Shown one piece after another: positions 1 to 64,000 of a stretch of DNA of 64,000 nucleotides. Numbering within the stretch: position 1 is the first letter of the stretch; every line of letters begins with the position of its first letter. A model generated the notes under the pieces. That model made no database searches. It saw only the letters and a list, made by a program, of their open reading frames with translations, and was not told the origin of the DNA. Origin of the DNA: Chitinophagales bacterium (lineage in GTDB: Bacteria > Bacteroidota > Bacteroidia > Chitinophagales > Chitinophagaceae); contig JAIXKI010000017.1 in NCBI GenBank assembly GCA_026936105.1, forward strand, positions 138,890 to 202,889, in the 5' to 3' direction. The translations under genes were made by a program, and so were the position numbers.

Positions 1-14
1 ATTCTATTCGAAAG

Positions 15-1958
15 CTATTTTGAAGAATTCTTTTTAAAAGCTTCCAACCCGCATTTGAGCCAATCGGCAAATTCCTGTGCATCCGGTGTATAAAATTTGG
101 TTTTGACCAATGCTTTTTCATCCGGGCTTACAATTGCATATTGCGGCTGTGAAGTGGCATCGAAATTTTCTATTTGAAAAGCCGTCCATTTATCACCAAC
201 AGTAACAATAGATTTTTCCACTCCGTTCTTTGTCTGATACACGGTTTGCTGTGAGGCGGGAAGCTTTGTCCTTTCATCCACATACAGAGAGACCAGGATA
301 AAATCATTGCGCATCAGTTTCTCCACATAAGATTTGGTCCACACTTTTTCTTCCATCCTGCGGCAGTTCACGCATGCCCATCCTGAAAAGTCTATCAATA
401 CCGGTTTATTTTCCTTCTTTGCCAACTGAATAGCCTCTTCATAATCCATTATCTGGTTATCACAATTCACAGGGTTTTGATAAATGCTGTAGCAGGTTGG
501 CGGCGGGAATCCGCTGATCAGTTTCAGCTTTGCCCATGAAGTATTGGTCACACCGGGAATAAGATAAAGAGTGGCTGCAGTAAATAAAATGATAAAAACA
601 ATTCTTGTCTTGCTGAACTTTTTAACCGGAGAACTGTGTGAGAAACGGATCAATCCAAAAAGGTATAGAACAATAAGGATCCCAATGATGACCCATAGGC
701 CGACAAATACTTCTCTTTTCAAAATCCCGAAATGCTTTACGTTGTCTGCATTGGCCAGGAATTTCACGGCAAGCGCCAGCTCAATAAAGCCCAGCACCAC
801 TTTCACGTCGGTAAGCCAGCCGCCTGACTTGGGAATGGAATGAAGCCATTTGGGAAACAGAGCGAATATGGCAAACGGCAATCCCAATGCCAGGCCAAAG
901 CCTGCAGCACCAATGGTCAACGGCCATGCTCCTTTTTCCGCCACTCCTGCCAGCAGAGTTCCCAATATAGGGCCGGTACAGGAAAATGAAACCACGGAAA
1001 GGGTAAGCGCCATAAAAAATATTCCGCCTACATTGCTTAACCCCGAACGGGTTCCCATTTTATTGGCCAGCCCCGCCGGCAAACCGATCTCATAAAATCC
1101 GAAGAAAGAAAAAGCAAACACCACGAAGATCACGAAGAAGGAAAGGTTCAACCACACATTGGTGGAGATATTATTAAAAATATCTGGATTGGTTTTACCG
1201 GCAATATGAAAAGGAACCGTAAGCAGAACATAGATCAGGAATATGAAAAATCCATACAGCATGGCTCCCTGCACTCCTTTCTTTTTTTGTTCGGCACGTT
1301 TTGTAAAGAAAGACACCGTCAAGGGGATCATGGGAAACACGCAGGGAGTAAGCAATGCAATAAAGCCACCCAACAGCCCGAGCAGGAAAACCAGCAGGTT
1401 GCTGTCTTTTTTCAAAGTATCGCCGCAGTCATTTACGGGGTGTTCAATATCAATAGTAGGGATCAGTATCCTTGTGGTGGAAACAACGCCCCCTTCCAGT
1501 TCAACCACGAAAGGAAAAGGAGTGGAAGGATAAAATTCATCATCCCTTCCATAAGTGTAAGTCATCTCGCCCTGCAATTTGGCCGGCACTTCACCTGATA
1601 TCTGAATGACCGTTGTCCACTGTGTATTGCCTTCAATGACCTTTACATCCTTCCCCTCAAATATTTTGCTCTTAATTTCTTTTACCGTACCGGTCTCTGT
1701 AAAATTTCCGGTTTGCCTGATGCTGGAATCAGAGAAACTCAGTTCCGTCATCTTCACATCATCCAGCGTCTGATCGGGTGCATACAACTGCCATCCTTTT
1801 GCATCATTGGCAGAAAAATTGAGCTCATAGATCCCCTCGCCTTTTTTCTGTGCTTTCACTTCCCAGTGGTAGGGAGAGACAACATCCTGACAGAAACTTT
1901 CAGTGGCAAAGCCTATGGCGAATAAAAGCAGTATGGCGAATCTGGTCTTGAGAAGCAT
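15..1958 (-). CDS. dsbD: Thiol:disulfide interchange protein DsbD
   Basis: Inner-membrane electron carrier that moves reducing power from cytoplasmic thioredoxin to periplasmic thiol proteins. Visible order: signal peptide (1-23), an immunoglobulin-like DsbD-alpha domain (about 25-155), a hydrophobic DsbD-beta domain with TPCVFPMIPL (Cys near 206) and SFSCTGPILG (Cys near 328), then a thioredoxin-like domain with WACVNCRR. The 647-residue length fits the family. Oddity: where DsbD-alpha normally carries a redox Cys pair, this copy reads YTYGRDDEFYPS, with no cysteine. The neighbouring gene upstream encodes a free DsbD-alpha-like domain that keeps both. A terminator-like hairpin lies between the two genes, so co-transcription is uncertain. 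Family call very sure; the in vivo electron route is inference. Confidence 0.95.
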   Translation of the reverse strand: MLLKTRFAILLLFAIGFATESFCQDVVSPYHWEVKAQKKGEGIYELNFSANDAKGWQLYAPDQTLDDVKMTELSFSDSSIRQTGNFTETGTVKEIKSKIFEGKDVKVIEGNTQWTTVIQISGEVPAKLQGEMTYTYGRDDEFYPSTPFPFVVELEGGVVSTTRILIPTIDIEHPVNDCGDTLKKDSNLLVFLLGLLGGFIALLTPCVFPMIPLTVSFFTKRAEQKKKGVQGAMLYGFFIFLIYVLLTVPFHIAGKTNPDIFNNISTNVWLNLSFFVIFVVFAFSFFGFYEIGLPAGLANKMGTRSGLSNVGGIFFMALTLSVVSFSCTGPILGTLLAGVAEKGAWPLTIGAAGFGLALGLPFAIFALFPKWLHSIPKSGGWLTDVKVVLGFIELALAVKFLANADNVKHFGILKREVFVGLWVIIGILIVLYLFGLIRFSHSSPVKKFSKTRIVFIILFTAATLYLIPGVTNTSWAKLKLISGFPPPTCYSIYQNPVNCDNQIMDYEEAIQLAKKENKPVLIDFSGWACVNCRRMEEKVWTKSYVEKLMRNDFILVSLYVDERTKLPASQQTVYQTKNGVEKSIVTVGDKWTAFQIENFDATSQPQYAIVSPDEKALVKTKFYTPDAQEFADWLKCGLEAFKKNSSK

Positions 1959-1973
1959 TTTATTTCAGTGATT

Positions 1974-2007
1974 AAAAAAAATAACGAGCCCTTTTTCAAG
2001 AACCCGT
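1974..2007 (-). terminator. Terminator-like hairpin between the two dsbD-type genes
   Basis: Read on the minus strand, arms ACGGGUUC and GGGCUCGU pair over 8 positions, three of them G-U, around an 8-base loop. UAUUUUUUUU follows. It lies after the 153-residue gene and before dsbD, so it may end the first transcript or attenuate read-through. Confidence 0.6.
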
Positions 2008-2033
2008 CCTATCGTTAAACCGTGCGATCCATT

Positions 2034-2495
2034 TTAATGAACAGCGACGCTGAAATTAACTGTTTTCGGAGGAAGGCATTTCTTATCATCACAGGTCTGG
2101 TATTCCACGCTGCCGCTCAGGTTTGTCTTGGCGCTTGCTTTCAGTTTTACCACCTGTACAAAATCCACTTTACCGGAATACTGGTTTGCAGAGAGCTGCA
2201 GTTTTTCATCATGAAATTTTTCCATCTTACCGATCTCTTTCACTTTCTTATCCAGAACGATCAGAGGATTGGCATTGAACTTAATTCCTGTAGGAATGGC
2301 AATCGCATCTTCCGGCTGAACCTGAGAATATAAATGCCATCCGGGTTGTATAGTGGCTGTCAGGCGCACCTCATAAGTTTTGTCACCGGTCTTTTTGGAA
2401 GTGAATTTCCAGCTTACCGGATCCGGGATCTGCGACCAGCCTTGCCCGGCAATCAGTAAAACGGCTGCGATTGTAAATAATTTCTTCATAATCAA
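2034..2495 (-). CDS. Stand-alone DsbD-alpha-like periplasmic domain protein
   Basis: A 153-residue exported protein. Signal peptide of about 21 residues ending GWSQ, then one domain that aligns by eye with the N-terminal domain of the DsbD encoded just downstream (SWKFTSKKTGDKTYEV against YHWEVKAQKKGEGIYEL, and GWHLYSQ against GWQLYAP). Near its C terminus it has YQTCDDKKCLPP, the Cys-x4-Cys plus proline pattern of redox-active DsbD-alpha. The DsbD next door lacks these cysteines, so this protein may receive electrons from DsbD and pass them on. That role is inferred from motif and position. A good promoter match (2549-2579) precedes it and a hairpin follows. Confidence 0.85.
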   Translation of the reverse strand: MIMKKLFTIAAVLLIAGQGWSQIPDPVSWKFTSKKTGDKTYEVRLTATIQPGWHLYSQVQPEDAIAIPTGIKFNANPLIVLDKKVKEIGKMEKFHDEKLQLSANQYSGKVDFVQVVKLKASAKTNLSGSVEYQTCDDKKCLPPKTVNFSVAVH

Positions 2496-2548
2496 TGGTT
2501 GAAATATGATGTAAGAAAAGATCTGTTATATTTTAAAAAATCAACTCG

Positions 2549-2579
2549 CAAATTTAAGCATAATTCTACTCATATTCAA
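2549..2579 (-). promoter_or_regulatory. Bacteroidota-type promoter for the 153-residue gene
   Basis: On the minus strand, TTG (2577-2579), a 20-base spacer and TAAATTTG (2549-2556) match the Bacteroidota consensus of -33 TTG and -7 TAnnTTTG. The expected RNA start is near 2543, leaving a leader of roughly 48 bases. Confidence 0.65.
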
Positions 2580-2620
2580 TGGAGGGAATGGTAATGGAAT
2601 TCTAAAATCAGATGCTGTTT

Positions 2621-3295
2621 TCAGGATACAAGTTGCGTTTCCATCAGCAGCTCCCTGATGATCTTTCGCCCATCCGTGTTTCCAAGAGCGGTAGAGCAGG
2701 CTCTTTCGGGGTGAGGCATCATACCGAATACATTACGGTTCTTATTGCAAATACCTGCGATATTCCTGACCGAACCATTGGGGTTTGCTTCCGGGGTGAT
2801 ATTGCCCTTTTCATTACAGTACCTGAACAGGATCTGGCCATTCGCTTCCAGTTCATCGAGAGTCTTATCGTCTGCAAAATATCTTCCTTCACCATGGGCA
2901 ACCGGTATTTTATAAATATTGCCGGCATTATCGGCGATAAAAATATTCTTACTGACAAATTGCCTTTCTTCGTTTTGCAGCAGTATTCCCGGAAGCAAAT
3001 GCGATTCACATAAGACCTGGAATCCATTGCAGACACCAAAAACTTTTCCTCCCGCATTAGCAAATTCGATCACGCTTTGCATCATGGGGCTGAATCTTGC
3101 TATGGCCCCGCAGCGCAGGTAATCTCCAAAGGAAAAACCACCGGGCAGCACGATGCAATCATCTGTGGTGAACTGGCTCAGGTCTTTGTCTTTATGCCAG
3201 AGCATAATCACTTCCTGTTCCAGGTCATAAGCCAATGCATCATGCATATCCCTGTCGCAATTAGAACCGGGAAAAACAACCACTCCGAATTTCAT
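2621..3295 (-). CDS. purQ: Phosphoribosylformylglycinamidine synthase, glutaminase subunit PurQ
   Basis: Class I glutamine amidotransferase that releases ammonia for conversion of FGAR to FGAM in purine synthesis, working with PurL (not in this window). N terminus MKFGVVVFPGSNCDRD is typical. The nucleophile Cys lies in GVCNGFQVL and the His/Glu pair in MMPHPERA near the C terminus. The 224-residue length fits the small PurQ type. A longer reading starting at 3361 is possible, but it would add 22 atypical residues, overlap the upstream gene's stop and cover a promoter match at 3318-3325. The ATG at 3293-3295 is therefore chosen. It stands alone rather than in a pur operon. Confidence 0.95.
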   Translation of the reverse strand: MKFGVVVFPGSNCDRDMHDALAYDLEQEVIMLWHKDKDLSQFTTDDCIVLPGGFSFGDYLRCGAIARFSPMMQSVIEFANAGGKVFGVCNGFQVLCESHLLPGILLQNEERQFVSKNIFIADNAGNIYKIPVAHGEGRYFADDKTLDELEANGQILFRYCNEKGNITPEANPNGSVRNIAGICNKNRNVFGMMPHPERACSTALGNTDGRKIIRELLMETQLVS

Positions 3296-3317
3296 AACAA
3301 AATTTTTTTTGAAAGCA

Positions 3318-3325
3318 CAAAGATA
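3318..3325 (-). promoter_or_regulatory. -7 promoter element upstream of purQ
   Basis: TATCTTTG on the minus strand matches TAnnTTTG and lies 23 bases before the purQ ATG. No clear TTG is seen at -33. It supports the shorter purQ start. Confidence 0.45.
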
Positions 3326-3354
3326 AAACAGAAAATGCCGGAGATATGAACCAT

Positions 3355-4344
3355 TTACCAACCGGGCCCATAATACTGATAAACAAGAATAAACCCTAAA
3401 GTGATCCAGAATAACAGGTGAGGGATCAGTTTGATCTTTGAATAGAGATAAGCCGAAGCGTGAAAAGCTGCAAACGGAATGGCAGCAAGGATCCAGTTCT
3501 CAAAATTAAAGTTTGTATTAATGAACGGAACGATCATGGCTGCTAATAAATACAGAAGCAATAAGCTCCATCCTTTGCGGACCTGTATCAGCATCCGGGC
3601 CAGGTTTTTTTGTGTAAAATATCCGCCTATTAAAAAAGGGACCACAATCAAAAAAGTACTGCCCGACACCCACGCCGATTGCTTCAAAACAGGAATGCTG
3701 AAAGAAATATCGGGTAACATATCATTCCAGTCCCAGTGTCCCGAAACAAAAAGATAGATACCTAATAAATAATAAGGCGTGGTGATCCCTAAAATGCAGA
3801 TAAGCCATTCATTCAGCCGGAAAGGCCTCATGACTGCCAAAGCCAGGAACACCCAAACCACAAATGCCAGCGATGAGGGAGAAAGAAAACTTGAGATTCC
3901 TAAGGCAAGACCGACATTGAAGATGATCGCTTTTGCATTCTGCTGATTGTAAATTCCAAATAAGCCTGAAAGGATAAACAGTAAAATAGTATTGATCAGA
4001 AGGGAAGAAGAAAAATAATTCCATTCCGGGAAAAGTGAGGTGATCAGCATATAAGCCATCCCCGGCAAATAGGTGGAAGAGTTCAGGAATCTTCTGTTAT
4101 TGATAAACCGTGTAAGAGTAATTGCCTGAACAAATAAAAGTGCAAATGCCAATAATGGATAAATAAGAGGGGTTGACCCGACGTATAGCTTCAGCCATTC
4201 CAGTATCTTAATGAATAATTTTCCATCGCCGGGTTCTGAAACGGGAACAAAAGGGTGCCGGAATATCGGAAATTTAACAAGAACACCGAAGACAAGCAGT
4301 AAAATAATATTTACAGGAGTCTTTTGTTTAAAGATGTTGATCAC
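3355..4344 (-). CDS. DUF6427-type polytopic membrane protein
   Basis: A 329-residue integral membrane protein with about nine or ten hydrophobic segments spread along its length and no long soluble domain. The opening MINIFKQKTPVNIILLLVFG and the internal SPSSLAFVVWVFLALAVMRPF with FRLNEWL resemble the DUF6427 family found across Bacteroidota. That family has no established biochemical function; some members sit near cell-surface or gliding genes. It starts 33 bases after the stop of the secreted 507-residue gene, so the two may be co-transcribed. The family name is from recognition, not a search. Confidence 0.75.
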   Translation of the reverse strand: MINIFKQKTPVNIILLLVFGVLVKFPIFRHPFVPVSEPGDGKLFIKILEWLKLYVGSTPLIYPLLAFALLFVQAITLTRFINNRRFLNSSTYLPGMAYMLITSLFPEWNYFSSSLLINTILLFILSGLFGIYNQQNAKAIIFNVGLALGISSFLSPSSLAFVVWVFLALAVMRPFRLNEWLICILGITTPYYLLGIYLFVSGHWDWNDMLPDISFSIPVLKQSAWVSGSTFLIVVPFLIGGYFTQKNLARMLIQVRKGWSLLLLYLLAAMIVPFINTNFNFENWILAAIPFAAFHASAYLYSKIKLIPHLLFWITLGFILVYQYYGPGW

Positions 4345-4377
4345 GGATAATGGTTGTTGGTTTCAGCCTGTTTGATT

Positions 4378-5901
4378 TTAATTGTAATCTATCTTGGCAA
4401 AACAAATAAGATTCCGGTGAATGCAGGGGATCAGAGTTTGCTTTGCGCTGACCTGCTTCCCGTATTTCGGCATAAATTCATAACCTCTGTCCAGGTTTTT
4501 CAACGTAGGGTTATGATTCAGCTGTCCATCCGGTGAGATCGTATAATCATTGAGCAGGTTTGTCTTTCTTTCCATATTATTAAAAAGGAAATGCAGATGA
4601 TCGCCTGTATTCATCAACTGGTAAGAGATATCATCATCCGACTGGTCATTGAACTGACTTTTGCCGATCACATTGGCCCATTCCATTTTTCCCCGGCTGT
4701 CAAAGGATAACACAGCAATATTGTCGGCATGATATCTCACATTCGTTGAATTATAATAACGTGAATTCCACCATAGATTATTGTAATAGGGAGAATAATA
4801 ATAATAACCCCATGGCGAAGCAAAAGGATATCCGTAGAGATAATCCCACCGGTTCCAGGTCCCATAGCGGGAAGTAGTGTAATAGCTTTCACTTGCGATC
4901 AGAAAACCACCGCTTCTTTTGATAATGATATTCCTTAAAAAATAATCATTGAAAGCCATCCGTGTGGAACTCTCGCCCCTTGCCTCTTTTCTCAGGTCAT
5001 CATTAAAAGTGACGGTATCCTGAACATAAGTGGCACCCGTATTCTTGTCCCAGATAAAAAAGTAAAGCCCGTCAATATTCCCTCTTCTTTGTTTATAATA
5101 AAATGAAGTAAGGAAATATCTATTGTTGAAATTATCAATTTTGATACGTATTTCGTCAAGGTATATAGCCTGAATATTGAGGTCGTTTGTCAAGAGTGTA
5201 TCCTCCATGGATGGCTTGATCACAAAGGAAGCCTGCCCGATATTGTCATTGCTGCCCCGGCTGATCTTGCTAAATACCAGGTCGCCGGTATTGTCCAGAT
5301 GGAATTCATTCAGATAATTATTTCTTTCCTCCATGGGAATGTTCAGCCTGCTTTTTTTCAACAACCGAAGGTCCTGGTCATACAACATGGTGGTCATGTA
5401 GTAAAGCCTCTTATTCTTACTGTTGATTTTGAAAACGATCAGCTTTGACTTGTCTTCGCTGGAGAGAACTGTATAGATCTTGTTATTGGCTGCCAGCCCG
5501 ATGCGTGTGGTGTCCAGCTCCATCACGTCGGAGATCTTTTTGCCCGTGGCATCCAGTTTCACACCGGCACAGTACACAATATTGCGTTTCTGGTACTGGT
5601 ATATCATATAAAAAAAACTGCCGTAAGGGAAAAAATCTACATTGATCATACGGTCATAGTTCGGAAGGAAGTCAAGGTCGGTTCTGGCGACCTGTTTCAT
5701 ATCATTATCAAAAAGTGCGATCGAATTACTGTTGCGGATGCTTTTATATATCAAAAAATTACCTTCAATTTTTCCAATGATATCAAAATTCATTCTGCGG
5801 GTATCATCCCTCTCCGGTTCAGAATACACAATCCTTTGTGCTGATATCATGGAACACATCAGGCAAAACAGGATACTCAATGACCATTTCCCCCTATTCA
5901 T
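4378..5901 (-). CDS. Secreted protein of unknown function, 507 residues (paralogue of the gene at 56687-58243)
   Basis: Signal peptide at 1-21, cleavage expected after MISA before QRIVYSEP. The rest is rich in beta-strand-like stretches; no catalytic motif was recognised. It resembles the 518-residue protein encoded at 56.7-58.2 kb: both mature proteins start QR-x-x-YS, and the C-terminal thirds share an L-x-FL-x-NN motif followed by a T-x4-G block and a final P-x8-FA-x-I. Both look like tracking-type or beta-propeller-like surface proteins, but that is a guess. An odd Tyr/Trp-rich patch around residues 350-380 (GYPFASPWGYYYYSPYYNN) is absent from the paralogue. Probably leads an operon with the DUF6427 gene. 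Confidence 0.7.
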   Translation of the reverse strand: MNRGKWSLSILFCLMCSMISAQRIVYSEPERDDTRRMNFDIIGKIEGNFLIYKSIRNSNSIALFDNDMKQVARTDLDFLPNYDRMINVDFFPYGSFFYMIYQYQKRNIVYCAGVKLDATGKKISDVMELDTTRIGLAANNKIYTVLSSEDKSKLIVFKINSKNKRLYYMTTMLYDQDLRLLKKSRLNIPMEERNNYLNEFHLDNTGDLVFSKISRGSNDNIGQASFVIKPSMEDTLLTNDLNIQAIYLDEIRIKIDNFNNRYFLTSFYYKQRRGNIDGLYFFIWDKNTGATYVQDTVTFNDDLRKEARGESSTRMAFNDYFLRNIIIKRSGGFLIASESYYTTSRYGTWNRWDYLYGYPFASPWGYYYYSPYYNNLWWNSRYYNSTNVRYHADNIAVLSFDSRGKMEWANVIGKSQFNDQSDDDISYQLMNTGDHLHFLFNNMERKTNLLNDYTISPDGQLNHNPTLKNLDRGYEFMPKYGKQVSAKQTLIPCIHRNLICFAKIDYN

Positions 5902-6087
5902 AGTGTATAATTTTTAAAGATTAAAGTTACAGGATAGCCGCCAAAACCTGCATATTTTTGAAAGCTTCATACCGGTAATAGCATAAATACAACCATTTAT
6001 AACAATTTGTAAAGAACCCGGAAATTTCTGCCCAACAGCCTGAAAAATCTGAGAATTATTAAGGTATTTCGTAATGGATTTTGCATA

Positions 6088-6095
6088 TACCTTTG
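6088..6095 (+). promoter_or_regulatory. -7 promoter element upstream of kup
   Basis: TACCTTTG matches the TAnnTTTG consensus 58 bases before the kup ATG. No convincing TTG lies 20 bases upstream. The 252-base gap 5902-6153 holds nothing else recognisable. Confidence 0.4.
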
Positions 6096-6153
6096 CAGCC
6101 ACATCCTACAGAAGTATAAATCTGTACCGGACCCAAACCATAACCGACAGAAA

Positions 6154-8130
6154 GTGAAAATAACGACGAATAAAGTCACCTTCGCTGGACTGATCATAGC
6201 GCTGGGAATCATCTATGGAGACATTGGAACTTCTCCCCTATATGTTTTCAACGCTATTATTAATAACCGTCTTATTACTGAAGACCTGGTCATCGGAAGT
6301 TTATCCTGCATTATCTGGACCATAACCCTGCAGACCACGGTTAAATATGTATGGCTTGTACTTAATGCAGATAACAATGGTGAGGGTGGAATTTTTGCTT
6401 TATATGCATTAGTAAGAAGGCAAAAAAAATGGCTGGTGATCCCGGCAATGATAGGAGGATCAGCCCTGCTTGCTGACGGAATGATCACACCTCCCATCAC
6501 AATAACCTCAGCAGTGGAAGGTTTGGGAAAATTACCGGCAATAAATGTAAGTGAAGGAGATTCTACCATCCTGTATATCGTTATTACAATCCTGGTTCTT
6601 TTCTTTTTTCTGCAGCAATTCGGCACAGCATCTATCGGCAAACTATTTGGACCGATCATGGTCATCTGGTTCAGCATGCTTGCCGTATTAGGAGTTTTTC
6701 ATATCAGCGACAACTATTCTGTTTTTAAAGCCTTTAATCCCTATTATGCTATCGAGTTTATCCGGGTATATCCACAATCACTATGGATGTTAGGAGCTGT
6801 TTTTCTTTGCATCACGGGAGCAGAAGGATTGTACAGCGATCTGGGGCATTGCGGAAGGAGTAATATCAGGATTACATGGGTATTTGTAAAAACCTGTCTC
6901 TTGCTGAACTATATGGGGCAAGCTTCTTCCCTGTTAAATCATTATACCGGGCTTACCATCACCCCGGAAATAAAACATCAATACAATATCAATGCATTCT
7001 ATGATCTGATACCCCACTGGTTCATAATCCCAGGTGTTCTTATTGCTACTAGCGCTGCGGTCATTGCCAGCCAGGCAATGATCTCCGGTTCTTACACTCT
7101 TATCAGTGAAGCAATGCGATTAAATCTATGGCCAAAGTTAAAGATCAGGTATCCTTCAGAAGAAAAGGGCCAGCTTTTCATTCCCAGTGTGAATCTTTTG
7201 ATGTTCGCCGGTTGCACAAGCGTTGTTCTGTATTTCCAGACTTCCAGTAAAATGGAAGCTGCTTATGGATTAGCCATAATTGTTACCATGCTGATGACCA
7301 CAATTTTATTTTCCAACTTTTTGATTACAAACCGGGTAAAACCATTCCTGATCTGGATATTCCTCGGAGTTTATCTATTTATTGAAAGCGGGTTCCTGCT
7401 TGCATTGTTGCAAAAGTTCTCACACGGCGGGTACATTACCCTAATCATTGGTGGCATCATGTTCCTGGTCATGTACACCTGGTTCCGGGCACGAAAGATC
7501 AAGAACCGGTATGTGGAATTTGTACGGCTGGATCATTACATACCCAAGATCCAAGAGCTCCGCAATGACCGTTCTGTTCCCAAATATGCCACCCATCTTA
7601 TCTATCTCACCAGCGCCAATAATCCGAAAGAGATCGAACATAAGATCATGTATTCCATCCTGAATAAAAAGCCTAAGAGAGCTGATATTTACTGGTTCGT
7701 GCATGTGGATACCCTGGACGATCCGTACACCTGCGATTACAAAGTGGAACATATCATTCCCAATGATATTGTCCGTGTGGATTTCAGGTTAGGATTCAGA
7801 ATGCAGCCCCGCATCAACCTGATGTTCCGTAAAGTGGTGGAAGAACTGGTGGCCAACAACGAGGTCAGCATAGCAAGCCGCTATGAAAGTTTTTCCAGCA
7901 ATTACACCGTAGGAGATTTTCAATTTATTGTGCTGGAAAAATATCTGAGCCAGGATAATGAATTACCTTTCATGGAGCGGATCATCATGAAAGTATATTT
8001 CTTCCTGAAAACAATCAGCCTTTCAGAAGAACGCGGTTTCGGATTGGACGTAGCCAATGTAACGGTTGAAAAATTCCCGTTGATCGTGGCTCCGGTTACC
8101 ACGCTCAAGCTGAAACGGGTGGATGATTGA
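6154..8130 (+). CDS. kup: Low-affinity potassium transporter Kup
   Basis: Proton-coupled potassium uptake across the inner membrane (KUP/HAK/KT family). The N-terminal motif GIIYGDIGTSPLYVFNA is the family signature. It is followed by NADNNGEGGIFALYALV and LADGMITPPITITSAVEGL, also diagnostic. About twelve transmembrane segments fill residues 10-440, and a soluble C-terminal domain follows to 658, the usual length. ATG at 6154 follows a -7 promoter match. The next gene begins 54 bases after the stop, so a short operon is possible. Confidence 0.96.
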   Translation: MKITTNKVTFAGLIIALGIIYGDIGTSPLYVFNAIINNRLITEDLVIGSLSCIIWTITLQTTVKYVWLVLNADNNGEGGIFALYALVRRQKKWLVIPAMIGGSALLADGMITPPITITSAVEGLGKLPAINVSEGDSTILYIVITILVLFFFLQQFGTASIGKLFGPIMVIWFSMLAVLGVFHISDNYSVFKAFNPYYAIEFIRVYPQSLWMLGAVFLCITGAEGLYSDLGHCGRSNIRITWVFVKTCLLLNYMGQASSLLNHYTGLTITPEIKHQYNINAFYDLIPHWFIIPGVLIATSAAVIASQAMISGSYTLISEAMRLNLWPKLKIRYPSEEKGQLFIPSVNLLMFAGCTSVVLYFQTSSKMEAAYGLAIIVTMLMTTILFSNFLITNRVKPFLIWIFLGVYLFIESGFLLALLQKFSHGGYITLIIGGIMFLVMYTWFRARKIKNRYVEFVRLDHYIPKIQELRNDRSVPKYATHLIYLTSANNPKEIEHKIMYSILNKKPKRADIYWFVHVDTLDDPYTCDYKVEHIIPNDIVRVDFRLGFRMQPRINLMFRKVVEELVANNEVSIASRYESFSSNYTVGDFQFIVLEKYLSQDNELPFMERIIMKVYFFLKTISLSEERGFGLDVANVTVEKFPLIVAPVTTLKLKRVDD

Positions 8131-8184
8131 TCAAAAAGGAATACTGTTCCGTAAAAATTTTGATACAGCTTAATCTTCCCGGCC

Positions 8185-8973
8185 TTGCCAAAACTGGTCA
8201 TTGATATTATCGCTGGTGTCGTCATCATTCTGATCATACTTTACTTTATTCAGGAAAAGCTGATCTTCAAACCTGAAAAACTCAGGCAGGATTTTCAATA
8301 CAAATACGACATTCCTTTCAAAGAATATTTTTTTGACGTAGCTCCCGGCGTTCGCATCAACGGGCTGCATTTCTACAGGGAAAACCCGAAAGGGCTTATC
8401 CTTTATTTCCACGGGAACACCAGAAGCATCAAAGGCTGGGCAAAATATGCCCGTGATTTTTACCGCTACGATTATGATGTGGTGCTGGTGGATTACAGGG
8501 GATTCGGGAAAAGTACCGGCAAAAGAAGCGAAAAGGAAATGCTGGGAGATATGCAATTCGTTTATGAGCACCTGGCAAAAAAATATTCAGAGCACAGTCT
8601 TATTGTGTACGGCAGAAGTATGGGAAGCGGTTTTGCCACCAAGGTGGCTTCGGAAAATAAACCCCGTTACCTGATACTGGATTCTCCCTATTACAGTTTC
8701 ACAAAAGTGGTGGAGCGTTTCCTCCCCATCCTGCCGGTCCGCTTTGTATTGCGTTACCGTCTTCGCACAGATAAATGGATCAGAAAAGTGAACTGCCCTG
8801 TTTATATCATTCATGGAACTAAAGACAGGATCATCCCCATTCGCCAAAGCGAAGCGCTTCAGAAATTAAATCCTGGAAAGATCACCCTGATCCGGATAAG
8901 AGGTGGCGGCCACAATAACCTTCCTTCCTATGATGAATACCATAATTTTCTCCGCGATATTCTGAAATATTGA
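8185..8973 (+). CDS. Membrane-anchored alpha/beta hydrolase
   Basis: A 262-residue serine hydrolase of the BEM46/YfhR-like type. One N-terminal hydrophobic segment (residues 4-23) anchors it. Then come LYFHGNTRS (oxyanion region), the nucleophile elbow GRSMG with Ser145, HGTKDRIIP with Asp214, and GGGHNN with His243, giving a complete catalytic triad. The substrate is unknown. The reading frame has no ATG near its start: it opens with TTG at 8185, with only seven sense codons between the upstream in-frame stop and that TTG. TTG is therefore the likely start. It follows kup in the same direction. Confidence 0.85.
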   Translation: MPKLVIDIIAGVVIILIILYFIQEKLIFKPEKLRQDFQYKYDIPFKEYFFDVAPGVRINGLHFYRENPKGLILYFHGNTRSIKGWAKYARDFYRYDYDVVLVDYRGFGKSTGKRSEKEMLGDMQFVYEHLAKKYSEHSLIVYGRSMGSGFATKVASENKPRYLILDSPYYSFTKVVERFLPILPVRFVLRYRLRTDKWIRKVNCPVYIIHGTKDRIIPIRQSEALQKLNPGKITLIRIRGGGHNNLPSYDEYHNFLRDILKY

Positions 8974-9103
8974 TGCTGGAAAGCGCTCCATTCTGCCCGG
9001 TTATTCCTTTATCTACAGAACTCCTGTTAATAAAAATATAATTCAATAGCATCGCTTTCAATTGGAGTCTTGTTTGAAAATCAAATATTCAAATAAGAAT
9101 ATC

Positions 9104-10249
9104 ATGAGATCAAAATTCTACTCAATATTTATTTTAGCCATAGTCTCCATGATGATCGGTTGCAGGTCTGCCCTGAAACTGTATCAAAAAGGGAAATATG
9201 ATGAAGCAGTGGAAGTGGCGGCAAAAAAACTGCAGAAGGATCCGGGCAATTTATCGTTGCAAAACACGATCATCGAAGCCTACCGCTATGCGGTGAACGA
9301 TCATGAGAGCGCCATTGCAAGCTACGAGGCAAGTAATAATGACCTGAAATGGGAATGGATCTATAATGAGTATGCCTCACTTCAAAGATTATACGATGCT
9401 ATTTACAGGTCGCCACAGGTGTATCAACTGGTGCAGCCGGCAGATTATTCCTCTTCCCTGATCACTTATGCCGAAAAAGCCGGTGAGGCACACTTTGAAA
9501 GAGGCTTAGCCTGGATGAGAAACTATGACAAGGAAAGTTTTAAAAATGCATACAGTGAATTTCAAACGGCTTTAAAATTCATTCCCGGCGACCAGGAAGT
9601 GATCAGCAGGATGAACGAAGCATACGGGCTTGCCGTAACCAACGTGGTGATCCTTCCTGTAACCAGGTATGATTTCCAATTCAGCTCCTATAACTACGAT
9701 TACAAGAATTATAATGACCGTTTAATAAGCGATCTGAAATACAACAGCGGAAACCGTTTTGTAAAATTTTACTCACCTGCAGAAGCAAGAAATCTCAATG
9801 TGCATGTGGACCGTGTGATAGAACTGCAAATGCAGAATGTGATGATCGGAAGAGTAAGTGAAACGAGAAAGACCAGGGAAGTTTCTAAAGAAGTGGTCAC
9901 CAGAGAGATCACCTACAAACCCGACTCGGTGGTGAAAGTTTATGGCACGGTGAAAGCCAAAGTGAACACTGTTGAAAGAGCAAGGCATTCGGAAGGATCC
10001 ATGCTGATAACGATCAGGAATGAGTCCGGAAGGATATTATGGACCGATGTACTCAGCAGTCATGATGACTGGTATTCAGTTTTCGCAACGTACACCGGTG
10101 ATGACAGGGCTTTGAGTGACAGTGATAAAAAACTTTTAAGCCGGAAAGAAGAATTCCTGCCTTCTGAAGGAGATGTGATCAACTACATATACGGGGACCT
10201 GATCAGCAATTCTTCCTATAAAATAAGAGATTACTTTAACAGGATGTGA
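9104..10249 (+). CDS. Outer-membrane-type lipoprotein with TPR-like N terminus
   Basis: From the ATG at 9104 the protein has 381 residues. It begins MRSKFYSIFILAIVSMMIGC, a lipoprotein signal with the lipidated Cys at position 20. Right after it, ALKLYQKGKYDEAVEVAAKKL looks like a tetratricopeptide helix pair, with later helical repeats to about residue 175. The C-terminal half is beta-rich with alternating charged residues. An upstream in-frame start at 9062 would put 14 extra residues before the signal and is rejected. No partner gene is adjacent. Function unknown; probably periplasm-facing or surface lipoprotein. Confidence 0.75.
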   Translation: MRSKFYSIFILAIVSMMIGCRSALKLYQKGKYDEAVEVAAKKLQKDPGNLSLQNTIIEAYRYAVNDHESAIASYEASNNDLKWEWIYNEYASLQRLYDAIYRSPQVYQLVQPADYSSSLITYAEKAGEAHFERGLAWMRNYDKESFKNAYSEFQTALKFIPGDQEVISRMNEAYGLAVTNVVILPVTRYDFQFSSYNYDYKNYNDRLISDLKYNSGNRFVKFYSPAEARNLNVHVDRVIELQMQNVMIGRVSETRKTREVSKEVVTREITYKPDSVVKVYGTVKAKVNTVERARHSEGSMLITIRNESGRILWTDVLSSHDDWYSVFATYTGDDRALSDSDKKLLSRKEEFLPSEGDVINYIYGDLISNSSYKIRDYFNRM

Positions 10250-10663
10250 CCGGTAAATCGGATTGTGCTAATAACAAACTGACTACCGGCAAATAAATAT
10301 GAAAAGTATAATACCAGCTCAATGATTTTCAATAGTGGTTTTCTTTGTTCAAAACGTATTATATCATAAATTAGAGTGTTACCTGCAAGCCTAAAAGACG
10401 ACACAGCAAGAATGAACGACAGAAATAAACATAACGTAACGGGACAAATGAACCGACAGACAGCCGACCCAAAAGCCAAAGCTTCTGTATTTTTATTTTT
10501 CCCCACCGCAAATCTTTTAAAAACAATTTTAACCAGCCGCACAAATGGCACATTTGGTTTTGTCCGACACACAAGCCAACCCTTCGCAAAATCAAAAGAG
10601 CCATTTTTTTGCCAACGCACAACTGAAAATCATAAATTCGAAAATTATTAACTGACAGAATAG
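10250..10663. other. Non-coding accessory stretch before a broken gene
   Basis: No supported gene in 414 bases. Base use differs from flanking genes: plus-strand runs of A and C (many ACA, CAA, AAC words) suggest acquired DNA. One open frame (10376-10651) has low-complexity, atypical composition and is not called. The segment leads directly into the frameshifted gene at 10664. Confidence 0.5.
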
Positions 10664-11425
10664 ATGAACTTAATTAAAAACAACCCATATCGAATAGTTG
10701 GCTTACTAACAGGAGCAACAGCAAAAGAGCAAAACCGACAAATAAATCGGTTGAAACAATACATTGAAGCCGAACAAGAACCACAAGACGATTTTAGTTT
10801 TCCTGCACTTGGGGAACTTCATAGAACTTTAGAAAGCGTTGAAGAAGCCGCATCAAAACTTAACCTTGACAATGACAAAATAAATGCAGCCCTATTTTGG
10901 TTCTGGAATGGAAACCCCATTACAGACGAAGCAGCATTTGAAGCATTGAAAAGTGGAGACTTAGAAGCTGCTTACGAAATTTGGGATAAATTAATTACCA
11001 AAACAGACGAAGAAGGAAAAAATTTTGGAAACCAGTTACAGAAAAGAACTATTCTGCTTTTCATAACTGCTCAGTGCTAAATATTATCCGAGCAAATGGC
11101 AATTTGAATAATGCTATTGTAGCAAGTTTATATTTCCTCGAAAGCGATTTGGTAAACAAGTTCGTTTCTTCTGTTGTGGACGAGACACATAAAACAAATA
11201 AAAAGGAACTTCAACTTTTATTTCTTATTCAGCTACATTCTGACATTGAAGCCAACAAGAAAAGTTTACTTCCAAAATTCCTTGAGATACTTAACAAGCA
11301 GGAGTTTGTTGCTAAACAGGATTTTCTGAAAGGTTTTGTTCAAAATCATATTACACAAATAGAACAACAAATTGAAACGGCAAAAAACAAACGCAAGGCG
11401 AACAAAGCTAATGCAGCCAAAGCAG
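10664..11425 (+). pseudogene. Frameshifted, truncated DnaJ-like protein gene
   Basis: Two adjoining frames encode one protein. The first (10664-11080) starts MNLIKNNPYRIVGLL, like the opening helices of a J-domain protein. It continues with a conserved-looking LESVEEAASKL and NAALFWFWNGNP. The second frame carries on smoothly as KNYSAFHNCSVLNIIRANG. The break is explained by one missing A in the A-run at 11042-11045. The gene then loses its C terminus: around 11420 the sequence turns into a transposase helix-turn-helix remnant. Codon use is A-rich, unlike the neighbours. Similar proteins occur in Bacteroidota, but their function is unknown. A sequencing error is possible for the frameshift but not for the truncation. 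Confidence 0.65.
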
Positions 11426-11729
11426 GGTATTTAACTGGGAAGCATACATACCGGGAACTTGCGTAAAGTATGGCATCCCGTTTCGCAGCATTTGTGATTG
11501 GGTATTAGAATACCAGGGCAGAAAACCATCCTAGCGTGAAAAGATGAAACGCCAAAAAGAGAAACAAACCGGGCAATCAGACCCGGAACTTCCAAAAGAA
11601 TTAAAACTATTGCAGAAGGAACTTCGCAAGCAACAGTTGCATAACAAGCTCCTGGAAGAAATCATTCGCATTGGCGGCATGGAATCGGGGATTGACTGGA
11701 AAAAAAAGTTTGGCGCCAGACAGTCATGA
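11426..11729 (+). mobile_element. Decayed IS3-family OrfA transposase remnant
   Basis: Reading across frames gives GYLTGKHTYRELA, then KYGIPFRSICDWVLEYQGRK, a helix-turn-helix typical of IS3 OrfA. It is followed by a leucine-rich coiled coil ELKLLQKELRKQQLHNKLLE and the end motif IDWKKKFGARQS, which parallels the C terminus of OrfA. Damage: a base missing near 11464-11467 and an in-frame TAG near 11532. No OrfB (DDE integrase) follows and no terminal inverted repeat was found, so this is a dead fragment. It probably truncated the gene before it. The left boundary is approximate. Confidence 0.65.
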
Positions 11730-11771
11730 ATATCGGGCAATTTGAAAGCCGGAGCAAATCCTCTTTTCCCA

Positions 11772-11795
11772 GACGAGTCTCCGCAGGGACTCGTC
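11772..11795. repeat. Palindrome 1 (GACGAGTC arms)
   Basis: Perfect 8-bp arms GACGAGTC and GACTCGTC around an 8-base loop whose CC and GG can also pair. It lies 42 bases after the IS remnant and resembles REP-type hairpins dispersed in Bacteroidota genomes. Copy number cannot be checked here. Confidence 0.6.
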
Positions 11796-11834
11796 GTCAT
11801 GTAACTGCAATTCCATTTCTGTCAACACAGTTTC

Positions 11835-11849
11835 ATCGCTTTAAGCGAT
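11835..11849. repeat. Palindrome 2 (ATCGCTT arms)
   Basis: Perfect 7-bp arms ATCGCTT and AAGCGAT separated by a single T, 39 bases after palindrome 1. Confidence 0.55.
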
Positions 11850-11858
11850 AAAATAATG

Positions 11859-11881
11859 ATGCGGGACAGGATGTCCCGCAT
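11859..11881. repeat. Palindrome 3 (ATGCGGGACA arms)
   Basis: Perfect 10-bp arms ATGCGGGACA and TGTCCCGCAT around the loop GGA. No T-tract follows on either strand, so it is not a good terminator. With palindromes 1 and 2 it forms a cluster in 110 bases. Confidence 0.65.
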
Positions 11882-11959
11882 AGCTAAGATTTACAAAAAA
11901 CAACCCGCAAAAACTAAAAATCATAAAGCCGCACCAGGTTTGCTTTTGATATATTTTTT

Positions 11960-12868
11960 TTATTCTTCCAGCAACACTTTGTTCTTTCCCACTCTCAGTT
12001 TATATCCCACTCCCACTTTCAGCGCCACATTTTCTTTTCCATGGCTGACAGGAAAGCCGAAACAAACCGGGTAGTCATATTCGTCCACCGCATCCCTGAT
12101 GATCCGGTAAACCGTTTTTCCGAAAGGTCTGTCCGTATCTTTCATATCCGTAAAACCGCCCACGACCAGCCCGGCAAGCTTTGACAGTTTTCCGCTTCGC
12201 TTCATTTGCAGCAGCATACGGTCCACATTGTACAGGTATTCACCAACGTCTTCAATAAAAAGTATCCTCCCTTTCGTCTTTATATCGGAATCAGTGCCGG
12301 TGAGGTGAGCCAGGAGAGCTAAATTCCCTCCCACCAGCTCGCCGATACATTCACCGTTCCTGTTGAACTCATTGGTTTCACATTGATATTTCAGCTTCCC
12401 TCCTTCCAATGCATTCTTCAGGGAAAGGACGTATTCGCTTTCAGCTCCTCCATCATTGAAAGCCGCCGCCATCGGCGCATGCAATGTAGAAATACGGTAA
12501 CGGGTATAAATATGAGAATGAAACACCGTGACATCACTGAAACCGATGATCCATTTGGGATGCTCTTTGAATTTTTTGAACCGTATCCTGTCTATGATCC
12601 TTGATGCTCCATAACCGCCCCGGGCACATAAAATGGCTTTCACTTCTTCATCGTTCAGCATCTTCTGAAGATCATCCAGCCTTTCATCATCAGTGCCTGA
12701 AAAATAATTATCCGAATCACCACCGACAGAAGCGCCCAGCCTGACCCGGTATCCCCACTCTTCCAATGTCTGAATGCAGGTTCCCACTTTTTCAAGAGGC
12801 ATGTACCCGGCCGGGCAGACGAGCCCGATCATATCTCCTTTCTGTAAATAGGGCGGTATTCTGATCAT
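11960..12868 (-). CDS. LD-carboxypeptidase (peptidase S66), cytoplasmic copy
   Basis: Muramoyl-tetrapeptide carboxypeptidase family (LdcA/MccF type), which cleaves the L,D bond before the terminal D-alanine of murein tetrapeptides during recycling. Ser112 in IIGFSDVT, Glu206 in FIEDVGEY and His276 in FPVSHGKEN form the S66 triad. CARGGYGASRI is the other family hallmark. The 302-residue protein has no signal peptide, so it is likely cytoplasmic. It lies 38 bases downstream of a paralogue that does have an export signal, probably in one operon. An MccF-like immunity role is possible but no microcin genes are nearby. Confidence 0.9.
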   Translation of the reverse strand: MIRIPPYLQKGDMIGLVCPAGYMPLEKVGTCIQTLEEWGYRVRLGASVGGDSDNYFSGTDDERLDDLQKMLNDEEVKAILCARGGYGASRIIDRIRFKKFKEHPKWIIGFSDVTVFHSHIYTRYRISTLHAPMAAAFNDGGAESEYVLSLKNALEGGKLKYQCETNEFNRNGECIGELVGGNLALLAHLTGTDSDIKTKGRILFIEDVGEYLYNVDRMLLQMKRSGKLSKLAGLVVGGFTDMKDTDRPFGKTVYRIIRDAVDEYDYPVCFGFPVSHGKENVALKVGVGYKLRVGKNKVLLEE

Positions 12869-12906
12869 GATCTGTTGTTTCTTTACTTAATGGTTTAATT
12901 ACTTTT

Positions 12907-13935
12907 TTATAGTTCTTTCAAACTTACCGAATCGGGCTTCACCTGAAGCCTGTGTTTCATTCCGCACTTCAGTGCAAAATTATTTTTTTGATGTCCTACC
13001 GGGAAATCAAAGCAGACCGGGTACCTGAAATTTTTTATTTTCTCTAAAACAATTTGTTCCAGCGCCTGTCCAAAATCTTCTGTATCGGGATCCGATTTCA
13101 CTTTAAATCCTCCGATGATCAAACCTTTTAACTTTGAAAGTTTCCCGCTGCGCTTCAGGCTCCAGAACATCCGGTCAATACTGTACATATATTCTCCCGT
13201 ATCTTCCACAAATAATATCTTACCCCCGGTGTACAGATCAGAGGAAGAACAGGCCAGTGTTTCCAGAGTCTTCAAATTCCCTCCCACCAGCGGACCTTCA
13301 GCATTTCCATAACGGTTATTCGGATTGGGAGTTACCGGATAATGGATCTTTTCTCCGTTCAGAGCTTTGTGAATGGATTCGATCGTTTCCACCTGAATGG
13401 GTTCTGCCTTGCTCCAGTCCTCCGGAAAGCTGTTGCACATTTTGGAATGAAGGGTGGCAATTCCGAAATTCTTGTTGATATGAGCATGCAATACCGTGAT
13501 ATCGCTGAAACCGATGATCCATTTGGGCCTTGCCCTGAAACGATTCCAGTTAATTTTATCAATTATCCTTACTGATCCATAACCTCCTCTGGCACACATG
13601 ATGGCTTTTACTTTCGGATCGTCCAGCATCTTTTGCAAATCGGCCAGGCGCTCTTCATCCGTGCCTGCAAAAGTGAAATCTCTTTTCCCTATTGTATCAC
13701 CCACCCTGATTTTGTATCCCCAGCTTTCCATCAATTGCACTGCGGGAGTGATCTCTTCCAAAGTGATATACCCTGCAGGCGCCGTGATGCCGATGATATC
13801 ATCTTTCTTTAAGTAAGGAGGCCGGATAACATTCGCACTTTCCGGACTGATCCCGGCAGCTTTTATTTCCGCGGCCGGTAATGCAGATGCCGCCAGTAAA
13901 GAAGCTGCAGAAGTGATGAACTGTTTTCGCTTCAT
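12907..13935 (-). CDS. LD-carboxypeptidase (peptidase S66), exported copy
   Basis: A 342-residue paralogue of the gene just downstream, with the same layout: [11 protein letters not shown], Ser145 in IIGFSDIT, Glu in [15 protein letters not shown] and His in FPVGHQKNN. It differs by a 28-residue N-terminal leader, [20 protein letters not shown], that looks like a signal peptide, so it probably acts in the periplasm. The pair would handle murein peptides on both sides of the inner membrane (inference). It is divergent from metG with 71 bases between. A near match to the -7 element (TATCTTTA) lies just upstream. Confidence 0.88.
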
Positions 13936-13963
13936 GTTTTAAAGATATTGGAATTCGGTCATT

Positions 13964-13994
13964 TTGGGCAATGCCTCTTATTATGGTATTTTTG
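13964..13994 (+). promoter_or_regulatory. Strong Bacteroidota-type promoter for metG
   Basis: TTG (13964-13966), 20 bases, TATTTTTG (13987-13994): a full match to the -33/-7 consensus. The RNA start is expected near 14000, leaving a leader of only about 6-8 bases before the metG ATG. It overlaps and so excludes an upstream ATG at 13971. Confidence 0.7.
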
Positions 13995-14006
13995 CCCCCA
14001 TTTATT

Positions 14007-16088
14007 ATGAAAGATTTCAAGAGAATACTGGTAACGGCAGCGCTTCCTTATGCCAACGGGCCGGTGCATATCGGCCACATGGCGGGTGTGTATATTCCTG
14101 CAGACATATATGTAAGATATCAAAGAGCACAAAAGCGGGACATAATTTTTGTTGGCGGCAGTGATGAACACGGAGTTCCCATTACCATCCGTGCCATGAA
14201 AGAAGGAGTAAGCCCCCAGGAGATCGTTGATAAATATCATGCCATCATCAAAGAAAGCTTTGAGCAGATGGGCATCTCATTCGATATCTATTCCCGCACT
14301 TCCAATAAGGTGCATCACGAAACGGCAGCGGCATTTTTTAAAAAAATGTATGACGATGGTCTGTTTGAGGAAAAAGAAACGGAACAATATTATGATGAGA
14401 AAGCAAAAGTGTTCCTGGCAGACCGCTACATCACCGGCACCTGCCCGATCTGCGGCAATCCGAATGCATTCGGCGATCAATGTGAGCGGTGCGGTTCATC
14501 ATTGAGTCCCGAACAACTGATCAACCCGAGAAGTACTCTCAGCGACGCAGTGCCTGTGAAAAAGAAAACCAAGCATTGGTATTTCCCTCTGCAGGACTAT
14601 GAAGCCTGGCTGAAACAGTGGTTGCTTGAAGGCCATAAAGAATGGAAGAATAATGTATATGGCCAATGCAAAAGCTGGCTGGATAACGGCCTGCAATCAC
14701 GAGCCATGACGAGAGATAGCAACTGGGGAATCAAAGTTCCACTGCCGGATGCAGAAGGAAAAGTGCTGTATGTCTGGTTCGATGCGCCTATCGGTTATAT
14801 CAGTGCGTCAAAAGAATTAACAGCCCATTGGGCAGACTATTGGTGCAAAGAAGATACGAGGCTTATCCATTTCATCGGGAAAGACAATATCGTATTTCAC
14901 TGCATCATCTTTCCTGCCATGCTGAGGGCACACGGGAATTTTGTTTTGCCTGACAACGTTCCGGCTAATGAGTTCCTGAATATTGAAGGAGATAAAGTTT
15001 CCACTTCACGCAACTGGGCCGTATGGATCAATGAGTATGTAAAAGATTTTCCGGGTTGTGAAGATGTGTTGCGTTATGTGCTTTGTTCCAATATGCCCGA
15101 AACCAAGGATAATGATTTTACCTGGAAAGATTTTCAGGAAAAGAACAACAGTGAACTGGTTGCCATCTTCGGAAATTTTGTGAACAGGATCTTTGTTTTA
15201 ATGAATAAGTTGTGCAACGACAAGGTGCCTAAATTCCATAATGACCTGACAGATGATACCGATAAAGGCATCATAGATGACATCAAAAATGCAAAGGTCA
15301 AAGTAGAGCAGGCGATTGAAGGATTTCATTTTCGTGACGCCCTGTTTGAAGTAATAGACCTGGCAAGGAAAGGGAATAAATATCTGCAGGAAAAAGAACC
15401 ATGGAAGAAAGCCTCTTCATCACCAAACCCGGAAGAAAGCCAGAAGTTAATTGACAACTGCATTCATCTTTGCCTGCAATTGACAGCTAACCTTGCCATC
15501 CTGGTCAATCCTTTTTTACCCCACACTGCAAAAAAAATGTGTCACATGATGAAGGTGGAAGACAGGATGCTGGACTGGGAAAATGCAGGAAGCCTTAAGC
15601 TGCTGAGCTACGGATATAATTTGCGGGAACCCGAATTACTCTTCAGAAAAATTGAAGATGATGAGATAAAAGCGCAGGTGGAAAAGCTGAGGGCCAATGC
15701 AAAAGTGCAGGCTGAAAATGTAAAAGCGGAAGAGAGCAAAGCCGAAGAAATAACTCACAAGGATGAGATCCTGTATGATGACTTTGCAAAACTGGAGCTC
15801 AGGGCCGGCACCATTATTTCCTGTGAGAAAGTGGAAAAAGCAGATAAGCTCTTAAAGTTTGTCGTGGATCTTGGTTTTGAAAAAAGAACGATTGTTTCCG
15901 GAATTGCACAACATTACAAACCTGAAGAAATGCCCGGGAAACAAGTGATCGTTGTGGCTAACCTGGCTCCCAGAAAATTACGGGGTATAGAGAGCAAAGG
16001 GATGATACTGACTGCTGAAGATAAAAACGGCAAGCTATTTTTATTAAAACCTGAAAACAATGTGGCCCCGGGGTCTTCCGTAAGTTAA
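14007..16088 (+). CDS. metG: Methionyl-tRNA synthetase with C-terminal tRNA-binding domain
   Basis: Charges tRNA-Met with methionine. From the ATG at 14007 it has 693 residues. Class I signature HIGH is at 21-24 ([14 protein letters not shown]). A zinc knuckle has two CxxC pairs (TCPICGNP and QCERCGSS). The KMSKS-like loop reads KVSTSR. An anticodon-binding helical domain follows to about 560, then a lysine/glutamate-rich linker and an EMAP/Trbp111-type OB domain (from about 590, [19 protein letters not shown]) that aids tRNA binding or dimerisation. The longer reading from 13971 lies inside the promoter and is rejected. Confidence 0.97.
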
Positions 16089-16182
16089 AAAAGGAATTAG
16101 TGTATTACTTTCAAAATAAATATAAGTTTTCTTCGTTTTAGGACACTGTTACATTCTGTAAAAAAATTCTCCGGAAGATCAA

Positions 16183-16707
16183 ATGATATTACCATTATCG
16201 CTAAAAATAATCGCAGGGATCGTTTTGCTGCTGGCCATTCTTTTTTTTGTATTTAAAAAACAAAGAAAAATGACCGGCGTACTTCTGATCATTACGATCG
16301 GAGTCGGGGCCTGGCAAGGCCTCAGGGAATATAACCGCACCAATCAGGATATGACCGAAGCTTCAGCAGAGGTGAAAGTGACTTCCCTTGATCTGATCAG
16401 GTCTTACGAAGAAAACGATTCACTGGCAAACCGGCAATACCTTGGCAAGATCCTGGAAGTAAATGGCGTCATCAATAAAATAGAATCGGATGATAACGGA
16501 TTTTACACAGTGGTGCTGGGCAGTACAGGCAGCCTGTCCTCTGTAAGATGTTCCATGGATTCTACTCACCAGGCAGATGCAGCCAATCTTCAAAAAGGTT
16601 CGTCAATAGCACTACGTGGAGTTTGCACCGGTTTCAATAAAGATGAAATGGGGCTTGGCTCCGATGTGATCCTTAACCGTTGTGTTGTCCTAAAAAATAA
16701 TAACTGA
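16183..16707 (+). CDS. Membrane protein with OB-fold (tRNA_anti-like) domain
   Basis: A 174-residue protein: two hydrophobic segments at the N terminus (about 4-24 and 30-46) followed by a soluble domain. That domain has the beta pattern of the tRNA_anti-like OB fold: YLGKILEVNGVINKIE, YTVVLGSTG, then GSSIALRGVCTGF. Members are found in Bacteroidota and have no defined role. Its stop is three bases before the yceI start, so the two are almost surely co-transcribed and may serve the same periplasmic process. Domain call is by pattern only. Confidence 0.7.
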   Translation: MILPLSLKIIAGIVLLLAILFFVFKKQRKMTGVLLIITIGVGAWQGLREYNRTNQDMTEASAEVKVTSLDLIRSYEENDSLANRQYLGKILEVNGVINKIESDDNGFYTVVLGSTGSLSSVRCSMDSTHQADAANLQKGSSIALRGVCTGFNKDEMGLGSDVILNRCVVLKNNN

Positions 16708-16710
16708 GAC

Positions 16711-17271
16711 ATGAAATTAACCAGCCCGTTTTTAAGTACACTATGTTTACTGTTATCTCTGTTTGCCAAAGCACAGGATAAGTTTTATACCAAGACAGGA
16801 AAAGTGTCTTTTTTTTCATCCACCAGCATGGAAAATATCAGCGCCACCAATAAAAATGGAGTTGCCGTGCTGGATACCAAAACAGGAAGTCTTCAGGTAG
16901 CTGTACTTCTGAAAGGTTTTGAATTCAAAAAAGCATTGATGCAGGAGCACTTCAACAGTGATTACGTTGAAAGCGATAAATATCCAAGGTCTGAATTCAA
17001 GGGACAGATACTCAATAATAATGAGATCAACTATACCCGGGACGGCAGCTATTCTGTAAAAGTGGCCGGTCAATTTACTCTTCATGGAGAAACAAAAGAC
17101 ATTGAGACCACAGGCACTATCGTTGTGAAAGATGGAAAACTCCAGTCAAATTCGGTTTTCAATATTTTACTGGCAGATTACAAGATCTCTATCCCCGGGG
17201 ATGTAACAAATAATATCTCTAAAACCATCAAGATCACTGTGGATTGTACACTGGAGCCATTGAAGTCCTGA
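16711..17271 (+). CDS. YceI-family periplasmic protein
   Basis: A 186-residue exported protein with a 21-residue signal peptide (ending FAKAQ). It is followed by an eight-stranded lipocalin-like YceI domain that in homologues binds isoprenoid-type lipids. Family marks: GKVSFFSSTSMENISATN, MQEHFNSDYVESDKYPRSEF (the conserved H-x-N-x-x-Y/F-x-x-x-x-YP) and FTLHGETKDIE. Ligand here unknown. Tightly paired with the upstream OB-fold gene. Confidence 0.88.
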   Translation: MKLTSPFLSTLCLLLSLFAKAQDKFYTKTGKVSFFSSTSMENISATNKNGVAVLDTKTGSLQVAVLLKGFEFKKALMQEHFNSDYVESDKYPRSEFKGQILNNNEINYTRDGSYSVKVAGQFTLHGETKDIETTGTIVVKDGKLQSNSVFNILLADYKISIPGDVTNNISKTIKITVDCTLEPLKS

Positions 17272-17320
17272 TCACTTTCCCTTACCGAACAAGAAAAATC
17301 ACTTAATTTCGACATTGGAA

Positions 17321-17336
17321 TTAGTTGTTTAACTAA
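17321..17336. promoter_or_regulatory. Candidate operator upstream of the beta-oxidation gene
   Basis: Perfect inverted repeat TTAGTT-GTTT-AACTAA, 12 bases before the start codon. TTG at 17315-17317 lies just upstream. The shape suits a TetR- or FadR-like dimer, but no regulator gene is adjacent; weak evidence. Confidence 0.3.
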
Positions 17337-17347
17337 CTATTTTGAAT

Positions 17348-19729
17348 ATGTCGAACAGAATAATCAAAAAGGTCGCCGTATTAGGCAGCGGTGTTATGGG
17401 ATCAAGGATAGCATGCCATTTTGCAGGCATCGGATTACAGGTTTTATTGCTTGACATTGTTCCTAAAGATGCAACAGACAGCAAAGACCCGATTTCAAGA
17501 AACAAGATCGTCAATGATTCACTGAACAATGCGGTTAAAAGCAATCCCTCCCCTCTTTATCATAAAGATGCATTGAAAAAAATCAGGACCGGAAACTTTG
17601 ACGACAACATGAAAGACATTGCCGGCTGCGATTGGGTGATAGAAGTGGTGGTGGAAAGGCTGGATATCAAAAGATCGGTCTATGAAAAAGTGGAGCAATT
17701 CCGCAAGCCGGGCACATTGATCACCTCCAACACCTCGGGCATTCCGATCCACCTGTTGAAAGAAGGAAGGTCGGATGATTTTAAAAAACATTTCTGTGGT
17801 ACACATTTTTTCAATCCGCCGCGTTATTTAAGGCTTCTTGAGATCATACCGACACCGGAAACCGATCCTTCTGTGATCGACTTTCTCATGCACTACGGAG
17901 ATTTGTATCTCGGAAAAACAACTGTATTGTGCAAAGACACTCCGGCTTTCATAGCCAATCGCATCGGGGTCTATGGCATCATGTCCATATTCGGCTTGCT
18001 GGATAAATTGAAAATGAACATTGATGAAGTGGAAGCTTTGACCGGGCCGGTTATCGGCAGGCCCAAGTCAGCCACATTCAGAACTGCTGATGTTGTCGGC
18101 ATTGACACATTGGTAAAAGTGGCAAACGGGGTTCATGACAATTGTCCCGATGATGAAGCAAAAGATATTTTTAAAATACCTGCCTGGCTGGATAAAATGG
18201 TTTCCAGCAACTGGCTTGGAGATAAAACAGGGCAGGGATTTTTTAAAAAGATCAAAGGCACAGGCGGCCAATCAGAGATCCTCACACTTGATCTGAATTC
18301 TTTTGAATATAAACCGAGGGTAAAAGCAAAGTTTGCCACTGTAGAAGCGGCCAAACCGGTTGAAGACCTGAATCAGAGATTGAAGATGCTTTGTGCCGGA
18401 CAGGATAAAGCCGGTGAGTTTTACCGTCATTTTCATTACGGGCTTTTTTCTTACATATCACACCGCATTCCCGAAATCAGTGATGAACTCTATCGCCTGG
18501 ATGATGCAATGATGGCAGGTTTCGGATGGGAGATCGGCGCTTTCGAAAGCTGGGATGTGCTGGGTGTTGAGAAAACAGTGAAAGCAATGAAAGAGTCAGG
18601 ATATAAAGTGGCGCCATGGGTGGATGAAATGCTGGCAAAAGGATTCAGTTCGTTTTATAAAATTGAAAACGGGAAAAGATTCTGTTACGACCCTGCAGGG
18701 AAAAACTATAACCCGCTTCCGGGTGGCGATGCCTTTATAGTCATGAGCAATTTCCAGGATAAGACCATCTGGAAAAATGATAGCTGTCGCCTCTACGATC
18801 TGGGTGATGATGTGCTGGGCTTTCAATGGTTCACCAAAATGGGAAGCATTGGCGGGGATGTGCTCTCCGGCATTCAAACTGCAATTGATAAAGCGGAAAA
18901 AAATTACAAAGGCCTGGTCATTGCCAACGAAGGCCCGAACTTTTCTGCCGGCGCCAATGTGGGTTTGATCTTCATGCTGGCCATAGAACAGGAATATGAT
19001 GAACTGGATATGGCTGTCCGTCTTTTTCAAAATACAACAATGCGAGCCAGGTATTCCTCTATTCCTGTGGTGGTGGCGCCGCATGGCCTGGCATTGGGCG
19101 GAGCCTGTGAACTGAGTTTGCATTCAGACAAATGCTGCCCCGCAGCAGAAACTTATACCGGGCTTGTGGAATTAGGTGTGGGACTGATACCCGGTGGTGG
19201 CGGCACCAAAGAATTTGCTTTAAGAGCTTCGGATGAAATGCATCACGATGAACCTGAAACCATAACATTAAAAAACCGCTTTTTCACCATTGCCACAGCC
19301 AAAGTGGGAACTTCTGCTTATGAAGGATTTGACATTGGTGTTTATCGAAAAGGACATGATGAAGTGGTCATCAATCAGAACCGCCGCATCAGCGAAGCAA
19401 AAAAATCAGTGATCGAATTATACGACAGCGGATATGTAACACCGGTGCCAAGAAAAGATATTAAAGTTTTAGGTCGTACTGCATTGGGAGCTTTGTATGC
19501 AGGCATCAACGGAATGTGGAGGGGAAATTATGCCACGGATCATGATGTGGTGGTTGCCAAAAAACTCGCTTACGTCATGTGCGGTGGCGATCTTTCTGAA
19601 CAATCCCTGGTATCCGAACAATATCTGCTGGACCTGGAAAGAGAAGCATTCCTTTCTTTATGCGGTGAAAAGAAAACCCTGGAAAGGCTTCAAAGTGTTT
19701 TGAAAGGCGGAAAGCCGGTAAGGAATTAG
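17348..19729 (+). CDS. Fused 3-hydroxyacyl-CoA dehydrogenase / enoyl-CoA hydratase (FadN type)
   Basis: Bifunctional beta-oxidation enzyme: hydration of enoyl-CoA and NAD-dependent oxidation of 3-hydroxyacyl-CoA. The N-terminal Rossmann fold starts VAVLGSGVMGSRIACHFAG. The 3HCDH domain has HFFNPPRYLRLLEIIPTP and ANRIG. The C-terminal crotonase domain has SAGANVGL, HGLALGGACELSLHSD and GLVELGVGLIPGGGG with the catalytic Glu. The order dehydrogenase-then-hydratase is that of B. subtilis FadN, opposite to E. coli FadB. At 793 residues it has the family length. ATG at 17348 is preferred to an in-frame TTG two codons earlier. The usual thiolase and acyl-CoA dehydrogenase partners are not adjacent. 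Confidence 0.93.
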   Translation: MSNRIIKKVAVLGSGVMGSRIACHFAGIGLQVLLLDIVPKDATDSKDPISRNKIVNDSLNNAVKSNPSPLYHKDALKKIRTGNFDDNMKDIAGCDWVIEVVVERLDIKRSVYEKVEQFRKPGTLITSNTSGIPIHLLKEGRSDDFKKHFCGTHFFNPPRYLRLLEIIPTPETDPSVIDFLMHYGDLYLGKTTVLCKDTPAFIANRIGVYGIMSIFGLLDKLKMNIDEVEALTGPVIGRPKSATFRTADVVGIDTLVKVANGVHDNCPDDEAKDIFKIPAWLDKMVSSNWLGDKTGQGFFKKIKGTGGQSEILTLDLNSFEYKPRVKAKFATVEAAKPVEDLNQRLKMLCAGQDKAGEFYRHFHYGLFSYISHRIPEISDELYRLDDAMMAGFGWEIGAFESWDVLGVEKTVKAMKESGYKVAPWVDEMLAKGFSSFYKIENGKRFCYDPAGKNYNPLPGGDAFIVMSNFQDKTIWKNDSCRLYDLGDDVLGFQWFTKMGSIGGDVLSGIQTAIDKAEKNYKGLVIANEGPNFSAGANVGLIFMLAIEQEYDELDMAVRLFQNTTMRARYSSIPVVVAPHGLALGGACELSLHSDKCCPAAETYTGLVELGVGLIPGGGGTKEFALRASDEMHHDEPETITLKNRFFTIATAKVGTSAYEGFDIGVYRKGHDEVVINQNRRISEAKKSVIELYDSGYVTPVPRKDIKVLGRTALGALYAGINGMWRGNYATDHDVVVAKKLAYVMCGGDLSEQSLVSEQYLLDLEREAFLSLCGEKKTLERLQSVLKGGKPVRN

Positions 19730-19861
19730 GAAGCAGGGATAAAAAATGTTTAAGGGAAAACAAATCCTTTAAAAAAAACAAATTCTTCCTGCATAGCAAT
19801 ATTATGCAACTAATCAATTCTCCACTTTGTCTTTTTGTATCTTTTTATTTTATCCTGAACA

Positions 19862-20518
19862 ATGGGCATTGCTGAAATAAAATTCAATTACTTAACTATT
19901 TACTCTCACATCATAACTTACGGGAATGCTGCCGATCCTGCTATTACGGAACTGATCCGTGATGAAATAGAAACCATGTGGAATGAACCGAGGGGAAAGA
20001 TTCTATTGGACGGAACAGAGCTGAGCGTTGCCTTTACCATCACTGCACAACTATTACAAAACATTTCTCCCGAAGAGATCTTTGAGAATACCGACCCGAA
20101 AAACAATTATTTCCGGATAGAAGAATTTGCCCACGGCAATATTTCTTTTGTGGATGGCATTGGTTGCAACACAGGCTATTTCAAACTGGAGAACCTGTAC
20201 AAAGGATCAACCACTGCCGCTCATGAATATGGCCATACACTCGGCCTGGAGCATCCTCAACTGCTTGACCTGCGTGGAAAAGGTGTACCCGGCATTATGT
20301 ATCCGAGAGGCACACTTGTGGATGCGCCTTATCAATACAATCCGGCTGCTGCAGCAGGTGACAGCAGCAATGGCGGCACTATGCATCCCAAAAACAGAAA
20401 AGTATTAAAAGAGGATATTACTTCACTGAAATTGAACAGACTGGAGTTTAACAATGGGCTTTCAGTTATCGGAGAGTTTACCAGCATCTGGCATCCGGAC
20501 CACGCTACTTTAAGATGA
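19862..20518 (+). CDS. Metzincin-type zinc metalloprotease, no signal peptide
   Basis: A 218-residue protein with HEYGHTLGLEH at 121-131, the HExxHxxGxxH zinc site of metzincins. A Met-turn follows in GIMYPRG (Met147). The spacing of 16 residues from the third His to the Met fits small M10-like proteases. No signal peptide or propeptide Cys-switch is visible at the N terminus (MGIAEIKFNYLTIYSHIITY), so export, if any, uses another route. Substrate unknown. It stands alone between the beta-oxidation gene and an ABC transporter pair. Confidence 0.8.
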   Translation: MGIAEIKFNYLTIYSHIITYGNAADPAITELIRDEIETMWNEPRGKILLDGTELSVAFTITAQLLQNISPEEIFENTDPKNNYFRIEEFAHGNISFVDGIGCNTGYFKLENLYKGSTTAAHEYGHTLGLEHPQLLDLRGKGVPGIMYPRGTLVDAPYQYNPAAAAGDSSNGGTMHPKNRKVLKEDITSLKLNRLEFNNGLSVIGEFTSIWHPDHATLR

Positions 20519-20613
20519 TAATTTTTTTCTGCTCCTGATGAGCCATTTTAAAGATCTTTTTTTACCCAGTTTAAGGCCATCAATTTTTTTTCTCTCCTTA
20601 TTTCCTGAAGGCA

Positions 20614-20621
20614 TACTTTTG
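20614..20621 (+). promoter_or_regulatory. -7 promoter element upstream of the ABC transporter operon
   Basis: TACTTTTG matches TAnnTTTG and lies 23 bases before the ATG at 20645. No clear -33 TTG. Confidence 0.4.
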
Positions 20622-20644
20622 ACTCTCATTCAAAGATCCGGAGT

Positions 20645-21547
20645 ATGAGTTCAGTACTTTCCCTTCAAAACATTACCAAATATTACGGACAGGTCAGGGC
20701 ATTGAACAATGTTTCATTTGATGTGCCTGAAGGAAGTGTATTCGGAATTCTCGGCCCGAACGGAAGCGGTAAAACCACTTTACTCAGTATCATCCTCGAT
20801 GTGCTGAAAGCGAATGCCGGAACATTTTCCTGGTTCGGGCAACCCAATTCTCCCGAACTGAGGAAAAAGATAGGCTCACTGCTGGAGACTCCGAACTTTT
20901 ATCATTACTTATCTGCAACAGACAACCTGAAAATAACACAGGCTATCAGTGGCAGAGGGGCCACTTCGGATATTGATGATGTTTTAAAAAAAGTAAACCT
21001 GTATGAACGCAGGAAAAGCAGTTTTAAAACGTATAGCCTGGGAATGAAACAAAGGCTTGCCATTGCCGCTGCCTTACTGGGAGCGCCACAGGTGTTAGTG
21101 CTGGACGAGCCGACCAATGGATTGGATCCTGTGGGCATTGCAGAAATCAGACACCTGATTGTCAATTTGAAAAACCAGGGTCACACAGTGATCATGGCCA
21201 GTCATTTACTGGATGAAGTAGAAAAAGTCTGCACCCACGTTGCCATACTTAAAACGGGCAACCTGCTTACCACGGGCAATGTTGAAGAAGTATTGACGGA
21301 TGAAGATGTGGTAGAAGCCGGAGCTTCGGATCTTGAATTGCTTTCAGGCATCCTTCAACAGATCAGTAAAAACGTAACCATTAACCATGAATCCAATACG
21401 GTTTTTGCCGCTTTTCCCAAAGGAACTGCTCATCTTGATGAGATCAACAGTTTATGTTTTCATAAAGGGATAGTGCTGAATCATCTTTTACTGAAAAAGA
21501 AAAGACTGGAGACAAAATTCTTTGAATTGACCAATAACGAAACTTGA
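20645..21547 (+). CDS. ABC transporter ATP-binding protein (drug/sodium exporter type)
   Basis: A 300-residue ATPase with Walker A GPNGSGKTT (about 38-46), the signature YSLGMKQRLAIA, Walker B VLVLDEPTNGLDP and the switch His in MASHLLDEVEKV. The C-terminal tail of about 80 residues is typical of BcrA/NatA-like subunits that pair with ABC-2 permeases. The permease gene follows 10 bases later. The exported substrate cannot be told from sequence. Confidence 0.92.
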   Translation: MSSVLSLQNITKYYGQVRALNNVSFDVPEGSVFGILGPNGSGKTTLLSIILDVLKANAGTFSWFGQPNSPELRKKIGSLLETPNFYHYLSATDNLKITQAISGRGATSDIDDVLKKVNLYERRKSSFKTYSLGMKQRLAIAAALLGAPQVLVLDEPTNGLDPVGIAEIRHLIVNLKNQGHTVIMASHLLDEVEKVCTHVAILKTGNLLTTGNVEEVLTDEDVVEAGASDLELLSGILQQISKNVTINHESNTVFAAFPKGTAHLDEINSLCFHKGIVLNHLLLKKKRLETKFFELTNNET

Positions 21548-21557
21548 AACCGCAACT

Positions 21558-22370
21558 ATGAATAATCTTATAAAGACTGAGTGGCTTAAAATAAAAAAGT
21601 ACAAAGCATTCTGGTGGGTCATTGGATTGACAGCGCTCTCTTATCCCGGCCTCAGTTATATCTTTCACACCATCTATAAATCCCTGGCCGACCGGAAGGG
21701 CGAGGCGGCTATGATTGTGAAAGCGCTTGTCGGAAATCCATTCTCTTTTCCTGAAGTATGGCATACCCTGGCTTATACATCCTCTCTCTTTGTTTTTATC
21801 CCGGCCGTGGTGGTGATCATGTTCATCACCAATGAATATTCGTTCAAAACGAACCGGCAAAATATCATTGACGGCTGGAGCCGGAATGAATTCATGACCA
21901 GCAAGTTCATTGATGTATTGATCATATCCTTACTGGTTACTGTGTTGTACACTATTGTTTGTTTTGTCACCGGCCTTACCAATGAAGAGACAAGCAGTGA
22001 TATTTTTGGAATGGCATATTATATAGGATTATTTGCCCTGCAAACATTTTCCCAGTTATCTATTGCTTTTCTTGCCGGGTTTTTATTGAAAAAAGCTTTT
22101 ATAGCATTGGGAATATTTCTGTTCTATTTCATCGTTCTTGAACCAACGCTCGTCGGGTTTGCAAAATGGAAAGCAGATGACATAGGGCGTTTTTTGCCAC
22201 TTGAAATTTCTGACCGCCTCATCCCGGTACCTGCTTTTCTGGGGAAAATAGATAAAGATGCCTATGCCAAAGCACTGGATGCCATCGGCATTCATATTCT
22301 TTATACTATCCTGCTGACCATAGCTATCTGGTGGATCTGTTTCCGGATGAATAACAGAAGGGATTTGTAA
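21558..22370 (+). CDS. ABC-2 type transporter permease
   Basis: A 270-residue membrane protein with about six transmembrane segments and an N-terminal MNNLIKTEWLKIKKYKAFW amphipathic helix, as is common in ABC-2 permeases. A large external loop follows the first segment. It is co-transcribed with the ATPase immediately upstream, forming a two-gene exporter. Substrate unknown. Confidence 0.88.
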   Translation: MNNLIKTEWLKIKKYKAFWWVIGLTALSYPGLSYIFHTIYKSLADRKGEAAMIVKALVGNPFSFPEVWHTLAYTSSLFVFIPAVVVIMFITNEYSFKTNRQNIIDGWSRNEFMTSKFIDVLIISLLVTVLYTIVCFVTGLTNEETSSDIFGMAYYIGLFALQTFSQLSIAFLAGFLLKKAFIALGIFLFYFIVLEPTLVGFAKWKADDIGRFLPLEISDRLIPVPAFLGKIDKDAYAKALDAIGIHILYTILLTIAIWWICFRMNNRRDL

Positions 22371-22869
22371 TTTCTTTGTCTAACAATTTTCATTTCCCCT
22401 GATGTAAAGAAAACAACAGACAATTTATTTGAACAAAAGTTTGTAACAAGTAGCTGCCGGAAAAGCAGTTAAAAAAGGATTGTATAAGGAACTATCTCCT
22501 TTTAAAAAAGAATCTGCAGTAACATTTTTCCCCATGTCATAAACAATATATTAAAAATTTCTACCTATGGAGTATAGAGAAGCTTAAGAAATAAAAACCG
22601 GATTCTCAGGCTACCTGGAAAGTTCATTTACAAAATTTTTAATCGTTCCGGTTATTTCAAGTTGTTGATCCAGTTCACCTTCTCATTTTTTTAGGAGACA
22701 GCACAAATCTGATCAGTTTCATCCTTAGGCCATTTTTTTGGCGGACAGCTAATGAACGTTAGCAATGAATTTTTTCAAAAAAAAATTTTGTGAACTTAAA
22801 ATCTTCATATATTAATATGGCTATATGTAATATTTTTATTTAATTGTTTTAATTTAAAACTAACACAAC
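22371..22869. other. AT-rich leader region before the SusC gene
   Basis: 499 bases without a gene. It should hold the promoter of the SusCD operon, but no exact TAnnTTTG match was found. An imperfect hairpin (AAAAGGA/TCCTTTT) follows the ABC permease. The last 130 bases are extremely AT-rich. No ECF sigma/anti-sigma or hybrid two-component regulator is encoded. Confidence 0.4.
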
Positions 22870-25800
22870 ATGAGAAAATTGACATTGCTCTTGCTGGGCA
22901 TTTCATTCCTTTTTGCCCGGCAAGCATTGGCGCAAAACAATGTAACCGGAGTGGTTACAGACCAAAATGGACAGCCCTTATCTAAGGCAACGGTTCAGAT
23001 CAAAAACACAAAGATCGGAACTACTACCGGCGAAGATGGTGCCTTCAAAATCACTGCCCAACCAAATGCGACCCTTGTAATCAGCCGTGTAGGCTATGAA
23101 ACAAAAGAGGTAAACATAGGTGATAAGAGGGTTATCAATGTTTCCCTTCCACAAACCGATCAGGCCCTGAGTGAAGTGGTTGTAACTTCATTTGGTATCA
23201 AGCGTGAAAAGAAAGCATTGGGTTATGCCGTTTCCACTGTAGGTAAAGAATCACTGGAGTTGCGGGGAGAAGGTGATGTTGCCAGGGTACTCAGCGGAAA
23301 AGCGCCGGGATTAAATATTTTAAACACCAGCGGATTAAGCGGCAGTGGTACCAATATAACTATTCGTGCCATCAGTACCATCACCGGTAATTCGCAGCCT
23401 TTATTCATTGTGGATGGTGTGCCCTTTGATGCAAGCACCAATGCACAAGCCGACTTCACTTACGGCACCCAAACATCCAGTCGCTTTCTCGACCTGGATC
23501 CCAACAACATCGAGAACATTAGCATCCTGAAAGGTTTAAGTGCAACAACATTATACGGTGAACAGGGAAGAAATGGGGTGATACTGATCACTACAAAGAA
23601 TGGTTCCACTCAAAAGACTAACCAGAAAAATGAAGTAACCGTTTCACAATCGGTTTTTGCCACTCAAGCGGTGCTCCCGGAATACAACCGTAGTTATGGT
23701 GGTGGTTTTGACCAGAGCATTGGCCTTCTCTTCTACAGTAACTGGGGAGCAAAGTTTACCGATCCGCCTACAATGGTGGCCCATCCTTATGACAAAGGAT
23801 GGATGAACACCGCATTTCCTCAATTTAAGGGAGCGCTTTATCCCTACAAGTTTTACAACAGTGTGCATGACTTTTTCCGTACAGGCATCATGAGCAATAC
23901 TTCCATTAATATAGCCGGCTCCACCCCTACAGTAAATTATAACATGAACTACAGTTATACGGACGACCAGGGCTATCTTCCGGAAAACGGCATGATCAAA
24001 AACTCCATCGGTATGGGTGGTACGGCAAAACTGACCAATAAAATAACTATTTCCGGAACCATCAATTATGTTTCGAATAATGTAAAATCTCCACCCACAA
24101 GTAACAGCTATGGAAATAATGCCGTCAATACTTCCATATTCGGAAATGTAATGTACACTCCTACTGCAATAGACCTGATGAATCTTCCGTATGAAAGCCC
24201 CTTGGATCATTCATCCGTTTATTACCGTAACGGAAATGACATTCAAAATCCCCGCTGGACCTTATACAACTCTTTTACCAAAGACAATGTAAAGAGAACT
24301 TTTGGCCAGATGCAGGCGAGATATGAAATTTTGAAGAGCCTGAACCTGACTTATCGTGTAGGATATGACAGTTATACGGAGTATGAAACTTATGCACAGA
24401 ATAAAGGAGGCGTTTCTACTCCCACCGGTATATTCCGTGAATCTACCGGAACCAATACCATCTGGGACCAGTCTTTCCTGATAAACTATAATCACAATAT
24501 CAACACTGACTTTTCATTAAATGTGGATGCCGGTGCCAATCGCAGAAAATATGACTATAGCCAAAACGGCTCCACCAATACAGAACAACTGGTCTATGGT
24601 ATATTCAATCCGGCAAATTTTGTATCACATTCACCCTATAGTGAAGATGGATTTTCCAACCTGAACTATGTTATCCGCAGGCTCGAAACCGGAGTATTTG
24701 CACAGGCCTTAATCGGATACCGGGATTTCACTTACCTGACTGTAGGCGCCCGCAACAGCTGGACTTCTACTGTTGAGGACAATAACAGGAGTATCCTTTA
24801 TCCGAGTGTCAGCTTATCATTCCTTCCAACTTCAGCTTTTGATAACCTGAAAAACAATGATATGCTGAATTACCTGAAACTGCGTATCGGATATTCAACC
24901 AGTGCAAACTTTCCACCGCCCTATTCCACCCGGCCTTATCTCTATACTGCAACACGGGTATTCTTAACCAACTCCGGCCAATCAGTAAATGTCAACTCAA
25001 TTGCTTCCCAATTACCTAACCCGGATTTGAAGCCCGAGTTATTGAAAGAAACCGAAGCCGGCCTGGAAGCAAAATTGTTTAAAGACAGAATCTCACTGGA
25101 CTTTACGGTTTATCAGAGAGTGGCAAATGACCAGATATTAAACAGGTTCCTGGATCCGGCAAGCGGTTATCAGTCTATGCAGATCAATGCCGGTAAAGTC
25201 ACCAATAAGGGAATTGAAATTGCTCTGGGTGTAACACCAATCGCAAATAAAGACTGGAAATGGCATCTGGATGGTTTATTCTCGACCAATAAAAGTATGG
25301 TGTCAGGAATACCTCAAGAATTAGCAAGGGTAAATATCTCCGGGTATTCTAACGAAGGAACCTTTGCCATCAATGGACAGCCGCTGGGTGTGATCATGGC
25401 AAGCGCTTTTGAGAAAGATCCCAAATCAGGACAATGGGTAGTGGGTAGTGATGGTAACTATATTGCTGCCAATGATATTGAAATCATTGCCGACCCCAAC
25501 CCCAAATACCATCTGACGGGTATCAGCACCCTCACTTACAAAGGGATCAGCTTCAGAATGCAATGGGATTATGTTCATGGTGGTAAGATGTTTTCTGGTA
25601 CAGCCGGTGCCTTACTGGGCAGAGGCGTAACAAAGGATACTGAATTTGACAGGTATGCTGCTTACATTTTGCCCGGTGTGAATGAAAATGGCGAGCCAAA
25701 CAGAATACAGCTTTCTACTTCCGGGGCATATTATAATAACACTCTTCCCAATGATGCACCGGATGAAAGCGCCGTTTTCGATCAGACCTGTATCCGGTTA

Positions 25801-26037
25801 AGAGAAGCATCATTGTCCTATAGCCTTCCGGCAAAACTTTTAAAGAAACTACCAATAGGTTCTTTATCCATTACGCTTTCGGGTAATAATCTTTGGTATA
25901 ATGCAGTGAATTTTCCTAAATATATTCACTTTGACCCGGATGCATCAGGACTTGGAGTAAGCAATGGCCGCGGAATGGAATTCCTTACAGGTCCCTCTGC
26001 ACGCCGCATGGGTGCCAGCCTGAGAATAACATTTTAA
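22870..26037 (+). CDS. SusC/RagA-type TonB-dependent outer-membrane transporter
   Basis: A 1055-residue outer-membrane channel that imports a bound ligand with TonB energy. Signal peptide to about residue 21 (ARQALAQ). Carboxypeptidase-regulatory-like domain NVTGVVTDQNGQPLSKATV to GYETKEVNIG (22-85). A TonB-box-like SEVVVTSFG follows, then the plug domain with ALSGKAPG-like VLSGKAPGLNI and PLFIVDGVPFD. The beta-barrel ends MGASLRITF with a C-terminal Phe. It is followed by SusD and a third lipoprotein. The ligand is unknown: no glycoside hydrolase, peptidase or regulator gene accompanies it. Confidence 0.96.
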   Translation: MRKLTLLLLGISFLFARQALAQNNVTGVVTDQNGQPLSKATVQIKNTKIGTTTGEDGAFKITAQPNATLVISRVGYETKEVNIGDKRVINVSLPQTDQALSEVVVTSFGIKREKKALGYAVSTVGKESLELRGEGDVARVLSGKAPGLNILNTSGLSGSGTNITIRAISTITGNSQPLFIVDGVPFDASTNAQADFTYGTQTSSRFLDLDPNNIENISILKGLSATTLYGEQGRNGVILITTKNGSTQKTNQKNEVTVSQSVFATQAVLPEYNRSYGGGFDQSIGLLFYSNWGAKFTDPPTMVAHPYDKGWMNTAFPQFKGALYPYKFYNSVHDFFRTGIMSNTSINIAGSTPTVNYNMNYSYTDDQGYLPENGMIKNSIGMGGTAKLTNKITISGTINYVSNNVKSPPTSNSYGNNAVNTSIFGNVMYTPTAIDLMNLPYESPLDHSSVYYRNGNDIQNPRWTLYNSFTKDNVKRTFGQMQARYEILKSLNLTYRVGYDSYTEYETYAQNKGGVSTPTGIFRESTGTNTIWDQSFLINYNHNINTDFSLNVDAGANRRKYDYSQNGSTNTEQLVYGIFNPANFVSHSPYSEDGFSNLNYVIRRLETGVFAQALIGYRDFTYLTVGARNSWTSTVEDNNRSILYPSVSLSFLPTSAFDNLKNNDMLNYLKLRIGYSTSANFPPPYSTRPYLYTATRVFLTNSGQSVNVNSIASQLPNPDLKPELLKETEAGLEAKLFKDRISLDFTVYQRVANDQILNRFLDPASGYQSMQINAGKVTNKGIEIALGVTPIANKDWKWHLDGLFSTNKSMVSGIPQELARVNISGYSNEGTFAINGQPLGVIMASAFEKDPKSGQWVVGSDGNYIAANDIEIIADPNPKYHLTGISTLTYKGISFRMQWDYVHGGKMFSGTAGALLGRGVTKDTEFDRYAAYILPGVNENGEPNRIQLSTSGAYYNNTLPNDAPDESAVFDQTCIRLREASLSYSLPAKLLKKLPIGSLSITLSGNNLWYNAVNFPKYIHFDPDASGLGVSNGRGMEFLTGPSARRMGASLRITF

Positions 26038-26057
26038 ACCAATAAAGAAATTATATC

Positions 26058-27764
26058 ATGAAATTTAGAAAATTATACATAATGCTAACTATCGTCTTTC
26101 TCGCAGCCATTACAGGTTGCAAGAAAGAATTCAATAATTACCTGAACAATCCCAACAGCCCCAGCCCGGAAACGGCAGATGTGGATTTGTATCTGAACCA
26201 GGTTCAACTCAGTTTCAGTTATTTCTGGTCAAGAGCTTCTGATCTCGGAGCAGAACTGACCCGTCAGCAATATTGGGTAGGGCCATTCTATCGCAATGGA
26301 TATACACCGGCCAGTTTCGATGGCGAATGGACTAACGCTTACACAGGGGTGCTGGCAAATGCCAAAGCATTAATACCGCTGGCACAGGCACAAAAGAAAT
26401 ATATTCAGTCCGGTATTGCCAGAACATTAACTGCATTTACCCTTGGTACATTGGTTGATGACTTTGGCGATGTTCCTTACACTGAAGCTGTGTTGGGTAA
26501 TGAAAATACCAATCCTAAAGTAGATCCCGGTGCAACTGTTTATGCAGGGGTACAAACATTACTGGATAGCGCTATTTCTGATTTTCAGAAAACAGGAGCG
26601 GCATCCGGCCCCCAGACCGATCTGTTTTATGGCGGAGATGCTGATGCATGGACCACTTTTGCAAAAACACTCAAGCTTAAGTTTTATATGCAGACAAGAT
26701 TGGTTGATCCCGGAGCCAAGGCTAAAATTGATGCCTTGTTAACGGAAGACGATCTGATAAATGATGCATCACAGGATTTCGTATTTCAATACGGAACTTC
26801 AATCAGTGCTCCTGACAGCCGTCATCCGCAATATGCTGCAAACTATGTGGATGCCGGCGGACCGGGTTACCTGAGCAATTTCTTTATGTGGATGGTAGCT
26901 GCTCAAAAATATAACGGGCTCGTTAAATTTGACGGAGATCCAAGACTACGTTATTATTTCTACAGGCCATCATTGGGATATGGCTGGGCAAACAGTTCTA
27001 CTTGTCCCTGCTTTGCCCGTTCTATATTCGCTAATGATGCACCGCCCGCCTGGTATCCAAGTGTACCGGATGTATCACCATACTGCGTGATCGGTAAGGG
27101 GTATCTCGGGAGGGACCACGGTGATGCTGCCGGCGCACCGCCAGATGGTTCATTCCGTTCCACCTGGGGTATTTATCCTGCAGGCGGGGAATTTGACTAT
27201 GACCAGGAAGAAGCAATTTCTGCACACATGGGTTTAAACGGTGCCGGGATAGATCCGATCTGGTTATCTTCTTTCACCGATTTTCTGAAAGCAGAAGCTG
27301 TATTGGCGCTGGGTATTTCAACTCCGGGAACGGCCAGGGCATTGTTAGAAGCAGGAGTGACAGCCTCTATCAATAAGGTGATGGAATTCCCCGGTAAGGG
27401 AGGCTATTCCGTACCGGCAGGCTATGTACCCTCCGCTACTCAAATCAATAACTACATCAACCTGGTGCTTTCCAAATATGATAACGCCGCCAACGATGAT
27501 GAAAGAATGAACATTGTCATGACAGAATATTACCTGGCAGCCTGGGGTAATGGCGTGGAGCCTTATAATAATTACAGGAGAACCGGTAAACCCAATAACA
27601 TGCAACTCCCGGTATCGGTGCCCACTCCCGGATTGTTCATGCGTTCATTTTTCTATCCTTCAGTTTTTGTGACCAGAAATGTCAATGCACCGGCTCAAAA
27701 GAATCCAGGAAACGCAGCGGATAAAGTATTTTGGGACAATAACCCCGACAATTTTGTAAAATAA
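26058..27764 (+). CDS. SusD/RagB-family surface lipoprotein
   Basis: Partner of the SusC channel, forming the lid that captures the ligand. The signal ends LAAITGC with the lipidated Cys near position 21. The body (568 residues) has the SusD helical/TPR pattern: LNNPNSPSPETADVDLYLNQ, then TLVDDFGDVPYTEAV and YYLAAWGNGVEPYNNYRRTG. The last motif is typical of the SusD-like subgroup often annotated SusD/RagB with lower similarity to starch SusD. It begins 20 bases after susC ends. Confidence 0.93.
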   Translation: MKFRKLYIMLTIVFLAAITGCKKEFNNYLNNPNSPSPETADVDLYLNQVQLSFSYFWSRASDLGAELTRQQYWVGPFYRNGYTPASFDGEWTNAYTGVLANAKALIPLAQAQKKYIQSGIARTLTAFTLGTLVDDFGDVPYTEAVLGNENTNPKVDPGATVYAGVQTLLDSAISDFQKTGAASGPQTDLFYGGDADAWTTFAKTLKLKFYMQTRLVDPGAKAKIDALLTEDDLINDASQDFVFQYGTSISAPDSRHPQYAANYVDAGGPGYLSNFFMWMVAAQKYNGLVKFDGDPRLRYYFYRPSLGYGWANSSTCPCFARSIFANDAPPAWYPSVPDVSPYCVIGKGYLGRDHGDAAGAPPDGSFRSTWGIYPAGGEFDYDQEEAISAHMGLNGAGIDPIWLSSFTDFLKAEAVLALGISTPGTARALLEAGVTASINKVMEFPGKGGYSVPAGYVPSATQINNYINLVLSKYDNAANDDERMNIVMTEYYLAAWGNGVEPYNNYRRTGKPNNMQLPVSVPTPGLFMRSFFYPSVFVTRNVNAPAQKNPGNAADKVFWDNNPDNFVK

Positions 27765-27778
27765 TTTAAACTACGATT

Positions 27779-28666
27779 ATGAAAAAAATACTCTATATAT
27801 TGTCGGTGGCCACTTTGGTAACCGTCATTTATTCATGTAAGAAAAAAGAGAACCTGAATGTTTTTTCTGACTACAAAAATCTGGGGCTCGGCACTTACAT
27901 GACGCTGGATAAAAACATAAATCTGAACTTGGATTTTTCTAATCTGGCTGCTTCCACAGTCGGAATCCAGGTAACTCAGTATCCCAATGGCCAGGCTATA
28001 GATCATATTGATTTATTTGCTACCGTAAACGCTTCTTACGATACAACTCAATGGCATTTTGTTAAAACAGTTTCTTATACCGGTCCCGGCACACAGCTTA
28101 CAGTAACCGGCGCCGAGTTGGCAACAGCCCTGGGAGTCAGTATCGGATCATTGCAACCGGGAACTTCTTACACTTTTTACACCCGGATCATCACCAAGGA
28201 AGGTTATAGTTTCGATGTGAACACTACCGGCGATAATGGCGGTGGCGGACTGGTAACCGGAGCATATTATAATTCTGTATTTTCCTTTACCGCCTATATT
28301 GTATGTCCCTTTACCGGAAATATGACGGGTACTTACGAAGTGTTAAGAGATGACTGGGAAGACTGGTCGCCCGGAGACCTGGTACAGGTTACTGATGGTC
28401 CCGGCGCCAACCAGATTAATTTAAGCCAGGTATATCCGAATACTGCATATGGTACGGTCATCAATCCCCTGATAGTAAACATTGATCCCGCAACCGGTAC
28501 GGCAAAAATCCCGGCAACTTTATTCGGACAATATAGTAATGCATATACAGCCGAGGGCGCCGGAGATGGTGATGTAGCAGGTTATGTATTCTCCTGCACC
28601 GGTTACATTACCCTGAACATTAATATAGACGGCGACCCGTATAGACTGATTTTACAGAAACAATAA
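27779..28666 (+). CDS. Lipoprotein in SusE position, unknown function
   Basis: A 295-residue protein starting MKKILYILSVATLVTVIYSC, a lipoprotein signal with Cys20, followed by charged KKKE. The mature part is beta-rich with a fibronectin-like stretch (LQPGTSYTFYTRIITKEGY) and a glycine-rich turn. It starts 14 bases after the SusD gene and ends before a good terminator, so it is the last gene of a three-gene operon. By position it resembles SusE/F-like surface-binding lipoproteins, but no close family was recognised. Confidence 0.75.
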   Translation: MKKILYILSVATLVTVIYSCKKKENLNVFSDYKNLGLGTYMTLDKNINLNLDFSNLAASTVGIQVTQYPNGQAIDHIDLFATVNASYDTTQWHFVKTVSYTGPGTQLTVTGAELATALGVSIGSLQPGTSYTFYTRIITKEGYSFDVNTTGDNGGGGLVTGAYYNSVFSFTAYIVCPFTGNMTGTYEVLRDDWEDWSPGDLVQVTDGPGANQINLSQVYPNTAYGTVINPLIVNIDPATGTAKIPATLFGQYSNAYTAEGAGDGDVAGYVFSCTGYITLNINIDGDPYRLILQKQ

Positions 28667-28685
28667 TCAAAAAACTACTTTGCTT

Positions 28686-28721
28686 AAAAATCCCGCTGCT
28701 GAAAAGAGCGGGATTTTTTTT
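28686..28721 (+). terminator. Terminator of the SusCD operon
   Basis: Stem AAAAATCCCGCT / AGCGGGATTTTT with a 9-base loop, followed by a T run, 20 bases after the last stop codon. Confidence 0.85.
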
Positions 28722-28936
28722 GAATGCCTGCGTCATCCACATTTGTTTACTTCTGTGGTTTATTTCAATACTTCGGAATAAATTAAATGCTGCAATTCAA
28801 ATCCGTTGTATGATTAGAACAGCAAAATAATTTATTGAAAATAATTTCAGGATAATAGCCTTTAAAGTTCCCGGAAGTGTGTCTCGCTCCTGTTTTTTCG
28901 GCTTTGTAATCAAATCCTTTTTTGGAGCAAGAATGG

Positions 28937-28967
28937 AAAAAAATCCCCCCGATAAAGATCAGGGGGA
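28937..28967 (-). terminator. Candidate terminator for the dcw/ftsZ transcript
   Basis: On the minus strand, CCCCC and GGGGG arms flank an 11-base loop and are followed by a run of seven T. It lies about 130 bases beyond the ftsZ stop. Confidence 0.6.
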
Positions 28968-28978
28968 ACAACTAAAAA

Positions 28979-29082
28979 CACTAGCTAATTGCAAGTGCCT
29001 ACCCTATGCCCCGGGCGGACGGGGCTTCATTGGAACGAACTGTCTTTGACACAGGCAGGCCGGTACTATGATCGCCTGTCTG
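28979..29082. other. Multi-hairpin stretch behind ftsZ, possible structured RNA
   Basis: Three hairpins in 104 bases: CACTAGC/GCAAGTG (28979-28997, one A-A mismatch), GCCCCG/CGGGGC (29008-29025, perfect, loop GGCGGA) and CAGGCAGGC/GCCTGTCTG (29052-29082). The last pairs fully only on the plus strand, where the odd pair is G-U; on the minus strand it is C-A. Could be a 3' untranslated structure of ftsZ or a small RNA; no family assigned. The rest of the 28722-29094 gap holds nothing recognisable. Confidence 0.35.
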
Positions 29083-29094
29083 CATCATAACATT

Positions 29095-31017
29095 TTAATC
29101 GGGTTTCTTTCCATCAAGGAATGTATTGATCGTGCTGATCTGTGACTGATTATTGGAATCAGTTTTCACTTCATAATTGCTGTAAAAATTTTCCGCAGCA
29201 GAACTGTTGGTGTACAATTCCATATTGCGGCGGATATAAGCCGGCACAGTTTCAAACTCATTATTGGGGTCAGCCGCATTCACGTTGAACGATAAGTTGC
29301 GCAGCTTTTGTAATCGTTCTGCCGCCCTACGTTTTTGTTCTTCCGCTTCGTCCCGCAAAGCGGGATCCTCAACATCAGGAAACAAAGGTTCCCGATCATT
29401 ATCGGGATGAGCCTGATAAGCCAACGGCAGATCCGCCGCAGGAATGTCATCTCGTTCTACAATCTGCATCTGAAGATTGAGGAGTTCCTCTTCCTCAGGT
29501 TTTGCATTTTGCGAAGAGACCGGTTCTTCGGCAGAAGGCTTTGAGGTGGAAACCTCTGCTTTTGTTTCTGCGTAGATATTAGATGGCCTTGCAAGGTAGC
29601 CTCCCGATGCTGCAGACAGCGGGGCGGCACTATCTTTTGCCATTACTTTTTCTTCCTGTTTTTTAAAGGGAGTTACGGATGGTGTTTGTGCAGACGAATT
29701 TACTGCCTCTTCTTTCTTCTCCATCCACAATTTGTTCACCGTAGTTGCCCCTGTGTTTTCTACGATTTTTTCTGCAGGCTTTGGAGTTTCCATATCCAGT
29801 TCCCAATGTATAACCGGACTTTTTTCTTCCGGAAGGATCATATCATTCATCGTTGGCATGGGTGAATTGATATCAGTATCTTCTTCCACCAGTTTTGGCG
29901 TCAACGGGTTTTCTTTTTGTTCCTGTTTTATTGCAACAGGCGTTTCTTCTTTCGCCGGCTCTTTAGTTTTTTCAGTTTCTTTCTGGCCCAATACCATAAT
30001 GATCTTCTCTTCTTTTTTTTCCTTTTTCAGATTCTTTTTGTCAAAAGGATCTTTATGCTGGAATCCTGTTGCAATCAATGTAATGCCTAACTGATCACCA
30101 AGAGTGCTGTCATATCCCAATCCAAGAATCACATCAGTATTCTCCCCGGTTTGTGACAACAGATGGTTTTGTATCACTTCCACTTCATCCATGGTGAATT
30201 CATGTTCCCCTTCAGCAGAATTGATATTAATAAGAATCCATTTTGCACCCTGAATATCGTTGTCATTAAGCAACGGAGAGTTCAATGCTTCTTCGATTGC
30301 TCTTTGTGCACGGTTCTCACCCGATGCGGATGCACTTCCCAGAATAGCCACACCGCCATTGCGCATTACGGTGCATACATCTGCAAAGTCCACATTGATC
30401 TGCCCGGTACTGTTAATGACATCCGTAATACATTTTGCTGCCGTTGCCAGCACATTATCTGCTTTTGCAAATGCCTCACGCATTTTTAAATTTCCAAACT
30501 GATGCCTCAGTTTATCATTGCTGATGATGAGTATCGTATCCACATATTGCTTCATTGTCTTGATCCCCTCTTCCGCTTGTTGCTGGCGCTTTTTCCCTTC
30601 ATAGGTAAAAGGAGTGGTCACAATACCCACTGTCAGTATGCCCAGGTCTTTACAGATCTTTGCAATAATGGGCGCTCCGCCTGTGCCGGTACCACCCCCC
30701 ATGCCTACTGTAATAAACGCCATCTTGGTATTCACTTCAAGAATACGCTTAATCTCTTCAAGAGATTCTTCAGTAGCCTGTCGGCCGATCTCAGGATTGG
30801 CGCCGGCGCCTAATCCCTGTGTGAGATGAGGCCCGAGTTGTACACGGTTGGGTATATGACTGTTGGCTAAAGCCTGTGCATCTGTATTACAAATAATAAA
30901 GTTCACCCCTTCAATTCCCTGGTTGAACATAAAGTTCACGGCGTTTCCGCCGCCGCCGCCTACACCAATCACTTTGATGATAGATGATTTTTCTTTCGGC
31001 AGATCAAAATGTATCAT
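29095..31017 (-). CDS. ftsZ: Cell division GTPase FtsZ with long C-terminal extension
   Basis: Tubulin-like GTPase that forms the Z-ring. GTPase core about 10-325, with the tubulin signature GGGTGTGGAP at 107-116 and NTDAQAL near 44. Beyond it lies a 260-residue linker rich in Glu, Lys and Pro. At 591-597 VPAYIRR matches the conserved C-terminal peptide that binds FtsA (E. coli IPAFLRK). Here it is followed by 43 more residues ending FLDGKKPD rather than lying at the end. At 640 residues it is much longer than E. coli FtsZ (383), though long forms are usual in Bacteroidota. Last gene of the dcw cluster, 92 bases after ftsA. Confidence 0.97.
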   Translation of the reverse strand: MIHFDLPKEKSSIIKVIGVGGGGGNAVNFMFNQGIEGVNFIICNTDAQALANSHIPNRVQLGPHLTQGLGAGANPEIGRQATEESLEEIKRILEVNTKMAFITVGMGGGTGTGGAPIIAKICKDLGILTVGIVTTPFTYEGKKRQQQAEEGIKTMKQYVDTILIISNDKLRHQFGNLKMREAFAKADNVLATAAKCITDVINSTGQINVDFADVCTVMRNGGVAILGSASASGENRAQRAIEEALNSPLLNDNDIQGAKWILININSAEGEHEFTMDEVEVIQNHLLSQTGENTDVILGLGYDSTLGDQLGITLIATGFQHKDPFDKKNLKKEKKEEKIIMVLGQKETEKTKEPAKEETPVAIKQEQKENPLTPKLVEEDTDINSPMPTMNDMILPEEKSPVIHWELDMETPKPAEKIVENTGATTVNKLWMEKKEEAVNSSAQTPSVTPFKKQEEKVMAKDSAAPLSAASGGYLARPSNIYAETKAEVSTSKPSAEEPVSSQNAKPEEEELLNLQMQIVERDDIPAADLPLAYQAHPDNDREPLFPDVEDPALRDEAEEQKRRAAERLQKLRNLSFNVNAADPNNEFETVPAYIRRNMELYTNSSAAENFYSNYEVKTDSNNQSQISTINTFLDGKKPD

Positions 31018-31109
31018 AATGTTTGGTTTTTAAAATGATTAGCGTTTTTCAATATGAAATTCAAAAGTCAAAAGTTTGTATTTTGATACAATTTTTTTCC
31101 TCTCTGTTT

Positions 31110-32486
31110 TTATAAGTGCTTGTCTTCTTCCTCCTTGAACAGATCAATAAGGCCATCCTTAAATTTGCTCCAGAAATTCTGAAGGCCTTTTCTGTTGCCT
31201 ACTTCCTTTTCGCTTACGGCGCCATCATCTTCATCTTGCAGTACCGGTTCTCCTTCCGTTCTCTTCAATCCCTCAGGCACTTCCACTTTTCTGAACTCTC
31301 TTTCAAATTGTTTACGGTTATGTTCATAGTCATCGTATCCTTTCAAAATAAGTCCGATGCAGGTGGAATATGTCGGTTTCGCCAACTCATCAATATGCCC
31401 TGCAGCCAAATGCTCGGTCGGTAAACCAATTCTTGCAGGCAACCCGGTTACATATTCCGTAAGCTGTATCAGGTGCCTCAACTGAGATCCGCCGCCGGTG
31501 AGCACCACTCCACCATTCAATGCTTTGTTATCAAGACCCACCTGCTTCAGATGGTAGGTTACAAAATCAAGTATCTCACTCATCCTTGCCTGCACGATAT
31601 TGGCAAGATTCTTAACACTGATTTCTTTGGCCGGCATTCCTCTTAATCCCGGAATGGTGATATATGCATTTGATTTAGCTTCGTTGGCCAGAGCGCTTCC
31701 AAACTGAACTTTCATGGCCTCAGCCTGAGTTCTCAATACACCTAACCCTGTTTTAATATCATTGGTGATGTTTTCTCCTGCAAAAGGAATAACAGCCGTA
31801 TGTTTCAAAATACCTTCATAAAAGATGGCAAGGTCAGTGGTGCCTCCGCCGATATCAACGATGGCTACACCTGATTCAAGATCTTCCTGGCCCATTACTG
31901 CAGAAGAAGATGCCAATGGCTGCAATACCAGGTCTTTGGTTACCAGGTCCGCTTTCCCCACACTGCGGTTAATATTTTTTATAGCGTTTCTGTCGCCGGT
32001 GATGATATGAAAGTTGGCGCCCACCTTCACTCCGCCAAACCCAATGGGGTTGGCTATGTTCTGGAAATTATCCACCGTGAATTCCTGAGCGATCACATCA
32101 ATGATCTGATCGCCTGCAGGTATATAGGTCTTATACTGATCCTGAATGAGCTGATCAATTTCTTTTTGCGTTATTTCTTCTTCTGTATTCTGACGTACGA
32201 TATCACCTCTTGTCTGCAAACTTTTTATATGATGTCCGGCCACACCCACATACACTTCTCTTATTTTCAGTTCCGGATTTGAAGCAAGGCATTCATTCAA
32301 TGCTGTTTTGATGGCTTTGATAGTTTCATCTATGTTAAGTACCTGGCCGTGCTTCACGCCATTGCTGTTGGCCCGGCCAAAGCCAAGGATCTCTAATTTG
32401 TTGAACTCATTTTTTCTTCCTGCAATGACGGCAATCTTGGTGGTTCCTATGTCAAGGCCGACGATAATGGGTTGTTCGCTGTTCAT
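31110..32486 (-). CDS. ftsA: Cell division protein FtsA
   Basis: Actin-like ATPase tethering FtsZ to the membrane. Phosphate-1 motif VGLDIGTTKIAVIAG near the N terminus, a 1C subdomain in the FtsA position (REVYVGVAGHHIKSL), phosphate-2 VAIVDIGGGTTDLAIF and adenosine motif GGVVLTGGGSQL. At 458 residues it is slightly longer than E. coli FtsA. The C terminus LQNFWSKFKDGLIDLFKEE is an amphipathic membrane-targeting helix. Between ftsQ and ftsZ, as in most dcw clusters. Confidence 0.97.
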   Translation of the reverse strand: MNSEQPIIVGLDIGTTKIAVIAGRKNEFNKLEILGFGRANSNGVKHGQVLNIDETIKAIKTALNECLASNPELKIREVYVGVAGHHIKSLQTRGDIVRQNTEEEITQKEIDQLIQDQYKTYIPAGDQIIDVIAQEFTVDNFQNIANPIGFGGVKVGANFHIITGDRNAIKNINRSVGKADLVTKDLVLQPLASSSAVMGQEDLESGVAIVDIGGGTTDLAIFYEGILKHTAVIPFAGENITNDIKTGLGVLRTQAEAMKVQFGSALANEAKSNAYITIPGLRGMPAKEISVKNLANIVQARMSEILDFVTYHLKQVGLDNKALNGGVVLTGGGSQLRHLIQLTEYVTGLPARIGLPTEHLAAGHIDELAKPTYSTCIGLILKGYDDYEHNRKQFEREFRKVEVPEGLKRTEGEPVLQDEDDGAVSEKEVGNRKGLQNFWSKFKDGLIDLFKEEEDKHL

Positions 32487-32535
32487 AGTATGTTGTTTTT
32501 AGTTGTTTACAAGAACAAGTTTGATAAAATATTTT

Positions 32536-33576
32536 TTAGTCTTTTTCAGGCATCACTGCCCTGGGCTTCTTCAGTTTCTCATCGTATCCGGATTTTAAAG
32601 TAGTTTTCACAGGAACCAGTTTGGTTATCTTTTCTTTTTTTGTGTTACTTACCGGCTTTGTGTCTTCCGGTTCATCTTTCGTCATCAAAGGCCTCTCGAT
32701 GACTGCATCTGTAGTAAATATGGTGTCACTATGCATTTGCTGTGCTTTCTGCATCAGTTTCTCCACATTCTTTCTCAGCTGAACCGAATCCACTTTCGTC
32801 ATGGGTTTCCCTTTGACAGCTACTACCTGCCGGGCAAACTGCACGTCTATCGTGGCATATTTATTAAAGCCGGTCTTGCTCAGCACTTCTTTATAAAAAG
32901 TCATCAGCCTTCCGAACTTGGCTTCGATATCACTTCCATCTCCCAATTCCACAATGTGGTTGCCCACCACAGGTATCATTTCAAATTTCTGCCCGTCATT
33001 AATGTTGATCTGCGCCACCTGCGACATCCAGAATGAATTATTCAAAATAAATTCTGCGATATCCCTTACCTGGCTGAGCAGTGCACTGTCTTTTTGTTTT
33101 GAGATCTTCTCCGGGTATCCGGTGAACACAGGAACTTTTGCTATTGCCAGATCCGACAGAGGCAGCTTCTTTAAAAAATTATCCACGTAAAAAGATCTGT
33201 TATCGGTACTGAATACCCTGGCTATGGGATCTCTTTCATCAACTGCTACATGCAACACATTTTTATTATCGAAATAGAGCTGTGCATTTTCGATCCAGAC
33301 ATTCTTTTCAAGTGAAGCTTCCAGCAGGTGAAGATCCACTTTTGACAATGACCTTCCGGTTATCTTTCCATGTGTGGTGGCATTCATCAACTGCAGCAGA
33401 TCACTTTTCTGTATAAAAGATCTTCCGGTATTCGCCCTGACAGATATATCAATATCCTTGCAGATATCCTTATTCTTCTTACCAATGGCTGCAACCAGCA
33501 AAGTCAGTAACCCTCCGCCAATCACCAGCCAAATGCCGGCAAACAAAACTTTCCGTATCGTTTTTTTAGTATCCAA
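32536..33576 (-). CDS. ftsQ: Cell division protein FtsQ
   Basis: Bitopic divisome protein of 346 residues: short cytoplasmic tail, one transmembrane segment (about 10-32, VLFAGIWLVIGGGLLTLLVAA), then a POTRA-like and beta domain (LSKVDLHLLEASLEKNVWIENAQLYF, with VDERDPIARVF). Sequence conservation is low in this family, so position between murC and ftsA carries weight. The frame opens with TTG at 33576, overlapping the end of murC by 11 bases. No ATG occurs before residue 60, so TTG is the likely start, coupled to murC translation. The C-terminal 60 residues are Lys-rich. Confidence 0.88.
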   Translation of the reverse strand: MDTKKTIRKVLFAGIWLVIGGGLLTLLVAAIGKKNKDICKDIDISVRANTGRSFIQKSDLLQLMNATTHGKITGRSLSKVDLHLLEASLEKNVWIENAQLYFDNKNVLHVAVDERDPIARVFSTDNRSFYVDNFLKKLPLSDLAIAKVPVFTGYPEKISKQKDSALLSQVRDIAEFILNNSFWMSQVAQININDGQKFEMIPVVGNHIVELGDGSDIEAKFGRLMTFYKEVLSKTGFNKYATIDVQFARQVVAVKGKPMTKVDSVQLRKNVEKLMQKAQQMHSDTIFTTDAVIERPLMTKDEPEDTKPVSNTKKEKITKLVPVKTTLKSGYDEKLKKPRAVMPEKD

Positions 33577-34978
33577 GATTCTTTTCGATTATCTCTTTTA
33601 TCGGCTGCACCAATCTGTCTATATCGCCTGCTCCGGATGTGATTAAAACTTTTTTTCCCGGAAACTCCGAAATTTGATCAACCCATTTTATCAACTCTTC
33701 CTTGCTCATCACCCGCTTTTTCTCTTTTTTCATTCTATTCAGGATCATCCGGCTATCCACCCCTTCTATCGGCAGTTCTCTTGCAGGATAGACAGGAAGA
33801 AGGATCACTTCATCGGCTTCATCAAGCACTTCAGCAAAACCATCGGCCAGATCCCTTGTCCTTGTGTACAAATGCGGCTGAAAAATTATCGTGCATTTCC
33901 GATCGCTGAACAATGATTTGGCTCCATGAATGAGCGCTCTTAATTCTTCCGGATGATGAGCATAGTCGTCAATAAAAACAATGCTCTCACTCCTGACGAT
34001 ATACTCAAACCTTCTCTTTACACCTTTAAAAGAACTGACTGCTTTTTTTATTTTGTCATCTTCAATTCCCAAATAGTTTGCTACCGTTATCGCTGCCACT
34101 GAGTTTTCCACATTATGAAGTCCCCCAATATGCAATTCCAGTTCACTGATCACTTTCCCGTTGATCACTACATCAAAAAAATAACTGCCATCCTTCATCC
34201 GGATATTCCTGGCATACGCATTGGCTTTTTCGCTCTGCAAACTATAAGTCAGGTGTTTTGGCTGCCTCAGATCCTTTTCTCTTTTTAATCCCGACTTTGT
34301 CAGCAATAAGCCTCCCGGTTTCAAGCTTCGGCTGAATTCTACGAACGCACTTTCCATTGCTTCTGCCGTGCCATAGATATCCAGATGATCGGCATCCATT
34401 GCCGTGATCACTACGATATCGGGGCTTAATTTCAAAAAACTTCTATCGTATTCATCTGCTTCCACCACGCAGGTGTTATTTCCCGCACTTTCTTTTTTCC
34501 CTGCTGATCCCGGCAACCAGAAATTTGTTCCATAGTTCACTGAGATCCCCCCGAGAAAAGCGGTACATCCATAACCGCTGTCGCGAAGCAAATGGGCGAT
34601 CATGGTGGTGATAGTTGTCTTACCATGCGTTCCCGAAACACAGATATTAAAAGAACTTTGAGTGATCATCTGCAGCACTTCACTCCTCTTTACCACTTTG
34701 TACCCGTTTTGCTGATAATATACCAGCTCTTTATGATCCTTTGGGACTGCCGGCGTGTACACCACCAGTTGTACATCCTTAGGAATCGCATCCACTTCTT
34801 CTTTGTAATGAACTTCCATTCCGCTCTGCTGTAATTCCTGTGTCAGCACCGATTTTGTTCTGTCGTACCCGGATACTTTCACTCCTTTGGAATGGAAGTA
34901 TCTTGCCAGTGCGCTCATACCTATCCCACCGATCCCGATAAAATAAACCGACCTGATCTTATTAATTTCATCGCTCAT
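33566..34978 (-). CDS. murC: UDP-N-acetylmuramate--L-alanine ligase MurC
   Basis: Adds L-alanine to UDP-MurNAc, the first peptide step of peptidoglycan synthesis. N-terminal Rossmann motif VYFIGIGGIGMSALARYF, ATP-binding CVSGTHGKTTITTMIAHLL near 112-130, YAHHPEELRA typical of MurC, and the C-terminal HLYTRTRDL. 470 residues, usual length. In the dcw cluster it follows murG and overlaps ftsQ. Confidence 0.97.
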   Translation of the reverse strand: MSDEINKIRSVYFIGIGGIGMSALARYFHSKGVKVSGYDRTKSVLTQELQQSGMEVHYKEEVDAIPKDVQLVVYTPAVPKDHKELVYYQQNGYKVVKRSEVLQMITQSSFNICVSGTHGKTTITTMIAHLLRDSGYGCTAFLGGISVNYGTNFWLPGSAGKKESAGNNTCVVEADEYDRSFLKLSPDIVVITAMDADHLDIYGTAEAMESAFVEFSRSLKPGGLLLTKSGLKREKDLRQPKHLTYSLQSEKANAYARNIRMKDGSYFFDVVINGKVISELELHIGGLHNVENSVAAITVANYLGIEDDKIKKAVSSFKGVKRRFEYIVRSESIVFIDDYAHHPEELRALIHGAKSLFSDRKCTIIFQPHLYTRTRDLADGFAEVLDEADEVILLPVYPARELPIEGVDSRMILNRMKKEKKRVMSKEELIKWVDQISEFPGKKVLITSGAGDIDRLVQPIKEIIEKNLGY

Positions 34979-35069
34979 CTTTCAGTTTTCAATTCACATC
35001 TTTCTTTCCCCCCGAAGGGGGTATTCATAAGGACAGTATTGTTTGGACCTTCTTCTGCCTTTTTCCTTT

Positions 35070-36218
35070 TCAGGGAACCAGGTTTTTAAAAATCTCTTCC
35101 GATATTTTTTTATCTGCATCAGTTATTGCCAATGCAGCAATATTTCTTTTCAATTCATTTTGCCGGTTCTCATCTTTTGAAAGATCAATGATCAACGGGA
35201 TCAGTTTTTCATTTGCTTCATTGTTCTTCACCATGAGCGCTGCTTTTTTATTTACCAACTGCATTGCATTCACGGTCTGATGATCTTCGGCTGCAAAAGG
35301 ATAGGGTACGAATACCACCGGCTTTTTTACAACACACAACTCTGCAACGGTCATGGCGCCGGAACGGGATACCACGATATCTGCCGCCGCATACGCATAT
35401 TCCATTTGTGTGATAAAATCATTCACCCAAACACCGCTCTTACCTTTGATCCGGTCCCTGGCCTGATCTATGTACAGCTTGCCTGTCTGCCAGATCAGTT
35501 GTAAATCCGCATTCAGCAGATCGTCGAGGCCTTTGTCAACAACTTCATTGATCACCTTTGCACCCAGGCTTCCTCCGAAGACAAGGACTGTTTTCTTTCT
35601 CTCATCAAGCGAAAAAAACTTTATTCCTTCGCTTTTTGTTACAGTTGACTGAGAGATCGAAGTGCGGACCGGATTGCCGCTTATCCTGATCTTCTCTTTG
35701 GGAAAGAATTTCTCCATTCCATCGGTTGCCACAAAAACTCCGGTCGCTTTTTTCCCCAATAAAATATTCGACTTCCCCGCAAAAGAATTCGACTCATGAA
35801 TGAAAGTCGGAATACCTTTTGACTGAGCCACTCTCAACACAGGGAAGCTTGAATATCCACCAACCCCGATCACTGCATCGGGTCTGAATGTTTTCAGGAT
35901 CTTACGAACCTGGAAAAAGCTTTTCACCAGTTTAAATGGAAGCCCGGCATTTTTTATCAAAGAACTACGATTGAACCCTGCTATATTGATCCCTTTTATT
36001 TTATATCCTGCCTGCGGCACTTTTTCCATCTCCATTTTCCCTTTCGCCCCTACAAACAATATTTCCGTATCAGGCTTTTCTCTTTTCAACGCATTTGCGA
36101 TGGCAATGGCAGGAAAAATATGACCTCCTGTTCCACCGCCGGCGATTATGATCTTAAACCGCTTTTCTTTTTCAGGAGAAGGGCCCGGTATATTGCTATC
36201 GCTCGTTTTTTCATTCAT
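35070..36218 (-). CDS. murG: UDP-GlcNAc:lipid I transferase MurG
   Basis: Makes lipid II from lipid I on the inner face of the membrane. IIIAGGGTGGHIFPAIAIANAL is the first glycine-rich loop; VFGGSLGAKVINEVV and SRSGAMTVAELCVVKKPVVFVPYP are the sugar-nucleotide region. The open frame extends to 36320, but that would overlap ftsW by 91 bases and add 34 non-conserved residues. The ATG at 36216-36218 gives 382 residues and an 11-base gap to ftsW. Confidence 0.95.
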   Translation of the reverse strand: MNEKTSDSNIPGPSPEKEKRFKIIIAGGGTGGHIFPAIAIANALKREKPDTEILFVGAKGKMEMEKVPQAGYKIKGINIAGFNRSSLIKNAGLPFKLVKSFFQVRKILKTFRPDAVIGVGGYSSFPVLRVAQSKGIPTFIHESNSFAGKSNILLGKKATGVFVATDGMEKFFPKEKIRISGNPVRTSISQSTVTKSEGIKFFSLDERKKTVLVFGGSLGAKVINEVVDKGLDDLLNADLQLIWQTGKLYIDQARDRIKGKSGVWVNDFITQMEYAYAAADIVVSRSGAMTVAELCVVKKPVVFVPYPFAAEDHQTVNAMQLVNKKAALMVKNNEANEKLIPLIIDLSKDENRQNELKRNIAALAITDADKKISEEIFKNLVP

Positions 36219-36229
36219 TACGGGTTCAT

Positions 36230-37507
36230 TTAAAGAACTTTTGTTTCTTCCGCTGTCTTCAAAGAATTTTCCTGTTCCACATTCCTGGCTACACTTAAAA
36301 TAATTCCTATAGCAAAACAAGTGAACAAAAAACTGGAACCTCCCATACTAACCAACGGTAAGGTCACTCCTGTTACCGGAAACAAATTCACGGTGACCGC
36401 CATATTGATCATCGCCTGAAGAGCCAGCGTAAAACTTAATCCCAAAGCCAGGAATGCGCCGAATGCATAAGGACATCTCTTGAATATCCTGATGCAGCGA
36501 TAAAGAAAAACGAGGTAAATAAACAGAATGAATACACCGCCCGCCAGTCCATACTCCTCAATGATGATAGCAAAAATAAAATCATTATACGCCTGAGGTA
36601 AATAATCTCTCGTCGTGCTGTTGCCGGGGCCGACACCAAAAATTCCGCCTTTGGCGATGGCGATCTTTGCCTGGTTTACCTGGTACGAATCGTCATTGTC
36701 AGCCTCCTTTGTATCGTAAATAAAGCTTTCCACTCTGCCGATCCACGTGTCTACACGGGCAAACAAACCTGTGGATGCTTTTTTTGTTATAGCTGCATCA
36801 TCGTTTCCGGACCTGTGCTGTACTACCGCAGCCATTATCAGAAATAATACGGGTATCATTGCCAGGCCGATGGTAACAAGAATATGTTTTACCCTGGCAC
36901 GGCCAATGAACATCAGCATCAGGCAACTGGCGCCAAGCAATAATGCCGTAGAAAGATTGGCAGGAGCAATCAACAGGCAAGTGATAGCAACAGGGGTCAT
37001 GACCGGTATGAATCCTTTTTTCAGATCTTTGATCACATCCTGTTTTTTACTGATCAATCTTGCCAGGTACATGAATAGTGCAAGCTTGGCCAGATCGGAA
37101 GTTTGCATGGTCATGTTGATCAGCGGAAGGCGTATCCATCTGCTTCCTTCGTTCATGCGGACTCCAAAAAACAAGGTGTATAATAAAAGAGGTATAGAAA
37201 CGATAAACAGAATCTGGGCAATTTTTGAATAGATCGTATAATTGATGCGATGTGCAAAGTAGATCACCGATATGCCGAGCACAATGAATCCGATCTGCTT
37301 GAATAAATAAATCTCGGTATTCCCTTTGTAGTTTTTATATGCCAAAGAACCCGTAGCGCTATACACGGCAAGCAAAGAAACCAACGCCAGCAATACCACC
37401 AAAGCCCAGATCACTTTATCCCCTTTGGTATGCCGGTGCAAATTCCTGTGCCACCCTTTTAAAGGATTTTGCAGAGTTTGTATATGAGTCTGTTCGATCA
37501 TTTTCAA
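36230..37507 (-). CDS. ftsW: Septal peptidoglycan polymerase FtsW
   Basis: SEDS-family glycosyltransferase/polymerase of the divisome. 425 residues with about ten membrane segments. Family marks: SRWIRLPLINMTMQTSDLAKLALFMYLARLI and, near the end, VTGVTLPLVSMGGSSFLFTCFAIGI. Its partner transpeptidase FtsI lies upstream in the cluster. Twelve bases separate it from murD. Confidence 0.96.
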   Translation of the reverse strand: MKMIEQTHIQTLQNPLKGWHRNLHRHTKGDKVIWALVVLLALVSLLAVYSATGSLAYKNYKGNTEIYLFKQIGFIVLGISVIYFAHRINYTIYSKIAQILFIVSIPLLLYTLFFGVRMNEGSRWIRLPLINMTMQTSDLAKLALFMYLARLISKKQDVIKDLKKGFIPVMTPVAITCLLIAPANLSTALLLGASCLMLMFIGRARVKHILVTIGLAMIPVLFLIMAAVVQHRSGNDDAAITKKASTGLFARVDTWIGRVESFIYDTKEADNDDSYQVNQAKIAIAKGGIFGVGPGNSTTRDYLPQAYNDFIFAIIIEEYGLAGGVFILFIYLVFLYRCIRIFKRCPYAFGAFLALGLSFTLALQAMINMAVTVNLFPVTGVTLPLVSMGGSSFLFTCFAIGIILSVARNVEQENSLKTAEETKVL

Positions 37508-37519
37508 ATTTGTTGCATC

Positions 37520-38860
37520 TTATAATTCTCTCACTGCTTTCTTGAACTGAATCCCTCTATCTTCATAATTCTTAAACAGGTCAAAGCTTGCACAGGCGGG
37601 GCTCAGTAATACTACATCTCCCTTATCAGCAAAATGAAAGGCAGCCTGTACGGATTCCGAAGCGCTGCCGGCGTTTACAATAGGGCTAACAAACTTTCCG
37701 AAAGCATCATGGATCTTACGGTTATCTTTCCCAAGGCATATGATCGCTTTCACCTTCTCTTTCACCAGATCATTAAGTAGAGAATAATCATTTCCTTTAT
37801 CCACACCTCCTAAAATCAGGATGGTTGGTTTGGTCATGCTTTCGAGGGCATACCATGTGGAATTCACGTTGGTGGCTTTGCTGTCATTAATAAACTCCAC
37901 TCCGCGAACCATTGATACGTATTCCATCCTGTGCTCCAGGCTTTGAAAATCCATTACTGCCTCACGCACTTTTTCTTTCCTGATATCCATAGTAACAGCA
38001 GCCAGGCTCGCTGCCATGGTATTATAATGGTTATGTTTGCCTCTCAACGCAAAATCAAAAACACTCATCATTTTATATTCGGTGCCTGTCCTGATGTACA
38101 TATCTCCGTCTTTGATAAATGCTCCGTGGGTTAATTCTTTTCTCATACTGAATGGCAGTAGTTTAGATTGAATATTGAATTGTTTTAAATATTTCATAGT
38201 TACTTCATCATCTTCGCAGTAAATGAAATAATCATTGGTCTGCTGGTTCATGGTGATCCGGAATTTGCTCCGGATATAATTTTCAAATTTGTACTCATAG
38301 CGATCCAGGTGATCTTCAGTGATATTGGTCAGCACAGCTATATCCGGCCTGAAGGTCTTAATATCATCTAACTGGAAACTGCTCACTTCCGCCACATATA
38401 ATTGCTTCGGATCTGTTGCTACCCGGCGGGCAAATGAAAAACCAATGTTGCCGACTAATGCACAATCCAAACCCGCTTTCTCGCAGATATGAAAAATAAG
38501 CGCCGTTGTGGTCGTCTTTCCGTTACTTCCCGTGATAGCAATGATTTTGCTGTTCCCTTTGAAGCGGTAAGCCAGTTCCATTTCACTGATGACCTCAATT
38601 CCTTTTGCCCGTATCTTTCTCACCATTTCATTCTTTTCCGGAATTCCCGGGCTTTTCATCACTTCATCGGATCTGAGGATCCGTTCTTCATCATGACCAC
38701 TTTCTTCAAATTCAATTCCTGCCTGTTTCAGTTCGCTACGGTAATTTTCTTTCAAAGAACCTGAATCGGAAACGAACACGTCATAACCTTTTTGTTTAGC
38801 CAGCAAGGCAGCGCCCACACCGCTTTCGCCTCCGCCTAATATGACCATTCGCTTGCTCAT
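37520..38860 (-). CDS. murD: UDP-MurNAc-L-alanine--D-glutamate ligase MurD
   Basis: Adds D-glutamate to UDP-MurNAc-L-Ala. 446 residues. N-terminal MVILGGGESGVGAALLAKQKG, ATP site IAITGSNGKTTTTALIFHI near 110-128, YVAEVSSFQLDDI, and LILGGVDKGNDY in the C-terminal domain are characteristic. In the usual place between mraY and ftsW. Confidence 0.97.
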   Translation of the reverse strand: MSKRMVILGGGESGVGAALLAKQKGYDVFVSDSGSLKENYRSELKQAGIEFEESGHDEERILRSDEVMKSPGIPEKNEMVRKIRAKGIEVISEMELAYRFKGNSKIIAITGSNGKTTTTALIFHICEKAGLDCALVGNIGFSFARRVATDPKQLYVAEVSSFQLDDIKTFRPDIAVLTNITEDHLDRYEYKFENYIRSKFRITMNQQTNDYFIYCEDDEVTMKYLKQFNIQSKLLPFSMRKELTHGAFIKDGDMYIRTGTEYKMMSVFDFALRGKHNHYNTMAASLAAVTMDIRKEKVREAVMDFQSLEHRMEYVSMVRGVEFINDSKATNVNSTWYALESMTKPTILILGGVDKGNDYSLLNDLVKEKVKAIICLGKDNRKIHDAFGKFVSPIVNAGSASESVQAAFHFADKGDVVLLSPACASFDLFKNYEDRGIQFKKAVREL

Positions 38861-39016
38861 GTTTCATCACATGTACGGAATATGGTTCTTCACAAGCATT
38901 GATTTCTCAACTGCACCACAATTCGGTTTGGATCTTGTATCCGGTTTTTCGGAAAATTGGATCAGGGTTTTTCAATAATATTTTCAGATATCGAACCGCC
39001 CTAAAATCTTCTTGCC

Positions 39017-40294
39017 TTATCTCAACTTCAACGTCACTATACTTGCCAATACACAGAGTACCGTCACTATCCAGAACCTCGTCACAATTTTTGCTTCATG
39101 ATACCCCAGCTTCTGGTAATGATGATGCAGGGGGCTCATTAAAAAAATCCTTTTCCCTGCACCATACTTTCTTTTTGTGTATTTAAAATATCCGACCTGC
39201 AGCATCACACTGACATTCTCCACCAAAAACACTCCGCAGAAGATCGGTATCAGCAATTCCTTATGCACAATGATGGCCAACGCTGCAATGATGCCGCCCA
39301 ATGTAAGGCTGCCGGTATCACCCATAAATACCTGCGCCGGATATGAATTATACCATAGAAAACCGACACAGGCTCCAATCATCGCCGCAATAAATATGGA
39401 CAACTCATCCAGATCCGGGATGTACATGATATTCAGGTAATCGGCAAAAAAGAAATTACCGCTGCAATAAGCAAAAATCCCCAGCACTACTCCTATCAAT
39501 GCCGATGTGCCTGATGCAAGCCCATCCAAACCATCCGTGATATTGGCACCGTTCGAAACTGCCGTGATGATGAATATCACGATCACTATGTAAAGAACCC
39601 AAGTATAATCTCTCCAGCCCGACGGTAACAATTTTGAATAATTGAACTCATGGTTTTTCACAAAGGGTATTGTGGTGATTGGAGTCTTTGTTTCAACAAA
39701 ATATTTTGTCCTTCCATTCACTTCCTTCGCAATGACCATCGTGTCACTTGTTGCCGGGGTGCCGATAAACTCTCTCCAAATTTTTACGTTACTGTTGAAA
39801 TAAAGAGTGGCCCCGACAATTACACCCAACCCAATCTGCCCAAGTATTTTAAACTTTCCTGCCAATCCATGCTTATCGCTCTTTTTATACTTTTCTCCTT
39901 TTTGCAGGGCTGCTTTCTTAGCTTTCAGCTTTAAATAATCATCTACAAATCCGATAATTCCCAGCCAAACAGTGCTGAACACCATCAAACGCACATACGC
40001 TTTATTCAGGTTGGCCAGCAATAAGGTCGGAACCAGAATCGCAAGAATGATAATGATCCCACCCATTGTCGGCGTTCCTTTCTTTTTCTCCTCGCCGGCT
40101 AAGCCCAGATCACGAACTCCTTCTCCTACTAATTTATTTTTAAGAATACGGATCAGTTTTTTTCCATAGATCATGGTGATGATCAATGAAAGAAGCATCG
40201 CCATTAAAACCCTGAAAGAAATAAACTCGAATAAACCGCTGCCGGGAAACTTGTGTCCGCTCTCGTTCAGCCAATGAAATAAATGATACAGCAT
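39017..40294 (-). CDS. mraY: Phospho-MurNAc-pentapeptide transferase MraY
   Basis: Transfers phospho-MurNAc-pentapeptide to undecaprenyl phosphate, forming lipid I. Ten or more membrane segments. Motifs KKGTPTMGGI, FVDDYLKL, NITDGLDGLASGTSAL and VFMGDTGSLTLGG hold the conserved aspartates; MSPLHHHYQKLGYHEAKIV is the HHH motif. The 425 residues exceed the roughly 360 of E. coli owing to an extra soluble loop (about residues 170-220), which is common in Bacteroidota. murF, usually just upstream in other bacteria, is absent: murE lies 93 bases upstream. Confidence 0.97.
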   Translation of the reverse strand: MLYHLFHWLNESGHKFPGSGLFEFISFRVLMAMLLSLIITMIYGKKLIRILKNKLVGEGVRDLGLAGEEKKKGTPTMGGIIIILAILVPTLLLANLNKAYVRLMVFSTVWLGIIGFVDDYLKLKAKKAALQKGEKYKKSDKHGLAGKFKILGQIGLGVIVGATLYFNSNVKIWREFIGTPATSDTMVIAKEVNGRTKYFVETKTPITTIPFVKNHEFNYSKLLPSGWRDYTWVLYIVIVIFIITAVSNGANITDGLDGLASGTSALIGVVLGIFAYCSGNFFFADYLNIMYIPDLDELSIFIAAMIGACVGFLWYNSYPAQVFMGDTGSLTLGGIIAALAIIVHKELLIPIFCGVFLVENVSVMLQVGYFKYTKRKYGAGKRIFLMSPLHHHYQKLGYHEAKIVTRFWIVTVLCVLASIVTLKLR

Positions 40295-40387
40295 TATCGG
40301 TTATTGGTTTACTCTTTCTTTTTTTCTTGTTTTCTTTTATTCATTTCCATTCATCGCCGGCTCTCTCCTCACACCTTTGTTCTAAAC

Positions 40388-41851
40388 TCATTTTTCCAAT
40401 TCATCAAATATCTCTTTTACAACTTCTTTATCATCGAAGTGGGTTTTTACTCCTTTTATCTCCTGATATTTCTCATGACCTTTCCCGGCTACAAGAATGA
40501 TATCTTCAGGATCGGCAAAACTTATGGCCGCTTTGATCGCTTCTTTTCTGTCCACAATTGAGATATACTTTCTTCTTGCCGCTGTGCTCACTCCCGCTTC
40601 CATATCCTTAATGATCTGTGCCGGGTCTTCACTTCTCGGATTGTCACTGGTGAAGAACACCCTGTCACTGTACTCGCAGGCTACTTCAGCCATCTCCGGT
40701 CTTTTGGTTTTATCTCTGTCCCCACCGCATCCCACTACCGTTGTGATCTTCTCAAAACCTTTTCTCAGTTTCTTTATGGTAGCCAGCACATTCAGTAATG
40801 CATCCGGAGTATGCGCATAATCCACGATGACCATCACTTTTTCCTTTTCAGACACCATATAATCAAATCTTCCTTCTGCACCGGTCAATACACTCAGCTG
40901 TCTCAACACTTCATGCTTATCTTCATTCATGCAAATGGCTGCACCATAAACAGCCAGCAGATTATAGGCGTTGAACTCACCGATCAATCTGAAATGAACT
41001 TCACTGTCATTTACGGTCATCACCAGGCCGGTCAGATTATTCTCTAATATCTTCCCTTTATAATCTGCTATTGTTCTCAGACTGTAGAAATATTTTTTTG
41101 CATGAGTATTCTGCAGCATCACTTCTCCTCTTTTATCATCTTTATTGCTGACAGCAAAAGCATCAGAAGGCAATGAATCAAAAAAGGACTTTTTCACCCG
41201 GATATACTCTTCAAAAGTTTTATGATAATCCAGATGATCATGAGTGATATTACTGAAAATACCTCCGGCAAAATGCAGCCCTGCCATACGGTGTTGTTGT
41301 ATGGCATGAGAGCTTGCTTCCATGAAAACATGAGAACAACCTGATTCATGCATTTGCTTCAGCAAACTGTTCAGGGTGACCGCATCGGGAGTAGTATGTG
41401 TAGCAGACATCACACTCCCGCCGATCCTGTTTTCTACCGTACTCAGCAAACCGCTTTTATAACCCAACGATGTAAAGAGCTTATACAATAATGTTGCTAT
41501 GGTTGTCTTACCATTGGTTCCCGTCACTCCCACCAGTGTCATCTTCTCTGAAGGAGAACCAAAAAAATTATGAGCAATATATCCGGATGCGATTGCACTG
41601 TCTTCCACCTGCACATAAGTGACTCCTTCCTTCAAAGCAGAAGGGATCGCTTCACATACTATGACCACAGCGCCGGAACCGATCGCTTTTTCAATGAACT
41701 GATGACCGTCTGCCGCTGTTCCTTTCACTGCAATGAAAGCTGTACCGTTTTTCACTTTCCTGGAATCGATCTGCACCTCACTTACTTCCACATCCCTGCT
41801 TCCCGTTACCGACCTGATGCTCACTTTATATAATAACTCCTGCAGTTTCAT
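40388..41851 (-). CDS. murE: UDP-MurNAc-tripeptide synthetase MurE (meso-DAP type)
   Basis: Adds the third amino acid to the murein peptide. 487 residues. ATP site VGVTGTNGKTTIATLLYKL near 108-126, the carbamylated-lysine region DHLDYHKTFEEYIRVKKSFFD, and FFTSDNPRSEDPAQI. DNPR is the meso-diaminopimelate recognition motif (lysine-type enzymes differ here), so the cell wall is expected to contain DAP. Starts 1 base after the ftsI stop. Confidence 0.97.
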   Translation of the reverse strand: MKLQELLYKVSIRSVTGSRDVEVSEVQIDSRKVKNGTAFIAVKGTAADGHQFIEKAIGSGAVVIVCEAIPSALKEGVTYVQVEDSAIASGYIAHNFFGSPSEKMTLVGVTGTNGKTTIATLLYKLFTSLGYKSGLLSTVENRIGGSVMSATHTTPDAVTLNSLLKQMHESGCSHVFMEASSHAIQQHRMAGLHFAGGIFSNITHDHLDYHKTFEEYIRVKKSFFDSLPSDAFAVSNKDDKRGEVMLQNTHAKKYFYSLRTIADYKGKILENNLTGLVMTVNDSEVHFRLIGEFNAYNLLAVYGAAICMNEDKHEVLRQLSVLTGAEGRFDYMVSEKEKVMVIVDYAHTPDALLNVLATIKKLRKGFEKITTVVGCGGDRDKTKRPEMAEVACEYSDRVFFTSDNPRSEDPAQIIKDMEAGVSTAARRKYISIVDRKEAIKAAISFADPEDIILVAGKGHEKYQEIKGVKTHFDDKEVVKEIFDELEK

Positions 41852-41852
41852 T

Positions 41853-43958
41853 TTAACTTAACTGTAGGTAAACCGTCGCTCCTTTCTTAATGACACTTCC
41901 TTCGGAAAGCGATTGTGCCATCACTTTGCCCTTTCCATTCGGTACTACTTTTAATCCAATATTCTCCAGAAGAAACAAGGCGTCTTTCAATCCCATTCCC
42001 TTTACATCCGGCATGGTCTGCTTTTTTATCTCATTAGGCTTTACCAAAGGCTCATAATTCTTTGCATACACATCTGCCCAGGTATGTTGCAGAGAAGAAT
42101 CCGTATAACTAATGTTTAACTGCTTAAATACATTCCTGATGTCATTGGCATTGCCTGCATAGAAATAAGAAGAGCTGTCTTTTGATGCTGCATATAAAGA
42201 AGAATTCTTCTTGTCAACATACATTGCATAAAGACGTGTGGCTACTTCTTTGAACACCGGAGCTGCCAGTTGTCCACCATAATGCAGATATGAATGCGGT
42301 TTTGTCCGGATCACTACAATACAGGTATATTGAGGATCATTAGCCGGGAAATATCCGACAAAGGATGCCTGGTACACTCCATCACTGTATTTCAATTTTC
42401 CATCTGCAACATGTGCAGTGCCCGTCTTTCCTGCTACCTGGAAAGGCATTCCCTTGAAGGCAGGCCTGCCCGTTCCTTCTTTCACCACATCCTCCATACA
42501 TTCTTTTGCTGATCTTATTACTGAAGGAGAGCAAAAATCATCACTGATCATAACCGGGTTATTTTCTTTCAGCACCACCCCATTGCTCTGCACACGGCTC
42601 ACGAGATAGGGCTTCATCATCTTTCCATCGTTGGCAACAGCATTATAAAGCATAAGCGTTTGTAACGGGCTTACTTCAACCGCATATCCAAAACACATAG
42701 TGACCAAATCTTTCAGATTGGCTCCTTTTCCCAAATTGGCCATGTGTGGCCTGTCTTCACCAACAAGATCAATACCTGTTACAGTATCCAGATGAAAACG
42801 GTGTAAATATTCTTTGAATTTCCAGGGCTGGCTTGCAAAAGACTGGTACCCGATCTTGCTCATCCCGATATTTGAGCTGTGAGCAAAACATTCTTTTACC
42901 GTAAGTACCGGTTTAGGGGCTCTTTCCGCATCATTTACTTCACGCACTCCCACAAATGCTTTACCGGCGCTGCCGATTTCTACTTTATCTTCCGTGGTGA
43001 TCTTTCCTTCACTCAACACGCTTAATAAAGTTGCCAGTTTGAAGGTGGAGCCCGGTTCAGTAGTTAGCATCGCATAATTATAATCTTCATCATAAGTACC
43101 GTCCGGCCTGCGGCCAAGATTTGCCATGGCTTTGATCTTACCAGTCCTGGTTTCCATTACAATGCAGGCACCATAGCGGGCTTCACTTTTTTCCATCATA
43201 TTCATCAGTGAATTTTCCGCTATATCCTGAATGTTCACGTCCAGAGTTGTGATAATGTCTTTCCCGTTTTCCGGTTCTATTTCATATCCATCCACCGGAA
43301 CAGCCACTCCTCCTGTAATGAAGCGTACCAATCGTTTTCCTTTCTGCCCTTTCAGCAACGAATCATAGGTCCTTTCCAATCCGATATTTTGCGCATTTTC
43401 CCGATAAAGGCCTATTGTTCTTTTTGCCATCATCATGAAAGGGTTTTTGCGGAAGGGCTTAACCTCTGCAATGACACCACTTTTATTTCTTCCCAACTTC
43501 ACCAAAGGAAAATCTCTGAATACCTTAAACTGTGCAAAACTCAATTTCTTCTTAAGAGGATAGTAGCGTTGCCTGCTGTTATAAGCCGCCTGCAATTCCT
43601 TTTTATATTGTGCTGCTGACTTATCAGCAAAGAAACCTGCGAGTGATTTTGAAAAAGCATCAATATTTTCTTTGAAGATTTTTCCGTTCTTCTCTCTGAG
43701 GCCATCAGCCATAAAGTCAATGTAAATATTGAACTGAGGAAGTGAAGTACTGAGCATCTGACCGTCTTCGCTGTATATCGTTCCTCTCTCAGCATCCACA
43801 GGAATGAAGCGCTGGTGCATGCTGTCACCCATGCTGCGCCAGTAATTTCCCTGGACACGCTGAATATAGAAAGCACGTCCCAGAACAAAACAGCTTAATG
43901 CTATAATACCTAAAAAACTCAGGTAGACCCGCCATAATATGTCACGCCTGACTTCCAA
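41853..43958 (-). CDS. ftsI: Divisome transpeptidase FtsI (class B PBP with PASTA domain)
   Basis: Septal D,D-transpeptidase that crosslinks peptidoglycan. 701 residues: a transmembrane anchor (about 10-29), a dimerisation domain, and a transpeptidase domain with the active Ser in PGSTFKLA (SxxK), SSN in AHSSNIGMSKIG, and KTG in QVAGKTGTAHV. A C-terminal PASTA-like domain (about 645-701, MPDVKGMGLKDALFLLENIG) is present; E. coli FtsI lacks it, whereas many Bacteroidota PBPs have one. Placed after ftsL and before murE, as expected. Confidence 0.96.
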   Translation of the reverse strand: MEVRRDILWRVYLSFLGIIALSCFVLGRAFYIQRVQGNYWRSMGDSMHQRFIPVDAERGTIYSEDGQMLSTSLPQFNIYIDFMADGLREKNGKIFKENIDAFSKSLAGFFADKSAAQYKKELQAAYNSRQRYYPLKKKLSFAQFKVFRDFPLVKLGRNKSGVIAEVKPFRKNPFMMMAKRTIGLYRENAQNIGLERTYDSLLKGQKGKRLVRFITGGVAVPVDGYEIEPENGKDIITTLDVNIQDIAENSLMNMMEKSEARYGACIVMETRTGKIKAMANLGRRPDGTYDEDYNYAMLTTEPGSTFKLATLLSVLSEGKITTEDKVEIGSAGKAFVGVREVNDAERAPKPVLTVKECFAHSSNIGMSKIGYQSFASQPWKFKEYLHRFHLDTVTGIDLVGEDRPHMANLGKGANLKDLVTMCFGYAVEVSPLQTLMLYNAVANDGKMMKPYLVSRVQSNGVVLKENNPVMISDDFCSPSVIRSAKECMEDVVKEGTGRPAFKGMPFQVAGKTGTAHVADGKLKYSDGVYQASFVGYFPANDPQYTCIVVIRTKPHSYLHYGGQLAAPVFKEVATRLYAMYVDKKNSSLYAASKDSSSYFYAGNANDIRNVFKQLNISYTDSSLQHTWADVYAKNYEPLVKPNEIKKQTMPDVKGMGLKDALFLLENIGLKVVPNGKGKVMAQSLSEGSVIKKGATVYLQLS

Positions 43959-44070
43959 TGACTGCTCTTTTTAGTTGTTTAATGTCTCCTGATCTTACAG
44001 AAATAGTATCTGATGCCGCCCTTTAAAAATTATTCGCCGTTCCTTATCTATGTTCGCCTGTTATTATGTT

Positions 44071-44427
44071 TCAATTCTTCTTTACTGAATCAGATAATAT
44101 TACCGGGGATACTATTAATTCTTTCAAACCCAACGGCTCCACTGCTTTTGCCAACTCACTTTCCTGGCTCCTGAACATCACCTCACTCTTTACCGTTTTA
44201 TATTCATACTTCAATTCCTTCACCTCTTTTCCTGTTTTGTTGATCGCCCGGATCATATTATCTGCATAGTGACCGTTGTGTATATAGATCACTGCCAATA
44301 AAGTGAGAAATAAAAAAAAAGGAATCTGTTTCACTATCGAATGATAATTCAGGATCTTCTTCCATCCTGAATGGATTCCATCCCGTACTTTCGTTTGTTC
44401 ACTGCTTTCCTGATTTTCCATATTCAT
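44071..44427 (-). CDS. ftsL: FtsL-like divisome protein
   Basis: A 118-residue bitopic protein with a charged cytoplasmic N terminus, one transmembrane segment (about 37-54, IPFFLFLTLLAVIYI) and a periplasmic coiled coil (NKTGKEVKELKYEYKTVKSEVM) typical of FtsL. Sequence conservation in this family is weak, so the assignment leans on size, topology and its place between rsmH and ftsI. Confidence 0.82.
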   Translation of the reverse strand: MNMENQESSEQTKVRDGIHSGWKKILNYHSIVKQIPFFLFLTLLAVIYIHNGHYADNMIRAINKTGKEVKELKYEYKTVKSEVMFRSQESELAKAVEPLGLKELIVSPVILSDSVKKN

Positions 44428-44550
44428 TGACTTTCATTTTCTTTTTCCGGATCAAGTGCCACAATCCGTAGATGCGGCACTTATATCCGGTGTTAGTTTC
44501 AAAGGATTTAGATTTCTCAGAATTTATACCCTCACGTGTACTGTTCATTA

Positions 44551-45480
44551 TTATTGAAACCCTCCCCCCTCTTTCATTCTCTTTTCTGCGATCCTCAGCT
44601 TGGCGCTGCGTGCCCTTGGATTCCTTTTCACTTCATCTTCTGCAGGCAGGATCGGTTTTTTTGTTACCACTCTCAGTTCATTTGTTTTCTCAATATTGAA
44701 AAAAGGATTACTCACCGGTTCTTCAAATGACCCGGACCTGAAAAAATTCTTCACCAGCCTGTCTTCCAGAGAATGAAAAGTGATCACTGCGATCCTTCCT
44801 CCCGGCTTCAATAAAGCAGGAACCTGGAGAAGCATCTCCTTTAATGCGCCCAATTCATCATTCACTTCTATCCGTAATGCCTGAAACACTTTTGCGAAGT
44901 ATTTATCCGGACTACCTTTTACAATATTGCGAATTGCATTCTGCAGATCGCCGGTGGTCTGTAAGGGTGTTGACCTGCGAACCGTAACGATGGTCCGTGC
45001 AAGCGTTTTTGCATTGGTTACCTCTCCATACTGTTCAAACAACTTATGAAGCCTTTGTTCATCATAGGTGTTTACGATATCAGCTGCAGTGATGTCCTGA
45101 TTCTGATCCATTCTCATGTCCAACGCAGCATTGAAGCGTGTGGAAAACCCCCGCTGTTCTTCATCAAACTGATGACTACTCACTCCCAGATCTGCAAGAA
45201 TACCGTTCACCTCTTGCACCTGATGCAAACGGAGAAAACGATGCAGATGACGAAAATTCTGCCGGATAAAAATTATTCTGGAATCTGAGGGAAGATTTTT
45301 TTGTGCATCTGAATCCTGATCAAAAGCCAACAGCCTTCCCCGGGGACCAAGTTGTTTCAAGATCGCTTTAGAATGGCCGCCGCCACCAAAAGTGCAATCC
45401 ACATATATGCCGCCGGGGTCTATCTTCAGACCACCTACTGTTTCTTTCAAAAGAACCGGTGTATGGTATGACTGTGCCAA
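44551..45480 (-). CDS. rsmH: 16S rRNA m4C1402 methyltransferase RsmH (MraW)
   Basis: SAM-dependent N4-methylation of C1402 in 16S rRNA. 309 residues. Start MAQSYHTPVLLKETV, SAM site VDCTFGGGGHSKAIL, ADLGVSSHQFDEEQRGFS and VITFHSLEDRLVKNFF are family signatures. Second gene of the dcw cluster, 24 bases after mraZ. Confidence 0.97.
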   Translation of the reverse strand: MAQSYHTPVLLKETVGGLKIDPGGIYVDCTFGGGGHSKAILKQLGPRGRLLAFDQDSDAQKNLPSDSRIIFIRQNFRHLHRFLRLHQVQEVNGILADLGVSSHQFDEEQRGFSTRFNAALDMRMDQNQDITAADIVNTYDEQRLHKLFEQYGEVTNAKTLARTIVTVRRSTPLQTTGDLQNAIRNIVKGSPDKYFAKVFQALRIEVNDELGALKEMLLQVPALLKPGGRIAVITFHSLEDRLVKNFFRSGSFEEPVSNPFFNIEKTNELRVVTKKPILPAEDEVKRNPRARSAKLRIAEKRMKEGGGFQ

Positions 45481-45504
45481 TGATGAAGGGTTACGATTAA
45501 AAAA

Positions 45505-45960
45505 TCATTCCTTGTCCTTTGCCATTACATCTTTAGCCAGATCACTGAATGCCTCCGCAGAGAAAGAGTCAAAGAGCTGTTTGTACTTATTACTATCCCA
45601 GATTTCAATTTTATTGACCGCCGCCACCAATACGATATCTTTCTTCAACTCTGCATACTCCTTCAGATTTGGTGGTATCAGCAAACGACCTGCACTGTCC
45701 GGTTCCACCTGCGTTGCTCCGTTCAAAAAATAACGGAGAAACTGCCTGACCTTTGGATCAAAGTCGTTCAGCTTTGTGATCTTGTCGAAGAGCGGTTCCC
45801 AGTTTTTTAAAGGATAAAGGCTAAGGCATTTTTCAAATCCCCTGTTGATAACAAAATGAGCAGCCTCCACTTCCGGTAATTGCTTTTTAAAGCCTGCCGG
45901 TAGTAGAAACCGCCCCTTGGCGTCTAACGTTGATTCGTATTCGCCCAGAAAACCTGTCAT
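45505..45960 (-). CDS. mraZ: Transcriptional regulator MraZ
   Basis: DNA-binding AbrB/SpoVT-like regulator that in other bacteria represses its own dcw operon. 151 residues, two swapped-hairpin repeats: FLGEYESTLDAKGRFLLPAGFK near the start and ATQVEPDSAGRLLIPPNLKEYA in the second half. First gene of the cluster. I did not find the clear tandem TGGG-type boxes seen upstream of mraZ in other phyla, so its binding site here is unknown. Confidence 0.95.
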   Translation of the reverse strand: MTGFLGEYESTLDAKGRFLLPAGFKKQLPEVEAAHFVINRGFEKCLSLYPLKNWEPLFDKITKLNDFDPKVRQFLRYFLNGATQVEPDSAGRLLIPPNLKEYAELKKDIVLVAAVNKIEIWDSNKYKQLFDSFSAEAFSDLAKDVMAKDKE

Positions 45961-46045
45961 TATCAGAGATTTGGGTCAATTTTTAAATAATTGCCACAAA
46001 ATAACACATTTTACCACTCCGCCAACAAATTTTATAATTTTTATT

Positions 46046-46155
46046 TTTTCCACATATATTTTCTTGTCTTAAATCAATACTGTAAAGGGTTTCAGGGGGA
46101 GTCAAAAAATTGGGCCCGAATGTACTGTGGATTAGGTGTGAATTACAGTGGATAA
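46046..46155. promoter_or_regulatory. Cluster of DnaA-box-like 9-mers
   Basis: TTTTCCACA (46046-46054) fits TTWTNCACA exactly. TGTGGATTA (46126-46134) and AGTGGATAA (46147-46155) are each one base from the reverse-strand box TGTGGATAA. Three such sites in 110 bases is unusual by eye. DnaA control of the dcw cluster or a replication-related site are both possible. Confidence 0.4.
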
Positions 46156-46161
46156 GCTGTT

Positions 46162-46180
46162 GATAAATCCAACATTTATC
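46162..46180. promoter_or_regulatory. Inverted repeat GATAAAT-ccaac-ATTTATC
   Basis: Perfect 7-bp arms with a 5-base spacer directly beside the DnaA-box-like sites. No T-tract follows, so it looks more like an operator than a terminator. Confidence 0.35.
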
Positions 46181-46407
46181 TGAGAACGAATTGCTCTATA
46201 AGCTCAGTTGCCTGTAATCATTAAGAACAACTCTTCATTATTCATTATTGATAGCTGAAAGAAAAATTGCTTTATTACAGATCCATTTTTTATGAATAAA
46301 AGAGGTTTCTGATTTATTGAAGATATCCAACAAGGCCCGGGCTATTTTTTAAGAGAGAATATAAATAGCTTCGCCGTTCAATAAATACGACAGTTGGTCG
46401 TCAAAAA

Positions 46408-47628
46408 ATGAATCCGAAAGAACTTTCGATACAAGACTTCACTTATCAACTTCCATCCGAACGCATAGCCAAATATCCTCTTACAGAGAGAGACGCTTCT
46501 AAACTGCTGATCTATGTAAACGGGAAAATCAAGGAAGATACCTACCATAACATTGCAGGACATATCCCTGAAAATTCATTTCTGATCTTTAATGATACAA
46601 AAGTGATCGAAGTAAGACTGTTGTTTCAAAAAGCAACAGGCGGTGTAATTGAAATATTCTGCCTTTCACCGGATGACCGGTATCCTGATATTTCCACTGC
46701 ACTTGCTCAGCATGAAAAGGTTTATTGGCAATGCCTTATCGGAGGCGCTTCCAAATGGAAGCCCGGGCAAGTGCTGCAAAAAAAGATCGGCCCGGTAATT
46801 CTGAATGCACACTACGTATCCAAACATTCCAGTCATTTCGTCATTGAGATGTCCTGGTTTCCTGCACATTTAAGTTTTGCAGAAGTGCTTCATCATGCAG
46901 GAGCGATCCCCTTGCCTCCTTATATAAAAAGAGAAGCTGAGCCTTCTGATGCAGACAGGTATCAAACGATCTATGCTCATACGGATGGTTCAGTGGCAGC
47001 GCCGACAGCAGGATTGCATTTCACCCCCTACATTTTTGAACAACTGGAGAAAAAGAATATTCAAAAGGATTTTGTAACACTTCATGTGGGCGCCGGCACT
47101 TTTAAGCCGGTGAAGAGCGATACCATGGCCGGCCATGATATGCATTCTGAATACATTGATGTGAACATTGCATTTATGAAAAGACTTCTGAAAAATCTTC
47201 ATAACAAGGTTATAGCAGTCGGCACAACTTCACTCAGAACTATTGAGAGTTTATACAGATTAGGAGTTAAAGTTAAAGCTGATCCCTCTATCCCGCCTGA
47301 AGATTTATATTTAACACAATGGGAATCATATAATGGCGGGGGTAATAATATAAGTGCAGAAGAATCTTTGCTATCGCTGATAAAATGGATGTCTTTACGT
47401 AAAATAGAAAGGCTTATTACCAAAACCCGGTTGATCATTGCCCCGGGATATCAGATGAAGATTGCAGATGCATTGATCACTAATTTTCATCAACCGCAAT
47501 CCACTTTATTATTGTTAGTAGCAGCTTTGATCGGCGACGGCTGGAAAAATGTATATCAGTATGCACTGGAAAATGACTTCCGGTTTTTGAGTTACGGAGA
47601 CGGTTGCCTGCTATGGGGTGTTCTTTGA
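46408..47628 (+). CDS. queA: S-adenosylmethionine:tRNA ribosyltransferase-isomerase QueA
   Basis: Transfers ribosyl from SAM to 7-aminomethyl-deazaguanine in tRNA during queuosine synthesis. Family motifs: FTYQLPSERIAKYPLTERDASKLL at the start, FLIFNDTKVIEVRL, VAAPTAGLHFT, FVTLHVGAGTFKPV and TNFHQPQSTLLLLVAAL. 406 residues, slightly longer than E. coli QueA (356), with an insertion around residues 295-335. Its last 18 bases overlap the end of the convergent histidine kinase gene. No other queuosine gene is nearby. Confidence 0.95.
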   Translation: MNPKELSIQDFTYQLPSERIAKYPLTERDASKLLIYVNGKIKEDTYHNIAGHIPENSFLIFNDTKVIEVRLLFQKATGGVIEIFCLSPDDRYPDISTALAQHEKVYWQCLIGGASKWKPGQVLQKKIGPVILNAHYVSKHSSHFVIEMSWFPAHLSFAEVLHHAGAIPLPPYIKREAEPSDADRYQTIYAHTDGSVAAPTAGLHFTPYIFEQLEKKNIQKDFVTLHVGAGTFKPVKSDTMAGHDMHSEYIDVNIAFMKRLLKNLHNKVIAVGTTSLRTIESLYRLGVKVKADPSIPPEDLYLTQWESYNGGGNNISAEESLLSLIKWMSLRKIERLITKTRLIIAPGYQMKIADALITNFHQPQSTLLLLVAALIGDGWKNVYQYALENDFRFLSYGDGCLLWGVL

Positions 47629-48987
47629 AGAAGTAACAGGTGCTACCTTTTTCAATGGGATCTCAATGGTAAAAGTGCTGCCTTTACCCAATATGCTGTC
47701 TGCACTTATCTTTCCACCATGTGCCTCCACCATTGTTTTTACATAACTCAGCCCCAGTCCGAATCCTTTTACATTATGAATATTACCGGTATGAGCACGG
47801 TAAAATCTTTCAAAGATTTTTTTTAATGTTTCACGGTTCATTCCTATTCCATTGTCTTCAATGATAATCTCAAGAGAACGGGAATTGGAGCGGGTCATTA
47901 CTTTTACCAACAATGGAACATTTTCCTTACAATACTTGATACCGTTATCAATAAGATTATTGATCAGATTGGGGAAATGAATCTCATCAGCATTTATCAG
48001 GTCATTCTCTGCATTCAGCAATAGTTCGGCCCTTCCATTCTTCTCTTCCAGTTGCAAGGTGAAATTTCCGGCTACGTCTTTAATGACCTCATGTGCATGC
48101 ACCGGCTTAAGGTTCAGATCCACTTCCTGCCTTTCCAGTTGAGAGGCTTTTAAGATCGTTTCCACCTGACGGTTCATTCTTTGATTTTCTTCCTTGATGA
48201 TCGAATTAAAATAACTGATCTTCTCACGGTCTTGCAGTACTCTTTCATTGCGCATGGCATCCACAGCAAGCGAGATGGTAGCAATGGGTGTTTTAAATTC
48301 ATGCGTCATGTTATTGATGAAATCATTTTTGATATCGCCGAGTTTTTTCTGGCGTAACATGGTACGAACCGTAAGATAAAATGCAGCGATAATGATCAGG
48401 CTGAACAAAGCAGCCATCAAAATGTTCCAACGCAATGATTGCATCACAATCCCTTTCACTGCGGGTATAACCACGATCAGAATTTCATCAGGAGATAAAT
48501 TTTCACCGGGAGTTCCAGTCGGCGCCAGCAAGGGAGCTATGTAAGAGAAATTGTGAACGGTATCGGTATAGAATGCATCAAAATTATCTGATCGCTTTTC
48601 AAAATAATCAATACCTCCTCTGTAATTCAGGGTGGAAATGCCAAATTCGAACTTCACATCTTTAAGATTATTGGCATCAAAAGCTTTTTGAATCTTTTCT
48701 CTGATTTCATCTACCGTAAAGCGTTGCCCGATAGTGGGCAGTTTAAACATATCCATGGTGAGCACATCTATCGGAGCATTCAGGCGGTTTATATTGCCAA
48801 GAGATGAATAATTCCCTTTCCGGATCGCCAGATCTTCGCCTACCCTGTTTGTTGCTTCTTCCACGCTGTGTTTAATCTGCTCTTCCCGGAGCAAGACCAT
48901 GTTCTTTATCCAGGAGATCTGGATCCAGATGATACCTGCCAGTGAAAGGCTGATCAGAACTGTGATGATGGTAAATATTTTTTTCAA
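47611..48987 (-). CDS. Orphan sensor histidine kinase
   Basis: A 458-residue kinase with two transmembrane segments (about 7-27 and 187-207) enclosing a periplasmic sensor domain of about 160 residues with no recognised fold. H-box MTHEFKTPIATIS with His229; ATPase domain with N-box LINNLIDNGIKYC, G1 IEDNGIGM, F-box FERFYRA and G2 GFGLGLSYV. No response regulator gene is adjacent. It has a good promoter match upstream and overlaps queA tail to tail. Confidence 0.92.
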   Translation of the reverse strand: MKKIFTIITVLISLSLAGIIWIQISWIKNMVLLREEQIKHSVEEATNRVGEDLAIRKGNYSSLGNINRLNAPIDVLTMDMFKLPTIGQRFTVDEIREKIQKAFDANNLKDVKFEFGISTLNYRGGIDYFEKRSDNFDAFYTDTVHNFSYIAPLLAPTGTPGENLSPDEILIVVIPAVKGIVMQSLRWNILMAALFSLIIIAAFYLTVRTMLRQKKLGDIKNDFINNMTHEFKTPIATISLAVDAMRNERVLQDREKISYFNSIIKEENQRMNRQVETILKASQLERQEVDLNLKPVHAHEVIKDVAGNFTLQLEEKNGRAELLLNAENDLINADEIHFPNLINNLIDNGIKYCKENVPLLVKVMTRSNSRSLEIIIEDNGIGMNRETLKKIFERFYRAHTGNIHNVKGFGLGLSYVKTMVEAHGGKISADSILGKGSTFTIEIPLKKVAPVTSSKNTP

Positions 48988-49043
48988 CTTACTTATGTGA
49001 CGGAACTCAAGATAAATGATTTTGAGAGTCGGAACATTCCCGG

Positions 49044-49075
49044 CAAAAATAATATGTGCTTTCCGCTCCTGCCAA
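49044..49075 (-). promoter_or_regulatory. Bacteroidota-type promoter for the histidine kinase
   Basis: Minus strand: TTG (49073-49075), 21 bases, TATTTTTG (49044-49051). Expected leader of about 50 bases before the start at 48987. Confidence 0.6.
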
Positions 49076-49219
49076 TAACATCTGAAAAGCCTTCATTTTT
49101 TAACTTGCCTTTTAGAACAAGGTATAATAAAATACACCCTAAATAAATATTCAGGTACGTCAGAGCCTTATCATTAAAAATATTATTTTGTAAAACAATT
49201 TTTCATACTAAATTGAATT

Positions 49220-49771
49220 ATGATCGGGCTTTCATCGGGCATATTACTCATTGCAGATCCTTTTTTGAAAGATCCCAACTTTTTGAGGACCGTGGTCTTT
49301 TTATGCGATCACAAAGATGAAGGCAGTTTCGGGTTTGTACTGAACCGGAAATATGAAAATACTCTGGATGAAATGATGCCTGAGCTGGAAGGGTACAAGG
49401 CCCCGGTATATTATGGTGGCCCTGTACAATTGGACACTATCCATTTTCTGCACCAATACCCTGAAGAGATCCCGGATTCTGTTGAAGTGACCAAAGGAAT
49501 CTATTGGGGCGGGAATTTTGAAACGGTTATTCAACTGATCAAAAACGACCAGTTGGATTTCAGAAAGATCCGTTTTTATATCGGTTATTCAGGCTGGGGC
49601 GACGGACAACTTCAAAATGAGATGGAGGAAAAGACCTGGCTTACCTCAAAAGCAACGAAAAAAATCGTTTTCCATCCTGACTACAAACAAATATGGAAAG
49701 ATTCCCTGAAACAAATGGGTGGCGACTACGAGATGATGATCAATTTTCCGATAGATCCCCAATTAAATTGA
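49220..49771 (+). CDS. YqgE/AlgH family protein
   Basis: A 183-residue soluble protein of the UPF0301 (YqgE/AlgH) family, no firm biochemical role. Signatures: GILLIADPFLKDPNFLRTVVFLCDH, SFGFVLNR, YYGGPVQLDTIHFLHQ and the near-terminal FYIGYSGWGDGQLQNE. ATG at 49220 follows an AT-rich leader with a near match to the -7 element. Followed 25 bases later by the DUF4197 lipoprotein gene. Confidence 0.92.
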   Translation: MIGLSSGILLIADPFLKDPNFLRTVVFLCDHKDEGSFGFVLNRKYENTLDEMMPELEGYKAPVYYGGPVQLDTIHFLHQYPEEIPDSVEVTKGIYWGGNFETVIQLIKNDQLDFRKIRFYIGYSGWGDGQLQNEMEEKTWLTSKATKKIVFHPDYKQIWKDSLKQMGGDYEMMINFPIDPQLN

Positions 49772-49796
49772 ATTACTGCCCGAAAACCACACTCAA

Positions 49797-50528
49797 ATGA
49801 AACGAATAGTAATAAGTTCTCTCCTTTCAGTATCAGTACTGCTTTATTCATGCGATACCCTGCAAAGAATCGCTTCCAGCTTAGCGCCTTCGGAATTCGA
49901 AATGATAGCCGGATTGAAAGACGCACTGACGCAGGGACTGTTCAGCGGTTTCGATGCATTTGCCGATCCTAATGGAAATCCATTGGTTCGTTTTGTCTTT
50001 CCCGGTGATGCCGCAAAAATTGAAAAAACATTGCATGATCTTGGCCTGGATAAAATGATAGATAATGTCACTGCAAAATATACTCATGCAATGTCCTCAG
50101 CTGTCAGTGCCGCAAAACCGATTTTTATCAACTCCGTTAAAAGCATGAGCATTAAAGATGCAGCAAAAATTTTGATTTCAGACAACCCGCATGCTGCCAC
50201 TGATTATTTTAAAACAAGTATGTCTCCTGAATTAATGGTTGCTTTTCGCCCTATCGTTGACAGTACGGTAAAAACTGAAGGTGCTGCTACCGAATGGACA
50301 AATATTGTAAACATTTACAATAAGATCCCTTTCATAAGCAAGCCGCTTGAAAGTAATTTGACTGATTTTATTTCTGCAAGAGTTATTGATGGCATGTTTG
50401 TAATAGTAGGCAATGAAGAAGAAAATATCCGCACCAAATATGAGTTCAGGAAAACGGATATGATGAAAAAAGTATTCGGTTATGCAGAACAGGAGTTGAA
50501 GAAAAGAGCTTCACAGCCTTCCAATTAA
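49797..50528 (+). CDS. DUF4197 lipoprotein
   Basis: A 243-residue protein starting MKRIVISSLLSVSVLLYSC, a lipoprotein signal with Cys19. Body matches the DUF4197 pattern: EMIAGLKDALTQGL, IKIPFP-like LVRFVFPGDAAKIEKTLHDLG, KDAAKIL and the closing ATDYFKTSM to LDGMF-type VIDGMFVIVGNEE. Helical, probably periplasmic. Function unknown. Ends at a shared bidirectional terminator. Confidence 0.85.
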   Translation: MKRIVISSLLSVSVLLYSCDTLQRIASSLAPSEFEMIAGLKDALTQGLFSGFDAFADPNGNPLVRFVFPGDAAKIEKTLHDLGLDKMIDNVTAKYTHAMSSAVSAAKPIFINSVKSMSIKDAAKILISDNPHAATDYFKTSMSPELMVAFRPIVDSTVKTEGAATEWTNIVNIYNKIPFISKPLESNLTDFISARVIDGMFVIVGNEEENIRTKYEFRKTDMMKKVFGYAEQELKKRASQPSN

Positions 50529-50529
50529 A

Positions 50530-50553
50530 AATCCCGGTCTTACGGCCGGGATT
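50530..50553. terminator. Bidirectional terminator between DUF4197 gene and atpC
   Basis: Perfect 8-bp arms AATCCCGG and CCGGGATT with an 8-base loop; T-rich tails on both strands (ATTTTTAA on the minus side). It sits between convergent genes, immediately after the plus-strand stop and 40 bases past the atpC stop. Confidence 0.7.
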
Positions 50554-50592
50554 ACTTATTTAACAGGGATCAGATGATACCCTACTTCTTGA

Positions 50593-50853
50593 TTATTCGC
50601 CGAGCTGCTTTGCGCCTTCTACAAGTACGGTAACCTTATTGCGCAGCACCTCAACAAAACCTCCCTGAATCTCAAACTGAGCGGTATTATTTTGTTTGTC
50701 TTTTAAAATTTTCAGGTTACCGGCTTTCAATGCACTTACCAATGGCGCATGTTTTTCCAGTACTTCAAAACTGCCGCTGATGCCCGGCATCTGAACGCCA
50801 TAGACATCGCCGCTGTATAATTTTTTTTCCGGGGTTAAAATTTCTAAGTTCAT
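50593..50853 (-). CDS. atpC: ATP synthase epsilon subunit, short form
   Basis: Rotor subunit that couples F1 to Fo and inhibits hydrolysis. 86 residues: only the N-terminal beta-sandwich (MNLEILTPEKKLYSGDVYGVQMPG to GGFVEVLRNKVTVLVEGA), without the C-terminal helical hairpin of the 130-residue E. coli protein. Short epsilon subunits are usual in Bacteroidota. Its start codon overlaps the left copy of a 15-bp inverted repeat, and an unrelated S23 gene separates it from atpD. Confidence 0.92.
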   Translation of the reverse strand: MNLEILTPEKKLYSGDVYGVQMPGISGSFEVLEKHAPLVSALKAGNLKILKDKQNNTAQFEIQGGFVEVLRNKVTVLVEGAKQLGE

Positions 50854-50866
50854 AGTATTGAGTATA
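50852..50866 (+). repeat. Left copy of 15-bp inverted repeat
   Basis: ATAGTATTGAGTATA; its exact reverse complement is at 51384-51398. It overlaps the first two bases of the atpC start codon (read on the minus strand). A related AGTATTAAG follows at once. Confidence 0.8.
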
Positions 50867-50884
50867 AAGTATTAAGCACTCATA

Positions 50885-51244
50885 TCATTCTTCGCCTTTC
50901 AAAGTATTATAAAAAGAAAGGATCATTTTATAAATCTGCAAGGCCTCATCAATCAAAGATTCATAAATCTCTTTTGTCAGATAGTTAACTCTAAAAGCAA
51001 ACTCAATCTGAGTTTGTGCTTCATTTATCGAACCCATTGAGATTTCAAGAAATCTTTTAAACTGTTTATTGGTACCTCTCCCTGCTCCTTCAGAAATATT
51101 ACTTGGTACAGAGACCGCACAACTCCGAAGTTGAGCAGTAAGTCCATATTTTTCTTCCTTTGGAAAATTTGCGCTTACTTCATAAATCTTAACCACATAA
51201 TCCATGGAACGCTGCCAGATCTTTAACTCCCTGTAATTATGCAT
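50885..51244 (-). CDS. Four-helix-bundle protein (S23 / 23S rRNA intervening-sequence type)
   Basis: A 119-residue all-helical protein of the S23 family. Family marks: MHNYRELKIWQRSMDYVVKIY, FPKEEKYGLTAQLRSCAVSVPSNISEGAGRG and ISMGSINEAQTQI. In other genomes these genes occur within 23S rRNA intervening sequences or scattered in Bacteroidota chromosomes; the function is uncertain. Start taken at the second methionine (MHNYREL), which matches the family's usual beginning. It is inserted between atpD and atpC in the same direction and flanked by a 15-bp inverted repeat and AT-rich direct repeats, suggesting it arrived as a mobile unit. Confidence 0.9.
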   Translation of the reverse strand: MHNYRELKIWQRSMDYVVKIYEVSANFPKEEKYGLTAQLRSCAVSVPSNISEGAGRGTNKQFKRFLEISMGSINEAQTQIEFAFRVNYLTKEIYESLIDEALQIYKMILSFYNTLKGEE

Positions 51245-51263
51245 GCCCATTGAGAGATATTTA

Positions 51264-51309
51264 GACCTTAAGATTCAGTATTGAGACCTTAAGTATTCAG
51301 TATTAAGAT
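51264..51309 (+). repeat. AT-rich direct repeats beside the S23 gene
   Basis: GACCTTAAG at 51264-51272 and again at 51285-51293, each followed by (T)ATTCAGTATT, a 21-base period. Part of the 172-base spacer between atpD and the S23 gene. Confidence 0.6.
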
Positions 51310-51383
51310 TGATAGTATTTAGATTAACCAAAGAACTGATTTTATCCTTTCAAAACCTGCTGCACAATACAGCAACGAATCTA

Positions 51384-51398
51384 TATACTCAATACTAT
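51384..51398 (-). repeat. Right copy of 15-bp inverted repeat
   Basis: TATACTCAATACTAT, the exact reverse complement of 50852-50866. It lies 18 bases from the atpD stop codon. Confidence 0.8.
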
Positions 51399-51416
51399 AA
51401 TCTCTTTTTCTCTCCC

Positions 51417-52928
<1,512 letters not shown>

Positions 52929-52941
52929 TTATTTCAGGGCG

Positions 52942-52972
52942 CAAAGGTAAGGGGCAATCAGTAATCTTCCAA
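52942..52972 (-). promoter_or_regulatory. Bacteroidota-type promoter for atpD
   Basis: Minus strand: TTG (52970-52972), exactly 20 bases, TACCTTTG (52942-52949). Leader of roughly 20 bases. Confidence 0.7.
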
Positions 52973-53113
52973 TTTGAAAATGATGCCTTTTTTCAATGTG
53001 GAAAACTGTCTGCAGGATGATATAAACCTTATATTTTAAGCAGTTGCTTTTATCTCCCCCCGGCTAATTCAGGCATCATTTTATCATGATTCTCATGCCA
53101 CTGTCATCTTCAG

Positions 53114-53121
53114 TATTTTTG
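53114..53121 (+). promoter_or_regulatory. -7 element almost touching the GNAT-like gene
   Basis: TATTTTTG ends 4 bases before the ATG at 53126. If used, transcription would begin at or within a base or two of the start codon, giving a leaderless mRNA. No TTG is seen 20 bases upstream. Confidence 0.4.
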
Positions 53122-53125
53122 TTCC

Positions 53126-54325
53126 ATGCAACTGATAGAAGTAAATAATAATAAACTGTCCGAAGAATTTATTAAGGTGAATGTGGAGCTGAACCGGAAT
53201 AACCCTTCTTATATCCGGCCTCTGGATAAGGATATCAATGCTGTTTTTAATCCTGAAAAAAATAAAGCACATCGTTTTGGGAAAACCAAGCGATGGATTT
53301 TAAAAGACGAAGACGGGAATCTTGCCGGGCGAATTGCCGCTTTCGTCAATAGTAAATATAAAAGCCCGGGAGACGACATCCCCGTCGGAGGTATAGGTTT
53401 TTTTGATTGTATCAATGATCAAAATGCTGCCGACATGCTTTTTGATGTAGCAAAACACTGGCTGATTCAACAGGGAATGGAAGCCATGGACGGGCCGATC
53501 AATTTTGGTGAAAGAGACCGCTGGTGGGGGCTGGTGGTCAAAGGAAATGAGATTCCTCCGATGTATGGAATGAATTTCAATCCTCCTTACTACCGGCAAT
53601 TATTCGAGAATTATGGATTCAAAAAGTTCTTCAACCAGATTTGTTTTGCCTTAAGGGTGAAAGAAAGACTTCAGGAGAAATTTTTTGAACGGCATGCCGA
53701 ATGTGCAAAAGATCCGAATTTCCATGCCGTCCATATCAAAAAAAATCAAATGGAAAAATTCGTAAAGGATTTTGTAAAGGTTTATAATAAAGCATGGGCC
53801 GGCCATGGGGGAATGAAGCAACTTGATGAAAAAGTGGCCCTTAAAATGTTTCACTCCATGAAACCGGTATTGGACGAAAGGATCAACTGGAATGTATATT
53901 ACAAAGATGAACCAATCGGCACCTGGATCAACCTGACCGACCTGAACCAATGGTTTAAATACCTGAATGGAAAATTTGACTTCTGGCACAAACTGAAATT
54001 CCTCTGGATCAAATCAACTAAAAAAAATAAAAAGTTTACAGGCCTGATCTTCGGAGTTGTTCCTGAATTCCAGGGGAAAGGCGTGGATAGTTATATGATT
54101 GTAGAGGGAGCCAAAGTAGTGCAGGGAGTATATATTGAAAATGGTATTTACAAAAATGGCACCCCGATCTATGAGGACTATGAAATGCAGTGGGTCGGAG
54201 AATTCAACCCTAAAATGATCAATATTGCAGAATCGCTCGGTACATACCGTAGCAGAATCCTGACAACTTACCGCTACTTATTCGACAGGACAAAGGAATT
54301 CAAACCCCATCCGTTGCTGAATTAA
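53126..54325 (+). CDS. GNAT-fold protein, YghO-like
   Basis: A 399-residue soluble protein that looks like two GNAT acyltransferase-type halves: N-terminal strand/helix block with RWILKDEDGNLAGRIAAFVN and GGIGFFDC, conserved MDGPINFGERDRWWGLVVKG, and a C-terminal half with GVVPEFQGKGVDSYMI, which resembles the acetyl-CoA loop. Similar long proteins occur in many Bacteroidota without known substrate. Divergent from atpD with 209 bases between. Confidence 0.75.
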   Translation: MQLIEVNNNKLSEEFIKVNVELNRNNPSYIRPLDKDINAVFNPEKNKAHRFGKTKRWILKDEDGNLAGRIAAFVNSKYKSPGDDIPVGGIGFFDCINDQNAADMLFDVAKHWLIQQGMEAMDGPINFGERDRWWGLVVKGNEIPPMYGMNFNPPYYRQLFENYGFKKFFNQICFALRVKERLQEKFFERHAECAKDPNFHAVHIKKNQMEKFVKDFVKVYNKAWAGHGGMKQLDEKVALKMFHSMKPVLDERINWNVYYKDEPIGTWINLTDLNQWFKYLNGKFDFWHKLKFLWIKSTKKNKKFTGLIFGVVPEFQGKGVDSYMIVEGAKVVQGVYIENGIYKNGTPIYEDYEMQWVGEFNPKMINIAESLGTYRSRILTTYRYLFDRTKEFKPHPLLN

Positions 54326-54530
54326 ATTTATTCACAATGTCTGTTTCGTTCCCGTTAGTCAAAATCAGCCATTTATCTGAATTTTGAGTTGTGAATTTTT
54401 TATTCTGAACAACCTGAGTATTATTCCCGGAAATTAAGGTTGATCTTTCCACATCCTGCAAGTATTACCTTCCTGAATCAGTGCGCAGAATTTGTATTCA
54501 ACTGCAAAAACTGGATTAAATTGCAGCCGT

Positions 54531-56336
54531 ATGGATAAGTTCATTGTTTCAGCAAGAAAGTACAGGCCACAAACCTTTGACACCGTAGTGGGGCAAGCGC
54601 ATATCACTACCACTCTTAAAAATGCGATCCGGAACAATCAATTGGCCCATGCTTTTTTGTTTTGCGGGCCAAGAGGCGTTGGGAAAACAACCTGTGCCCG
54701 TATTCTTGCCAAAACGATTAATTGCGAACACCTGACCAAAGATGGTGAAGCCTGCAACGAATGCAATTCCTGCAAAGCTTTTAACGAAGGCACTTCACTG
54801 AATTATTTTGAACTCGATGCCGCTTCCAATAACTCGGTGGACGACATTCGTGAGTTAGTAAATCAGGTACGTTTCGTTCCTCAAAGCGGCCGCTATAAAG
54901 TTTATGTGATAGATGAGGTTCACATGCTCAGTTCTTCTGCCTTCAACGCTTTTTTGAAGACATTGGAAGAGCCGCCCTCGTATGCTATTTTCATTTTAGC
55001 CACCACGGAAAAACACAAGATACTCCCAACAATATTAAGTCGTTGCCAGATCTTTGATTTTAAACGGATCAGCATCAATGATACGGTGGAGCATTTACAG
55101 GAAATATGTGATAAAGAAGATATCAAAGCAGACAAGGCTTCGCTGCATGTAATCGCACAAAAAAGCGAAGGCTGCATGAGGGATGCACTGAGCATCCTGG
55201 ATAAGATAGTAAGTTTCACCAATGGTCAACTGACCTATTCGAATACACTGGAGCATCTCAATATTCTCGATGACGATTATTATTTCAGACTGCTGGATTG
55301 TATGCTTCAACAGGACCTTTCCGGCGCCATGTTGCTGTATGACGAAATAGATCATAAAGGTTTTGAAGGTGACCTTGTGTTAAACGGTTTTTCCGAATTC
55401 ATCCGAAACCTGCTGGTATGTAAAGATGAAAAAGTGGTGACTTTGCTGGATGTAGTAGAAAGTTTCAGGAACAAATATATTGAGAAAGCAAAAAAAATAT
55501 CACCATCGGTATTGGTCAGCGCTTTGAACATTCTGAATGAAGCTGAGATAAGCTATAAAGCCGCACGGAATAAAAGGCTGCACACGGAGTTGGCATTGAT
55601 CAAACTTTGCTATTTACAACAGGCGATTGAGCTGGCATCTGATGGCGGCTCTATCACTAAAAAAAAAATAGTTGATGCACCGGTTGCTTTCCGTACTGCA
55701 ATGATCAAACCGTTGAAGGTTGCAGCAAAAAGTGAAACTGAAAAAAACAAAAACCTAATCTCAGGTGCAAAACTCATTATAAAAGAACATTCTGAGATAA
55801 AGCAAAAAACTGAAAGATCATTAGTTACGGAAGATGCCGGCAGTTATTCGCATCAGGCTGATCCCGGCAAATCTTTATCCGCAAAGAGAATTACAACACT
55901 CGAAAATATCCGTAAACAATACAGGAACAATTCTTCAGAAACAAACGGAAAAACAAACCATGCTTTACAACAGGATACTCTGCAGATAGCCTGGCTTGGT
56001 TATATCAACCTTCTCCGTGCGGAAAAGAATCCGGCAGTACCCAGTTTTGAGCGATCTGTTCTTCGTATCAAAGATGAAAATTCTTTTGAGGTGGTCAGCA
56101 CCAACACTCTAGAACAAAAATTCATTGAGTACGAAAGAAACAGGCTCTTTTCATACCTCTGTAAAGAACTGCATAATGACCGGCTTCAGTATAAAATAAT
56201 TGTAGAAGAGAATCCCGAAAACCAGGAAAAACAGGAAGTAAGCCTTACGGCCTCACAGCAGTTTCAAAAAATGGCTGGTCAATTCCCGTTTATCAAAGAG
56301 CTGAAAGAACGCCTTGGGCTGCAATTGGATTATTGA
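54531..56336 (+). CDS. dnaX: DNA polymerase III subunit gamma/tau
   Basis: Clamp-loader ATPase of the replisome. 601 residues from the ATG at 54531 (MDKFIVSARKYRPQTFDTVVGQ). Walker A GPRGVGKTT, the zinc module with CEHLTKDGEACNECNSC, Walker B VIDEVHML and sensor 1 FILATTEKHKI. The C-terminal 200 residues are tau-like and poorly conserved. The open frame extends 13 codons upstream (54492), outside the conserved start. No strong slippery A-run for programmed frameshifting was pinned down, although A-runs occur (for example near 55660). Confidence 0.96.
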   Translation: MDKFIVSARKYRPQTFDTVVGQAHITTTLKNAIRNNQLAHAFLFCGPRGVGKTTCARILAKTINCEHLTKDGEACNECNSCKAFNEGTSLNYFELDAASNNSVDDIRELVNQVRFVPQSGRYKVYVIDEVHMLSSSAFNAFLKTLEEPPSYAIFILATTEKHKILPTILSRCQIFDFKRISINDTVEHLQEICDKEDIKADKASLHVIAQKSEGCMRDALSILDKIVSFTNGQLTYSNTLEHLNILDDDYYFRLLDCMLQQDLSGAMLLYDEIDHKGFEGDLVLNGFSEFIRNLLVCKDEKVVTLLDVVESFRNKYIEKAKKISPSVLVSALNILNEAEISYKAARNKRLHTELALIKLCYLQQAIELASDGGSITKKKIVDAPVAFRTAMIKPLKVAAKSETEKNKNLISGAKLIIKEHSEIKQKTERSLVTEDAGSYSHQADPGKSLSAKRITTLENIRKQYRNNSSETNGKTNHALQQDTLQIAWLGYINLLRAEKNPAVPSFERSVLRIKDENSFEVVSTNTLEQKFIEYERNRLFSYLCKELHNDRLQYKIIVEENPENQEKQEVSLTASQQFQKMAGQFPFIKELKERLGLQLDY

Positions 56337-56423
56337 TATTTGCCATTTTATCGGAAAAATCCTGAACCGATTTTAATCGTATTCTTACTGATAAAATTGA
56401 GTACTTGTGATATTGATTCAAAG

Positions 56424-56675
56424 ATGAAAACAAAGTTGTTTTGTAAGTGGAAATCTTCTTTTATGAACCTCATGATGTTTCTCGGCAATGACCTGATCGA
56501 ATCCGTTCCTTTGGAGCTGGGCCGTATTTCCAAGCCGGGTTACCTGGGGAGCTTTAAAAGGGCGATGAAAGTAAAATATCAGGAACTGATCCGGCAATGC
56601 AATGAAAAGCCGGAATTTTTCGTAATCGAGCCAGTCGTTGAATCAAAAAACGATAGGATAAAATCTGAACGCTGA
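56424..56675 (+). CDS. Small basic protein, unknown function
   Basis: An 83-residue protein read from the ATG at 56424; the same frame is open back to a TTG at 56340. Central FLGNDLIESVPLELGRISKPGYLGSFKRAMK looks ordered and is followed by a charged tail. No family recognised. It lies 87 bases after dnaX in the same direction and ends 11 bases before the convergent 518-residue gene. Coding status is likely but not certain. Confidence 0.5.
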   Translation: MKTKLFCKWKSSFMNLMMFLGNDLIESVPLELGRISKPGYLGSFKRAMKVKYQELIRQCNEKPEFFVIEPVVESKNDRIKSER

Positions 56676-56686
56676 TTTATCCCCTC

Positions 56687-58243
56687 TCAAAGCCGGATAA
56701 TTGCAAACCCGTTTCTCCTGTCTTTAATATAAGGAACCGCAAGTTCGTTTTCTGAGATCTGGCGTGCTTTTTGAAAAACAAGAGTATTTTTTATCTTCCA
56801 GAATTCAAGCCCTTCATTCAGCAGGTTCCCTTTTTCATCCAAAACAGTTATATTTCCATATTGGCGGAATTCATCTTTCATAAAATTATTGTACAGAAAA
56901 AAGAGTTTGTTCTGTTTTGACAGAAATGCATAAGAAAGCGTGGCCCTGTTCAATTCCGTGACCTGTTTTTTATTGATCATACCACTCCAACTGCTATCAT
57001 TCTGTTTGGCAGAGAAATAAAAAATGGTCAGGTCTCCCCTGTCCATATCTTTCCGGCTGCCTGACAGGTTATCATAACGGGTATATTCATCTTTTTTCCA
57101 GAAATCATTGGGTGAAGCCAATTGTTGGGTAAAATACCCTGTATCCGATTCATCTTTTCTATACCACGGATCCTCATAAACATCATTGGGGAGTTGCTTC
57201 CCATATTCTTTCATATACATAAACCCCTTACCCGGCACAACCAGGAAATATTCTTCAAATATCTTTTTACTCCGGCTTTTATCTGCGATATAAGAATTGA
57301 AATAATATGAAGTATCGAAATCAACTTGAAGTCCCGTAAAAGAAAAGTGAATTACCCTTACATTCCGGACACCGGCTTTGCGGGCCTTTGTCATTAGCCC
57401 AGCAAAGCCTTCCTGAAGTTCATTATCAATATATAACCCCATATCTTCCACCGCAGGTGAAGCCGGAAATTTTATTTCCCTGCGTTCGGGGATCGTATCA
57501 TCACTATTGAAATGCAATAGTAAATAATTCCGGTTAGCGACAGAAGGGATCATCATAAACCAATCTCCAAGATTGGACAATTTAACCGGGGCACTACTAT
57601 AATCTTCCAACGGGTAATCCATCAGCTCATATTGTACCCAGGGCTTGCTAATAAAATCATATCTGTACACCGAATGATCCAGCAAAGTCCAGTCCTGATC
57701 ATATAAGAATGCATGCAGTACCGGAAATGAATCTGCAATGGATTCAAACCCTAATAACAGGATCTTTGTTCTGTCCTGCGAACGTATCATCAAAAAATCT
57801 TCGGCCTTTAGCCCCGCAGGAAACTTTGCTACAGTCTGTTGGGCATCTTCAGTGTTCCCATCTTCAGAATAACGATACAATAAGGCTTCTGTCAGTTGGT
57901 CATTCTGCCGGAAGATCAACCGGTCAAAATATTCCCAGCCGGCAATCAGGTATTCTTTAATAAGGCCTTCCGGAAAATCATAAGGAACTGTATTCACCAG
58001 ATTCATACGTGAATCATATATCTCAAACCGGAGATCTTTATATCCGCTTACAGAAATATTGGCTTTTTTTCTTCTTAATTCCGGTTTGCCGGTCTGAAGC
58101 CAATAATGACCTGAAGTACTTCCGGCCACTTCAAATCGGAAAGAGGCATTACTGCTGACAAAAGGAGAATACAATACTCTCTGTGCATTCAATGATCCTG
58201 CGCACAGGAAAAAAGCAATAGTTACAAATACTTCGGTTCTCAT
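56687..58243 (-). CDS. Secreted protein of unknown function, 518 residues (paralogue of the gene at 4378-5901)
   Basis: Read from MRTEVFVTIAFFLCAGSLNA, a signal peptide cleaved before QRVLYSP. Shares the mature N terminus (QR-x-x-YS) and a C-terminal block (LFFLYNNFMKDE, then a T-x-x-x-x-G strand and an ending like FAIIRL) with the 507-residue protein at 4.4-5.9 kb. Beta-rich, no catalytic motif seen. An extra four codons upstream (58255) are possible but weaken the signal peptide. Lies after a strong terminator, so it is not simply part of the DUF6600 transcript. Confidence 0.7.
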   Translation of the reverse strand: MRTEVFVTIAFFLCAGSLNAQRVLYSPFVSSNASFRFEVAGSTSGHYWLQTGKPELRRKKANISVSGYKDLRFEIYDSRMNLVNTVPYDFPEGLIKEYLIAGWEYFDRLIFRQNDQLTEALLYRYSEDGNTEDAQQTVAKFPAGLKAEDFLMIRSQDRTKILLLGFESIADSFPVLHAFLYDQDWTLLDHSVYRYDFISKPWVQYELMDYPLEDYSSAPVKLSNLGDWFMMIPSVANRNYLLLHFNSDDTIPERREIKFPASPAVEDMGLYIDNELQEGFAGLMTKARKAGVRNVRVIHFSFTGLQVDFDTSYYFNSYIADKSRSKKIFEEYFLVVPGKGFMYMKEYGKQLPNDVYEDPWYRKDESDTGYFTQQLASPNDFWKKDEYTRYDNLSGSRKDMDRGDLTIFYFSAKQNDSSWSGMINKKQVTELNRATLSYAFLSKQNKLFFLYNNFMKDEFRQYGNITVLDEKGNLLNEGLEFWKIKNTLVFQKARQISENELAVPYIKDRRNGFAIIRL

Positions 58244-58282
58244 ATCATCCTCCACAGTAAGTTACATTTTTTTGAACTGTTC

Positions 58283-58310
58283 AAAAAAAAAGGCCCACCC
58301 GTGGTAAGCC
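58283..58310 (-). terminator. Terminator after the DUF6600 gene
   Basis: Minus strand: GGCUUACC and GGUGGGCC pair over 8 positions (two G-U) around loop ACG and are followed by nine U. 25 bases past the stop codon. Confidence 0.85.
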
Positions 58311-58334
58311 TGAAAAATATTTTTAAAGAGGCTT

Positions 58335-59642
58335 TCAGTTCTTTTGTCTGCTCATATTACCTCTTCTTTCCAAAGTTCTGTTCATCTGCCTGTTTCCGCC
58401 ATCATTGCGTTCCAACTGGCGGGGTGTTTCTATCCGCCTGGGTTGAGTATTATTCCTGTTCTCAAAACTCCGGTTGCCAAAGTTCCTGTCGGTATTTTCT
58501 AAATTTCTCTGAGATCTCTGTGGCCGGTCTATTACCGGGTTATTGTTCCTGTTATTATTATTCTGCCTTTCAATCTTCGAACGATCCAGATTCCGGTCCA
58601 TAGGCGGGTTTTGTTGCTGTCTTCTTATGAACGGGTCGGTTCTTTGTTGTTCATTCCGTTGAGGCAGGTTATTGGACCTTTGATCAAATACCCTGGAATT
58701 ATCTCTGCCTGGTCTTTGGATGGCGCCATTATCATTGTTCGGCTTGATACGAATGTTATTGCCATCATTATTTCTTTGAGGGAGATTATTGCTCCGGCTA
58801 AAAGCATTATCACTTCTTCTAACGTTATTACCCTGCGGGCTGCTGTTGAACCGGTCAAAGCTATGTGGGGCAATTGTGTTGTTGCCATTTCTTTCCACAT
58901 TAGGACGATACATCGTAATGGAATTATCTCTGAACTCTGTTCTTCCGGGGCGGTCAGAATCCCGGAATGATACTGATCTGATTCTCTGGTCGGTGAAACG
59001 CTCAGCATCAGATCTGCGTGGGCCACTTACATAGATATTACGAACTCTGTTATTATTATTTATGATTGTGGTATTGTTGATAATCGTCGTGTTGTTGATG
59101 ATCGTTGTATTCATTCTGGGGCTGATACAATAATCATAAATACGGGAAGATGTGATATACCGCCTGGGGGCAAAACACCAGTAATCAACCGGAGGTGCAT
59201 ACATCCCTATGGAAATGCTTATGTTAAAGCCGGGATTCAATGGAGCCCATCCATAAAAATCACCTCCTGTTCTCCAGGCCACCCAGGCCGGTGACCATTC
59301 GTAACCCGGAACCCATAACCAACCATAAAAAGGATCATAAAACCAGCGCCCATAGTGGAAAGGAGCCCAGCCCCAGTCATAGTCTGAAACCCAGATCCAT
59401 TCATACTCATCAGACCATTCCCAATGACCCATTGTGTTATACGGACGGAAACCTGATGCTACTCTGGGATTCCATACATAACCATACTGGGGATAATCAA
59501 TCCACCGTCCGTAAGGACTCAGGTTGTCATAAAATGTCTGAAAAGTAATACTGGCCGAAACTTGTGCAGAAGCTGTATTAGCGGAAGGGTTCAGCAGAAA
59601 AAAAGCTGCTGCAATTATTGTAGAGCTAAAAAATCGTTTCAT
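58335..59642 (-). CDS. DUF6600-type exported protein with Asn/Arg/Gln-rich tail
   Basis: A 435-residue exported protein: signal peptide to about 27 (NTASAQ). It is followed by an aromatic domain (30-165) with repeated W-x-P/W-x-W patterns: GRWIDYPQYGYVWNP, GHWEWSDEYEWIWVSDYDWGWAPFHYGRW, YGWLWVPGYEWSPAWVAW. This is characteristic of DUF6600/YXWGQ-type Bacteroidota proteins. At 178-198 a TTIINN hexapeptide repeats three times. The remaining 240 residues are low-complexity Asn, Arg, Gln and Pro. Probably surface or periplasmic; role unknown. The 328 bases upstream (59643-59970) hold no gene or clear promoter match. Confidence 0.8.
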   Translation of the reverse strand: MKRFFSSTIIAAAFFLLNPSANTASAQVSASITFQTFYDNLSPYGRWIDYPQYGYVWNPRVASGFRPYNTMGHWEWSDEYEWIWVSDYDWGWAPFHYGRWFYDPFYGWLWVPGYEWSPAWVAWRTGGDFYGWAPLNPGFNISISIGMYAPPVDYWCFAPRRYITSSRIYDYCISPRMNTTIINNTTIINNTTIINNNNRVRNIYVSGPRRSDAERFTDQRIRSVSFRDSDRPGRTEFRDNSITMYRPNVERNGNNTIAPHSFDRFNSSPQGNNVRRSDNAFSRSNNLPQRNNDGNNIRIKPNNDNGAIQRPGRDNSRVFDQRSNNLPQRNEQQRTDPFIRRQQQNPPMDRNLDRSKIERQNNNNRNNNPVIDRPQRSQRNLENTDRNFGNRSFENRNNTQPRRIETPRQLERNDGGNRQMNRTLERRGNMSRQKN

Positions 59643-59970
59643 GATAATTTTTTTTACGGTTTAAAAAACGGGCCTATAAAAGAAACCACATAGTGTATAG
59701 ACACGATTTGTATGCCATAGTTGCGTCTGTGTAGCCGGTTTTAATGAATTATTATGAAAATAAATCTTTGCTGCAAGATCAACGAGGACAAATCTGAAAT
59801 CATATAAACTTTTCATATTAAAGACAGGAACTTGGTCCAATATTAAAATTTTCCAGAACATTCAGACTGAAATAAAAAGCTTAGCTGTTCTTTAATTTAA
59901 AAAAAGAACAAGTATCTATTCCAAACTTCTGAGAAAAAACAGGCCGGAGAATGCTTCTGAAAGATGTTGT
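59643..59970. other. Intergenic stretch, nothing recognised
   Basis: 328 bases between two minus-strand genes. AT-rich, no open frame worth calling, no exact -7 element and no stable hairpin with a T-tract found by eye. Should contain the promoter of the DUF6600 gene. Confidence 0.4.
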
Positions 59971-60483
59971 CTATTTTTTCACAGTCACATTCACCGTTGT
60001 GGAGAGCGGAGCCCCATAGGATCTGTGGATCCCGTCTGCAAACTGCAGGGTCAGTTTATGTTTTCCGGGCGCAAGGTTCAATTCAGCTTCTGTTTGCCCT
60101 TTTCCATAATGAAGATGCGCTGAATCGGTCGGTACGACAACTCCAAATGCGAGAGAATCTTCTGCATCAATGAAAATATGAAAATGACCGCTGCCTGCTA
60201 CAACCGGGCCGATAGTATCCACTTTCATATTATCAACTCCCATCTGAACTTTGAAAGGTGAACTGATGGATGCCCCGTCCTTAAGGTTTTTAAAATATAC
60301 TTTAGCGCCTGCCGGAACGGATGGTTCTTCCGGAACTGCAGTACTGCTCATGTTCATGTTATGTGATGTATCGGTGGAAATTTTGCCGGTCGAATCACCG
60401 GAGTGGTCTGTCCCTTTCCCTGAATTATTACAAGATGCTAGCATAAAAAAACTGGCTGCTGTAAAAATTAATTTTCTGATCAT
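59971..60483 (-). CDS. DUF4399 lipoprotein
   Basis: A 170-residue protein. Signal ends FMLASC with lipidated Cys19, then a Ser/Thr/Gly/Asp-rich spacer to about 55, then the DUF4399 domain: VYFKNLKDGASISSPFKVQMG, GSGHFHIFID, HLHYGKGQTEAELNLAPGKHKLTLQFADG. In homologues this small beta domain is periplasmic with no proven ligand; the His-rich motifs hint at metal binding (inference). A one-base miss to the -7 element lies 15 bases upstream. Confidence 0.85.
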   Translation of the reverse strand: MIRKLIFTAASFFMLASCNNSGKGTDHSGDSTGKISTDTSHNMNMSSTAVPEEPSVPAGAKVYFKNLKDGASISSPFKVQMGVDNMKVDTIGPVVAGSGHFHIFIDAEDSLAFGVVVPTDSAHLHYGKGQTEAELNLAPGKHKLTLQFADGIHRSYGAPLSTTVNVTVKK

Positions 60484-60532
60484 ATAAAAAATTTGGTGCG
60501 AAGGTAATCTTATTTCCCATGACCGGTAAAGA

Positions 60533-61477
60533 TCATTCTATCAGGTCATCATAAGCTCTTGATGAATAATAACGGTATTTTTTCGAATCGTAACGGGTGC
60601 CACTCAGGACAGAATGAATAAATCCATTGTACTCCACCTGTTGGGTATGAAATATTTTTCGGTCGGGATTTGTCTTGAAGTAGAATTGAATGTGCCGGCC
60701 AATGCTCTTAAAAACGATCATGCTATCGTCTGCTTTCTTCGAAAAAGAAAAATCTTTTTGCAGGTCATTTAAAAATAAATGGCTCCGGTACCAGGTGCCG
60801 CCGGTATCGGATACAAAACGTTTCCCGTTGTACAAAGCAACACTGTCATTATAGGCAAACACATTCAAAGCCGATCCTTTCACTCTTTGAAGCCAATCTT
60901 TGAATTTGAAGTAATAGGTGTTATCATAACCATAATCGCTATCCAGAAAACTGATCCTCTTTACAATGCCCGGAATCTCTTTCACGCCTTTGAGATAACC
61001 AAAAATAAAACTGCCACCGCCGCTATGGCCATTTAAATAGATGCTTGTATTTTTTGTACTGACCAAAGCAGTCAAGGAATCAACAAGATGAGGGATCAGC
61101 GTAGGGAACTCCGGGTGATTCTGTTTCCACAAAGGCCAGCTTCTGAAATAATTTTCCAGGTAAATGACAACAAAATTTTTCTTCCGTAATTGTTTTCTGA
61201 TGAAGGCAGTCTGTGCTTTGATGTGTTGAATATCATAATGCCAGTCATCGCCTTCTTTTATTCTTTTGCCCATGGTCTGTTCTGTTGTGCTTCCATTTGG
61301 TAAAGCGAAAAAGGTCACTATGGTTTTTTTCTTAGAAGAAAAATTTTCCGGTTTATCAATGGTAATCTTTATACCGCCATGAATTCTGAAAGAATCAATG
61401 ACCTGTGCAGAAGAATAACTGACACCGAAGATCAAAAAGGTCGAAAAAAGAAAAAGCCTGTAAAACAAAAATTTCAA
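60533..61477 (-). CDS. Secreted lipase-like alpha/beta hydrolase fold protein
   Basis: From a TTG at 61475-61477 it has 314 residues and a clean signal peptide, MKFLFYRLFLFSTFLIF to SYSSA. The open frame runs up to 61513, but its first codon lies inside a promoter -7 match and there is no ATG before the mature domain. The later nucleophile-elbow GHSGGGSF (Ser152) follows IYLNGHSG, as in lipases and esterases. FFALPNGST may supply the oxyanion hole and FLDSDYGY an acid. The C-terminal His is not obvious; NGFIHSVLSG is a candidate. Function unknown. Confidence 0.65.
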   Translation of the reverse strand: MKFLFYRLFLFSTFLIFGVSYSSAQVIDSFRIHGGIKITIDKPENFSSKKKTIVTFFALPNGSTTEQTMGKRIKEGDDWHYDIQHIKAQTAFIRKQLRKKNFVVIYLENYFRSWPLWKQNHPEFPTLIPHLVDSLTALVSTKNTSIYLNGHSGGGSFIFGYLKGVKEIPGIVKRISFLDSDYGYDNTYYFKFKDWLQRVKGSALNVFAYNDSVALYNGKRFVSDTGGTWYRSHLFLNDLQKDFSFSKKADDSMIVFKSIGRHIQFYFKTNPDRKIFHTQQVEYNGFIHSVLSGTRYDSKKYRYYSSRAYDDLIE

Positions 61478-61510
61478 TTCCGGTAGTTTTTTATGAACGG
61501 CTATAAAAGG

Positions 61511-61518
61511 CAAAACTA
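61511..61518 (-). promoter_or_regulatory. -7 promoter element upstream of the lipase-like gene
   Basis: Minus strand TAGTTTTG matches TAnnTTTG, 34 bases before the proposed TTG start at 61477. No clear -33 TTG. Confidence 0.4.
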
Positions 61519-61707
61519 TGTTCTGACAGAGATCTCAGACCTGTCTTTTTAGAGAATTTGTTAATAAAGATGCGTAACTCAGTAATCAGTTTCCGGTTTA
61601 ACAGACAGAAAAAGAATTTGTTACGACGAGGAAATTGGATACCAACGTAAAATTACCCCCGTTGAATTCTTTTTATTGAAAATATTAGTATCAAATTTAA
61701 CTTTTTA

Positions 61708-61715
61708 TATCTTTG
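61708..61715 (+). promoter_or_regulatory. -7 promoter element of the 36-residue microprotein unit
   Basis: TATCTTTG matches TAnnTTTG. Predicted RNA start near 61721, giving a leader of about 107 bases before the small ORF. The -33 region is AT-rich without a well-placed TTG. The rest of 61478-61827 has no gene. Confidence 0.5.
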
Positions 61716-61827
61716 TTAGAGAGCAATCCAACCTTATTTAAATCACAGACCCTTTATTGTTTCACGTTGATCCGGTACCTATCTGGAAACTATAAACTCA
61801 ATTTCGAAACTTTAAAAACATCTGTGT

Positions 61828-61938
61828 ATGAAAAAAGTCTACTCATTGCTTCAAAATCCCGATGTACAAGGTGCTATCACTATTACTCTTATTGTTGCGA
61901 CAATTGTAGTGGCATTTCTGCTGACTTTGGGTAAATAA
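61828..61938 (+). CDS. 36-residue single-pass membrane microprotein
   Basis: The ORF encodes a soluble start MKKVYSLLQNPDVQGA and one transmembrane helix AITITLIVATIVVAFLLTLG (16-35), ending in Lys. It is too short for routine gene finders. Support for its being real: a -7 promoter match 120 bases upstream, an efficient-looking terminator 50 bases downstream, coding-like composition and a sensible topology. It is therefore a compact stand-alone transcription unit between convergent neighbours. No family recognised; a regulatory or stress-response membrane peptide, or a toxin-like peptide, are possibilities without direct evidence. Confidence 0.6.
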   Translation: MKKVYSLLQNPDVQGAITITLIVATIVVAFLLTLGK

Positions 61939-61987
61939 TTAAAAAATAAGCTGGAATTATTTTCTTCTTCCTGCAAAAATTTATTTG

Positions 61988-62017
61988 GCTTTGCCTTGGG
62001 CAAAGCTTTTCTTTTTT
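61988..62017 (+). terminator. Terminator of the microprotein unit
   Basis: Perfect 8-bp stem GCTTTGCC/GGCAAAGC with loop TTG, followed by TTTTCTTTTTT. Confidence 0.85.
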
Positions 62018-62077
62018 GATGACAATCCGGTATGCCGTTTTATAATGAAGTAAGCCCCCGGATTTTCCAAACATCAT

Positions 62078-63316
62078 TCAGGTTTCCACATAATTCAAGT
62101 CTTTGTGGTAAGTTTCTTCGGTGAAGTAAAATGCGATCAGGGTAACCACCATTACCACTATTCCTGTTGCAATACCGCTCTTAATAAGCGGCCATTGCCA
62201 TTCTTTCTGAAACAGGTTCAGAAACATCAGGTTGATCAGAGGCAAAGCGCCTCTCACCATATTCGGGATAGTGGTAGCTGCAGTAGCACGGAGATTGGTT
62301 CCGAATTGTTCTGCACCCATGGTGATGAAGATGGCCCAGAAACCGGTGCTGAACCCAAGGAAAGCACAAATCCAGTACATTCTGCTATCGGAATTATTAA
62401 AAGGACTGAAAAACAAAGTCAGGGCTATCATGCTCAGGATATAGTAAATAAGTAATCCTTTCTTCCTGCTCTTAAATAACTGGCATATAAATCCCACTGC
62501 AATATCGCCTAATGAAATTGCAGCATAAGCAAACATAATGGCACGACCCGAATCAATTGTTTTACTTCCATAAAGTTCGCCGGCAAACTTATCGCTCTGA
62601 TTTACCAGGATTCCAATCACAAACCAGGTTGGGAGGCCGATAAGAATGGCAAAAATGTATTTCTTAAAGCGTTTTCTGTTATTGAAGAACATGAAAAAAT
62701 TCCCGCGTGCCACATTCAATTGCTTTACCTGCTTATACATTCCTGATTCGGCAACTGCAATGCGGAATAATAATAACGCAATACCAAGCCCGCCTCCAAT
62801 TTTATAGCACAAACGCCAATCATGATCGGTAATAGAAAATATAAAATAAGCAAATACTGCACCGCTCAAACCTATTCCTGCTACCATTGAGGTACCGATT
62901 CCTCTTTTATTTTGGGGCATGTATTCACTTACCAGGGTGATGCCTGCGCCTAATTCACCTGCCAATCCCAATCCTGCTGCGAATCGGCACCAGGCATATT
63001 GATCCACATTTTCTATATAGCCGGTAATAAAATTAGCAACGGAATACAAGATGATTGACCCGAAAAGAACAGACAGCCTTCCTTTTTTATCACCTAAAAC
63101 TCCCCAAATAATACCACCCAGTAGCAGGCCGATCATTTGCAGATTGATGACGTGGGTGCTTTCCACAAGCATAGTAGCATCCGTAGCACCCACATCTCTC
63201 ATGCTGGGAGCCTTAACAATCGTAAACAACAATAGATCATAGATATCTACAAAATAACCCAGCGCAGCCACTATTACAGCAATATTGAATATGGAACCGG
63301 AACGTGTGGTATTCAT
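62078..63316 (-). CDS. MFS transporter, metabolite:proton symporter type
   Basis: A 412-residue permease with 12 predicted transmembrane segments. The conserved loop after helix 2 reads GDKKGRLSVLF and the helix 5 region CRFAAGLGLAGELGAGITLVSEY, like the sugar/metabolite-H+ symporter branch. Substrate cannot be assigned. Its start lies three bases after the stop of the DedA gene upstream, so they form an operon. Confidence 0.88.
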   Translation of the reverse strand: MNTTRSGSIFNIAVIVAALGYFVDIYDLLLFTIVKAPSMRDVGATDATMLVESTHVINLQMIGLLLGGIIWGVLGDKKGRLSVLFGSIILYSVANFITGYIENVDQYAWCRFAAGLGLAGELGAGITLVSEYMPQNKRGIGTSMVAGIGLSGAVFAYFIFSITDHDWRLCYKIGGGLGIALLLFRIAVAESGMYKQVKQLNVARGNFFMFFNNRKRFKKYIFAILIGLPTWFVIGILVNQSDKFAGELYGSKTIDSGRAIMFAYAAISLGDIAVGFICQLFKSRKKGLLIYYILSMIALTLFFSPFNNSDSRMYWICAFLGFSTGFWAIFITMGAEQFGTNLRATAATTIPNMVRGALPLINLMFLNLFQKEWQWPLIKSGIATGIVVMVVTLIAFYFTEETYHKDLNYVET

Positions 63317-63319
63317 ACT

Positions 63320-63994
63320 CTAAAGTTTTGAAGGCGGCGGTGTTTCTTCAATACTTTCTTTTCTGCGGAAAAAAACTTTATACAGAACAGGCAAGGTGGT
63401 TATCAGAACAATAATTATAGTGATAGCTTCTATATGATCTTTGAGACTATAGTTAAATTCTTTCATTACCCACTGTTGCAAAAAATGACCGCCCAACATC
63501 ATAGATGATACCCAACAAACACTTCCGATAATATTATAAAACAGAAAGGAAGCCTGATTCATTTTAACCATTCCTGCCACGATCGGTGCAAAAGTTCTTA
63601 TGAAAGGTAGAAATTTTGCAAAGAAGATCGTAAGCTTGCCATATTTATCATAAAAAGATTTGGCACGCAGAAGATGCTTCTTTTTAAAAAGCCAGCTCTC
63701 TTTCCTTTCATACAGCAAAGGGCCGGCTTTGTACCCAAACCAATAGCCCACAATATTGCCCAGCACCGAAGCCAGGGCAACCATGAACATAATTATGATC
63801 CAGTGCACGCCAAAAAATTCTTTGGCAAGATCTTCGGCATAGATACCGGCGGCAAACAAGAGTGAATCTCCCGGTAAGAAAAAGCCGACGAATAAGCCTG
63901 TTTCTGCAAAAACGACCAGCAGAAGTACATAGAGTCCTCCATACTGAATGATCCATTCGATAAACTGCTGAATAAATCCCTTGTTGTCTCCCAT
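63320..63994 (-). CDS. DedA-family membrane protein
   Basis: A 224-residue DedA/SNARE-associated family protein, now linked in other bacteria to lipid-carrier (undecaprenyl phosphate) or phospholipid flipping. Signatures: FAETGLFVGFFLPGDSLLFAAG, GNIVGYWFGYKAGPLLY, and FFAKFLPFIRTFAPIVAGMVKM with the conserved F-x-R-x-x-P motif. The start lies near the window edge; MGDNKGFIQQFIEWI is a plausible full N terminus. Co-transcribed with the MFS gene. Confidence 0.92.
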   Translation of the reverse strand: MGDNKGFIQQFIEWIIQYGGLYVLLLVVFAETGLFVGFFLPGDSLLFAAGIYAEDLAKEFFGVHWIIIMFMVALASVLGNIVGYWFGYKAGPLLYERKESWLFKKKHLLRAKSFYDKYGKLTIFFAKFLPFIRTFAPIVAGMVKMNQASFLFYNIIGSVCWVSSMMLGGHFLQQWVMKEFNYSLKDHIEAITIIIVLITTLPVLYKVFFRRKESIEETPPPSKL

Positions 63995-64000
63995 ACTTTT

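Follow-up and report, generated by a model that had tools for sequence, protein, structure and literature searches.

REPIN/RAYT elements and MITEs are short intergenic hairpins, and gene-less forms of them exist alongside gene-bearing ones. The unit of the cyanobacterial short tandemly repeated repetitive (STRR) sequences is a heptanucleotide. STRR hairpins are located in operon spacers, e.g., between hupS and hupL (excerpts of PMC2670836). TAACTGA heptamer repeats have been described from Beggiatoaceae, cyanobacteria and some Bacteroidetes (excerpts of PMC4679880). Also related to the locus presented here are the intervening sequences (IVS) of rRNA genes, e.g., in Coxiella and Leptospira. According to the excerpted account of PMC4990558, these IVS consist of an S23p reading frame within stem-forming terminal inverted repeats, are present sporadically, took the place of tetraloops, and are excised from the transcript by RNase III; mobility and horizontal spread have long been suspected. 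The same excerpts describe the S23 protein of Xanthomonas as a homopentameric ring, and the PDB entries 2GSC and 2RLD comprise five chains each. The S23/IVP family is termed functionally uncharacterised or without known function in the literature consulted.

The window, i.e., the whole stretch of 64,000 nucleotides which was analysed, carries an S23 gene outside any rRNA gene. It is positioned between two genes which we take to be atpD and atpC. On the minus strand the sequence and the list of open reading frames give the order atpD, S23, atpC, i.e., the S23 gene occupies the atpD-atpC spacer. The locus comprises:

50593..50853, minus strand: atpC (F1 epsilon subunit), the downstream operon gene, from the open reading frame; its start codon adjoins an arm.
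50852..50877, plus strand: downstream arm with the heptads AGTATTG AGTATAA AGTATTA at 50854-50874, from the sequence, repeat search and resampling.
50885..51250, minus strand: gene for an S23 / 23S rRNA intervening-sequence protein, a four-helix bundle of 121 aa, from PF05635, TIGR02436 and an AlphaFold2 model.
About 51258..51330, plus strand: inner heptad set with GACCTTAAG repeats and AGTATTGAG/AGTATTAAG units, an extra copy, from the sequence and its repeats.
51384..51398, minus strand: outer upstream arm, second copy of a 15-bp inverted repeat (ATAGTATTGAGTATA on the minus strand), from repeat search and resampling; in the predicted RNA fold it is base-paired to the downstream arm.
51417..52916, minus strand: atpD (F1 beta subunit), the upstream operon gene, from the open reading frame.

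An earlier note on this DNA stated that an S23 gene fills the atpD-atpC spacer in the same direction. The match to PF05635 (132.3 bits, cut-off 33.8) and the order of the reading frames bear this out. The perfect 15-bp inverted repeat which the note placed at the two ends of the S23 gene, touching the atpC start, is likewise real: ATAGTATTGAGTATA is at 50852-50866, its complement at 51384-51398, and two of its bases are shared with the atpC start codon (CAT, 50851-50853). At 87% it lengthens to 23 nt. When the two non-coding parts of the spacer were resampled 20,000 times with a first-order Markov model, not one resample contained an exact inverted match of at least 15. The direct repeats reported inside are present as well (GACCTTAAG at 51264-51272 and 51285-51293). 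Basically, the repeats of the window are a 7-nt array. The inner heptad set is present in the window's own genome (G000) and in the congener G002, and is missing from the atpD-atpC spacer of two further congeners, G001 and G003. In arm complementarity the window pair scores 18, which is the 95th percentile of mismatched pairs. Wholly between the arms the S23 frame is the sole open reading frame of at least 60 aa; a transposase gene is not found inside the unit. In the predicted RNA fold of the transcript 50840-51420 (MFE -142.2, z -2.87, 0/100 shuffles) a long-range closing helix of 17 bp connects the arms and encloses the S23 frame. The window copy is an S23 frame within stem-forming terminal inverted repeats, as an rRNA IVS is, with its 15-bp repeat and a predicted 17-bp stem. 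Like STRR sequences, it has tandem heptads in a spacer which are hairpin-capable, the hairpin being predicted to form with the other arm.

The S23 protein of the window also matches TIGR02436 (125.8 bits, cut-off 24). Its AlphaFold2 model has a pLDDT of 95.2 and aligns with the solved S23 protein 2GSC (TMq 0.87-0.91) and with 2RLD, the solved protein BT_0352 of Bacteroides thetaiotaomicron (TMq 0.77-0.81). It is a member of the S23/IVP family: both profile cut-offs are passed and the four-helix bundle is of the 2GSC/2RLD type. The Avd structure 4DWL is more distant than 2GSC (TMq up to 0.77). The PADLOC defence annotation matched 0 of 3 proteins. The own genome has 13 matches to PF05635, 11 of them over the family cut-off, and three of the 13 contain in-frame stops. 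Of 296 genomes sampled from the window's phylum, 232 contain S23/IVP genes, and the copy number counted goes up to 15 per genome. Because dS was zero or saturated in several pairs, codon-position counts were preferred over dN/dS. Between the S23 genes L001 and L017 there are 11 differences at first, 0 at second and 36 at third positions; between L001 and L020 the figures are 7, 2 and 12. The codon-position differences of L001 and L017 demonstrate purifying selection on the S23 frame in the pair counted.

A different picture of the repeats emerges when S23 loci from many genomes are compared. The complementarity of upstream and downstream flanks was scored for the own pair of each locus and for mismatched pairs (one-sided Mann-Whitney tests). 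The 60 loci from relatives and the 50 from the phylum were each picked from longer lists of S23 matches, and a few loci were dropped for short flanks (1/73, 4/80 and 5/203). In the own genome own pairs score 17.8 and mismatched pairs 12.9 (p = 3e-5, 12 usable of 13 loci). The set from genus, family and order yields 21.5 against 13.1, with 14.9 in direct orientation (72 usable of 73 loci). In the phylum set the values are 19.8 and 12.6 (p 4e-21, 50 loci), in the set of named contigs 23.7 and 12.4 (p 6e-38, 76 usable of 80 loci), and at plasmid loci, mainly cyanobacterial, 26.3 and 13.0 (12 loci from 12 of 39 records). Own pairs exceed mismatched pairs in each set compared. Control genes remain low: 51 open reading frames of the window, including the S23 frame, score 12.8, and 54 other reading frames in S23 loci 13.8. 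Chance and AT-richness as a source of the arms were rejected on the strength of the mismatched pairs and the control genes.

The arms are not confined to Bacteroidota. Fourteen named contigs are from outside Bacteroidota proper (KSB1, Rhodothermia, Balneolaceae, Campylobacteraceae, Deltaproteobacteria, Planctomycetota, SAR324, Methanophagales, Acidobacteriales, Ignavibacteriae, Nomurabacteria, Lentisphaerota, Nitrospirae, and one without name). The median of these 14 is 20.5, compared with a mean of 11.8 for mismatched pairs (p 4e-9); a score of at least 20 is reached by 10 of them. The archaeal contig (Methanophagales) scores 18 with a 95th percentile of 17; the loci of SAR324, Nomurabacteria and Lentisphaerota are under the 95th percentile. 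With flanks of 160 nt, 121 of 198 loci score above the 95th percentile of mismatched pairs, and 72 of 198 are above the 99th. Thus, a sizeable share of S23 genes has weak arms or none. In the own genome 1 of 12 loci is above the 95th percentile with such flanks, i.e., single arms are weak while the group is clear. By eye, most S23 copies of this genome have mutually complementary short arrays on both sides which are unlike those of the other copies. S23 genes of many lineages tend to sit between locus-specific inverted heptad arrays.

The anatomy of the arms was examined in the 102 of 201 loci with strong arms. The autocorrelation of the upstream arm peaks at lag 7 (z 25.7) and recurs at 14 (17.1) and 21 (10.9). 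In 70 of these loci a lag of 7 fits best, in 27 a lag of 8. On the sense strand the upstream arm contains 27% G and 8.9% C, and G exceeds C in 95/102 loci; in the coding sequence upstream of the arms, for comparison, G exceeds C in 78/99. Distances to the neighbouring genes were taken from 76 loci with short strong arms, in which 71 upstream stop codons and 62 downstream ATGs were resolved. The stop codon is inside the arm or at most 10 nt away in 59 of the 71. The ATG is inside the arm or within 10 nt in 38 of the 62, and within 30 nt in 49. S23 genes have the same direction as both neighbours in 164/193 cases, compared with 30/51 open reading frames of the window. Mostly, a unit occupies all the room between the stop codon of one gene and the start codon of the next, co-directional one. 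Sites identified by reading include, besides atpD/atpC, gene pairs which we presume from their sequences to be nuoF/nuoG (L009, L096) and sdhA/sdhB (L010, L100). Annotation adds cas6/cas4 and cas10/cmr3.

The earlier note expected that other S23 genes would carry the ATAGTATTGAG repeat of the window. This did not hold: it is absent from the other twelve S23 copies of the genome, and their units differ. On reading, units vary between copies generally, and ATAGTATTGAG as a motif common to all S23 genes was rejected. The similarity of units is instead graded with that of the proteins. The relation was examined in 108 of 203 loci, with pairs regarded as being at different sites when their flanks are not homologous. 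At different sites the arm similarity is 11-12 below 55% S23 identity, 15.0 at 55-65% (175 pairs) and 22.3 at 65-80% (20 pairs). For the 64 different-site pairs with an S23 identity of at least 60% it is 18.0, where 11.9 is expected. The Mantel correlation between unit and S23 protein is 0.21, a value reached in 0 of 2000 permutations. By reading, a AGGCACAAAGGCAC-type unit is common to S23 genes from one KSB1 genome, one of Nitrospirae and two from the phylum of the window. Units thus accompany the S23 subfamily and not solely the site; S23 proteins which resemble each other have like units, at unrelated sites and in different phyla as well. Because units go with subfamilies, the refutation proposed earlier, with the ATAGTATTGAG repeat as its criterion, would misfire.

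At shared sites the two arms of a unit change together. Taking all 368 shared-site pairs unfiltered, the pairing of own arms is better than cross-species pairing in 116/123 pairs below 50% S23 identity, in 146/165 at 50-65%, and in 43/54 at 65-80%. Above 80%, where there is hardly any divergence between arms, own arms win in 9 of 26, the reverse applies in 9, and 8 are ties. A subset filtered on arm score (143 of the 368 pairs) gives 33/33, 57/60, 32/36 and 5/14 in the same order. As own pairing does not beat cross pairing above 80%, covariation of the arms is visible solely after long divergence. The low-identity pairs may represent independent insertions into a hot spot, not one diverged copy.

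Evidence for movement comes from comparison of sites. Homologues of atpC are present in 93 of 98 genomes of the family, and 70 of these 93 together with G001 and G003, which were added via their S23 loci, provide 72 atpD-atpC spacers. Eight of the 72 contain S23 (6/70 when G001 and G003 are left out). As with rRNA IVS, presence at this site is sporadic. In the search for empty sites in relatives, suggested earlier, 64 of the 72 spacers proved to be without S23, and 22 of these are at most 40 bp long. The S23 frame has no in-frame stops in G000 to G003, G095 and G029; in G053 and G061 it has several, and the unit is a different one. In G000 to G003 and G095 the unit is alike and the S23 proteins are 86-98% identical to that of the window. 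From their sequences these copies look vertically kept. Elsewhere the congeners differ from the own genome. At the site of L004, where the own genome has S23, G001, G002 and G003 have spacers of about 80 bp without S23 and with a small hairpin. At the site of L003 there is a plain 70-bp spacer in G003 and an unrelated 257-bp spacer in G002, both without S23; L003 was not resolved in G001, and L008 gave no clean comparison. Relatives thus have a site that is empty, a hairpin devoid of S23, or a copy in decay.

Judged from sequence, the clearest sign of transposition is a pair of copies in G007, L088 and L091, which appear to have been duplicated from arm to arm. They are 455 and 452 nt long, are about 80% identical (364 of 452 aligned bases), and reside at unrelated sites; homology spans the first to the last heptad, give or take a few A. 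A target-site duplication is not evident at the ends of this single pair, for which there is no matching empty site. It is the one clear copy pair seen within a genome, and other S23 pairs at different sites are at most 77% identical; therefore, movement is rare or old. The earlier view of a small cassette which occupies a place between operon genes, leaves them unbroken and has moved is supported by the S23-less sites and by the G007 pair.

On balance we favor reading the feature in the window as a single copy of a compact mobile unit, composed of a 7-nt array, an S23 gene and the same array in inverted orientation. On this view the S23 locus of the window is a typical example of IVS-type mobile units, which occur in many bacterial phyla and on one archaeal contig whose arms are measurable. 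How such a unit might live in an operon can be outlined. Transcription of the S23 unit would be by run-through out of the host operon. The arms are predicted to pair, within the operon transcript, into a long-range stem with the S23 frame in the loop, and folding into such an RNA stem is probably a property of S23 units at large. By analogy to the published rRNA IVS, RNase III may trim the stem of the arms and leave the atpD and atpC messages intact. An insert would be tolerated within operons because the stem is trimmed, and the units would be found between genes, or in rRNA loops which can be dispensed with, because the cut spares the flanking messages. S23 probably recognises its own heptads. 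The homopentamer may bind the cognate heptads as RNA or as single-stranded DNA, and may help to move or protect the unit.

Other explanations have to be weighed. S23 might be an autoregulator, with the heptads as RNA or DNA sites controlling its own operon slot and with units mostly inherited along with the operon. We regard this as unlikely, even though it would accommodate that the unit follows the S23 subfamily, that arms coincide with the upstream stop and the downstream start in most resolved loci, that purifying selection acts on the S23 frame in the one pair considered, and that like units accompany like S23 genes at atpD-atpC in G000, G001, G002, G003 and G095. Empty sites, the arm-to-arm duplicate at unrelated sites in G007, S23-less arrays and the like anatomy in an rRNA gene (L313) are left unexplained by it. 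The S23-less arrays invite a further proposal, i.e., that hairpin arrays came first, host-made by slippage and template switching between arms, and that S23 is a later guest in their loops. The site of L004, with its small S23-less hairpins in three congeners where G000 has S23, agrees with this sequence of events, and so does the replacement of tetraloops by rRNA IVS (excerpts of PMC4990558). Moreover, significant hairpins are found in 19 of the 64 S23-less atpD-atpC spacers. In 16 of these 19 the best lag is 7 or 8, and in 14 the first arm is G-rich; two of those counted, L247 and L258, have no heptads and are palindromes rich in GC. In G035, a genome without S23, a TTTGAAAA-type array can be seen in the spacer, although it is under the test threshold. 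We consider an origin of the hairpins before S23 quite improbable, since such hairpins are scarcer where S23 is missing from the genome: 1/15 against 18/49 in S23-bearing genomes (one-sided Fisher p 0.022, kinship of genomes uncontrolled). Sorted by S23 count, hairpins are present in 1/15 (none), 3/17 (1-3), 9/21 (4-7) and 6/11 (at least 8), and the Spearman coefficient between S23 count and hairpin z is 0.45 (p 2e-4, again with kinship uncontrolled). Random samples (two batches, 20 x 20 kb) yielded 14 S23-less hairpins per 400 kb in S23-rich and 1 per 400 kb in S23-free genomes, with 9 of the 14 from G080; one-sided, p is 0.017 for batch 1, 0.25 for batch 2 alone, and 0.06 for the combined per-genome comparison. 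Further against it, the unit tracks the S23 subfamily across sites, and in G007 the arms moved along with the gene. Probably, the S23-less forms depend on S23-bearing genomes.

A resident enzyme might act in trans, a mode of mobilisation which the earlier note considered possible, either a Y1/HUH transposase of RAYT type or a reverse transcriptase (RT), with S23 as an accessory as Avd is to the RT of diversity-generating retroelements. The resemblance of the S23 fold to Avd (4DWL, TMq 0.77) is in favor of it. So is the correlation of S23 counts with those of the Y1 transposase PF01797 (rho 0.55, p 7e-6, 59 genomes of genus and family), at the same time as S23 tracks neither genome size (rho -0.15) nor DDE transposases (DDE_Tnp_1, rho -0.11). 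The latter value led us to reject the general transposase load as a driver of S23. Yet PF01797 has 0 matches in the own genome, despite its 13 S23 matches, and Y1 was rejected as the mobiliser here in spite of the correlating counts. G061 has 10 S23 genes and no Y1, and on reading, many flanks of 20 Y1 loci contain GC-rich palindromes and not AT-rich heptads. For RT an association with S23 counts was not found (rho 0.08, two-sided, 59 genomes of genus and family other than G000). RT is present in 16 and absent from 19 genomes with at least four S23 genes; the figures are 4 and 7 with one to three, and 5 and 8 with none. PF00078 had no match in the congeners G001, G002 and G003. RT as a necessary partner was rejected with 19 of 35 S23-rich genomes devoid of it. 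Mobilisation in trans by such an enzyme is, in our estimate, highly improbable. The chance that the feature is an accident, or a low-complexity AT-rich spacer unconnected with S23, is next to negligible. The spacers are indeed AT-rich, and single loci, including that of the window, are near the edge of significance. The comparison of own with mismatched arms, the control genes, the heptad period, the strand asymmetry and the correlation of unit and protein speak against it.

The reading as a compact mobile unit can be extended, if tentatively. It is possible, and on present evidence somewhat doubtful, that S23 units are a distinct mobile class of bacteria and at least some archaea. Their sole protein would be a pentameric RNA- or DNA-binding ring which recognises its own tandem 7-nt unit, perhaps with one heptad per subunit. 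The arms would serve both as a hiding RNA stem and as addresses for movement, and rRNA IVS, cyanobacterial STRR and operon-spacer hairpins would be members or relics of the class. If the pattern holds, the puzzles of rRNA IVS, of heptad hairpins in operon spacers and of orphan four-helix-bundle genes merge into a single system, and the cognate repeat offers a direct way to test what S23 does. Operon spacers then can hold removable units which may cleave or insulate the polycistronic messages of core genes, e.g., of atpD-atpC.

How does this relate to known systems? A classical insertion sequence differs from the window unit in having a transposase gene inside the element. REPIN/RAYT elements and MITEs share with S23 units that they are short intergenic hairpins in forms with and without a gene. 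REPIN/RAYT differ in that the own genome is without a Y1 transposase, while in other genomes many flanks of Y1 genes contain GC-rich palindromes. STRR hairpins resemble the S23-less units as hairpin-forming short tandem repeats in operon spacers; they differ in that a connection to S23 is not described in the excerpts of PMC2670836. TAACTGA repeats are similar to S23 arrays as intergenic 7-nt arrays which frequently reach a start codon and are patchy across phyla (excerpts of PMC4679880). They are direct repeats by description, however, and "S23" and "four helix" are absent from the main text of that paper. Avd of diversity-generating retroelements has a fold similar to S23 (4DWL, TMq 0.77; excerpts of PMC10053308). 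The S23 protein of the window is under both Avd cut-offs: it scores 28.9 bits with DivGenRetAVD, where the cut-off is 80, and 26.6 bits with Pfam bAvd, where it is 40.

The rRNA IVS are similar to the unit of the window as S23 frames within stem-forming terminal inverted repeats. In L313, from a plasmid of Azospirillum lipoferum, the S23 frame is inside a 23S rRNA gene (Rfam match L313:286-3354), and in this one rRNA case examined the arms are heptads of the GGANGAC type, i.e., L313 is such an insert with heptad arms. The window locus and the other S23 loci checked by eye differ in being between protein genes, the search for rRNA having covered L313 and L314. The earlier note knew of no described mobility for S23 units; for S23-bearing inserts there is some precedent, mobility being a long-standing suspicion for rRNA IVS elements (excerpts of PMC4990558). 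Heptad arms and the link between unit and subfamily, found here for S23 units, are unmentioned for rRNA IVS in those excerpts. A link between S23 genes and heptad arrays was not found in the open-licence PMC literature, represented mainly by titles and the openings of abstracts and including few subscription papers. The combination of S23 with terminal repeats is already known from rRNA IVS; the heptad architecture and the matching of protein and repeat were not encountered in the literature searched.

S23 units, i.e., S23/IVP (PF05635) genes between inverted arrays of 7-nt repeats, are also hosted by CRISPR-Cas operons of cyanobacterial plasmids, where two are positioned between cas6 and cas4 and one between cas10 and cmr3 (loci L304, L305 and L310). 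A plasmid of Azospirillum lipoferum 4B carries an S23 gene in a ribosomal setting:

L313, 1501-1854: S23-bearing intervening sequence within a plasmid-borne 23S rRNA gene.

The matched stretch contains one stop codon. The S23 copies at atpD-atpC in two relatives (L261 in G053, L277 in G061) possess several in-frame stops each, yet the TAGTAGT arrays at both loci are long and neat. On a Planctomycetota contig (L189) S23 is flanked on both sides by exceptionally long inverted heptad arrays of the GGTGGAC type; the complementarity of its flanks scores 164. In the congener G002 two S23 units with homologous flanks lie about 1.3 kb apart on contig C7 (L084, L086), perhaps a tandem duplication.

At the site of the S23 locus L004, the congeners G001, G002 and G003 have small hairpins where the S23 unit would be (L280-L285). 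Read by eye, G002 seems to carry a compensatory T-A to C-G change relative to G001. The window itself contains an array in a spacer devoid of S23:

31018-31109: short array reading GAAATTCAAAAGTCAAAAGTTT.

A strict hairpin scan did not detect this array.

S23 copy number correlates with that of PF01797 (Y1) transposase genes (rho 0.55) over 59 genomes drawn from the genus and family to which the window belongs. Among 20 Y1 loci fetched (L355-L374), the palindromes at many flanks are GC-rich. GC-rich flanking palindromes are likewise a trait of REP/RAYT systems, which these Y1 genes resemble in this respect.
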